DNA of 42,964 nucleotides, taken from Chloroflexota bacterium. GTDB taxonomy: Bacteria > Chloroflexota > Dehalococcoidia > Dehalococcoidales > RBG-16-60-22. The notes under the pieces were generated by a model. That model worked only from the letters and a program-made list of their open reading frames with translations, ran no database searches and had not been told where the DNA came from. The stretch lies in contig JAHJTL010000038.1 of assembly GCA_018829775.1 (NCBI GenBank), positions 1 through 42,964 on the forward strand, written 5' to 3'. Of this stretch, positions 1 to 42,964 are shown one piece after another (within the stretch, counting starts at the first letter, position 1; every line of letters begins with the position of its first letter). The position numbers and the translations under genes were made by a program.

Positions 1-282
1 ATCTGCGGAATGATCGAGGAGGAGGAAGGATTCCGAAACCTGCTGGAGATTCTGACGGTAGATGGGATGGACTTTTTCAAGTTCGGTGTACATGACATTT
101 CTCTGGACATGAAAGTGCCGGGTCAGTTCGACCATCCGAAGGTCAAACGAGCCATCGAAAGGGCAACTGAGCAGATACATACTGTGGGTAAAATGGTGAC
201 TGACGACGTGATGTGGGAGGGCACCGTATCGGACCTGTTCCTGAATGCAGCTAGAACATTCGCGGTCAAGGACAGGGGCTGA
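1..282 (+). CDS. HpcH/HpaI-family aldolase, C-terminal part (5' end outside window)
   Basis: Reading is open from the first base, so this is the tail of a longer gene. The 93 visible codons match the end of the HpcH/HpaI aldolase/citrate lyase family. The sequence IEEEEGFRNLLEIL is the segment carrying the metal-binding Glu region. It is followed by a variant of the family's G-x-D-L loop (FKFGVHDISLDM) and by the motif DHPKVKRAIERA. Relatives cleave or form 2-oxo acids with a divalent metal, for example 2,4-dihydroxyhept-2-ene-dioate aldolase. Substrate cannot be told from this fragment. An internal ATG at 10 is not a likely start because homology continues through it. The gene ends about 50 bases before an IS-like scar. 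Confidence 0.7.
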   Translation: MCGMIEEEEGFRNLLEILTVDGMDFFKFGVHDISLDMKVPGQFDHPKVKRAIERATEQIHTVGKMVTDDVMWEGTVSDLFLNAARTFAVKDRG

Positions 283-335
283 AATTAGAAAAGTTAACAA
301 TTCAAGCAATTGTTATCTTATACTAACATTATAAC

Positions 336-361
336 TGGACTCCTTTTCGGGGGGCAGGTCA
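336..361 (-). mobile_element. Remnant of an IS3-family-like terminal inverted repeat
   Basis: Read on the minus strand this stretch starts TGACCTGCCCCCC and ends GGAGTCCA, the form typical of IS3-family insertion-sequence ends. No transposase or partner end is visible: the aldolase gene stops only about 50 bases away. If real, it is a relic left after deletion. The call rests on resemblance of the end sequence alone. Confidence 0.4.
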
Positions 362-412
362 GCTGCTGACAAATTTCAAGACCGTCACCATAGGCCACTC
401 GGACACCCCTCC
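362..412 (-). pseudogene. Truncated tRNA-Ser(UGA) gene, 5' half only
   Basis: On the minus strand the sequence opens with an acceptor strand GGAGGGG, then TG, a serine-type D arm (TCCGAGTGGCC...) and an anticodon region CTTGAAA with anticodon TGA at 378-376. The 3' side of the anticodon stem pairs poorly. The long variable arm, T arm (GGTTCGA) and 3' acceptor strand are absent; instead the IS-like end follows. It therefore looks like a tRNA-Ser gene cut in the anticodon arm. A promoter still sits in front of it. An intact serine UGA tRNA must exist elsewhere in the genome if this reading is right. Confidence 0.55.
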
Positions 413-424
413 GGACTAGAAAGT

Positions 425-453
425 ATTATACTAGAGAAGGAGGGGGATTTCTA
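425..453 (-). promoter_or_regulatory. Promoter of the truncated tRNA-Ser gene
   Basis: The minus strand has a perfect -10 TATAAT (430-425) and a -35-like TAGAAA (453-448) at 17-base spacing. The predicted start lies about 5 bases before the tRNA-like sequence. The same two hexamers at the same spacing precede dnaX. Confidence 0.5.
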
Positions 454-551
454 TTTAAAGCAAGTCAAGTTGGTGATTTAATAACTAAGGGGACTTCCAA
501 ACCCATAGTCCATAATAGATTGAACCAAGTCGTTTCCGCTATACTAGAGGT

Positions 552-1481
552 ATGATTCCGTTAGAGAAACATAAGGGTGAATGTGCTTCTGTTTATAGCG
601 GCTTATACAAACGTTGGGAGGATTTTAATACACCGATATACAAGGCTAATAAGGAAGGAATTCGATCAGTGTCAGAATTCCAACAAGCCATTAATAACCT
701 ACGATATGCGGAAAAACTAGATCCGAAAATACCAGAATTTGTTTATAGGGGAGAAGGAAAAACATATAAGACATATCTACAGCCAGTAATTATTAGAAGA
801 TGTCATAACCTCTCACCACTAAAAAAGGGTAATCATATCACATCTAAAGAAGTCAACGAGATTTACAGATTTCAAAGGTCTAATACTGGTAAATCATTCG
901 CGAAGTACATATCTGAGGAAGCGGTAGATTGGGCACATCTCACCCAACACTACTGGGAAGAAGGAGACTACTTAACTAGGTTATTAGATGTAACTAAAAA
1001 TGAGTTGGTCGCTTTGTATTTTGCATGTTATAACAAGAAGTACTTTGATCAAGATGGGTGGGTTTTCATATTCCCCAGAGACTCATATAGGCCACAAACA
1101 AAACCGCTTGACAGTATTACTTGGAAAGACATCGAACAAGGTATACCGAACTCTTATTTTGAATTGTATGAGGATAATGAGAAACAAGAACTGCCTCATA
1201 ATGTGCCCGTTCTATATGAGCCTATTGCATCCCCCAAGTTGGTTGATGTTGATAAACGGTTAAAGGCGCGGTTAGGTGCATTTATTTGGTGGCATCCTTT
1301 AGTAGAGTTAAATAAGCAGAGTTACTTTTGTGTTCTGATTTGCGGCGAGGCGAAGAAACAAATAAAAAAAGAATTATTTCAACAATTCAATATATATAAT
1401 GGCTCTCTATTCCCAAGAAATAGCGCATTAATTAATCATCTAGAAAAAACTATTTGTTGGATAAGATACCATTTAAACTAG
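552..1481 (+). CDS. FRG domain-containing protein
   Basis: A 309-residue protein of the FRG-domain family, named for a conserved Phe-x-x-Arg-Gly element. Here that is FVYRG at residues 63-67, followed by the second signature LTRLLDVTKNELVALYFA at about 141-158. FRG proteins are widespread in bacteria, often strain-variable and near mobile or defence genes; their biochemical role is not established. Codon and base use are clearly AT-richer than in serS or lysS next door, which suggests recent acquisition. It has no operon partner and stands between a broken tRNA-Ser/IS scar and serS. A TATACT box ends six bases before the ATG, so the mRNA may be leaderless, although AGAGG just before the start could also act as a weak ribosome site. 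Confidence 0.8.
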   Translation: MIPLEKHKGECASVYSGLYKRWEDFNTPIYKANKEGIRSVSEFQQAINNLRYAEKLDPKIPEFVYRGEGKTYKTYLQPVIIRRCHNLSPLKKGNHITSKEVNEIYRFQRSNTGKSFAKYISEEAVDWAHLTQHYWEEGDYLTRLLDVTKNELVALYFACYNKKYFDQDGWVFIFPRDSYRPQTKPLDSITWKDIEQGIPNSYFELYEDNEKQELPHNVPVLYEPIASPKLVDVDKRLKARLGAFIWWHPLVELNKQSYFCVLICGEAKKQIKKELFQQFNIYNGSLFPRNSALINHLEKTICWIRYHLN

Positions 1482-1511
1482 TTTGGTTATAATTATTCTT
1501 TTCCTCAAGGA

Positions 1512-1536
1512 AACAGCGGTGTAGTGAACCGCTGTT
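1512..1536 (-). terminator. Hairpin at the 3' end of serS
   Basis: A perfect 9-bp inverted repeat (AACAGCGGT / ACCGCTGTT) with a 7-base loop lies between the convergent FRG and serS genes. On the minus strand a second small hairpin (TTTCC/GGAAA) follows immediately. The U-tract is weak, so termination is possible but not certain. Confidence 0.4.
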
Positions 1537-1548
1537 CAAAATAGGTAG

Positions 1549-2796
1549 CTATCTGATCACCTTCTCCCCCACCATCGGCTGCAGCACCTCTGGCACCAGA
1601 ATGGTGCCGTCTTTCTGCTGGTAGTTCTCCATGACGGCTATCATTATCCGCGGCAGGGCCAGGCCGGAGCCGTTCAACGTGTGGACGAACTGGGGTTTGG
1701 AGTCGGGGGTGGGGCGGTAGCGGATACTGGCTCTACGTGCCTGGAAATCGGTGCAGTTGGAGCAGGAGCTGACCTCAAGCCATTCCCCGCAGCCGGGGGC
1801 CCAGACCTCGATGTCATAGGACTTGGCCGAGGCGAAGCCGAGCTCCGATGTATTGAGCATGGAGACGCGGTAGGGCAATTCCAGCTGCCGGCAGACCTCC
1901 TCGGCGTCAACGACCATTTTCTCCAGCTCGTCGTAAGATGCCTCCGGCTCGGTGAACTTGTAAAGCTCCACCTTGTCGAACTGGTGGCCGCGCTTGATGC
2001 CGCGCGTGTCCTTCCCCGCCGACATCTTCTCCCGCCTGAAGCAGGCGGTGTAGGCAACGTAATTAAAGGGCAGAGTACCCGAAGGGATAATCTCTTCGCG
2101 GTGGAGATTTGTCAGAGGCACCTCCGCCGTGGGCACGAACCAGAAATCATCCTCAGGGTCGTGGTAGAGGTTATCGGCAAACTTGGGCAGCTGGCTTGAG
2201 CCGATGAGGCACTCGCGTCTCACCATGAACGGCGGGTAAATCTCATGATAGCCATGTTTCCCCGTATGGAGGTCAACCATGAACCAGATGAGGGCGCGTT
2301 GGAGTCGGGCACCCAGACCTTTGAGCACGTAGAATCTTGTCCCCGACAGCTTCACGCCGCGCTCAAAGTCTATGATGTCCAGCGTTTCACCGAGCTTCCA
2401 GTGGGGAGCGGGGGTAAAGCCGAACTTTTTCGGCTCTCCCCACGTCCGCACCGCCACGTTGTCTTCTTCGCCTTTGCCGACCGGCACGGAGGGGTGGGGA
2501 ACGTTGGGCACCTGCAATAGCAGGTCCTCAAGCTGGCCATCCAAGCCCTTCACCTCTTCCTCAAGGTCGCGTACAGTGGCACGCAGGTCGCGCGCACCCT
2601 CGGCGGACTCTTTATCCGTTTTTCTTTCCCTGGCGGCTTCCTTGCGGGTGTGTCTGAGGTTCTCCAGTTCGAGTATTTTCTGCCGGCGCTCAGCGTCAAG
2701 TTTAAGTATATCGTCAATGGGGGCGCTGTCCTGGCGGTTTTTCAGCGCTTCCTCAACGGTCTTGGTATTTTCACGGATAAATCTCAGGTCAAGCAT
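1549..2796 (-). CDS. serS: Seryl-tRNA synthetase
   Basis: A 415-residue class II synthetase that charges tRNA-Ser (and tRNA-Sec where present). The N-terminal MLDLRFIRENTKTVEEAL and the Lys/Arg/Glu-rich residues to about 105 form the long antiparallel coiled-coil arm that grips the tRNA-Ser variable arm. The catalytic core shows motif 2 (CFRREKMSAGKDTRGIKRGHQF, about residues 251-272) and motif 3 (NGSGLALPRIMIAVMENYQ) near the C-terminus. Length is normal. The start ATG has GAGGAAA just upstream. lysS lies upstream in the same direction, separated by two GC-rich palindromes, so the two may be separate transcripts. The broken tRNA-Ser gene close downstream is a notable neighbour. Confidence 0.97.
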   Translation of the reverse strand: MLDLRFIRENTKTVEEALKNRQDSAPIDDILKLDAERRQKILELENLRHTRKEAARERKTDKESAEGARDLRATVRDLEEEVKGLDGQLEDLLLQVPNVPHPSVPVGKGEEDNVAVRTWGEPKKFGFTPAPHWKLGETLDIIDFERGVKLSGTRFYVLKGLGARLQRALIWFMVDLHTGKHGYHEIYPPFMVRRECLIGSSQLPKFADNLYHDPEDDFWFVPTAEVPLTNLHREEIIPSGTLPFNYVAYTACFRREKMSAGKDTRGIKRGHQFDKVELYKFTEPEASYDELEKMVVDAEEVCRQLELPYRVSMLNTSELGFASAKSYDIEVWAPGCGEWLEVSSCSNCTDFQARRASIRYRPTPDSKPQFVHTLNGSGLALPRIMIAVMENYQQKDGTILVPEVLQPMVGEKVIR

Positions 2797-2841
2797 GGAT
2801 TTCCTCTTCAGTTACGATTATTGTCATCCTCACCCCTTTTG

Positions 2842-2869
2842 TCCCCCTCTCCTTTGAAGGAGAGGGGGA
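2842..2869. repeat. GC-rich palindrome (REP-like or terminator) between lysS and serS
   Basis: A near-perfect palindrome: arms TCCCCCTCTCCTT and AAGGAGAGGGGGA around a TG centre. Such short extragenic palindromes are often dispersed in bacterial genomes. No U-tract follows on the minus strand, so a pure terminator role is less obvious. Confidence 0.6.
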
Positions 2870-2880
2870 ATGGTTACATA

Positions 2881-2899
2881 AGAGGGGCTTCGCCCCTCT
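2881..2899 (-). terminator. Second palindrome downstream of lysS
   Basis: AGAGGGG and CCCCTCT arms close a five-base CTTCG loop 11 bases from the first palindrome. It lies about 20 bases past the lysS stop codon and may end or stabilise that transcript. There is no clear U-run. Confidence 0.4.
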
Positions 2900-2919
2900 A
2901 GAACTCCCTTTCAATTTTA

Positions 2920-4413
2920 TTATGGTTTTTCCCTGAGCTGCGGGAACAGGATAACCTCCCTGATTGATTGCTGGTTGGTGAGCAGCATCACCAGGCGGTC
3001 GATACCAACTCCCAGACCACCGGCCGGGGGCATGCCGTATTCCAGGGCCAGCAGGTAGTCCTCGTCAATGGTCCAGCTTTCCTCGTCTTTCTCGTGGCGC
3101 TCCTTCTTCTGCTGGACAAAGCGCTGCCGCTGCTCCTGCGGGTCATTGAGTTCAGAAAAAGCGTTGGCGATTTCCATGCCGCCGGCAAATGCTTCAAAGC
3201 GCTCCACAACGCGGTCCTCCCCGGGCTTGGTCTTGGCCAGCGGCGACATCGATACCGGGTAGTCCTTGAGGAAAGTGGGCTGGATAAGGCTCGGCTCAAC
3301 GAAGGTGGAGATAAGTTCGTCCACCAGCTTGGCCCAGTTTTTCTCCGGGTCGACCTTAAGCCCGAGGGCCTTCATTTTGTCCTTCATCCGGTCCCGCAGG
3401 CCGTCGGCGGTGGGGTACGTGACGAAGTCAATGCCGCTGTACTGCTCAACGGCTTCGCGCAGGGTGAGGCGTGGCCAGGGAGGCTTGAAGTTTATACTAT
3501 AATCGCCGTATTTAATCTTGGTAGTGCCCATCACCTTTTTGCTCACCCAGGCTACCATTTCCTCGAGCATATCCATAACGTCGTTGTAATCGGCGTAGGC
3601 CTGGTAGCTTTCCAGCATGGTAAACTCGGGGTTATGCCTGGTGGAGACGCCTTCATTACGGAAGATGCGACCCAGTTCATAGACCCTGTCCAGTCCCCCG
3701 ACGATAAGTCGCTTGAGGTGGAGTTCCGGCGCGATGCGCAGATAGAAGTCCTGGTCGAGGGCATGGTGATGGGTGACGAAGGGTCGGGCCAATGCTCCCC
3801 CGGGCGATGGCTGTAGCACCGGCGTTTCCACTTCAATAAAGTCGTGCTCGTTGAGATACTGCCGTATGGCATTGATGACCTGGCTGCGGGTCTTGAAAGT
3901 TATCTTGGTCTCCGGGTTGCTGATGAGGTCAAGGTAGCGCTGCCGATATCTCGTGTCAACATCGCTGAGGCCGTGCCACTTTTCCGGCAGCGGCTGCAAC
4001 GACTTGGCGAGCAGGGTGAACTGCTTCACGCCGACGGTCGGCTCGCCGGTCCTGGTACGGATTACCTGTCCTTGCACACCGATGAAATCACCGATATCCA
4101 GTTCCTGGAAAAGCTGGCCCTGCTCTCTGGAAAGTTTATCTATATCTTGAAAAAGCAGCTGTATCTTGCCCGAGCCGTCGTGGATATCCGCGAAAGCGCT
4201 TTTCCCCATCCGCCTGATGGCCATAATCCGCCCGGCAACGCTGACCTGCTTCTCTTCGGCCTGCCCCGCCTCGTGCTGCTCGAGCAGCGCAATAGCCTCC
4301 TGGGTGGTATGGCTGCACTGGTAGCGGTGCGGGTAGGGATTGATGCCCTGTCCACGAAGCCGTTCCAGCTTCTCACGGCGCTGCTGAGTTATGCGGTTCA
4401 GTCTGGTCGCCAT
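2920..4413 (-). CDS. lysS: Lysyl-tRNA synthetase, class II
   Basis: A 497-residue class II LysRS. Residues about 55-145 are the OB-fold anticodon-binding domain (VSVAGRIMAIRRMGKSAF...). The catalytic domain has motif 2 (ELGRIFRNEGVSTRHNPEFT, about 246-265) and motif 3 (GGLGVGIDRLVMLLT) near the C-terminus. The enzyme attaches lysine to tRNA-Lys using ATP in the cytoplasm. Length and domain order are standard. The start is preceded by AGGTG. Its promoter carries an extended -10 (TGCTATACT). serS is downstream in the same orientation. Confidence 0.97.
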   Translation of the reverse strand: MATRLNRITQQRREKLERLRGQGINPYPHRYQCSHTTQEAIALLEQHEAGQAEEKQVSVAGRIMAIRRMGKSAFADIHDGSGKIQLLFQDIDKLSREQGQLFQELDIGDFIGVQGQVIRTRTGEPTVGVKQFTLLAKSLQPLPEKWHGLSDVDTRYRQRYLDLISNPETKITFKTRSQVINAIRQYLNEHDFIEVETPVLQPSPGGALARPFVTHHHALDQDFYLRIAPELHLKRLIVGGLDRVYELGRIFRNEGVSTRHNPEFTMLESYQAYADYNDVMDMLEEMVAWVSKKVMGTTKIKYGDYSINFKPPWPRLTLREAVEQYSGIDFVTYPTADGLRDRMKDKMKALGLKVDPEKNWAKLVDELISTFVEPSLIQPTFLKDYPVSMSPLAKTKPGEDRVVERFEAFAGGMEIANAFSELNDPQEQRQRFVQQKKERHEKDEESWTIDEDYLLALEYGMPPAGGLGVGIDRLVMLLTNQQSIREVILFPQLREKP

Positions 4414-4473
4414 TTCTGCACCTATAAGACAGTCAGTTTCGAATCAAACGAGTGTGTATCCATTTTCCATCAC

Positions 4474-4502
4474 AGTATAGCACAGCCAGTATTAGCCCTG
4501 AA
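4474..4502 (-). promoter_or_regulatory. Promoter of lysS
   Basis: The minus strand carries -10 TATACT (4479-4474) with a TGC extension, and a weak -35 TTCAGG at 17 bases. The string CTGTGCTATACT recurs upstream of ligA, so this extended -10 form is used at least twice here. Confidence 0.5.
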
Positions 4503-4669
4503 ATAGAGGCGGGTGAGGGAATACCTCAAGCCCGCCTTACTTATTACAGGATTCAGCTTGACAGGACGAAGTCAGCCTAGTAAAGTTTCTATAACTCAGG
4601 TGTGCCATAATCGCTGACGACGCACAATAAAAAGTCTTTAAAACGGAGGAAAATAAGGAGGTTCAGGAA

Positions 4670-4993
4670 ATGCTTTATGAACTAAGGGTCTATGAGATTA
4701 TTCCGCTTAGAATGAAGGACATCAATGACCGATTTGCGAGGCATACCACGAGAATCTGGGAGAGGATAGGTATTCGCCCCGTAGGTTTCTGGGAGAACGT
4801 AATAGGTCCAAGCAACACACTGACTTATATCCTTGCCTGGGAGAGCCTCAAAGAACGCCAGGAAAAGTGGGATGCTTTTGTAAGTGACCCCGAATGGCTC
4901 AAGGTGATGGAAGAAACACATAAAAATGGATCGATAGTCCTTAAAAGTACCAACACGATTATGCGGCCAACATCCTACTCACCCATGCAGTAA
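4670..4993 (+). CDS. NIPSNAP family protein
   Basis: A 107-residue protein with the NIPSNAP/dimeric alpha-beta barrel pattern: MLYELRVYEI at the start, RFARHTTRIWERIGIRPVGFWE in the first helix-strand unit, and the family-like TLTYILAWESLKERQEKWDAF followed by DPEWLKV. Bacterial members are small cytoplasmic proteins of uncertain function, often beside catabolic enzymes. The start is supported by AGGAGG eight bases upstream. It stands alone, divergent from lysS, with non-coding or weakly coding DNA after it. No catalytic role can be assigned. Confidence 0.85.
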   Translation: MLYELRVYEIIPLRMKDINDRFARHTTRIWERIGIRPVGFWENVIGPSNTLTYILAWESLKERQEKWDAFVSDPEWLKVMEETHKNGSIVLKSTNTIMRPTSYSPMQ

Positions 4994-5222
4994 TCTGAGG
5001 TTCTATAAAGCCTTGTATTGTGACGTAATGTCGAGTACAGTAATGCAGAGCACTTTCTAACGCATCCGTCCCTATTTACCACGCACAAATCTGACGTGCT
5101 ATACCCCTCACTTGACCAGTATCATTACTGACACATTCCATACCCCTATTTTGCCACTGTACAGGCCTCTGGAAGCCTCAAAACAGGCTGTGGCATTGAC
5201 ATAGCTATACAAGATACAACAC

Positions 5223-5231
5223 TGATATAAT
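5223..5231 (+). promoter_or_regulatory. Extended -10 promoter of the zinc-ribbon gene
   Basis: TGATATAAT is a perfect extended -10. Its last base lies six bases before the GTG at 5238, so transcription should begin on or next to the start codon. A TTGACA at 5196 is too far away (24 bases) to pair with it normally. Confidence 0.5.
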
Positions 5232-5237
5232 GACAAC

Positions 5238-5402
5238 GTGCTAGATAATCAAGAAAAGCAGCATTTTTCAAGTAGATGCAAGGCCTGTAATACAATGATT
5301 GCTTGGCCTTATACAAAGCCAATTCCGAAAATATGGATATGCCACCTCTGTGGTAGAAAAAACTACTCGAAGCCCAAACCCGCTAAAAAGAATAAACCTT
5401 AG
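5238..5402 (+). CDS. Small double-CxxC zinc-ribbon protein
   Basis: A 54-codon reading frame starting at GTG. It encodes two CxxC knuckles, CKAC (residues 14-17) and CHLC (35-38), 17 residues apart, then a Lys/Pro-rich basic tail (KNYSKPKPAKKNKP). The pattern is that of a zinc ribbon, and the basic tail suggests nucleic-acid or ribosome contact. No full-length homologue is recognised. The first ATG in frame would remove the first knuckle, so the GTG is preferred. It is backed by the extended -10 just upstream, although there is no Shine-Dalgarno site. It could still be chance. Confidence 0.45.
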   Translation: MLDNQEKQHFSSRCKACNTMIAWPYTKPIPKIWICHLCGRKNYSKPKPAKKNKP

Positions 5403-5518
5403 AGCAAGATAGTAGGTTTAACCCTCACGCCACGCCCGCAATTCCAGAATATTTTCTGCCATATTTACCATAAAAGGCCATTCCAGAATTCTGGTAAAGG
5501 GTTGAGTGTCGCGGCAGA

Positions 5519-6283
5519 TTATTTCATCTGCTCCCGCAGCGTATCCAGCCAGGCGGCCGACTTAACTTCCCGTTCCAGGAGGTATTTGAGGTAATTGCTG
5601 ATTACTCGATTCAGCTCCCGGGAAAGCCCGGCATCTATTTTCAGACGGTCGACCGCGCTATAGTCGCTGTCCTGAAGAAGGCGCAATACCTTCTGCGCAT
5701 TGACGGAAAGCGGGTAGCTTGACGGATGGTTTACAGCGCAGTCCGGGCACAGCATACCACCGGAACCGGGGCTGAACGAGTTGTCCACCGGTTCCAGCGG
5801 TTTCTGGCAGGAAACGCACTGCTGAAGTTGAGGTCGGTAGCCGACTTCATCGAGGAGATGTAGTTCAAAATAGCGCAATGCCAGGTCTCTATTGCCTGTC
5901 AGACATAGCTGCTCCATTGTTGCCCGCAGTAGCTGGAACAGGGCTAAGTTTTCAACGCTGTCGGCGGTAAACTGGTTGACCAGTTCAATGGCGTAGAGCC
6001 CGCAGGAGGTGAGCCAGAGGTCGCTTTTCAGGGGCAGGAAGCCGTTGATGGTCTGGCTGCCGATGATGGTATCCAGATTGCGCCCTCTGGCCAGTGAAAC
6101 CTGGCTGTAGGTAAGGAGCTCCAGGTGTCCAGCCATCTTGCTCTTTGTTTTGCGGACGCTTTTGGCAAAAGCCTGTATCTTGCCGAGGTGCGGCGTGTAG
6201 AGGGTGAAAATGACATCGGCCTCCCCCAGCTTGGTCTTTTTGATGATGATGGCTTCTGTCTGATAGGTACGCGACTTTGACAT
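5519..6283 (-). CDS. recO: DNA repair protein RecO
   Basis: A 254-residue RecO. The N-terminal OB fold (YQTEAIIIKKTKLGEADVIFTLYT, residues 8-31) leads into an all-helical middle. A zinc finger follows: CVSC at about 157-160 and CPDC at about 181-184. RecO, with RecR and RecF, loads RecA onto SSB-coated single-stranded DNA and anneals complementary strands. recR lies nearby in the same direction, with two genes between. The methyltransferase stop codon is 9 bases before this start, so the two are probably co-transcribed. Confidence 0.95.
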   Translation of the reverse strand: MSKSRTYQTEAIIIKKTKLGEADVIFTLYTPHLGKIQAFAKSVRKTKSKMAGHLELLTYSQVSLARGRNLDTIIGSQTINGFLPLKSDLWLTSCGLYAIELVNQFTADSVENLALFQLLRATMEQLCLTGNRDLALRYFELHLLDEVGYRPQLQQCVSCQKPLEPVDNSFSPGSGGMLCPDCAVNHPSSYPLSVNAQKVLRLLQDSDYSAVDRLKIDAGLSRELNRVISNYLKYLLEREVKSAAWLDTLREQMK

Positions 6284-6292
6284 TCCAACACT

Positions 6293-6940
6293 CTACCCGG
6301 GTTTCCGTGCCAGAATATATAGAAGGACGTGAGTGTGTGGACCTTCTCCGTGGTTCTCCGTATCTTCGGCGATTCCTGACTCAATTATCTGAAAATCTTT
6401 AAAATAATCGCGCAGTTCGGCTTCGGCAAAGTAATGCACCGGTCTTCCTGGTCGGCTTTCAAAGGTGTTTTTTTCCACTTCCTGGCCCTTGCCAAAGCTC
6501 GGCTCTTTTTCCGAGAAAACAACGAAGAACAGTAATCCGTCGTCTCTTACTTTATCGGCGCACTGCTTTAAACATAATTTTCTCTCTTTCTCACGGAAAA
6601 GATGCAGGACATTATAGCAGTATATGGCATCGTATTGCTCAGGAGCGAAGGACATGTCCAGGGCGGAGCCGCTGCGAGTCCTGGTCTGCGGGTCGTATTC
6701 CCTGGCCATTTCAGAGGCGACCTCTGATATTTCAATGCCGGTAACATCAAAGCCGGATTCCGAAAAAAGTTTTGTATTTCGTCCGTATCCAGAACCGGGA
6801 ACCAGAATCCTTTGCACTCCATTTTTGCGAAATATCTCTACTGCACGCGCGGCGGTCTGGCTCGGTGATGTGCCCCACACATAGCCCTCGTCCTGAAACC
6901 GCTTATCCCAGTAAGTTTTCTTATCCATAATTGAATTCAT
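6293..6940 (-). CDS. Class I SAM-dependent methyltransferase
   Basis: A 215-residue Rossmann methyltransferase. The N-terminal YWDKRFQDEGYVWGTSPSQTA is typical of the TehB/thiol-methyltransferase-like group. Motif I is ILVPGSGYGRNTKLFSESGF (about 45-64), with the acidic ribose-binding residue in VTGIEIS, and motif IV is YDAIYCYNVLHLF. Substrate is unknown; relatives methylate small molecules or metalloids. AAGGAAG precedes the ATG. recO follows 9 bases downstream. A copy of the recR 3' end lies upstream at about 7033-7077, so before the TPR insertion this gene probably followed recR directly. Confidence 0.85.
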   Translation of the reverse strand: MNSIMDKKTYWDKRFQDEGYVWGTSPSQTAARAVEIFRKNGVQRILVPGSGYGRNTKLFSESGFDVTGIEISEVASEMAREYDPQTRTRSGSALDMSFAPEQYDAIYCYNVLHLFREKERKLCLKQCADKVRDDGLLFFVVFSEKEPSFGKGQEVEKNTFESRPGRPVHYFAEAELRDYFKDFQIIESGIAEDTENHGEGPHTHVLLYILARKPG

Positions 6941-7032
6941 ATCTTCCTTGAAGGTAAAAATTATGATATTAGTATGAAATCATAAGAAGAATGCAATTTG
7001 TTGTAAGTCGCGTACCGTTGTTAAGCCAAACC

Positions 7033-7077
7033 TTAAAATTCCTGCCTGCCCTCAAGGGCTCGGGTCAGGGTAACATC
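7033..7077 (-). repeat. Displaced second copy of the recR 3' end (att-like)
   Basis: On the minus strand these 45 bases encode DVTLTRALEGRQEF and a TAA stop. The true recR ends [14 protein letters not shown] with a TAG stop. The inner 22 bases (7034-7055) are identical to 7920-7941; the outer codons differ mainly at third positions. There is an in-frame stop just upstream, so this is only a tail fragment. Together the copies bracket the TPR gene like the two ends of an integrated element. Confidence 0.75.
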
Positions 7078-7106
7078 TTAAATTTTAGGTTTGTATTTGA
7101 AATTAC

Positions 7107-7889
7107 CTATCTATTTACCTTTATGTTAAAATCGGCTAGTACTGATTCTAAATCGGTAGCTAGTTCAGGCGCACCCTCTTTTATAAACTTGTACTCCTTG
7201 AGGGCGAGCTTATCATTGCCACTGAAATGCTCGCCATAATAAGAAGTAGGTGGGGATTGTTTGTGAAGATAATAAGTAGCTGCATAGCAACCCGCAAGAT
7301 GAAAGTGAGCAGGAATACAATCAGGCGCGATACGTAGGATCTTCTTGTATGCTTTTGTTCCGTCTTCATTGTTGATAATGCAATGTATCTCCGCAGCCAT
7401 TAATAATAGTTCAACTTTGTCATCTATATCGCTTGCCAGATTTGCAGCTTTCTCTAATTCCTTCATTGCCACTTTTCTATTGCCATACTCGTAATCCGCA
7501 AAACCCTTACGCTTTAAGATAGATGGTTCCTCAGGGTCTGATTCATCCGCAAACATTACCCAAGAGCCTCCTGGAAATATTGATGAAGGGTATTCCTGGT
7601 GTATCCTTCGTGCATTTGAGTAATGAATCATACCAAGACCTGCGTGAGCAAGGGGAAGAGATGGATTAATCTCTATAGCTCGCTTATAAAGAGAAGCAGC
7701 TTTGTGGTCGTTATATCTGCCACCTAAACGGTATTGACTATTCGCATACAAGCATAAGACGAAGTAATCGTTCGGATTTCGACGCAGTTCCGTCCAACAA
7801 AGGCAGCTTGCGCGTCTATAATGTTTTTTATCAAAGGCACGAACTGCTTGTTTAAGTAACCAGCTAGGATTATCTGGAAGTTCCTGCAA
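7107..7889 (-). CDS. Tetratricopeptide-repeat protein (cassette inserted at recR)
   Basis: A 260-residue soluble helical protein with TPR-like pairs. Examples are HYRRASCLCWTELRRNPNDYFVLCLYA, SLYKRAIEINPSLPLAHAGLGMIHY, NRKVAMKELEKAANLASDIDDKVELLLMAAEI and AYKKILRIAPDCIPAHFHLAGCY. TPRs mediate protein-protein contacts; no catalytic domain is seen. The start is a TTG preceded by AAAGGAAG. No in-frame ATG is available nearby. Base composition is AT-richer than recR and dnaX. The gene is the only one between two copies of the recR tail, which marks it as an inserted single-gene cassette. Function and partner are unknown. Confidence 0.8.
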   Translation of the reverse strand: MQELPDNPSWLLKQAVRAFDKKHYRRASCLCWTELRRNPNDYFVLCLYANSQYRLGGRYNDHKAASLYKRAIEINPSLPLAHAGLGMIHYSNARRIHQEYPSSIFPGGSWVMFADESDPEEPSILKRKGFADYEYGNRKVAMKELEKAANLASDIDDKVELLLMAAEIHCIINNEDGTKAYKKILRIAPDCIPAHFHLAGCYAATYYLHKQSPPTSYYGEHFSGNDKLALKEYKFIKEGAPELATDLESVLADFNIKVNR

Positions 7890-7918
7890 TTTAGTACACT
7901 TCCTTTGTTTATGCTTAG

Positions 7919-8530
7919 CTAAAATTCCTGCCTGCCCTCAATAGCCTGCGTGAGGGTGACGTCATCCGCGTATTCAAGTTCGGTGCCGAAAGGCAGCCCG
8001 CGTGCAAGACGGGTAACCCTGATACCCAGCGGCGTTATCAGGTGGCTCAGATACATGGCGGTCTGCTCTCCCTCAAGGTTGGGGTTGGTGGCCAGGATAA
8101 TTTCCTTCACCGAACCGTCTTTAAGTCGGTTCATCAGTTCTCTTACCCTGATATCCTCCGTGCCGACGCCTTCGGTGGGGGAAATAGCACCGTGTAAAAC
8201 ATGATACATTCCGTGATAAATACCCGTGTGCTCTATAGCCAGAATGTCCTGAGGCTGCTCAACAATACATATCTGGCTGGGGTCACGCTTGTCATTGCGG
8301 CAGAGGGAGCAGGGGTCAGATTCGGTTACGTTAAAACAGGTCGAGCAGAGGGTTATCTTGCGCTTCAGGGAAAGTATCGCTTCGGCAAGGAATTTGCTCT
8401 GCTCATCACCGGCACGCAACAGATAGAAGACGATACGCTGGGCACTCTTCGGCCCGATGCCGGGCAGTTTATTGAACTCCTGAATGAGATTATCGATTAC
8501 ATCAGCATGGGGAAGAACGTTCTGCTCCAA
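7919..8530 (-). CDS. recR: Recombination protein RecR
   Basis: A 203-residue RecR. It shows the N-terminal helix-hairpin-helix ([20 protein letters not shown], about 19-38), a zinc finger (CSTC ... CSLC, about 57-75) and a Toprim domain ([21 protein letters not shown] ... [15 protein letters not shown]). It forms a DNA-encircling ring with RecO or RecF in recombinational repair. The start codon is TTG, set by AAGGAG eight bases upstream. It follows ybaB by about 20 bases in the classical dnaX-ybaB-recR order. Its last codons are the target of the TPR cassette and are repeated at 7033-7077. Confidence 0.96.
7920..7941 (-). repeat. Proximal copy of the 22-bp direct repeat within recR
   Basis: These 22 bases cover the end of recR (EGRQEF and most of the stop codon) and recur exactly at 7034-7055, 864 bp away from end to start. 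They act as the presumed crossover core of the TPR cassette. Confidence 0.75.
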
Positions 8531-8551
8531 GGCTGTATCTCCTTCAACTGC

Positions 8552-8857
8552 TCAGGTTAAACCGGGAATTTTGAAATCGCCGGTGAGCCCTCCGAGGTGC
8601 TTGGTCGCCAATTCCTGGGACTTGGCCAGGGCTTCACTGACCGCGGTCAGTACCAGGTCTTGCAGGAGTTCAACGTCTTCCGGATTGACCACCTCTGGTG
8701 ATATTTCGACCGACTGTATTTTTTGCTGCCCGTTCATGGTGACTTTAATGGCACCACCCCCAGAACTGCCTTCGACGGTCAGGCTGCTCAATTCCTCCTG
8801 AGCCTGGGCCAGTTTTGCCTGGAGTTTCTGGGCCTGTTGGAACATGAACTTGTTCAT
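8552..8857 (-). CDS. YbaB/EbfC family nucleoid-associated protein
   Basis: A 101-residue YbaB/EbfC protein: MNKFMFQQAQKLQAKLAQAQEEL helix, then VEGSSGGGAIKVTMNGQQKIQSVEI and DVELLQDLVLTAVSEALAKS. Members form tweezer-like dimers that bind DNA and coat the nucleoid. The start overlaps the dnaX stop by four bases (ATGA), so translation is coupled. It lies in the conserved dnaX-ybaB-recR order. Confidence 0.95.
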   Translation of the reverse strand: MNKFMFQQAQKLQAKLAQAQEELSSLTVEGSSGGGAIKVTMNGQQKIQSVEISPEVVNPEDVELLQDLVLTAVSEALAKSQELATKHLGGLTGDFKIPGLT

Positions 8858-10554
8858 TTCTCCTCCGATTCAATTATCTGGGCACCTATCTTCAGGGCTT
8901 CTTCGATAAGGTGGTTTGCCTCCGGCTCATGGACGCAGCGAACGCGGCAGGCACGACCCAGGAAGTTGCTGATTATCTGCTCCGCTATCTGCTGATTGTC
9001 CGTCTTCTCCATATTTTCCTTGTGCAGCGGGAACTTGAACGACAGGATAATGGTATTATTCTCAACGGCTTTCGGTTTGGCACTTCTGAGCAGGGCGGCG
9101 GCGGGGGTTCGGCTCATGCTGGATGGGGCGTCACGGATGAATTTCAGCCAGTTCAGTTGCAGGTTTTCAATCTCCTCACCACCGGCTTCAGTGGGGATTG
9201 ACGGGGCAGCTTCGGTCGAAGCCGGCGCAGGCGCTGGTTCTAATTCTGATTCTGGTTCCGGTTCCGGTTCACCTTTTTCCTCTTCCGGTTCTGGCGCTGG
9301 GACTGATTCTATTGCAGGCGCCGGTTCTGGTTCAAGCTTCTGCTCCACCGCTGGTTTGCGGGGAAGCTCTTCTTTAGCCGCTGGCTTTTCTGGTGAGAGT
9401 GGTGGCGTTTCTGTGACCACCGGTTTCATCGGCTGGCGTGCTTCAGGTTCTGCCTTTACCATCGGCGGTTCTTTGGCGGAAGGCAGGATTGCGTCCACCA
9501 GCGCAAGCTCCAGCGGCAGCGTGGAATAATTATCGAGGCCGAGGTCAAGCTGCCCGAAGAGCTTTACCGCCTTTAATATCTGAGATAAGGAAGCCTTGCC
9601 GGCCAGTTCCTTCAATTCTTCAATGTCCTCGGCGGGCAGGTCTATCGATTCGGCAGAGCCGGTTTTCACCAGGAGCAGCGCCCTGAGATATGCCACCAGT
9701 TCGCGATTGAACTGGCGCAGGTCAAGGCCATCGCTGTTGATGCCGTTTATGGTCGATACCCCGGCGGTAACATCGTTATTGACAATGTGCCTCACCATCT
9801 CTTTGGCTCGCCAGTCGCCGGTGATGCCCAGGATTGTCTGGGCCTGCATTAAGGTGACTTTTTTACCGTAGTAGGTCGTTAGCTGTTCCAGAAGGTTTTC
9901 CGCGTCTCGCAGGCTGCCGGTAGCGGCCCTGGCGATGAGCTTCAGAGCCTCTGGCTCGATTTTAATGGTCTCTTTCTTGCCGATTTGGGTCAGTTTGGTC
10001 ACCACATCGTTCTGGGATATGCGTCGAAAATCAAAGCGTTGGCAGCGCGACATAATGGTGGGGAGGACTTTATGCACCTCGGTGGTGGCCAGGACAAAGA
10101 TGACATGCGGCGGCGGCTCTTCAAGGGTTTTGAGCAGCGCATTGGACGCACTGGTACTCAGCATGTGTACTTCATCAATGATATAGACCTTGTAGCGTGC
10201 TTGGTTTGGCGCGTAATTGACCCTTTCTCGGAGGTTCCGGATGTTGTCCACGCCGGTATTGCTGGCAGCGTCGATTTCGATGACATCCAGGGCTCTGCCT
10301 TCGGTAGTTGCCTGGCACATCTCACAGGAATTGCAGGGTTCGCCCTTGCCTTCATTGGTGAGACAATTGACTGCCTTGGCGAGAATGCGTCCAGTACTGG
10401 TCTTACCGGTACCGCGAGGTCCGCAGAAAAGGTAGGCATGAGATACGTGGTTGCTAATCAGGGCATTTTGCAGCGTCTTGGTTACCTGTTCCTGGCCGAC
10501 CACTTCGGCCAGGGTCTGCGGACGCCACCGACGGTAAAAGACCTGGGAAGCCAT
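8854..10554 (-). CDS. dnaX: DNA polymerase III subunit gamma/tau
   Basis: A 566-residue clamp-loader ATPase. Walker A is GPRGTGKTS (45-53). A zinc module has Cys at CLTNEGKGEPCNSCEMC, and Walker B and sensor regions are YIIDEVHML and LATTEVHKVLPTIMSRCQRF. The AAA+ core and lid run to about 360. A long Pro/Glu/Ala linker rich in EPEPAP-type repeats follows (about 365-455), then a C-terminal domain for polymerase contact. It loads the sliding clamp at the replication fork. The DNA of the linker is a simple sequence run (about 9220-9330), a possible slippage hotspot. A perfect TATAAT ends seven bases before the ATG, so the mRNA is likely leaderless. No SRP RNA gene is visible upstream. Confidence 0.96.
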   Translation of the reverse strand: MASQVFYRRWRPQTLAEVVGQEQVTKTLQNALISNHVSHAYLFCGPRGTGKTSTGRILAKAVNCLTNEGKGEPCNSCEMCQATTEGRALDVIEIDAASNTGVDNIRNLRERVNYAPNQARYKVYIIDEVHMLSTSASNALLKTLEEPPPHVIFVLATTEVHKVLPTIMSRCQRFDFRRISQNDVVTKLTQIGKKETIKIEPEALKLIARAATGSLRDAENLLEQLTTYYGKKVTLMQAQTILGITGDWRAKEMVRHIVNNDVTAGVSTINGINSDGLDLRQFNRELVAYLRALLLVKTGSAESIDLPAEDIEELKELAGKASLSQILKAVKLFGQLDLGLDNYSTLPLELALVDAILPSAKEPPMVKAEPEARQPMKPVVTETPPLSPEKPAAKEELPRKPAVEQKLEPEPAPAIESVPAPEPEEEKGEPEPEPESELEPAPAPASTEAAPSIPTEAGGEEIENLQLNWLKFIRDAPSSMSRTPAAALLRSAKPKAVENNTIILSFKFPLHKENMEKTDNQQIAEQIISNFLGRACRVRCVHEPEANHLIEEALKIGAQIIESEEK

Positions 10555-10561
10555 TTTATTT

Positions 10562-10590
10562 ATTATAACCTATCTGTGGTGGTGTTTCTA
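10562..10590 (-). promoter_or_regulatory. dnaX promoter, leaderless geometry
   Basis: The minus strand shows -35-like TAGAAA (10590-10585), 17 bases, then -10 TATAAT (10567-10562). Only seven bases separate the -10 from the dnaX ATG, which itself would be about +1. No ribosome-binding site fits in that space. Confidence 0.6.
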
Positions 10591-10670
10591 GGCAGTCGCT
10601 GTCCGCTATAAAGTCAAGTTCTGAACATTAAACACCAGTGGTCCAGCATTGCGCTAATGTTCCACGTAGT

Positions 10671-10733
10671 TAAAAGAATAAAAAGCCAGCTTTACTCAGA
10701 CGAATTTTGATTCTCCTTCCGTAAAGCTGGCTT
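10671..10733 (-). terminator. Rho-independent terminator of tubulin-like gene A
   Basis: A perfect 13-bp inverted repeat (AAGCCAGCTTTAC / GTAAAGCTGGCTT) with a 25-base loop sits just past the stop codon of the tubulin-like gene. On the minus strand it is followed by TTTTATTCTTTT. It isolates this gene from the dnaX operon downstream. Confidence 0.8.
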
Positions 10734-10749
10734 GTCGGTCTAGTTTGTT

Positions 10750-11928
10750 TCAGGAGAGCAGGGAGGGTATATCTTTGGAGGCATCTTCAATGGCTCTCAG
10801 TCTGACCTCGGTTTCTTCCTGCCGCTTCTTGAATTCAGGGATAAGCTGTGTAGACTGGGTATAGTAAGTCCTCACTTTTTCCACATCGCTTAGCTCGGAC
10901 AGGATGACGGTAACATCGAGCATGCCTCTCTCGCGTGGATAATCGCCGTTTCTGATCAGAGCTTCCGGCGCAATATCCCTCATGTAATCCCCGAGAGCTT
11001 TGACCATATCCATGTTCATCTCTTTGCTTGGTGCCGAGATGAGGTACAGGGCTCGCTTTGAATCCACGGGATTACATTTCAACGACAGCTCACTAATAGC
11101 CTCATCCATAGCCTGGACGCCCTTAAGGGTCTCATCGCCTTTGGCCCTGAAATCGCGCCTTGATTCACGGCGGAACCTGATTAGAGGAATATCTGACTTG
11201 CCGTATCCGATTACCGTCCAGCCAACCAGCGTCTGGATGATATCGCCGGCGTCAAGCACCTTTGAGGCAATGTACTTGGCTTTCTTTTCCTCCCCGGCAC
11301 ACAGCATGTTGTAAAAAGGCTCCGCGATCATGGAATTTATTTTTGAAATATTACTTTTGATCGAAGAATCCTTGCGGACAAATCTCTGGTTATCCACCAG
11401 AAATATAGCATCAGCCACAGAGTAGGACGATTTCAAGCAGGTGGCGGCATTATATATGGTTCTGTCCTCGGTGGTTTCTTCATGCTCAAAGGGAAGAACA
11501 ATGAGGTTGTAAATTGGCTTGTCAGCATAGCGTTCTTTAATGTGCTGTGTCATCACTGAGATTGCCCCGGAACCGGTGCCACCGGCAGCGCTGGCAATAA
11601 ACAGGAATGCGTCTGTCTCAAAGAACCGCTTCGTGGTCCTTATCGCATCGATTACCTTGTCGCCGTCCTCTCGGGCGATTTCAGCGCCGAGTTCATTTAT
11701 TTTACCCACGCCATGGCCGCCGGTCTTACGACTACCGATGAGGATTCTATGCTGGTAGTCCTTTCTGATGTTCGTGAGCCCACTCAGGTCAGCAGCATCG
11801 GCATTGACCGCATAACAACCGGTGATTATCTCAATACCACGCGAGCTTTTTGCCTTCTTATTCAATCGGGCGAACTCATCCGCTATTCGACCACCGCACT
11901 GTCCGAAACCTACAACTACTAGTTTCAT
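10750..11928 (-). CDS. Tubulin/FtsZ-like GTPase, paralogue A
   Basis: A 392-residue member of the tubulin/FtsZ superfamily. T1 is GFGQCGGR (7-14), very like tubulin's GQCGNQ. A VNADAADL element (41-48) corresponds to FtsZ's NTDAQAL, and GHGVG (71-75) to the T3 glycine loop. The signature GGTGSG is at 116-121. A T7-like LDAGDI (225-230) keeps the Asp-x-x-Asp spacing of catalytic FtsZ residues, but the usual Asn before it is Val. These features predict GTP binding and polymerisation with T7-driven hydrolysis. The N-terminus also recalls archaeal CetZ (MKLxxxGxGQxGG). Lengths and motifs do not match canonical division FtsZ, so this is a separate family. It has its own promoter and terminator and diverges from the coiled-coil operon. 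AGAGGTGG precedes the ATG. Confidence 0.85.
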   Translation of the reverse strand: MKLVVVGFGQCGGRIADEFARLNKKAKSSRGIEIITGCYAVNADAADLSGLTNIRKDYQHRILIGSRKTGGHGVGKINELGAEIAREDGDKVIDAIRTTKRFFETDAFLFIASAAGGTGSGAISVMTQHIKERYADKPIYNLIVLPFEHEETTEDRTIYNAATCLKSSYSVADAIFLVDNQRFVRKDSSIKSNISKINSMIAEPFYNMLCAGEEKKAKYIASKVLDAGDIIQTLVGWTVIGYGKSDIPLIRFRRESRRDFRAKGDETLKGVQAMDEAISELSLKCNPVDSKRALYLISAPSKEMNMDMVKALGDYMRDIAPEALIRNGDYPRERGMLDVTVILSELSDVEKVRTYYTQSTQLIPEFKKRQEETEVRLRAIEDASKDIPSLLS

Positions 11929-11962
11929 AACCCACCTCTAAATATAATGATAGAGTTTAGTT

Positions 11963-11992
11963 ATTTTAAGCACACTTATGGTATAATGTCAA
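11963..11992 (-). promoter_or_regulatory. Promoter of tubulin-like gene A
   Basis: Minus strand: perfect -35 TTGACA (11992-11987), 18-base spacer, -10 TAAAAT (11968-11963) followed by AAC. The same hexamers, spacing and flanking TTA/AAC bases occur in front of paralogue B. The predicted leader is about 27 bases. Confidence 0.7.
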
Positions 11993-12122
11993 TCTCTTCA
12001 CCTAAAAGAGCCGCCGATATTCCTGGTAATAAAGTACCTGGCAATAATGTAATAGTGGGCGCATAAAATGAAGCTGGCACTGGGCTGGTCAATGGGTCAT
12101 TTTTTGTTCAGGAAGCCTTATT

Positions 12123-12151
12123 TTCCACAAAAAATGTTGAAAAACTATAAT
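12123..12151 (+). promoter_or_regulatory. Promoter of the coiled-coil operon
   Basis: A perfect -10 TATAAT at 12146-12151 with a weak -35 (TTCCAC, 12123-12128) at 17 bases. A small inverted repeat ATTGT-GTAAA-ACAAT (12164-12178) lies in the predicted leader and could be an operator. A second TATAAT at 11982 overlaps the gene A promoter. Confidence 0.5.
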
Positions 12152-12193
12152 ACCTATATTAGAATTGTGTAAAACAATCTGGTGTGGGGGTTA

Positions 12194-14362
12194 ATGGCAA
12201 GAGAAGCACCATCACAGGAAGTACTGGATGACGCCGGGCACGATATTAGTGACCTGGAAAAGGCAGTTGCCCGAACGGAACAGCTGGGTCGCGCCGCGAT
12301 GGAGGCGACAGAGGCGACTACTCAGGCTGCCCAGAGGGCGATAAAACGCGCGGAGCAGATCAGCCGGGAGGCGAAAGAAGCCGCCGAGGCCGCCGCTAGG
12401 GCAGCTGAAGAGGCGATACAGCGTGCGGAAGAGGTAAACCGGGAAGCTAGAGAAGGCGCCGAAGCAGCCATTAGAGCTGCAGAAGAGGCGATAAAACGAG
12501 CTGAAGAAACTGCTCATACTCCGAAGGAAGCAGCCAAGGCAATTACAAAACGTTTTCAGGAAGCCATCAACCGTGCCGAAGAGATAAGCAAGGAGGCCAT
12601 GGAAGCGGCGGAGGCGGCATATGTTTCCTCAGAGGAAGGGCTGAATCGGGTCAGTGAGATAGGCAGCGAAGCCAAAGAAGTTGCTGAGTCTGCAGCCAAG
12701 ACGGCTAAAGAGGAACTTGATAAAGCTGAAGAAGCTGGTCGGACCGCCAAAGAAGCTGCCGAAGAATCCATCCGGATAGCCAAAGAAGCTGCCGGCAAGG
12801 CAGAGAAAGTCAACCGTGAGGCCAAAGAAGCTGCTGAGGCATCGGTAAAGGAAGCTAGAGAAGCCGTTGCCAAAGCGGACAGAGTCAGCCGGACGACAAA
12901 GGAAACGGCTGAGGCAGCGTCAAAGGCAACTCAGGAAGTAGCACTCAGGGCGGAGAAAATAAGTACCGATGCTAAAGGACTTGCCGAAACATCATTGAGA
13001 ACCTCACAGGAAGCCATCATCCGTGCTGAGGCAATAAGCAAAGATATGAGATTGGCGGCAGATAATTCTGGCAGGGCTTCACGGGAGGCAATAGGCAGAG
13101 CCGAGGTAATAAGCAAGGAAAATAGGGCAGCAATAGATGCGGCCACTATGGCTACCAAAGAGGCTGTTGATGCTGCAATTGCAGTCTCCAGAGAGGCGGC
13201 GGAAACATCGTCCCGGGAGTCCCAGAAAGCGACCAGCCGGGCGGAAGACATAAGAAATGAGATAAAAACAGCGCATGACGAGCTAGTTAGGGCCTTTGAG
13301 GAGGCGATTGACCGTGTGGAGGCGATGAGCAGCGAGACATTGGAGAAAGCTGAGGAAGCGGTCAGGACCACGCGGGAAAGAGCTGAGAAATCAGCCATAG
13401 CCTCAGAAGAGGCGATAAGTCGGATAGAACAAATTAGTCAGGAAGCCAGGGTAACCGCCGAAGCTTCTGCCAAGGCAACCCAAGAAGCCGCTGAGGAGGC
13501 GATTAAAGTTGCCCAGGAAGCTGCTGAGGCATCAACCACTACCTCGCAGGAGGCGATAAGTCGAGCTGAAGATATTGGACGGGAAGCTAGGGAAACCAAC
13601 GAAGCGGCAGCACATGCAGCTCAGGAAGCAATTGAGGAAGCAATGCGTATTGCCAAAGAGGCAGCGGAGGCGGCGACCGCAGCCTCTCAGGAGGCGATAA
13701 TCCGGGCAGAGGCAATCGGCAAAGAAACCAAAGATACGGCAGATGAATCGATCAAAGCAGTCAAAGAAGCTACTAGGTTGGCTACCAGAGTCGCTAGAGA
13801 GGCGGCCGAAACTTCGGTGAAAGCCTTTGAAGAAGCGATAAGCCGGGCAGAGACAATAAGTCAGGGGACAAAAGAGACAACTGAAGAGTCTGCGAAGGCA
13901 GCCAAAGAGGCTACTGAGGCCACGGTACGTGCTGCCAGGGAGGCAACCGACGAGACGACACGGGTTGCCAAAGAGGCAGCGGAAACGGCTATAAAGGCAT
14001 TTGAGCAGGCCATACTCCGTGTTGAGGCAGCCGGTAAGGAAGCAAGGGACGCAGCGGAAACATCATTCGAGGCTTTTGAAAAGGCGATCGGCGAGGTAGA
14101 GGAACCTCGTGAAGAAGAGGAGGTTGCTGAGGTAGCTGGAGAAACTGATGAGGAGACGGCTGAGGCATCACTCAAGGCTTTTGCCCAAGCAATTGGTAGA
14201 GCCAAGGAATCCAATGTGAAGGGAAAATCAAAAGCAGTACGAGGCAAAGGGAAGGAAAAGATAGAGGCGCGTTTGGACTTTCTGGCACGAATGTATGAGA
14301 CCAAGAAAAACGAATCGGACGGTGAAGATAATATCGCGGAGGATGAAGGGACCGGTAAATAA
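12194..14362 (+). CDS. Giant alanine/glutamate-rich coiled-coil protein of tandem 25/22-residue repeats
   Basis: A 722-residue, almost wholly helical protein with no signal peptide or membrane segment. After 22 acidic residues, repeats begin at residue 23. The first twelve are exactly 25 residues each, with the form EAIxRAEEISxEAKEAAEAA plus five more residues. Then come units of 22, 25, 36, 25, 22, 25, 22, 25, 22, 25, 22, 11 and 25 residues, ending at 629. Lengths of 11, 22 and 25 (11+14) point to mixed hendecad/heptad coiled coil. An acidic linker, a basic stretch (KGKSKAVRGKGKEK), an amphipathic helix (IEARLDFLARMYETKK) and an acidic tail follow. I prefer ATG 12194, just after GGGGG; an in-frame GTG at 12182 would add four residues. 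It resembles apolipoprotein/LEA-like or scaffold proteins only in style. Its placement between two tubulin-like genes suggests a filament partner (inference). Confidence 0.85.
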   Translation: MAREAPSQEVLDDAGHDISDLEKAVARTEQLGRAAMEATEATTQAAQRAIKRAEQISREAKEAAEAAARAAEEAIQRAEEVNREAREGAEAAIRAAEEAIKRAEETAHTPKEAAKAITKRFQEAINRAEEISKEAMEAAEAAYVSSEEGLNRVSEIGSEAKEVAESAAKTAKEELDKAEEAGRTAKEAAEESIRIAKEAAGKAEKVNREAKEAAEASVKEAREAVAKADRVSRTTKETAEAASKATQEVALRAEKISTDAKGLAETSLRTSQEAIIRAEAISKDMRLAADNSGRASREAIGRAEVISKENRAAIDAATMATKEAVDAAIAVSREAAETSSRESQKATSRAEDIRNEIKTAHDELVRAFEEAIDRVEAMSSETLEKAEEAVRTTRERAEKSAIASEEAISRIEQISQEARVTAEASAKATQEAAEEAIKVAQEAAEASTTTSQEAISRAEDIGREARETNEAAAHAAQEAIEEAMRIAKEAAEAATAASQEAIIRAEAIGKETKDTADESIKAVKEATRLATRVAREAAETSVKAFEEAISRAETISQGTKETTEESAKAAKEATEATVRAAREATDETTRVAKEAAETAIKAFEQAILRVEAAGKEARDAAETSFEAFEKAIGEVEEPREEEEVAEVAGETDEETAEASLKAFAQAIGRAKESNVKGKSKAVRGKGKEKIEARLDFLARMYETKKNESDGEDNIAEDEGTGK
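12260..14080 (+). repeat. In-gene tandem repeat array, 25/22/11-codon units
   Basis: Twenty-five consecutive units with a shared start pattern (E/K-A-I/V, then Arg-Ala-Glu). The first twelve units are 75 bp. From about residue 406 the units alternate 75 and 66 bp four times. Nucleotide identity between units is modest, so the array is old and kept by protein-level selection rather than recent amplification. Confidence 0.85.
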
Positions 14363-14421
14363 ATCACTCAGAAACCAATCACATATCAGTGTATCAGTAA
14401 TATTAATACAGGAGGTACTCG

Positions 14422-14946
14422 ATGGCGAATCCAAGGGAACAAACCAAGAAGGTTAGTGAGGAAACCGAAGAGGTAGTTGAAGAAACGGTCGAAGCCGTTC
14501 CTGAAGAAGTTGAGCAACCTAGCGCCGAGGTGGAAACACAATCGGTCAAGCCACTTGAAGAGGTATTGGGACAGGCGGAAAGAGCCTACGCTGCTTTTAT
14601 GGAAGCGCAGCGACAGGTGGCCAATGCCTATCGGGCCAATGAGCAACAAATTGCCAAAGCCTACAAGCGTGCCGAGCAGCAGGCGAAGAATGCCTATGAT
14701 GAGGCGATAAAAGAGACGATGGCAGCACGCGATGAAAATGTAGCCGCTGCACTTAAAGCCCGTGATGATGCTATCTCCCAGGCAGAGAGAGCGTTTAAAA
14801 AGGCGAAGGATCAAACGGATAAGCAATGCGAGGAACGGGTAGAGGCGGCCAAGAGCAGGAGGGAAGAAGCGCTTTCTGGAGCCTGGCAACTCCGTGAAGA
14901 GACCATGGACCAGGCCTGGAATATATACGCCAAGCTATCAAGATAA
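14422..14946 (+). CDS. Small coiled-coil partner protein
   Basis: A 174-residue soluble protein. Residues 1-45 are acidic and probably disordered (EETEEVVEETVEAVPEEVEQ). A continuous charged helix follows, in which Ala-Tyr pairs recur at 14, 11 and 11 residues (AYAAFMEAQRQVAN, AYRANEQQIAK, AYKRAEQQAKN, AY), a hendecad pattern like that of the large upstream protein. One Cys occurs near residue 135. It ends WQLREETMDQAWNIYAKLSR. A strong AGGAGG sits 6 bases before the ATG and the gap to the large coiled-coil gene is 59 bases, so the two form an operon. It converges on tubulin-like gene B. No known family is recognised; it may co-assemble with the large protein. Confidence 0.8.
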   Translation: MANPREQTKKVSEETEEVVEETVEAVPEEVEQPSAEVETQSVKPLEEVLGQAERAYAAFMEAQRQVANAYRANEQQIAKAYKRAEQQAKNAYDEAIKETMAARDENVAAALKARDDAISQAERAFKKAKDQTDKQCEERVEAAKSRREEALSGAWQLREETMDQAWNIYAKLSR

Positions 14947-15018
14947 CTACCGTAGTATGGCAATCTAAGTACTTCCTAGTGTGGCTGATACACTTGTGTG
15001 TGATTGGTAATTTATTAG

Positions 15019-16194
15019 TTAGATTAAAGACGGGATATCTTTGAGGGTGACCTCTATTCCCCGGTACTTGTCTTCGATTCCTTCCTGTCTCTTCTTCAGT
15101 GCGGTAATGAGGCTGAGAGTCTTGGTGAAGTAGCTCCTTACCTTTTCCACGTCACTAAGTTCCGATAGGATGACGGTAACATCAAGCATTCCTTTTTCTC
15201 TTGGATAATCACCGCTTCTGATGACCGCCTCGGGGGCAAGGCTCTTGAGGTAGGTACCGAGCTCCTTGATGAGGTCGACGTTCATTTCCTTGGGTGGGGC
15301 GGAAACCAGGTAAAGAGCTCTCTTAGAATCTATGGGGTTGACCTTGAGTGAGAGACCGCTGATCGCTTCGTCCATGGCCTGGGTTCCCTTCTGCGCTTCC
15401 GCGGCCTTGTTTCTAAAATCGCGTGTCCGGGTCATGATTTTCTTGGCCAGTGAAATTTCAGAACGTCCATAACCAATTGCCGTCCATCCGGTCAGTGTCT
15501 GTATAATGTCGCCGGCGTCAAGTATCTTCGCTCCGATGTACTGGGGTTTCTTTTCTTCGCCGGCGCAAAGCAGGTTGTAAAATGGCGCGGTAATGAGGGA
15601 ATTGATTTTGGACAAATTACTCCTGATTGAGGCGTCTTTCATCACGTATCTCTGGTTGTCAACCAGGAAGATGGCGTCGGAGACCAGATAGGCAGATTTC
15701 AGACACGTGGCGGCATTGTATATGGTTCTTTCCTCGGTGGCCTCTTCATGTTCGAAGGGCAGGACTATGAGATTATATACCGGCTTATCCACATAGCGCT
15801 CTTTGATAAGTTGAGTGATAACGGGAAGCGCGCCGGAGCCAGTACCCCCGGCTGCACCGGCTATCAGCAGAAACGCGTCTGCTTCCACGAAGCGTTTGCT
15901 GGTTCGTATCGTTTCAATAATCTTATCGCCGTCCTCTTTGGCAATCTCAGCGCCAAGCTCGTTAATCTTGCCGACACCGTGTCCGCCAGTTTTTCGGCCA
16001 CCGATGAGGATGCGATGCTGATAATCTGGTCTAATGCCAGTCAGGCCACTGAGGTCGGCAACATCGGTATTAACGGCATAGGCGTTGGCGATGATATCAA
16101 TACCACGTTGGACGTGCGCCTTACGGTTTAATCGGGAAAATTCATCAGCAATTCGACCGCCACACTGTCCAAAACCAACTATAATTAATTTCAT
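15019..16194 (-). CDS. Tubulin/FtsZ-like GTPase, paralogue B
   Basis: A 391-residue paralogue of the GTPase at 10750-11928, co-linear without gaps through at least the first 250 residues and about 70% identical by eye. GFGQCGGR (7-14), VNTDVADL (41-48; closer to FtsZ's NTD than paralogue A), GHGVG (71-75), GGTGSG (116-121) and LDAGDI (225-230) are all kept. Thus both copies look catalytically competent. Divergence concentrates at about 250-270 and in the C-terminal helix after about 350, where partners of tubulin-type proteins often bind. It converges on the coiled-coil operon. The promoter is a near copy of that of A. AAGGT precedes the ATG. The pair may form mixed or two-strand filaments (inference). 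Confidence 0.85.
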   Translation of the reverse strand: MKLIIVGFGQCGGRIADEFSRLNRKAHVQRGIDIIANAYAVNTDVADLSGLTGIRPDYQHRILIGGRKTGGHGVGKINELGAEIAKEDGDKIIETIRTSKRFVEADAFLLIAGAAGGTGSGALPVITQLIKERYVDKPVYNLIVLPFEHEEATEERTIYNAATCLKSAYLVSDAIFLVDNQRYVMKDASIRSNLSKINSLITAPFYNLLCAGEEKKPQYIGAKILDAGDIIQTLTGWTAIGYGRSEISLAKKIMTRTRDFRNKAAEAQKGTQAMDEAISGLSLKVNPIDSKRALYLVSAPPKEMNVDLIKELGTYLKSLAPEAVIRSGDYPREKGMLDVTVILSELSDVEKVRSYFTKTLSLITALKKRQEGIEDKYRGIEVTLKDIPSLI

Positions 16195-16221
16195 TTTTTA
16201 CCTTATTTTTTAATTTGTGTT

Positions 16222-16251
16222 ATTTTAGGCATTATTTCTATGTAATGTCAA
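16222..16251 (-). promoter_or_regulatory. Promoter of tubulin-like gene B
   Basis: Minus strand: TTGACA (16251-16246), 18 bases, TAAAAT (16227-16222) followed by AAC, matching the promoter of paralogue A in both boxes, spacing and edges while the spacer differs. The predicted leader is about 20 bases. Confidence 0.7.
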
Positions 16252-16432
16252 TGATATACTTTTTACAAATACACGTTTGAGGCAGATTGAGTGAGGAATT
16301 GGCGCCTGGATAGAGTAGAAAAAAGTCCCTCCCTCAAAAGTAACCCCCCTGGCTGTTTGAAGAGACGATAGCAGTTCATTTCTTTTTCTAGTACAGGCAA
16401 CTGGTATACTATAACATCTTTTGTCCGTTTTG

Positions 16433-17473
<1,041 letters not shown>

Positions 17474-17486
17474 TTAACAGATAATA

Positions 17487-18797
<1,311 letters not shown>

Positions 18798-18803
18798 TCA
18801 AAG

Positions 18804-19286
18804 TCAGCTATTTATCGTTTTAAGCGCTTTGTTTACCGCATCAGCCGGATTCTGGGCGAGTATAATTGAGTTATCTGTTTGACCGTTTCGGGACAGCGAC
18901 CAGGTATTCAGGCCAATGACTGGTATGCCATTGCGCAGTGCATGGCCGATTTCGGACAGGGTACCGTAGCCACCATCGATGGCTATCACTGCCTCGGCGC
19001 TTTTCACCACTATCACGTTCCTCGCTTCGCCTAAGCTGGTCACGATTGGAACCTGCACGTATGGGTTAGCTGTCTGGCGACTGCCTCCGGGTAGGATGCC
19101 GATGGTCAGCCCGTCCTCAGCGCTTGCTCCCTTGCAGGCGGCTTCCATGATGCCGCCCAATCCCCCACAGACGAGCACAGCCCCTTTTCTGGCCAGTTCC
19201 CGCCCCACCTCTTCCGCCAGTCTTGTTTCCTCTGACGTAGGGTCGCTGCCACCAATAACGGCGATAAACCGCTTCTGCTCTCTCAT
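18804..19286 (-). CDS. TIGR00725/LOG-like Rossmann protein
   Basis: About 160 residues of the SLOG/lysine-decarboxylase-like superfamily. It shows the nucleotide-binding start FIAVIGGSDPTSEETRLAEEVG, the CGGLGGIMEAACKGA loop and a second glycine motif IDGGYGTLSEIGHAL. Related LOG proteins are cytokinin-releasing phosphoribohydrolases; the TIGR00725 group has no proven role. The frame is open 21 codons further upstream (to 19349), but the homology begins at MREQKRFIAVIGG. A TATAAT lies about 20 bases ahead of that ATG, which would place the longer start before the transcript. pth is upstream, eno downstream. Confidence 0.8.
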   Translation of the reverse strand: MREQKRFIAVIGGSDPTSEETRLAEEVGRELARKGAVLVCGGLGGIMEAACKGASAEDGLTIGILPGGSRQTANPYVQVPIVTSLGEARNVIVVKSAEAVIAIDGGYGTLSEIGHALRNGIPVIGLNTWSLSRNGQTDNSIILAQNPADAVNKALKTINS

Positions 19287-19362
19287 ATCTGGGGGTATAA
19301 TTACACAATTATAGCATTTAGCCTGTGCCAAGGCAAAGAGGGCTATCATGTAAAAGCGGCTT

Positions 19363-19944
19363 TTAGTTATATTTGTTCATCGCTGTGGTCAGACCTTCGC
19401 TGAGGAGGCAAAATATGGCCTCGTCGACTTTCTTTATGACCTCGGCGACGATTTTATTCTCGCTGGAATCGAAATCGCTGAGCACGTGGTCGATGACCTC
19501 AGCGTCTTTATCCGTGTTGGCACTGTCTACATAATCAGGTCGGCTTATGCCCACCCTGATGCGAATGAAGTCGGCATTTTCCAGCTCTTCGATAATTGAC
19601 TCGATACCCTTATGTCCGCCGGACCGGCCTCCCTGACGGATGCGTATTTTGCCCAGCGGCAGGTCAAGGTCATCATGGATGATAATCAGGTCTTCAGGGC
19701 GGATTTTATATCGTTTCACAAGGCGGCTCACCGAGTGTCCGCTAAGGTTCATCATAGTCTGCGGTCTGGCCAGTACCAGCTCTGTGCCGGCAACTTCACC
19801 CTCGCCGACCCTTGCCTGTCCCTTTTTGCGGGCAAAGCGTATCCCATGCTTTCTGGCCAATCGGTTCAGGCACATGAAGCCGATATTGTGCCGATTGCGA
19901 GAGTAGGTCAACCCCGGATTTCCCAGGCCAACGATTAATTTCAT
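19363..19944 (-). CDS. pth: Peptidyl-tRNA hydrolase
   Basis: A 193-residue Pth, which frees tRNA from stalled peptidyl-tRNA. The N-terminus MKLIVGLGNPGLTYSRNRHN includes the catalytic His and Asn region, followed by the DDLDLPLGKIRIRQGGRSGG signature with the catalytic Asp and the substrate-binding Gly loop. The gene begins one base after the ligA stop codon, so it is translated from the ligA message. Confidence 0.96.
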   Translation of the reverse strand: MKLIVGLGNPGLTYSRNRHNIGFMCLNRLARKHGIRFARKKGQARVGEGEVAGTELVLARPQTMMNLSGHSVSRLVKRYKIRPEDLIIIHDDLDLPLGKIRIRQGGRSGGHKGIESIIEELENADFIRIRVGISRPDYVDSANTDKDAEVIDHVLSDFDSSENKIVAEVIKKVDEAIFCLLSEGLTTAMNKYN

Positions 19945-19945
19945 A

Positions 19946-22018
<2,073 letters not shown>

Positions 22019-22028
22019 TTACACTAGA

Positions 22029-22037
22029 AGTATAGCA
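22029..22037 (-). promoter_or_regulatory. Extended -10 promoter of ligA
   Basis: Minus strand TGCTATACT, the same extended -10 element as at lysS. The -35 region is weak (TTTTCT-like). It would start the ligA-pth transcript. Confidence 0.45.
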
Positions 22038-22076
22038 CAGTCGAAGGTGAGAGAAAAGGTGAACGAGAGCCTTTAC

Positions 22077-22682
22077 CTAGTGTAAATGAGAGGTATCATT
22101 AAGTAAATTCAATGTAGCGCCGTGCGAATGGGTCTCCACAATGCTGAGCGAGGCTAAATCGGTGCGGAGCTGCCGCCAGTGACATATATCTATCTTCAGC
22201 AGATGGCAGAGCAGAAGGCGCAGCACCCCGCTGTGGGCAACCACCAGGACTGTGTCCTCGGTTACATGTTTATCGAGACGGCTGAGGAATCTAATAACCC
22301 GCCGGTCGAGGTCAGTGATGCTTTCGCCCTCGGGAAAACAAAAAGAGGGGTCCCGGGTCGGCCAGGCCTTGACCAGTTCCGGATAGCGTTGACCAATTTC
22401 ACTGAAGGACAGCCCTTCCACCTTGCCAAAATTTATCTCCAGCAGTTCCGGGCAGGTTTTAACATCCAGCCGGTGATAAGAGGCAATGATTTCGGCGGTG
22501 GCCGAAGCCCGGCTCAGTTGGCTCGCATAAATGGCATCGATTTTTACCTTGGCAAGGCGGTCAGCAAGTCGCTCGGCCTGCCATATCCCCTCGGCACTCA
22601 ACTCAACATCGGTCTGCCCCCAGAACCTTTCTGCGCTGTTGCCTTTGGTATTGCCATGTCTTGCCAGAAGCAATCTAGACAA
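22077..22682 (-). CDS. Histidine phosphatase family protein (phosphoglycerate mutase-like)
   Basis: About 201 residues of the histidine phosphatase superfamily. The catalytic RHG box is LLLARHGNTKGN near the start; a conserved Glu is in FPEGESITDLDRRV and the second catalytic His in VVAHSGVLRLLL. Close relatives include alpha-ribazole phosphatase (cobalamin synthesis) and broad phosphatases; the substrate is unknown. The start is likely TTG 22682, placed six bases after GAGGAGG inside the lipB 3' end. A TTG 15 bases further up is also in frame. It overlaps lipB by eight bases and so ends the glycine operon. Confidence 0.8.
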   Translation of the reverse strand: MSRLLLARHGNTKGNSAERFWGQTDVELSAEGIWQAERLADRLAKVKIDAIYASQLSRASATAEIIASYHRLDVKTCPELLEINFGKVEGLSFSEIGQRYPELVKAWPTRDPSFCFPEGESITDLDRRVIRFLSRLDKHVTEDTVLVVAHSGVLRLLLCHLLKIDICHWRQLRTDLASLSIVETHSHGATLNLLNDTSHLH

Positions 22683-23379
22683 TGACGACCTCCTCAACAG
22701 GGAGCACCAGGTTCATTTCTCGCTTCAGAGCGAATACCTCCGAGAATAAGCGTATCCAGTTATGCACAATCGCATCAAATGGCACCGGGCGACCAAGAAG
22801 CTCCGCCATCGAGGTCATTGATGCTCCTTCCATGCCGCAAGGCCTGATATGGTCAAAATATTTTAAGTCATTGTTGACATTGAGGGCAAACCCGTGCGTG
22901 GTGATGTAGTGGCTGACGTTGATGCCTATGGAGCACATTTTCCGGTCGCCTGCCCAGACACCTCCCGGGCGGTTACCATTGCGCTGTCCCTCAATCCCAA
23001 AACTTCTAAGAAGCCCGATGATGACCTCCTCCAGTTTCCAGATATATTCGCGGACACCTAATCCGTTCGCCCTGAGGTCGAGAACTGGATAACCGACCAG
23101 CTGCCCCGGCCCGTGATAGGTGATGCTGCCCCCGCGATTGGTCCGCAGCACCGGGATATTTTCCGGCGGGACAATGATATCCTCTTTGCCTCGAAACCGC
23201 CCTACGGTATATACGTGCGGGTGCTGGAGCAGCAGGACGGCGTCGGGAATTCGACCCTCCGCTCTGAGCTGCCTTAACGTCTCCTGCTGATTCAGGGCGA
23301 CCTGGTATGGGACTGTTCCGATATATTGCGCTATGTATCCTTTTTGGCAGATCAGGTCGATGTCCGACGTTTCCATCAT
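22675..23379 (-). CDS. lipB: Octanoyl-[acyl-carrier protein]:protein transferase LipB
   Basis: A 234-residue LipB, which moves the octanoyl chain from acyl carrier protein to lipoyl domains such as GcvH. It shows [21 protein letters not shown] (about 79-99), the catalytic Lys in the RKMCSIGI region and the catalytic Cys in HIRPCGM. It overlaps gcvPB by four bases (ATGA). Its place in the gcv operon fits, because GcvH works only when lipoylated. LipA is not in the window. Confidence 0.96.
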
Positions 23380-24821
23380 GGCAACTTCCAGCGCAGGTCC
23401 GGTTTTCTGGCGGCATTGACCTCGTCCAGCCTTCTCACGGGAGTACTGTGTGGTGCAGAACGCAGCGATTCCGGATTTTCCTCAGCTTCCCTGGCAATTT
23501 CAACCATGGCTTCGATGAAGGCATCGAGCGTCTCTTTGCTCTCGGTTTCGGTGGGCTCTATCATGACGGCCTCCTCAACCACCTGGGGGAAATAGATGGT
23601 TGGTGGGTGAAAACCGTAGTCAAGCAGGCGTTTGGCGATGTCCAGCGTGGCGACTCCCTTCGCTTTTTGTCTTTTGCCGGAGAAAACCACCTCGTGCATA
23701 CAGGTGCGGTCATAGGGCAGATGATAGTATGGCTTCAATTTCTCTTTAATGTAATTGGCATTGAGAACGGCGTTTTCGCTGACTTCCCTTAAACCTTCGG
23801 CGCCCAGCGAGCGGATGTAGGCGTATGCTTTGACCATAACGCCGAAGTTCCCGTAGGCAGTGCCAAGGCTGCCGATTGATTTTGGCGGTATGGCGAACCG
23901 GTATTCTCTTTTATCCTTTGAAACGACCGGTGTGGGCAGGAAATTGGACAGATTACCCTTGACGCAGACCGGGCCCGAACCGGGGCCGCCGCCGCCATGC
24001 GGAGTGCTGAACGTCTTGTGCAAGTTAAGCTGGACGCAGTCGAAACCGAGGTCGCCGAACTTTACTTTTCCCAGCAGGGAGTTCAAATTGGCGCCATCGC
24101 CGATGAGCAATCCGCCTCTATCGTGGACAATGGCGCTTATCTCGGCAATCCGGGGGTCAAAGAGACCGAGCGTGGTCGGCATGGTCAGGGTCACGGCAGC
24201 GACCTCTTCATTCATCAGACCTGTCAGGCGCTTCAAGTCAAGGTTGCCGTCGCCATTGGATTTAACGATGGTCACCTCAAAACCGCACATGGTCGCGGTT
24301 GCCGGGTTGGTACCGTGTGCCGAGTCTGGCACCAGTATTTTGCGTCGACCTTTTTCACCGCGTGAGCGGTGATAGGCTTTGACCATCAGCAGGCCGGCCA
24401 GTTCCCCCTGCGCTCCTGCCATCGGCGCCAGGCTGGTGGCATTCATCCCGGTAATCTCGGCGAGCAGCTCCTGCAGTTCATACATAAGCTGTAGGGCTCC
24501 CTGCACCGTGTCAACTGGCTGATAGGGATGAATCGATTGAAATCCCGGAAATCGGACAATGTCCTCATGCCATTTCGGGTTGTACTTCATGGTGCAGCTG
24601 CCAAGCGGGTAGAATCCGGTGTCCACGCCGTAATTTCGCCTGCTGAGAGCGGTGAAGTACCTCACCAGCTCAGCTTCGCTGACCTCAGGGAGCGCCAGTT
24701 CCTGACGCATAAATTCCCGGGGAGGAAGCTCGGCGGCTGGTACATCCAGTTCGGGAAGTCGGCACCCGACTTTACCCGGTCTGCTTATATCCGGCAACAG
24801 ATAGTGCTTGCTTTTTTTCAT
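23376..24821 (-). CDS. gcvPB: Glycine dehydrogenase (decarboxylating) subunit 2
   Basis: A 481-residue P-protein beta subunit, which carries pyridoxal phosphate. The Schiff-base Lys is in [20 protein letters not shown] (Lys about 268). [17 protein letters not shown] and [14 protein letters not shown] line the cofactor site. With GcvPA it decarboxylates glycine and passes the aminomethyl group to lipoyl-GcvH. The start overlaps the gcvPA stop by four bases. Confidence 0.97.
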
Positions 24822-26122
24822 AGCGCTCCCAGAGCGGAGACAAGGCGGTCTATCTCCCGTCTTGAATTCATCTCGGTGGCGCAGAGCAGCAGGCCGTTGT
24901 CCACCAGGTGGCTCACGTCAAGGCCACCGATGATTTTTTCTTTCCGAAGTGCTTGGTTTATCTGTTCGGGTGGTATCGGGCAACGAATGGTGAATTCTTT
25001 AAAGAACGGCTGCTTGAAGGCCAGCGAATAGCCCTCAAGCTTATTTATAGAGCTGGCCAAGTAATGGGCCTTGTGGTAGCAGAGCTCGGCCACCCGGCGA
25101 AGCCCGTCTTTCCCCATCGCTGCCAGATAAACCGTGGCGGCGAGTGCCACCAGCGCCTCATTGGTACATATATTCGAGGTCGCTCGCTCTCTCCGTATAT
25201 GCTGCTCGCGGGTGGCCATGGTGAGAACGTAGCCGGTCTGGCCTTCAACATCAATCGTACGGCCAACAATTCTGCCCGGCATCTGGCGCAGATGTTCTTG
25301 GCGGCAGGTGAAGATGCCCAATCCGGGCCCGCCGAAATTCAACGGGTTGCCCAGCGACTGCCCCTCGGCGACGGCGATGTCCGCACCGTAGTTTCCCGGC
25401 GGTTGAAAAAGGCCGAGAGAAATCGGGTCGAAGATAACGACCAGCAGCGCCCCGGCGCGGTGCGCAAGCTCGGCATAGCGCTCTGCCTCTTCAAAGTGGC
25501 CGAAGAAATTGGGCTGCTGCACGAGCAAACAGGCACATTTATTGGATAAATCTTTAAAATCTGGCTTCAGCTCATTTATGGCTATATCCTGGCCGCTGTC
25601 GTAGGTGCCAATGACGTCACGGTATCTGGGATTTACCGTTGACAGTAAAGCAACCTCTTTTCTATCCGTAAGGCGACAGGCCATGAGGGCCGCCTCGGCG
25701 GCCGCCGAGGCGCCGTCGTACATGCCGGCGTTGCTGACCTCCATTCCGGTCAGCTGACAGACCAGCGATTGGTATTCGTATATCGACTGCAGGATTCCCT
25801 GGCTGGCTTCGGCCTGGTAGGGGGTATAGGCGGTGTAGAACTCGCTGCGCCCGGTGATGTGCCCGACAACGCTGGGAACAAAGTGCCGGTAATAGCCCGC
25901 GCCGAGAAAACAAGCATAGTCATCCAGAGCGGCATTTTGACGCGACAGCTGACGTAACTCCCCTTTGAGCTCCAGCTCGGTGAGGGGTGGCGGCAGGTTA
26001 AACCGGACATCACGAAACTGCGCCGGGACGTCCTGAAAAAGCTCGTCAACGGAACCGGCGCCGATATCACGCAGCATAGCGGCGCGGTCACGGTCAGTAT
26101 TTGGAATATACGGTGAAGGCAT
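24818..26122 (-). CDS. gcvPA: Glycine dehydrogenase (decarboxylating) subunit 1
   Basis: A 434-residue P-protein alpha subunit, beginning [21 protein letters not shown]. It contains [38 protein letters not shown] and the [11 protein letters not shown] segment characteristic of the family. It forms the P-protein with GcvPB. GGAGG lies ten bases upstream of the ATG. gcvH precedes it by about 20 bases. Confidence 0.97.
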
Positions 26123-26142
26123 TTGTCCTTGATACCTCCCGT

Positions 26143-26544
26143 CTAATCTGAAGCATCCTGCGAAAGCCCGGCGACGAATTCCTTATATTCGTCACCGCTC
26201 ATCAATACTTCCAGCTCCTCGGGCTGACTTAGTTCAATCTTTAATAGCCATCCAGCCCCGTAAGGGTCCTCATTCACGAGTGCGGGGTTATCAAGCACGG
26301 CCTGATTTCTCTCCAGCACTTTACCGCTCGCTGGCGAGAAAAGGTCGGATACCGCTTTAACCGTTTCAACCTCTCCCATCTTCTCAAATTGTGCCACCTG
26401 AGAACCGGGTTCGGGCAAATCAAGAAAGACGATGTCGCCAAGTTGGGACTGCGCATAATCGGTGATTCCAATCCTCGCTTTGCCCTGAGGCTCGGCACAG
26501 ACCCATTCGTGCTCCTGCGAATACCTATATTCCTGCAGATTCAT
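26143..26544 (-). CDS. gcvH: Glycine cleavage system H protein
   Basis: A 133-residue lipoyl carrier. It starts MNLQEYRYSQEHEWV and carries the lipoylation site in GEVETVKAVSDLFSP (Lys about 67). It shuttles the aminomethyl group between P and T proteins. The frame is open 14 codons further upstream, but those codons do not fit the family. The region GGAGAAGGA just before the chosen ATG serves as ribosome site. It is the first gene after the tandem glycine riboswitch. gcvT and the dihydrolipoyl dehydrogenase gene are not here. Confidence 0.95.
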   Translation of the reverse strand: MNLQEYRYSQEHEWVCAEPQGKARIGITDYAQSQLGDIVFLDLPEPGSQVAQFEKMGEVETVKAVSDLFSPASGKVLERNQAVLDNPALVNEDPYGAGWLLKIELSQPEELEVLMSGDEYKEFVAGLSQDASD

Positions 26545-26584
26545 TTCCTTCTCCGGCTCCGATTCATTCTGTTTTCCCACAAAC

Positions 26585-26620
26585 AAAAAGGGGCCAATCT
26601 ACTTTTTATAGACTAGCCCC
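26585..26620 (-). terminator. Riboswitch-controlled terminator before gcvH
   Basis: A 12-bp stem with G-U pairs (GGGGCTAGTCTA / TAGATTGGCCCC on the minus strand), seven-base loop, then TTTTTGTTTG. It directly follows, and slightly shares bases with, the last helix of the second glycine aptamer, which implies exclusive folding. Confidence 0.8.
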
Positions 26621-26791
26621 TCTGTCCTTTTACCTGAGAGATCACCCGTTTATAGCGGGTTGCCCCTTCGGTGTCCTTCAGCTGAAGGACTCTCCAGAGG
26701 TGTTATTTTGGGCAGTCCTTTTGCCTGAGAGTTTCATCCTTCCACTGGAGGGACTTTCCCCTTCGGCGCCCTTGCGGGTCTCTCCTGCCGC
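26620..26791 (-). promoter_or_regulatory. Tandem glycine riboswitch
   Basis: Two glycine aptamers lie in the gcvH leader on the minus strand. Aptamer I (26791-26710) contains GGAGAG, GGCGCCGAAGG and ACTCTCAGGCAAAAGGAC. Aptamer II (26700-26620) contains GGAGAG, CACCGAAGGGG and TCTCTCAGGTAAAAGGACAG. They are joined by a short A-rich linker, the usual cooperative layout. Since a terminator follows, glycine binding should allow transcription of gcvH-gcvPA-gcvPB-lipB. Confidence 0.93.
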
Positions 26792-26801
26792 TATGTGATG
26801 C

Positions 26802-26830
26802 AGACTAGCATACATCATTTACGCTGTCAA
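26802..26830 (-). promoter_or_regulatory. Promoter of the glycine cleavage operon
   Basis: Minus strand: perfect -35 TTGACA (26830-26825), 17 bases, then a weak -10 TAGTCT with a TGC extension (26807-26802). The transcript would begin just ahead of the first aptamer. Confidence 0.6.
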
Positions 26831-26868
26831 GGTTTACACGGGGAAGAGATAACGGTAAGGGAGTGCTT

Positions 26869-26897
26869 TTGACATAAAGATTTTATTTATGTAGCAT
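26869..26897 (+). promoter_or_regulatory. Promoter of serA
   Basis: TTGACA (26869-26874), 17 bases, TAGCAT (26892-26897). The predicted leader is about 47 bases with AGAGG before the ATG. It diverges from the glycine riboswitch promoter 39 bases away. Confidence 0.6.
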
Positions 26898-26950
26898 TAT
26901 GTTGACGAGCAGAATACCCTTCCGTATAAATCTCAGGAAAGAGGCAATTA

Positions 26951-28531
26951 ATGAAGGTTCTCGTAGCCGACCCGATAGCGGCACAGGGCATTGATATCCT
27001 GCGGCAGCATGCTGAGGTTGATGTAAAAAAGGGCATGACGCCTGAGGAACTGAGGTCAGTTATCAGCGATTATGATGCTCTGGTGGTGCGCAGCCAGACG
27101 CGGGTCACTGCTGATATTATCGAAGTGGCGGAAAAGCTGCAGGTCATCGGCAGGGCGGGGGTGGGGGTGGATAACATAGATGTCGATGCCGCCACCCGCC
27201 ACGGTATCATTGTAATCAATTCTCCAGAAGGCAATATCGTCTCCACCGCCGAGCATACCATTGCCATGCTGCTTGCCCTGGCACGTCGCATTCCGCAGGC
27301 ACATGACCTTCTCCACGCCGGGGTGTGGGACCGCGAATTAAAGGGGGCAGAAATCCGCAACAAGGTGTTGGGTATTATCGGCCTGGGCCGTGTGGGAACC
27401 GAAGTGGCGGAAATGGCCAAAGGGTTGCGCATGGAGGTTATCGCCTATGACCCGATGGTCTCGGAAAGCAGGGCAGAAAGATTGGGTGTACAGCTCGTGG
27501 AGCTGGAGACGCTGCTGAAAACGGCCGATTTCATCACCATGCACGTGCCGCTTAACGCCAGCACCAGGGATTTAATTGGCCGCAGTGAACTCAGGCTGGT
27601 CAAACCTACGGCCATGCTGATAAACTGCGCGCGGGGTGGCATCTTGGATGAGAAGGCACTCTATGATGCGCTCAATCAGGGGAAACTGGCCGGGGCGGCA
27701 ATCGATGTCTTCAGCAAGGAGCCGGCACAGGATAACATTCTGCTTCAGAGCGATAAGGTAATCGCTACCCCTCATATGGCGGCCTCAACATTTGAGGCAG
27801 AGGCAAGCGCCAGCATCGATATCGCCGAGCAGGTGGTTGCCGTTCTCCAGGGGCACCCGCCCAAGTCGCCGGTAAACGCGCCAATGATAACAGCAGAGGC
27901 CCTGTCAATACTTGGGCCGTATATCCAGGTGGGTACGACCATCGGGCGGATTGCCGTGCAGTTGTTGGAAGGGCATCCGGACTCGCTGACCATTCGCTAC
28001 CAGGGTGACATTGCCAGAGAGGATACCAATCCGGTAAAGGTGGCTGTGCTTGCCGGCCTGCTGAACGGTCTTACGGAAGAGCGTGTGAATATGGTCAATG
28101 CTGACATCATCGCCGACAGCCGTGGATTAAACGTTACCGAGCAGAAAGAAGCTACCTGTGAAAATTACGCCAATATGCTGACGGTAGAGGTAAATACCAG
28201 AGCGGGAAAGACACTCGTGGCCGGGTCGTCGCTCCGGGGCCGGACTCACCTGACGCGGATGGGCGATTACTGGCTGGAGATAGAGCCAACAGGCAGCTAT
28301 ATGTTATTTACCGAACATAGAGACTGTCCCGGGATGATTGGGATGGTGGGTACCGTTATCGGCAACGCGAATATCAATATCAGCCAGATGCAGGTTAGCC
28401 GGGGAGTGCACCGTGGTGGTGGCGCGATGATGGTGCTCTGTCTGGATGACCCGATAACCGAGGAGTGCTATCAACAGATACGTGCCATACCGGATATGTA
28501 CAAGGTGCTCGCCGTAAAACTGAACAAGTAG
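26951..28531 (+). CDS. serA: D-3-phosphoglycerate dehydrogenase
   Basis: A 526-residue long-form SerA, the first step of serine synthesis (3-phosphoglycerate to 3-phosphohydroxypyruvate with NAD). It has GRAGVGVDNIDVDAA, the NAD site GIIGLGRVGTEVA (about 140-152), the catalytic Arg in INCARGGILDE and the catalytic His in ATPHMAAST. An intervening domain follows, then a C-terminal ACT domain (GSYMLFTEHRDCPGMIGMVG..., about 451-526) for possible serine feedback. It diverges from the glycine operon, linking serine/glycine supply and breakdown. Confidence 0.97.
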   Translation: MKVLVADPIAAQGIDILRQHAEVDVKKGMTPEELRSVISDYDALVVRSQTRVTADIIEVAEKLQVIGRAGVGVDNIDVDAATRHGIIVINSPEGNIVSTAEHTIAMLLALARRIPQAHDLLHAGVWDRELKGAEIRNKVLGIIGLGRVGTEVAEMAKGLRMEVIAYDPMVSESRAERLGVQLVELETLLKTADFITMHVPLNASTRDLIGRSELRLVKPTAMLINCARGGILDEKALYDALNQGKLAGAAIDVFSKEPAQDNILLQSDKVIATPHMAASTFEAEASASIDIAEQVVAVLQGHPPKSPVNAPMITAEALSILGPYIQVGTTIGRIAVQLLEGHPDSLTIRYQGDIAREDTNPVKVAVLAGLLNGLTEERVNMVNADIIADSRGLNVTEQKEATCENYANMLTVEVNTRAGKTLVAGSSLRGRTHLTRMGDYWLEIEPTGSYMLFTEHRDCPGMIGMVGTVIGNANINISQMQVSRGVHRGGGAMMVLCLDDPITEECYQQIRAIPDMYKVLAVKLNK

Positions 28532-28633
28532 CGGGTGAATACAACGATGACGTGTTTGTAAATCGCCGCTGGTTTATATTAAACTTTATACACTATACCC
28601 AAAGAACAAAATGCTAGGCAGGAGGCAGATGGA

Positions 28634-30025
28634 ATGAAACAGTCAACGGTAAATAGTGCGCAGGCCGGATTGGCCGAATTAATCGCCACGGCCAAAGAAT
28701 ACGTGTGGCCGGCTTTCGGCAGAGACTCCACCTTTTTTGACCTCCCGGTATCCATTATCAGCGCCGGTGAGGGCAACTATGTAATCGATAGCTTTGGCAA
28801 CCGTTTGCTGGAGACGAACTCGTGTGGCGCAGCCGCTTCCCTCGGCTTCAATCACCCGGTGCTCATGGAAGCGATGAAGCAGCAGATGGAGAAGATAGTC
28901 GTTACCACTCCCAATCTCTTCGCCCCCACGGAACCGGTGGTCTGGCTTTCTGAAAAGCTCGCCCAGATAACGCCCGGCAGCCTGAAATATACCATTTACA
29001 GCAGCAACGGCAGTGATGCCAACGAGACAGCGCTCAAAATCGCCCGGCATTACTGGAAGATAATGGGCGAGGGTACGAAGTACAAGGTCATCCACCGTTA
29101 CCCCGGTGACTATCATGGCATGGGTATGAGTATCTCCAGCGCCAGCGGCCATATCTTTCGGCGGACGCCGTTTGAGCCGCTCATGGCCGGTTTCGTGGCC
29201 ATCCATGCCCCGAACTGCTATCGCTGCCCGTATAACCTGACCTGTCCGGAGTGCGACCTGCTGTGCGCTGAAGAGCTGCGCAAGGTTATCGAGTTTGAAG
29301 ACCCATCGACCGTAGCCTGTTTCATCACCGAGTCAACCAATACCGGACTGGGAATCATTCCGCCGCCTCCGGGATATATGAAGCGAATTCGGGAGATCTG
29401 TGACCAGTATGAAATCCTGCTCATTTGCGATGAGGTAATCACCGGCTTCGCCCGCAGCGGCTTCTGGTTCGAGTGCGAAAAGCATGGCATTGTGCCCGAT
29501 ATGCTGGCCATGGGCAAGAACATGTCCTGGGGCTGTGGCGCGCTGGCGGGCACGCACGTAAAGAGCGAAATCGCTGAGGCCTTCACGGGCAAGAACACCC
29601 TGCAGCATGGATACACATTTGGTGGTACCGGTTATCTGGCCGCCGCCGGACTGGTCGGCATAAAGTACGTGGAAGAGCACAACCTGCTGGCCCGGGCAAA
29701 GGAAATCGGCGATATTATGGCCAAGGAGCTGGGTGCCATCAAGGACAAATCGGCCGTCGTCGGCGACGTGCGCGCCAATGCCGGTTTGATTGCGGTTGAG
29801 CTGGTCAAGGATAAGGTGACCAAGGAACTGTTCCCCGACCGCGCTGCCGTGGCCGGAGTTGTCGGCAAAGTGGGCCGGGAAAACGGAGTCCTGTTCGCCT
29901 GCTCGACGTGGTACGGCGATATCCTCTGGATGATGGTCTCGTTGACCATGACCAATGACGAGCTCGGCCTGATTGTCAATGCCGTTGATAAAGCGGTCGC
30001 CGCGGTGGAAAAGCAGTTCACTTAA
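28634..30025 (+). CDS. Class III pyridoxal-phosphate aminotransferase
   Basis: A 463-residue class III aminotransferase. It shows ETNSCGAAASLGFNHPVLMEAM near the start, the PLP-binding SSNGSDANETALKIAR, YPGDYHGMGMSISSASG, LICDEVITGFARSG with the conserved Asp, and the likely Schiff-base Lys in MLAMGKNMSWGCGALAG. The Cys cluster CYRCPYNLTCPECDLLCAEE is common in this subgroup. Relatives act on beta-alanine, taurine or gamma-aminobutyrate-type amino donors; the substrate cannot be fixed. AGGAGG lies about ten bases before the ATG. It follows serA by 102 bases. Confidence 0.9.
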   Translation: MKQSTVNSAQAGLAELIATAKEYVWPAFGRDSTFFDLPVSIISAGEGNYVIDSFGNRLLETNSCGAAASLGFNHPVLMEAMKQQMEKIVVTTPNLFAPTEPVVWLSEKLAQITPGSLKYTIYSSNGSDANETALKIARHYWKIMGEGTKYKVIHRYPGDYHGMGMSISSASGHIFRRTPFEPLMAGFVAIHAPNCYRCPYNLTCPECDLLCAEELRKVIEFEDPSTVACFITESTNTGLGIIPPPPGYMKRIREICDQYEILLICDEVITGFARSGFWFECEKHGIVPDMLAMGKNMSWGCGALAGTHVKSEIAEAFTGKNTLQHGYTFGGTGYLAAAGLVGIKYVEEHNLLARAKEIGDIMAKELGAIKDKSAVVGDVRANAGLIAVELVKDKVTKELFPDRAAVAGVVGKVGRENGVLFACSTWYGDILWMMVSLTMTNDELGLIVNAVDKAVAAVEKQFT

Positions 30026-30081
30026 ACGGCTTTTTGCAGAGGGAAATATTTAGCTCCACAAGTTCCGGAGCCGAATGACGC

Positions 30082-31236
30082 CTATATCTCTTTGTCTTCG
30101 TCCTGGCGTCTCTTTACCGACAACCGTTGCTGGGTGGAGATTATCTGTCTTAAGGATTGAATCCGGTCTCTTAATTCCTGAGCGACCGCCTCATCGCTGA
30201 GCAGTTGTTTGAGCCTCGATTGGTCAAGGCCGGTAACTTTTTCCCACAAACCCTCCGGCTCAAGGAGAGACTTGATATCTTCTTCTTTGAAACCGGTCAT
30301 CTCCACCAGCTGGTAGGTGATTTCGTTCTCCGGCCCGAAAACGCGGTTCAGCCCTTCTGCTTCGCAGTAACTGATTATTCCCTGCCTCAATTCGTCGAGT
30401 TCTTTTTGTAGCTCTTTAATCTGTGCCTGAAGGGATGCATACCGTTCTATGTCCTCGGCTTCGATAGTGGTGGACGGCGGCTCTCCGGCGGCTGTTTCCG
30501 CGATTCCCCCCCTGTATAAATGGCGGTAGTACGGGCAATGCTCGGGGAAATCGCAGGGGCAATAATCATTCTCCGTGGCCGGGAAAATCCCTTGGTTAAT
30601 CTTTTCCGCGACGTCGAGGACCAGTTGTTTTGCCTCGTTGAGCTGAGTGGGCTTGCGACCAGGACAGCTAACAGGCGTATTTGACCTCATGTGGTACAGG
30701 GTCAGTTTTTCTACCGGTAGCTGCCAGAGCTGCTCGGCGGCTATCTGGTAAAGGGTTAACTGGAGGTCTTTCCTCAGGTAATCATTGGTGAACAGCTCTT
30801 TGCTCGTTTTATAGTCAACGATGGATAATCCGCTGTCTTCCAGCTTGTCCACCCGGTCGATAAATCCCCTCAGTTTCACGCCACCGATGTCAATATAGAA
30901 TAGTTTCTCCACGGCCAGAGGCATCTGGAAATCACGATTGTGGATTTCCCAGAAAGTGGTCAGCATCTCTTTCCCATATGCTTTGTAGTTCGCCTCCTCT
31001 TCGGCGGACTCATAGCCTCCGGAGAGCCAGTTTTCCTCATAGAAGCGAAGCAGCTCTTCGAGGGCGGGAGGTGGTGGCACTCTCACACGGAAAAAATGTT
31101 CGGCACAGAGGTGCACGGTTGAGCCGAAGCTGAAATACCACTTGTCCTTTGGCTTCAGGCCGTCGATATACTGAAGCCTGTAGCTGAGCGGGCACGTTTG
31201 ATAAAGATTGATCTGTGAAAAACTGAGCGGTCTGAT
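30082..31236 (-). CDS. RecB-like PD-(D/E)XK nuclease with Fe-S cysteines; probable non-standard AUC start
   Basis: A RecB/Cas4-like nuclease of about 384 residues. The core shows GVKLRGFIDRVDKL and LSIVDYKTSKE, the Asp and Asp-x-Lys elements of PD-(D/E)XK enzymes. Cysteines in TCPLSYR near the N-terminus and CPCDFPEHC later fit the Fe-S staple of AddB/Dna2 types. A C-terminal extension has a coiled coil (ERYASLQAQIKELQKELDEL) and a helical end. The nearest standard start is GTG 31116, which would delete the first Cys and the conserved RPLSFSQINLYQTCPLSYRL. The frame is open to a stop just above 31245. AAGGAGG lies six bases before an ATC at 31236 in just the place an ATG is expected. Either AUC is the start or a base is wrong. 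Confidence 0.7.
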   Translation of the reverse strand: MRPLSFSQINLYQTCPLSYRLQYIDGLKPKDKWYFSFGSTVHLCAEHFFRVRVPPPPALEELLRFYEENWLSGGYESAEEEANYKAYGKEMLTTFWEIHNRDFQMPLAVEKLFYIDIGGVKLRGFIDRVDKLEDSGLSIVDYKTSKELFTNDYLRKDLQLTLYQIAAEQLWQLPVEKLTLYHMRSNTPVSCPGRKPTQLNEAKQLVLDVAEKINQGIFPATENDYCPCDFPEHCPYYRHLYRGGIAETAAGEPPSTTIEAEDIERYASLQAQIKELQKELDELRQGIISYCEAEGLNRVFGPENEITYQLVEMTGFKEEDIKSLLEPEGLWEKVTGLDQSRLKQLLSDEAVAQELRDRIQSLRQIISTQQRLSVKRRQDEDKEI

Positions 31237-31336
31237 GTCTATCCTCCTTCATTAATGTTGTTAAACAGGGCCCTAACTAAAATTATAAGACTGAAACGGG
31301 CGCTTGTCCACGAGTTTGGAATAAGGTCGGTGTTAT

Positions 31337-31365
31337 TAGACACAAGCCCAATACCATTGTACAAT
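31337..31365 (+). promoter_or_regulatory. ccdA promoter, leaderless geometry
   Basis: TAGACA (31337-31342), 17 bases, TACAAT (31360-31365). The ccdA ATG begins eight bases after the -10, where +1 is expected. There is no Shine-Dalgarno sequence. Confidence 0.6.
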
Positions 31366-31372
31366 TTTAATT

Positions 31373-32068
31373 ATGGAGAATGTGTCGGTCGCCGTTGCCT
31401 TTACGGCGGGGCTGTTATCCTTTCTATCGCCCTGCGTGTTACCGCTGGTTCCGGTCTATTTTGCCAGCCTGGTCGGGCCGGAACTGCTTGATAAAAAGGG
31501 AAGCGGCCTGCGCCTGCCGACGTTTCTCCACTCACTCAGCTTTGTCCTGGGCTTCTCGCTGGTTTTTACTACTATGGGGGCTATTGCCGGGCTGACCGCG
31601 TTTGCCATCAACCCGAGCCTGGCTTTGCTCAATAAAATTTCCGGCAGCTTCTTAATTGCCTTCGGCGTCTTTTTGCTGGCGGCGCTGAAAATACCATGGC
31701 TCAATTACGAAAAGCGCCTGAATCCGTCGCTGGGGAATACCACGGGCTATCTCCGCTCCTTTCTCATCGGGGCTTCCTTCTCCCTTGCCTGGACCGCCTG
31801 CGTCGGCCCGATACTCGGTGCCATTCTGACCGTCGCTCTGAATACTGGGACCGCCTGGCATGGAGCATGTCTGCTGGCAATTTATTCTCTGGGTCTGGGG
31901 CTTCCGTTTCTGGTCATCGGGCTGGCCTTCGACTCACTTTCCCCGGTTTTAAAGCGCATACAGCGCTATACAGGGATAATACACGTAATCAGCGGCTTGC
32001 TTCTCATAATTATCGGTATTCTGGTCCTGACTGATAAAGTACGCTGGTTCTCCACGCTCGCGGCGTGA
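31373..32068 (+). CDS. ccdA: Cytochrome c biogenesis protein CcdA
   Basis: A 231-residue membrane protein with about six hydrophobic segments. The two redox cysteines sit in SFLSPCVLPLVP (segment 1) and SLAWTACVGPILG (segment 4). CcdA passes electrons from cytoplasmic thioredoxin across the membrane to extracytoplasmic thiol carriers. The next gene, a TlpA/ResA-like lipoprotein, is its natural partner. The ATG has no ribosome-binding site but fits a leaderless transcript. Confidence 0.95.
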   Translation: MENVSVAVAFTAGLLSFLSPCVLPLVPVYFASLVGPELLDKKGSGLRLPTFLHSLSFVLGFSLVFTTMGAIAGLTAFAINPSLALLNKISGSFLIAFGVFLLAALKIPWLNYEKRLNPSLGNTTGYLRSFLIGASFSLAWTACVGPILGAILTVALNTGTAWHGACLLAIYSLGLGLPFLVIGLAFDSLSPVLKRIQRYTGIIHVISGLLLIIIGILVLTDKVRWFSTLAA

Positions 32069-32088
32069 GATTATTTGTGGAGGAAATC

Positions 32089-32619
32089 ATGAAGAAAGTA
32101 TTGATGATAGTTGTGAGCCTGCTGATTCCGGCCTTGTTATTGTCCAGTGTTTTGTTAACCGGCTGTGCCAGTTCCGGTCCGGCAACGGAATACGGTCCGG
32201 AGGTAGGTAAGCTGGCGCCGGACTTCAAGTTAATCGGTCTGGATAAGCAGGAAGTCTCGCTCAGTGGCTTGCGCGGTAAACCCGTGCTGCTTAATTTCTG
32301 GGCCACCTGGTGCGGCCCCTGTCGTATAGAGATGCCATTTCTACAGGAGATATACGAAGAATGGACCGGTAAAGGGCTGGTGGTGCTGGCGGTGAACGTC
32401 CAGGAAAACCCGACCACGGTGAAAAAATTTGTGGAGAACGCCGGTTTGACATTCCCGGTATTGCTGTCTCCCGGCAATGACGTTCCTCTTGCCTATAATA
32501 TACGTGGTATACCGGCCACATTCTTAATTGATGCCGATGGTGTAATCCGCGATATTAAAATCGGTGCGTTCTTTGGGGTGGGGGAGATTGAATCGAAATT
32601 GGCCAAAATCATGCCGTAA
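32089..32619 (+). CDS. TlpA/ResA-like thiol-disulfide oxidoreductase lipoprotein
   Basis: About 176 residues. An N-terminal signal (MKKVLMIVVSLLIPALLLSS) ends in the lipobox LLTGC, so the protein is likely lipid-anchored outside the membrane. The thioredoxin fold carries CxxC in FWATWCGPCRIEMPF and cis-Pro in RGIPATFLID. It would reduce disulfides, for instance on apocytochromes, using electrons from CcdA. GGAGG six bases upstream selects this ATG; an in-frame GTG 24 bases earlier, overlapping ccdA, is rejected. Confidence 0.93.
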   Translation: MKKVLMIVVSLLIPALLLSSVLLTGCASSGPATEYGPEVGKLAPDFKLIGLDKQEVSLSGLRGKPVLLNFWATWCGPCRIEMPFLQEIYEEWTGKGLVVLAVNVQENPTTVKKFVENAGLTFPVLLSPGNDVPLAYNIRGIPATFLIDADGVIRDIKIGAFFGVGEIESKLAKIMP

Positions 32620-32647
32620 TTGATATAATAAAAAGCGGAGATTGAAA

Positions 32648-32956
32648 ATGAATGATGTCTTGGATGAAGCTTACGGGATAGTTCAGTGTAAGGAATGCCC
32701 CTGGTATAAGACCTGTGTAACGCCAATGCGTTTCACGGCTGAAGATATACGCCGGCAGCTGGAGTCAGCGCCTGGGATAAACGTCTCCCAGCCAGCTGAC
32801 CTGGGGATGCAGAACCTTTTATCCAGTATGGCCACGGCCGCGCAGAACTCATTGCTTGAAAGCTGCCCTGTCTTTATTGCCCGACTGCGCGATAATCCCA
32901 AGCTGGCGCAACGCCTGAAAGAAATCATGCAGAAGTGGGGCGAAGAGGAACATTAA
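32648..32956 (+). CDS. Small cysteine-containing protein of unknown function
   Basis: A 102-residue soluble protein. Near the N-terminus lies CKECPWYKTC (C-x2-C-x5-C) and a fourth Cys occurs at CPVF, so a metal or Fe-S site is possible. Charged helices follow (FTAEDIRRQLES; LRDNPKLAQRLKEIMQKWGEEE). No family is recognised. It is about 28 bases after the thiol-disulfide lipoprotein and likely shares its transcript, which hints at a redox link. I chose ATG 32648 over an in-frame TTG at 32642. Confidence 0.75.
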   Translation: MNDVLDEAYGIVQCKECPWYKTCVTPMRFTAEDIRRQLESAPGINVSQPADLGMQNLLSSMATAAQNSLLESCPVFIARLRDNPKLAQRLKEIMQKWGEEEH

Positions 32957-33013
32957 CTTCTCTAGACTGGATTTGAAGCATTGTTGTTCCTCAGTTAAAT
33001 CTCAGGTCATCGT

Positions 33014-33039
33014 AACCCTATTAGTCCGGGTTCTTTTTT
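33014..33039 (+). terminator. Likely terminator of the ccdA operon
   Basis: A short stem AACCC/GGGTT with nine-base loop is followed by CTTTTTT. It lies after the small Cys protein and just before the tkt promoter. Confidence 0.5.
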
Positions 33040-33042
33040 CGA

Positions 33043-33071
33043 TTGAAAAAGAGTACCTATCAGTGTAGAAT
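33043..33071 (+). promoter_or_regulatory. Promoter of the tkt operon
   Basis: TTGAAA (33043-33048), 17 bases, TAGAAT (33066-33071): two five-of-six boxes at ideal spacing. The predicted leader of about 45 bases has GGAGGGG before the tkt ATG. Confidence 0.7.
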
Positions 33072-33121
33072 GGCAGAAAACCACCTGCATTCGGCCATCC
33101 GGGAAGCTGGAGGGGCAAATC

Positions 33122-35137
33122 ATGAGCGATTCCAGGCTCGATGAACTCTGCATCAACACCATAAGGTTTCTGGCCGTTGACGCGGTGCAGCAGGCCAATT
33201 CCGGCCATCCCGGAGCGCCCCTGGGTGCGTCGCCAATGGCTTATGTCCTGTGGGACCGATTTCTCAAGCATAACCCCAGGGACCCAAGGTGGCCAGACCG
33301 TGACCGCTTCATTCTCTCCTGCGGCCACGCCTCGGCGATGCTCTATGCGCTTCTGCACCTGACCGGCTATGACCTGTCGCTGGATGATCTCAAGCAGTTC
33401 CGCCAGTGGGATAGCAAGACACCCGGCCACCCCGAATACGGCGTTGTCCCCGGCCTTGAGGTGACTACGGGACCGCTCGGGCAGGGATTTGCCAATGGCG
33501 TGGGTATGGCCATGGCCGAGCGCTGGCTGGCGGCAAACTACAACCAGCCAGGCCATGAAATAATCGACCATTATATCTATGCCATCGTCTCCGATGGCGA
33601 CCTTGAGGAAGGTATTTCTTCGGAGGCGGCTTCCATAGCCGGGAATCTGCGTCTGGGCAAGCTCATCTATCTCTATGACGACAACGGTATCTCCATTGAA
33701 GGAAACACCGATATCACCTTTACCGAGGATATTGCAGAGCGTTTCCAGGCTTATGGCTGGCAGGTTATCGGGCCGGTTAATGGCTTTGACATTGACAGCG
33801 TGGAAAGCGCGATTCAAGAAGCTCAGGCAGAAAAAAATCGTCCCAGCCTGATTATCTGCAGGACAGTCATTGGCTACGGCAGCCCGAACAAAGCCGGCAT
33901 GGCGGCTGCTCACGGCGAACCGCTCGGGGAGGATGAAGTACGGCTGACCAAGAAGCATTTGGGCTGGAATTACGAAGAACCTTTCACTGTGCCCCCGGAA
34001 GCACTGGAACACCTGCGTCGAGCACAGAAGCAAGGTAAGAAACATCAGGAAGAATGGCAGAGAAGCTTTGAGGCATACCGTCAGGCGTATCCCGATGAAG
34101 CGCGTCAGCTTGAAAAAGACCTTAAAGGTGACCTGCCGGAAGGCTGGGATAGTGGTCTTGATAGTTTATTCAAGGATGAAACCAAGCCGATTGCCACCCG
34201 GTCGGCCTCAGGGCTGGTAATGAATGCCCTGGCGCCCAGAATCCGTTCTCTGGTGGGAGGCTCGGCGGATTTATCTCCCTCGACAAAGACAAATCTGACG
34301 GACTATGGTGCTTATAGTTCTGGCGATTACAGTGCCCGAAATCTGCACTTCGGCGTCAGAGAGCATGCCATGGGTGCCATCGCCAGCGGTATGGCATTGC
34401 ACGGAGGCATTATACCGTTCACCGGAACGTTTCTTATCTTCTACGACTACATGCGCCCGCCGGTGCGTCTGGCAGCCATGATGGGGCTGCGAGTGATTTA
34501 CATTTTCTCCCACGACTCGGTGGGATTGGGAGAGGATGGACCGACCCACCAGCCCGTTGAACAACTCGCTGGCCTGAGGTCGGTTCCCAATCTGGTGACT
34601 ATCCGCCCCGCCGATGCCACCGAGACTGTGGAGGCGTGGAAAATAGCCCTGCAACGACGCGATGGCCCGACGGCGCTTGTGCTCAGCCGCCAGAATCTGC
34701 CGGTGCTTGGCCGCAATAATCTGGCTCCGGCCAGCAGTGTGCAGCGAGGTGGTTATGTACTCTGGGAGGCGGCGGCACCTGACTTGATTATCATTGGCAC
34801 CGGCTCGGAAATACATATCGCGCTGGAGGCCGGGAAAATGCTGCAAGAAAAGGGCATCAAGGCTCGTGTCGTATCGCTGCCGTCCTGGGAATTATTTGAT
34901 GCCCAGCCTGCTGAATACCGTGATACAGTATTGCCAAAGAATATAAAAGCCCGGGTATCCATCGAGGCCGGCAGCCCACTGGGGTGGGAGCGGTATGCCG
35001 GCGATAACGGGGTTATTATCGGGATTCCTCATTTCGGAGCTTCTGCTCCGGGCAAGATAATCTACGAGAAGCTGGGCCTGACCGCCCAGCGTGTGGCTGA
35101 TGAAGCCGAGAACCTTCTGCGAGGAGGCGAAAAATGA
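33122..35137 (+). CDS. tkt: Transketolase
   Basis: A 671-residue thiamine-diphosphate enzyme moving two-carbon units between sugar phosphates. It has [36 protein letters not shown], the ThDP/Mg site [19 protein letters not shown], the Glu-containing [22 protein letters not shown] and [21 protein letters not shown]. Length is standard. It heads tkt-rpiB-pgi-gnd and its stop overlaps rpiB by four bases. Confidence 0.97.
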
Positions 35138-35610
35138 CAATGCGAGTTGCCATAGGTGCTGACCATGGCGGATTCCCCCTGAAAGCCGAGTTAACACCCT
35201 GGCTGCGGGAAAACGGGTATGAAGTGCTGGATATGGGTGCCGATACGCTTATCCCGACCGATGACTATCCTGATTATGCGCTGGCCGTCGCCGAGGCGGT
35301 GGCTTCGGGAAAAGCGCAGCGCGGTATCATTATCTGCGGCAGCGGCATTGGCGCCTGCATTGTGGCCAATAAAGTGCCAGGAGTGCGGGCATGTCCCTGC
35401 CATGATACGTATTCGGCACATCAAGGTGTAGAGCACGACGATATGAATGTCCTCTGCCTCGGGGCACGGGTGGTGGGGGGAGCACTGGCCACGGAAGTGG
35501 TCGACGCTTTTCTAAAAGCCAAGTTTTCCGGTGAAGAACGCCATCAACGGCGTCTGCAAAAAATGCTGGATATTGAATCGCAAAACATGATAAAGAAGAA
35601 AGGCGGATAA
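35134..35610 (+). CDS. rpiB: Ribose-5-phosphate isomerase B
   Basis: A 158-residue RpiB/LacAB-type isomerase, ribose 5-phosphate to ribulose 5-phosphate. It has [53 protein letters not shown] and the catalytic Cys/His region [31 protein letters not shown] second ATG two codons in is possible. Overlap with tkt implies coupled translation. Confidence 0.95.
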
Positions 35611-35621
35611 GAGAGCTTACT

Positions 35622-37223
35622 ATGACGGACTTCCCGGCTGTTAAAGAGATGCTCGAAGATTTCAGGCAGAAAGATACCGTGGCACGCATCTGGAGGAAGG
35701 ACCACACGGTGTGGAAGCCGGAGCCAAAGGAGATTACCAATCGGCTTGGCTGGCTGGCGCTTCCCGAAACGATGAAGGAGAAAGTGCCGGAATTAACGTC
35801 GTTTGCGGAAGAGGTGCGCAACGCCGGATACAGACACGTCGTGCTGTTGGGTATGGGCGGCGCCAGTCTGGGTGCGGAGGTGCTGCACGATACTCTGGGC
35901 AGTGCCGGGGGCTATCCGGCATTCAAATTGCTGGACTCCACCGTGCCAGAGTGGGTAGCAGGGGTGACAGAGTCTATCGACCCGGCACGGACCATATTTA
36001 TAGTTTCGTCAAAGTCGGGCGGCACAATCGAGACGAGCACTTTTTATAAATACTTTCGTGGGCTGGTAGAGCAGGCGGTAGGGAAGGAGCGCGCCGGGCA
36101 GAATTTTATCGCCATTACCGACGCCGGGACATCGCTGGCTAAACTTGCGGAGGAGGCGGGTTTCCGCCATGCTTTTCTGAATCCGGAGGACGTGGGTGGG
36201 CGTTACTCGGTGCTGTCCTATTTCGGACTGGTGCCGGCAGCGTTAATAGGAGTTGACATAAAATACGTTCTTGAGCGTGCTGATAAAATGAGACGTCAAT
36301 GTGCTGCCGATGTAACGCCTCAGGAAAATCCAGGTGCCTGGCTCGGGGTATTAGTTGGCACCTTTGCCCGACAGGGTAGAGATAAATTGACACTGATTAC
36401 TTCGCCTTCGATTGGCAGCTTCGGACTGTGGCTGGAACAGCTTATCGCCGAGAGCACGGGCAAAGAGGGAACCGGAATTATTCCCGTCATGGGTGAGCCG
36501 CTTGCAGCACCTGAGCACTATGGGGATGACCGACTTTTCGTCTACCTGCGACTTCAGAATGATAAGAATGATGATATTGACCGGGCCGTGGAGCGTATCA
36601 AATCTGCGGGTCAGGAAGTGGTTACTCTGGAACTAAAGGATAAGCATGATATCGGTGCCGAGTTTTTCCGCTGGGAATTTGCCACCGCCGTGGCCGGCGC
36701 GGTAATGGGCATAAATCCGTTTGACCAGCCCAATGTGCAGGCGGCCAAGGATGCCATCGGTCGGGTCTTAGAGGAGTTTCAGGGTTCCGGCCGTTTGCCA
36801 TCTCTGGAAATTTCCGACTCACTTGATGGATTACTGTCCGATACCAGGCAGAGCGATTACCTGGCGATTATGGCCTACACCAGACAGATGCCGGAACTGG
36901 AAAAAGTCTGTGCCGAACTGCGTTGCAAGGTGATGGAGAAGTACCACATCGCCACCACCGCTGGCTATGGACCACGTTTGCTGCACTCCACCGGGCAATT
37001 GCACAAGGGAGGTCCCAATACGGGACTTTTCCTTCAGGTAACCATGGCGCATCAGCATAAGATACCCGTTCCCGGCGCCCCGTACACTTTTGATATATTG
37101 GCGGATGCACAGGCGCTTGGCGACCTTCAGACTCTGCTGTCGCTGAAAAGGCGTGTGGTCAGAGTTCATCTTGACTCCGGAGATACGGCCGCTTTTGCCA
37201 GAATGGTGTCTGACTTAAGGTAA
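35622..37223 (+). CDS. pgi: Glucose-6-phosphate isomerase
   Basis: A 533-residue phosphoglucose isomerase of the type often fused to or found beside transaldolase. It has two SIS-like sugar-binding parts: VVLLGMGGASLGAEVLHDTLG and IFIVSSKSGGTIETSTFYKYF, then LITSPSIGSFGLWLEQLIAEST, GEPLAAPEHYGDDRLFVYL and a C-terminal HSTGQLHKGGPNTGLFLQ. It interconverts glucose and fructose 6-phosphates. No transaldolase domain is attached. It begins 11 bases after rpiB. Confidence 0.92.
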   Translation: MTDFPAVKEMLEDFRQKDTVARIWRKDHTVWKPEPKEITNRLGWLALPETMKEKVPELTSFAEEVRNAGYRHVVLLGMGGASLGAEVLHDTLGSAGGYPAFKLLDSTVPEWVAGVTESIDPARTIFIVSSKSGGTIETSTFYKYFRGLVEQAVGKERAGQNFIAITDAGTSLAKLAEEAGFRHAFLNPEDVGGRYSVLSYFGLVPAALIGVDIKYVLERADKMRRQCAADVTPQENPGAWLGVLVGTFARQGRDKLTLITSPSIGSFGLWLEQLIAESTGKEGTGIIPVMGEPLAAPEHYGDDRLFVYLRLQNDKNDDIDRAVERIKSAGQEVVTLELKDKHDIGAEFFRWEFATAVAGAVMGINPFDQPNVQAAKDAIGRVLEEFQGSGRLPSLEISDSLDGLLSDTRQSDYLAIMAYTRQMPELEKVCAELRCKVMEKYHIATTAGYGPRLLHSTGQLHKGGPNTGLFLQVTMAHQHKIPVPGAPYTFDILADAQALGDLQTLLSLKRRVVRVHLDSGDTAAFARMVSDLR

Positions 37224-37246
37224 CTGGAGAACGGAGGAGGGCTGAG

Positions 37247-38158
37247 ATGGAACTGGGCATGATAGGGCTGGGGCGGATGGGAGGCAACATGGCACGCCGT
37301 CTGCTCAATGACGGGCACCGGGTTATCGTTTTTGACCCTGTGCCGGAAACGGTGCAGGCGCTGGTGAAACAGGGCGCAGTCGGCACCTCGTCGATTGCGG
37401 AATTAACGTCCAGGCTCAGCGCACCTCGGACGGTCTGGCTGATGGTACCGTCCGGCGAAGTTACCGAGAGTACCGTAGCTGAAGTGGCTGCCAATCTATC
37501 AGCAGGAGATTGCCTAATCGATGGTGGCAACTCGTACTACAAGGACAGCATGCGACGGGCCACTGTTCTGTCGGAAAAGAACATTTATTTTCTCGATGTA
37601 GGCACCAGCGGCGGCATCTGGGGATTGAAGGAAGGGTACTGCCTGACGGTCGGGGGAGAGGTGGCGGCATTTCGGAGGCTGGAGCCGATATTCCAGACTC
37701 TGGCGCCATCGCCGGACAGGGGATACGGCCACGTTGGGCCGTCTGGAGCCGGGCATTTCGTCAAGATGGTTCATAATGGCATTGAGTATGGCCTGATGGA
37801 AGCATACGCGGAAGGTTTTGAGCTGATGCAGGCCAAACAGGAATTTGACCTGGATTTAGAAAAAATTGCGGAAATCTGGCGCTATGGAAGCGTGGTGCGT
37901 TCCTGGCTGCTTGACCTGGTGGCTGCGGCGTTGCATGCTGCCCCGAAGCTGGAGGGCATTCAGGCCTATGTGGAGGACTCCGGTGAAGGGCGCTGGACAG
38001 TGCAGGAATCCATCGAGCTGGGGGTGCCGGCACCGGTTATTGCTCAATCGCTGCAAAACAGGTTCCGCTCGCGTCAGGAACAGCCCTTCGGCACTAAGTT
38101 GCTGGCCGCGCTGCGACAGCAGTTCGGCGGGCATGCGGTGAAAAAGGCCAGGAAGTAG
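37247..38158 (+). CDS. gnd: 6-phosphogluconate dehydrogenase, decarboxylating (YqeC type)
   Basis: A 303-residue short Gnd of the YqeC/GndA-like class. It has the Rossmann motif GLGRMGGNMARRLL, DGGNSYYKDS, VGTSGGIWGLKEGYCLTVGG and the catalytic Lys in HFVKMVHNGIEYGLMEAYAEGF. It yields ribulose 5-phosphate and CO2 with NAD(P)H. Canonical Gnd is about 470 residues; this short form is usual in its class. GGAGGA lies seven bases before the ATG. No glucose-6-phosphate dehydrogenase is nearby. Confidence 0.93.
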   Translation: MELGMIGLGRMGGNMARRLLNDGHRVIVFDPVPETVQALVKQGAVGTSSIAELTSRLSAPRTVWLMVPSGEVTESTVAEVAANLSAGDCLIDGGNSYYKDSMRRATVLSEKNIYFLDVGTSGGIWGLKEGYCLTVGGEVAAFRRLEPIFQTLAPSPDRGYGHVGPSGAGHFVKMVHNGIEYGLMEAYAEGFELMQAKQEFDLDLEKIAEIWRYGSVVRSWLLDLVAAALHAAPKLEGIQAYVEDSGEGRWTVQESIELGVPAPVIAQSLQNRFRSRQEQPFGTKLLAALRQQFGGHAVKKARK

Positions 38159-38184
38159 GAAGTCAAATCCTGCGATAATATGGT

Positions 38185-38826
38185 CTACTGTACCAGCGAC
38201 TGCAAACGGCGGTAGCTTTCCGCCGGGTCTGGTTGCAGAAAAACGGCGCTTCCCACGCAGATATAGTCGACCCCAACGCCGGCGATTTCCCTGATATTGC
38301 TTTCCTTGACGCCACCGTCAACACCGATTTCAATTCCGGGCTGAATATCTCGCAGTTCGGCTACCTTGTCCATTACTTCCGGGATGAATTTGCTGCCGTA
38401 GAAGCCCGGCGTTACGGTGAGGAGGAGAACGCTAGCAACTTCATTGATATAGGATGCCGTGGCGGACACGGGCGTTTCGGGGTTGATGGCAAGCCCTACT
38501 TCAATCCCAAGGTTTCTAATCTGATGAATAACTTCGTGTGGGGAAATGGTGGCTTCGTGGTGGAATATAATCTTGCCGGCACCGGCTTGCCTGAAACCTT
38601 CACAGTATTTTTCAGGGTGTGCGACCATCAGGTGGGCTTCCCATTTTAAATTTATGGACAGGCCGGCGATATCTTCCCAGGTAACGCTCCGCGAGGGCAC
38701 AAAATGACCATCCATAATATCGATCTGGACATAGTCAGTGAAGCTTTCTGTCTGACGAACCATCTTCTCAAGGGTTGAGGGGTCATCAGTAAGGATGGCC
38801 GGTACTACTCTTACGTTTCTGCTCAT
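38185..38826 (-). CDS. Ribulose-phosphate 3-epimerase homologue with altered active site
   Basis: A 213-residue TIM barrel of the Rpe family: IDIMDGHFVP (35-44), EAHLMV (64-69), VTPGFYGSKF (138-147) and GVDGGV (168-173). Typical Rpe has PSIL, HxDxMDG and VNPGFGGQ. Here these read PAIL, QIDIMDG and VTPGFYGS, so the first metal-ligand His is Gln (34), and a conserved Ser and Asn are also changed. The other metal ligands (Asp36, His65, Asp170) remain. It converges on gnd, so context suggests the pentose-phosphate epimerase, but the changes argue for altered metal use or another sugar phosphate. It has its own promoter. Confidence 0.85.
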   Translation of the reverse strand: MSRNVRVVPAILTDDPSTLEKMVRQTESFTDYVQIDIMDGHFVPSRSVTWEDIAGLSINLKWEAHLMVAHPEKYCEGFRQAGAGKIIFHHEATISPHEVIHQIRNLGIEVGLAINPETPVSATASYINEVASVLLLTVTPGFYGSKFIPEVMDKVAELRDIQPGIEIGVDGGVKESNIREIAGVGVDYICVGSAVFLQPDPAESYRRLQSLVQ

Positions 38827-38906
38827 GGCAAACCCGATTATCAGGTAGCTAAAATTCTTTCAAGCAAATACGGTCAATTTTTATGAAAAAGTTGGTTGAC
38901 GCAGTA

Positions 38907-38936
38907 ATTGTAGGTTTTGTAAAGATGAAGTGTCAA
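38907..38936 (-). promoter_or_regulatory. Promoter of the rpe homologue
   Basis: Minus strand: TTGACA (38936-38931), 18 bases, TACAAT (38912-38907). The predicted leader is about 75 bases. Confidence 0.65.
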
Positions 38937-38963
38937 GCCTCCGGTACGTATCGAGTAATAAAT

Positions 38964-38987
38964 AGAGGGCACTTTTCAGTGCCCTCT
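38964..38987 (-). terminator. Terminator hairpin ending the orphan RNA unit
   Basis: A perfect 9-bp stem (AGAGGGCAC / GTGCCCTCT) closes a six-base loop. The minus side is followed by ATTTATT, the plus side by a TTTTCTTTTT run four bases on, so it may work in both directions. It separates the orphan unit from the rpe promoter. Confidence 0.65.
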
Positions 38988-39125
38988 ATGGTTTTCTTTT
39001 TATCTCCAACCCGACTCACTTCCGGTTATTACCACCGGATGTGGTCTCTCATTTCTGAGACTGACCTCTACATCGCTAACTCGAGCCGGGTTCGAGGTCC
39101 GTCCACCCTGCGATTAAGCAGGGCC

Positions 39126-39170
39126 TCACCTGTCCACCTGCCATACCCCGAATATCTCATGAAACCTCAT
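39126..39170 (-). CDS. Possible 14-residue peptide MRFHEIFGVWQVDR
   Basis: A 15-codon frame starting ATG and ending TGA near the 5' end of the orphan unit. Its ribosome site is unusually strong: AGGAGG with seven bases to the ATG, within GGAGGAGG. A CCCTGC/GCAGGG hairpin starts two bases after the stop codon. It might be a leader peptide whose translation controls the RNA fold, or a small signalling or precursor peptide. No family is recognised. Confidence 0.4.
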   Translation of the reverse strand: MRFHEIFGVWQVDR

Positions 39171-39221
39171 AGCATCACCTCCTCCAAATCAAGATTCGGG
39201 AGCCACGGGTTTCTATATATT

Positions 39222-39250
39222 ATTTAATCACAATTTGTCTTTATTGTCAA
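39222..39250 (-). promoter_or_regulatory. Promoter of the orphan RNA/peptide unit
   Basis: Minus strand: perfect -35 TTGACA (39250-39245), 17 bases, -10 TTAAAT (39227-39222). It lies just downstream of the epimerase gene stop (39268). Confidence 0.55.
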
Positions 39251-39267
39251 GGTGTTTTTAGCCTGTA

Positions 39268-40056
39268 TCAGAAGTAATCCTCCGCGTTATCTTTGGGATA
39301 AAAGCCCAGCTTTTCTTTGGTTTCGGTCAGGTCAAAGAAGCGGCGGTCATTGTTGCTGATGGCATAGGCGAGCAGAAAATCGGTGTTGACCTCGAGGGCT
39401 CTGGCAAATGCCTCAACGCAGTCCCTTTTGCTCAAAAAGATAGCCCTTGCGTGACCCTCGCGTTCCGTGCCTTTCCAGATTGATGGGTCATCCTCGGGAA
39501 ACGTCGACCCAATGCGCAGGGAGATGAATTGAATGCCATGCCTTCTTGAATAGTACCAGCCCATGTTTTCCCCGAAGAGTTTTGAGATGCCGTAGTATGA
39601 ATCAGGTGCCGGTGGGTCGCTCAGTTTCACAAATCCCATGGTGGGGACAAAGAAGCGGTCTAAAGTCAGAGGAGTTTTACCGATGTAATCATGCTGGGTG
39701 TGATTGGTGCTGGCGAAGACGATTTTAGGGACGCCGGCCCGTCGCGCCTCTTCAAATACGTTGTAGGTGGCGATGATGTTATTGTGGAGAATGCTTTCCC
39801 AGCTGGCCTCGGTCTTCGGTTCGGCGGCAAGGTGAATCACCGCATCAAGCCCCTCAAATACGCCCTGGGCCTGCTCCGCCTTGGAGAAGTCGGCCTTTAC
39901 CGTTTTGAATTTGCCGGCAAGGTCGGCCTTTATCTCACGTCGATTGTAGAACAAGGTGAACTGGTATCGGTCTGGTAGCTCTTCAGTCAGCGTGGTACCG
40001 ATGTGGCCGGAGGCTCCGGTAATGCCGACGTTTATAATTTTTCGGTCTTTCATCAT
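39268..40056 (-). CDS. NAD-dependent epimerase/dehydratase family protein (uronate dehydrogenase-like)
   Basis: A 262-residue extended short-chain dehydrogenase. The cofactor motif is GITGASGHIGTTL (about 12-24), followed by DAVIHLAAEP. The catalytic Tyr-x3-Lys is in SYYGISKLFGENMGWYYSRRHG. IVFASTNHTQHDY and FISLRIGS recall bacterial uronate dehydrogenases, which oxidise hexuronates, but the substrate is not proven. The start is one of two adjacent ATGs. It follows hypB by 20 bases on the same strand. Confidence 0.82.
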   Translation of the reverse strand: MMKDRKIINVGITGASGHIGTTLTEELPDRYQFTLFYNRREIKADLAGKFKTVKADFSKAEQAQGVFEGLDAVIHLAAEPKTEASWESILHNNIIATYNVFEEARRAGVPKIVFASTNHTQHDYIGKTPLTLDRFFVPTMGFVKLSDPPAPDSYYGISKLFGENMGWYYSRRHGIQFISLRIGSTFPEDDPSIWKGTEREGHARAIFLSKRDCVEAFARALEVNTDFLLAYAISNNDRRFFDLTETKEKLGFYPKDNAEDYF

Positions 40057-40076
40057 CGTGCTCCGTCTATCTAATT

Positions 40077-40742
40077 TTATGGATTTAGTTTACGTAGCTT
40101 CTGCAAATTATCCATCACCCATTCCCCCCACTCTGCAATCCCTTCGCCGGTAAGTCCGGAGATGGGGAAAAGGGCTGCCTGCTGGTTGATGCCTTTGAAC
40201 GCTCTGGTGAAAGTTTCCAGGTCAAAGCCAACATATGGCAGCAGGTCGGTTTTGTTCACTACCAGCGCCTTGGCCTGAGTGAAGAGCAGGGGGTACTTGT
40301 GTGGTTTATCATCGCCCTCGGGCGTGCTGAGAATGACCACTTTGAGGTACTCACCGAGGTCAAAGCCGCCGGGGCAGATGAGGTTGCCCACATTTTCGAT
40401 GAAGAGAATATCTATGTCATCGAGGGGAAGATTGGCCAGCGCCGAATTTACCATGCTGGCGTCCAGGTGGCAGGCCCCGCCAGTATTAATCTGAATTGCG
40501 GTAACTCCGGCCTGGCTTAATGTTTCGGCGTCAATGCTGGAACTGACGTCCCCCTCAATAACGGCGATGCGGGCTTTATCTTGCAGTGCCTCGACTGTCC
40601 GCAGGACAAGGGTCGTTTTTCCAGAACCCGGCGAGGACATGAGGTTGATGGCCATGATGTGCTTGCTGGCCAGCAGCTGGCGGTTTTGGTCCGCTATCTG
40701 GTTGTTGGCATTCAGAATGTCTTTCAGTACTTTTATTTCCAT
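40077..40742 (-). CDS. hypB: Hydrogenase nickel incorporation GTPase HypB
   Basis: A 221-residue HypB. The P-loop is SSPGSGKTT (about 36-44); GDVSSSIDAETL, INTGGACHLDA, ENVGNLICPGGFDLGE and NKTDLLPY complete the GTPase and metal-site pattern. It helps insert nickel into [NiFe] hydrogenases with HypA. The nickel-storing N-terminal Cys/His stretches of some HypB are absent. The start shares a base with the hypA stop (TAATG). Confidence 0.96.
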   Translation of the reverse strand: MEIKVLKDILNANNQIADQNRQLLASKHIMAINLMSSPGSGKTTLVLRTVEALQDKARIAVIEGDVSSSIDAETLSQAGVTAIQINTGGACHLDASMVNSALANLPLDDIDILFIENVGNLICPGGFDLGEYLKVVILSTPEGDDKPHKYPLLFTQAKALVVNKTDLLPYVGFDLETFTRAFKGINQQAALFPISGLTGEGIAEWGEWVMDNLQKLRKLNP

Positions 40743-41083
40743 TATTCTACCTCAATACTCTCGACGTACAGCTCGCTGCCGCCGGTTATTTCGATTTCCG
40801 ATGACTGGCACTTGGGGCATGCCCATTCGAAATCGGTGGGCTGGAATGGGTGAGCGCAGTTGCGACAGCGTGCCTGCCTCGGTATGTTCTGAAAGGAAAG
40901 CTCTGCTCCCTCGGCGGGCGTATTCTGGCTGAGCAGTTCAAAGTTCGCCTGAACGTAATGGTCGATGATGCCGGTCATCTCACCGAGCACGATGTTTACC
41001 CCGGTTATTTTGCCGGCGCCAGCTTTGCTGGCCTCTTCCAGGACAAGGTCTAAAAGGCTCATGGTCACCGACATCTCGTGCAT
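40742..41083 (-). CDS. hypA: Hydrogenase nickel incorporation protein HypA
   Basis: A 113-residue HypA starting MHEMSVTMSLLDLVLEEA. The N-terminal Met-His of the family binds nickel, so this ATG is required; a start three codons upstream, overlapping hypE, would bury it. The zinc site is CRNC and CPKC (about 74-95). It delivers nickel with HypB. It begins two bases after the hypE stop, with no clear ribosome site, suggesting translational coupling. Confidence 0.95.
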   Translation of the reverse strand: MHEMSVTMSLLDLVLEEASKAGAGKITGVNIVLGEMTGIIDHYVQANFELLSQNTPAEGAELSFQNIPRQARCRNCAHPFQPTDFEWACPKCQSSEIEITGGSELYVESIEVE

Positions 41084-41085
41084 GG

Positions 41086-42090
41086 CTAGCATATCCGGGG
41101 CAACGGCTCGCCGACCAGCATGTCAATAATACGCGTGGTCCCGAGCGTGGTCTTCATAACCACCCGTCCCGGGTTTTCCTCCTTTATCTCACCGATAATC
41201 ACAGCGTCCTGCCCATATGAATGTTTTCTCATTCGCTCCAGAATGTTTTCCGCGTCGTCAGGGTTTACTACTGCTACCAGCTTTCCTTCGTTGGCTACGT
41301 AGAGCGGGTCCAGTCCAAGCATTTCGCAGGCGCTGGCGACTTCCTCTCGAACCGGTATTTTGTCCTCATATATCCGGATGCTGACGTTCGACTGCTCGGC
41401 GATTTCGTTCAGCGTGGTTGCCAGTCCGCCGCGGGTCGGGTCGCGCAGGCAGTGAATATTACGACTAGCCGACAGCATCTCCGCCACCAGACCATTCAAT
41501 GGGGCACAGTCGCTCTTCAGGTCGGTGGAGAAATTGATACCCTCGCGCTGGCTGAGCACCGCAATGCCGTGGTCGCCAATGGTACCGCTTAATATCAGTA
41601 TGTCGCCTGGCCTGGCGTTATGCCCGGATATATCCACTCCTGCCGCTACCGTGCCGATGCCTGAAGTATTAATGAAGAGCTTGTCGGCCATGCCGCGATT
41701 GACCACCTTGGTATCGCCGGTGACTATGGTCACACCGGCAGCATTGGCAGCCTCTTTAACCGAATCCACCACTTTTTCAAGGTCGCTCACTGGGAGACCT
41801 TCCTCAATAATGAAAGCCAGGCTCAAATAGTTGGGCGTAGCGCCAGCCATGGCCAGGTCGTTTATGGTGCCGCAGACCGCGAGCTTGCCGATATCTCCCC
41901 CAGGGAAAAAGATAGGCTGGACAACATAGCTATCGGTGGTAAAAGCCAGTCTGCCGGCAGGCTCGATTATTGCTGAATCATCAAGCTGCGTGAGAATGGG
42001 ATTAGATAGAGCAGAAAGAAAGCTATTTCGGATGATATCATGGGCCAGCTTCCCGCCGCTCCCGTGCGCCAATAAAATCCTGTCAGGCAT
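41086..42090 (-). CDS. hypE: Hydrogenase maturation protein HypE
   Basis: A 334-residue HypE, which dehydrates a carbamoyl group on its last Cys to thiocyanate, the source of hydrogenase cyanide ligands. It has LLAHGSGGKLAHDII, FTTDSYVVQPIFFPGGDIGKLAVCGTINDLAM, TGDTKVVNRG and CLRDPTRGGLATTLNEIA, and ends in the required PRIC. The start overlaps hypD by eight bases with GAAGAGG upstream; a longer open frame upstream is not conserved. Confidence 0.96.
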   Translation of the reverse strand: MPDRILLAHGSGGKLAHDIIRNSFLSALSNPILTQLDDSAIIEPAGRLAFTTDSYVVQPIFFPGGDIGKLAVCGTINDLAMAGATPNYLSLAFIIEEGLPVSDLEKVVDSVKEAANAAGVTIVTGDTKVVNRGMADKLFINTSGIGTVAAGVDISGHNARPGDILILSGTIGDHGIAVLSQREGINFSTDLKSDCAPLNGLVAEMLSASRNIHCLRDPTRGGLATTLNEIAEQSNVSIRIYEDKIPVREEVASACEMLGLDPLYVANEGKLVAVVNPDDAENILERMRKHSYGQDAVIIGEIKEENPGRVVMKTTLGTTRIIDMLVGEPLPRIC

Positions 42091-42964
42091 CCTCTTCACC
42101 GTAATGATAGTAAGCAGCACAGGTCCCTTCTGCCGAGACCATGCACGGCCCCACCGACTTTGTGGGGGTACAGACACGGCGGAAAAGCGAGCAATCCTGA
42201 GGCGATTTGATTCCCCTCAGCACTTCTCCACAAAGGCAGCCCTTAGGAGTAACCGTGGGCCCGGGGTCAAAGTCAAAGCTCAGCTCAGCGTCGAATCGGG
42301 CAAATTCCGAGCGCAGTTTTAAGCCGCTCCCGTCTACTTCGCCGAAGCCGCGCCACCGTGCCGGGGCGGGCTCAAATACCTTTTCCATAATATCGATAGC
42401 GGTCTGGTTTCCCTCAGGGCTGACCCCGCGCCGGTAGGCGATTTCGACCCTGGCTTCGCCATCGGCCACCTGCTGTGCCAGCATATCAATGCACTGCAAG
42501 ATATCCAGCGGCTCAAAACCGGAGACGACGCAGGGTATGCCGTAGTCGCGGGCGATGAACTCCCATGGCCTTGAACCGATAACGGCGCTGACGTGGCCGG
42601 GACAGATAAGTCCCTGTAGATTGACCTCACCTGAGTCCAGCAGCGCCTTGATTATCGGCGGACAGAGCTTGTGCAGGGAAAGCACGTAGTAATTTTTTAT
42701 ATTATCTTGCTCCGCCTGCAAAATCGAGGCAGCGATAGTCGGAGCGGTGGTCTCAAAGCCAATACCCAGGAATATCACCGATTTATCCGGGTTTTCCTTG
42801 GCCAGTGTAAGGGCATCGAGTGTCGAGTAGACAATGCGCACGTCCGCTCCCGCCGCTTTTGCATCCTGAAGGCTGGAATGGCTTCCGGGCACCCTCACCA
42901 TATCGCCGAAGGAGGCAACAATGACATCGGGCAGCGAAGCGATGGCGATGGCTTTATCAAGGTC
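42083..42964 (-). CDS. hypD: Hydrogenase maturation protein HypD (5' end outside window)
   Basis: The last 293 codons of HypD, open to the window edge. It begins within ASLPDVIVASFGDMVRVPGS, a conserved family segment, so the internal Met at 42901 is not the start. It has GIGFETTAPTIAASI, CPGHVSAVIG and the [4Fe-4S]-associated C-terminal Cys cluster (CLCGEVLRG ... CSLFRRVCTP ... GPCMVSAEGTCAAYY). HypD with HypC assembles the Fe(CN)2CO unit. The N-terminal part lies to the right of the window. Confidence 0.95.
   Translation of the reverse strand, partial: DLDKAIAIASLPDVIVASFGDMVRVPGSHSSLQDAKAAGADVRIVYSTLDALTLAKENPDKSVIFLGIGFETTAPTIAASILQAEQDNIKNYYVLSLHKLCPPIIKALLDSGEVNLQGLICPGHVSAVIGSRPWEFIARDYGIPCVVSGFEPLDILQCIDMLAQQVADGEARVEIAYRRGVSPEGNQTAIDIMEKVFEPAPARWRGFGEVDGSGLKLRSEFARFDAELSFDFDPGPTVTPKGCLCGEVLRGIKSPQDCSLFRRVCTPTKSVGPCMVSAEGTCAAYYHYGEEDA

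Follow-up and report, generated by a model that had tools for sequence, protein, structure and literature searches.

A CetZ-like GTPase linked to coiled-coil genes in Dehalococcoidia, a possible bacterial cytoskeleton

In Prosthecobacter, tubulin-superfamily GTPases occur as a pair, BtubA/BtubB, accompanied by the dedicated partner BtubC, and the C-terminal tail of FtsZ serves as an adaptor-binding peptide. CetZ proteins have been described as archaea-specific (PMC9856176), and CetZ-like sequences from Chloroflexota were noted in a passing mention (Santana-Molina et al., 2023; PMC9871819). The available passages of the latter paper make no mention of coiled-coil neighbours, a B-type clade, the tail peptide or a wall-less distribution, and an open-access search of the literature on Dehalococcoides tubulin, coiled coils or the cytoskeleton returned nothing on the genes described here beyond the sentence in that paper. 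A published survey reports that the ancestor of Dehalococcoidales and SAR202 lost its wall-synthesis genes and that D. mccartyi has no peptidoglycan and an S-layer-like envelope (PMC10608941).

The window analyzed here (42,964 nucleotides) is one contig of a 2.16-Mb, 96% complete assembly of a wall-less Dehalococcoidia (Chloroflexota) genome. Flanked by dnaX (8854-10554) on one side and gap (16433-17452) on the other are the genes for GTPase A (10750-11928, minus strand, 392 aa), the coiled-coil proteins C1 (12194-14362, plus strand) and C2 (14422-14946, plus strand, 174 aa), and GTPase B (15019-16194, minus strand, 391 aa). The open reading frames confirm the layout given in the initial annotation, with two GTPase genes on the same strand and the coiled-coil genes between them on the opposite strand, and the identity of about 70% that it estimated by eye for the two GTPases is 73% by alignment.

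CetZ-like features of the two GTPases

Both GTPases match the Pfam family Tubulin (PF00091; E 6e-33 for A and 2e-33 for B; scores of 115 and 117 bits, cut-off 33) as well as CetZ_C (PF21011; E 2e-16 and 3e-17; scores of 60 and 63 bits, cut-off 21.6). The Pfam tubulin C-terminal domain gave no match in A or B at E values up to 0.1, CetZ_C being matched instead. Among solved structures, the best sequence matches are Haloferax CetZ1 (E 9e-46) and CetZ2 (E 2e-29). Similarly, when GTPase B is modelled with AlphaFold2 (mean pLDDT 88), its nearest solved folds are CetZ2 (Z 44.5; rmsd 1.7 across 331 residues) and CetZ1 (Z 44.2), with FtsZ folds next (Z ~35), bacterial tubulin at Z 33, and TubZ below both CetZ and FtsZ. 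The proposal that neither protein is the canonical division FtsZ is borne out by these CetZ_C matches and nearest folds, by scores of 50 (A) and 63 bits (B) with the NCBIfam ftsZ equivalog model, far under its cut-off of 295, and by the location of the actual FtsZ of the host, the only other of three genes with a Pfam Tubulin domain in this genome, in an ftsA-ftsZ pair on a different contig.

The initial annotation noted all main GTP motifs as kept, with a tubulin-like GQCG in T1, and T1 (GQCGG), T4 (GGTGSG) and the two T7 acids (D226 and D229) are indeed intact in A and B alike. D226 and D229 are invariant in an alignment of 43 sequences, and D229 aligns with E218 in loop T7 of Haloferax CetZ1. 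Given this invariance of the T7 acids, A and B both seem capable of catalysis.

In a maximum likelihood tree, obtained by a quick search with SH-aLRT support only, A and B are placed not inside the archaeal CetZ clade but in a Dehalococcoidia-only group outside it (SH-aLRT 100, on a long branch of 2.63), and it is for this position that we call them CetZ-like. B belongs to a B-type clade (SH-aLRT 100) and A does not; a second type, shorter at 352-377 aa (L111-L117), is placed with archaeal CetZ. The near relatives of the window GTPases that carry names come from metagenome assemblies of Dehalococcoidia, the few with other labels being apparent binning errors. A and B are CetZ-like, non-FtsZ GTPases of the tubulin superfamily.

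Both proteins end, after a variable linker, in a short peptide, KDIPSLI in B (15022..15042, minus strand) and KDIPSLLS in A (10753..10776, minus strand), in which P388 is 99% conserved. Terminal peptides of the [ILV]P[ST]L type are present in 128 of 144 distinct Dehalococcoidia GTPases, with DIPSL[LI] in 93; haloarchaeal CetZs have ELDxLF-type terminal peptides, and the tail of the host FtsZ, LDVPSFLRR, resembles KDIPSLL. As a literature search for an FtsZ tail sequence found none, the comparison is made with the host FtsZ; by analogy, KDIPSLL probably serves to dock an adaptor. Residues distinguishing B-type GTPases from the others lie mostly in the C-terminal helix (F356, I360, G372), which is a plausible docking surface.

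Near-consensus promoters (TTGACA-N18-TAAAAT, 11 of 12) are predicted for both GTPase genes, at 16222..16251 for B and at 11963..11992 for A, each on the minus strand. Of 126 GTPase genes, 77 (32/48 B-type and 45/78 other-type) have a similar site in the 160 bases upstream, compared with 5 of 299 control ORFs, a control set that includes operon-internal genes and spurious ORFs. The shared style of regulation noted previously is thereby supported for A and B, and the promoter sequences suggest that the GTPases may be highly expressed.

The coiled-coil proteins and their linkage to the B-type GTPase

From its reading frame, periodicity and relatives, C1 is a coiled-coil rod whose ends are conserved and whose tail is acidic. 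The frame can start at 12182 or 12194, and the ATG at 12194 gives a protein of 722 aa. Among relatives the length varies from ~425 to 900 aa and both ends are conserved, with FEKAVARAEQLSRAA near the start and KIEARLDFLARMYEAKK near the acidic C-terminus; a signature near the C-terminus, K-I-E-A-R-L-D-F-L-A-R-M-Y-E-T-K-K (14258..14308, plus strand), is shared by 34 C1 relatives and also by the divergent C1 at locus L150. The strongest self-match is at 25 residues, over a repeat region of ~12260-14060 (plus strand), and the hydrophobic period of the 13 homologues tested is 3.57-3.59 (3.59 for C1 of the window), between the values for a heptad (3.50) and a hendecad (3.67). In L150, the most divergent homologue, the 25-residue signal is weak. 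Of the hendecad coiled coil in the initial annotation, an 11-residue sub-period in C1 is retained, whereas the main repeat is of 25 residues and the plain hendecad label was dropped.

C2 is predicted to consist of a disordered acidic N-terminus followed by one helix of 130 residues (44-173, with pLDDT mostly >93 in the model). An alignment of 20 sequences shows the conserved aromatic motifs P-L-x-E-V-L-x-Q-A-E-x-A-Y-A-A-Y and Q-A-W-x-I-Y-x-K. Neither C1 nor C2 has a significant match in Pfam or NCBIfam. At 0.15 nm per helical residue, simple arithmetic puts the rods at ~90 nm for C1, if fully helical, and ~20 nm for C2.

When GTPases are split into types by the tree, and B-type genes with enough downstream sequence are included, a convergent C2 or C1 gene lies directly downstream of 49 out of 51 B-type GTPases and of none of the 76 other-type GTPases; in five apparent other-type cases, a B gene stands in between. 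Five further B-type genes show the same linkage (L177, L179, L182, L188 and L190), three of which are fully independent, as L182 and L188 come from organisms of loci already counted. Of the two B-type genes that lack a coil neighbour, L072 is a real exception, the place of the coil being taken by DUF1464 and radical-SAM genes, and L066 is probably a chimeric contig, from a record labelled Syntrophaceae.

Many of the 77 named loci are arranged as gap - B - C2 - C1 - A - dnaX, and as the same four-gene order is found in dozens of related contigs it is not due to chance. Variants are gap - A - B - C2 - C1 - dnaX (L057, L076 and L083) and a single B with C2 and C1. The B-coil unit is also kept away from the gap-dnaX locus (L084, L100, L106, L107, L150, L151, L154 and L166), for instance in G032, a Dehalococcoides-like genome of 1.5 Mb with 27 reductive dehalogenase matches, where a C1 of 441 aa adjoins B (L150). 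In the Dehalogenimonas-like genomes G069, G112 and G144 the B unit is likewise kept, with the other-type copies tens to hundreds of kilobases off. C2 was not found in the Dehalococcoides- and Dehalogenimonas-like genomes, and in one genus it is present without a B-type GTPase.

Since the unit is kept at other loci while other-type copies lie far off, the tight module consists of B, C1 and usually C2, with A as a frequent neighbour. Thus, the dedicated link between GTPase and coiled coils that was originally proposed holds for B and not for A. Similarly, the picture of twin GTPases flanking the coils describes a conserved gene order but is lineage-specific, as A adjoins the B unit in many Dehalococcoidales and is unlinked elsewhere, such as in the Dehalogenimonas-like genomes. 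The B-coil unit is inherited together across much of the class Dehalococcoidia, and looks like an undescribed bacterial cytoskeleton.

Genome content was assessed by family searches, with MreB called on a strong match (E <1e-90). Among 301 Chloroflexota genomes, CetZ_C occurs in the class Dehalococcoidia only. Across 148 Dehalococcoidia genomes, CetZ_C is present in 35, MreB in 66 and a penicillin-binding transpeptidase in 67, and no CetZ_C genome has either of the latter two; within Chloroflexota, CetZ_C is confined to genomes without MreB and the transpeptidase. The associated Fisher p of ~1e-11 overstates independence, as wall loss was probably one event, and the link to the wall-less state is confounded by this shared ancestry. 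CetZ_C is also absent from 47 of the 82 Dehalococcoidia without MreB; CetZ is therefore not required for life without a wall.

A possible mechanism and its alternatives

From the fold prediction, the preserved GTPase motifs and tail, the linkage of B with C2 and C1, and a distribution restricted to wall-less genomes, we infer a bacterial CetZ-type cytoskeleton in which GTP-driven CetZ filaments, crosslinked by helical rods, would shape cells without peptidoglycan, a reading to which we give about even weight. In such a system, A and B would be GTP-binding subunits that stack head-to-tail in tubulin/CetZ-like protofilaments, each on its own or both in co-polymers, and the neighbouring subunit would supply the T7 acid for GTP hydrolysis. 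The KDIPSLL peptide, on its flexible linker, would dock onto an adaptor as the FtsZ tail does, for which C1, C2 and FtsA are candidates. C1 and C2 could be dedicated partners of GTPase B, their long and short rods bundling B filaments, spacing them, or tying them to the envelope. The system might thereby organize shape or envelope assembly in cells without peptidoglycan or MreB. A more far-reaching version, in which CetZ filaments anchored by an FtsZ-like tail and crosslinked by the dedicated long coil rods form a wall-independent shape system that assumed the organizing role of MreB and peptidoglycan after wall loss in Dehalococcoidia, is put forward tentatively, and we consider it rather doubtful.

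The co-occurrence of the two GTPases raises the question of whether, as with BtubA/BtubB, the filament is an obligate mixture of A and B, with coils comparable to microtubule-associated proteins. Wherever gene copies were classed and a B-type gene is present, the genome carries one or more other-type CetZ-like genes as well (G000, G025, G029, G032, G033, G040, G069, G112, G144, G152, G176 and G334), and the tandem A-B order in L057, L076 and L083 is in favour of a mixed filament. We nevertheless consider it unlikely, as several genomes have A and B at unlinked loci, G120 and G207 have other-type genes and no B, and both proteins retain all key GTPase residues, so that neither looks like a dead partner. 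Alternatively, B with C1 and C2 could serve as an auxiliary system for division, forming a second ring that is connected to FtsZ/FtsA via the FtsZ-like tail. The resemblance of KDIPSLL to the host FtsZ tail fits such a role, as do the presence of FtsA in the host genome and the failure to find SepF there; with a complete ftsA-ftsZ pair elsewhere in the genome, many relatives dividing without the module, and known CetZ paralogues acting in shape and motility rather than division, this is quite improbable.

Some archaeal CetZs, which Brown and Duggin (PMC9856176) report in the neighbourhood of type IV pili and biosynthesis genes, have been proposed to scaffold such assemblies. A comparable metabolic or surface scaffold would be in line with the frequent position of the locus between gap/eno and dnaX, but the genes on either side have ordinary housekeeping functions and the unit is found at sites distant from them as well, making this very unlikely. 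A tubulin-superfamily GTPase with partner genes is reminiscent of a TubZ-like DNA segregation system as well, to which we assign next to no probability: the contig is chromosomal, the three intergenic regions contain no direct repeats, the genes between the GTPases encode coiled coils and no DNA-binding partner, and CetZ and FtsZ structures outrank TubZ in the fold comparison.

If the CetZ-type cytoskeleton is confirmed, a CetZ-like GTPase with rod partners in wall-less bacteria would constitute a second, bacterial setting for CetZ biology, and would suggest how cells without peptidoglycan, including culturable organohalide-respiring genera, keep their shape. C1 and C2 are candidate CetZ partner proteins that are directly testable.

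Comparison with bacterial tubulins, FtsZ and CetZ

The locus resembles BtubA/BtubB in the pairing of GTPases and the presence of a partner gene, and differs from it in the lack of a tubulin C-terminal match, the lower fold similarity and the nature of the partners, which here are coiled-coil rods. The window GTPases have the GTPase fold in common with FtsZ, and their terminal peptides are similar in sequence, following a D-[IV]-P-x-[FL]-L pattern; in contrast to FtsZ, they score far under the ftsZ cut-off and have no ftsA neighbour. The closest similarity is to CetZ1 and CetZ2 of Haloferax volcanii, with the same GTPase domain and CetZ_C, the best fold matches and an equivalent T7 acid. Like haloarchaeal CetZs, they occur as multiple paralogues per genome and carry a short conserved hydrophobic end peptide. 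In contrast to CetZ, they are encoded by a bacterial host, with ~30% identity and a position outside the archaeal clade, and combine a KDIPSLL tail with dedicated coiled-coil partner genes.

C2 homologues and the CetZ module

A homologue of the helical protein C2 is present in genome G436 (L157:6018-7681) without a B-type GTPase, the CetZ-like type linked to the coiled-coil genes, which suggests that C2 is able to act outside the CetZ module. Further C2 matches were found in G278, G292 and G416. The next gene in G436 encodes a coiled-coil protein with a DivIVA-like start, as judged by eye, for which no Pfam match was obtained. In three Dehalogenimonas-like genomes (G078, G222 and G299; L173-L175), each with one divergent CetZ-like gene lacking the conserved C-terminal DIPSLL tail, no B-type gene was found, and the module has apparently been lost.

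Other GTPases and neighbouring genes

At L158, L161 and L163, CetZ-like GTPases of the other type face a convergent gene of the same kind across three genera; the one examined, at L158, matches Terminase_6C. In G372 and G420 (L185 and L186), a response-regulator/HD-type signalling protein is convergent with such GTPases. Two divergent GTPases (L055:5764 and L104:5720), with the motif GQCGCN and the tail LPTLD, form the deepest branches among the Dehalococcoidia set in the tree. An ORF at 552-1481 of the window is similar by eye to FRG-domain proteins.

A second CetZ lineage

A second CetZ lineage was observed within the Dehalococcoidia (L111-L117; genomes G443, G386, G367, G374, G168, G445 and G342). 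Its proteins (352-377 aa) carry the motif GQAGG and a CetZ_C domain (E-values down to 1e-40), and lack the DIPSLL tail. This lineage possibly represents a separate transfer; in the tree, those members that were included cluster with archaeal CetZ.
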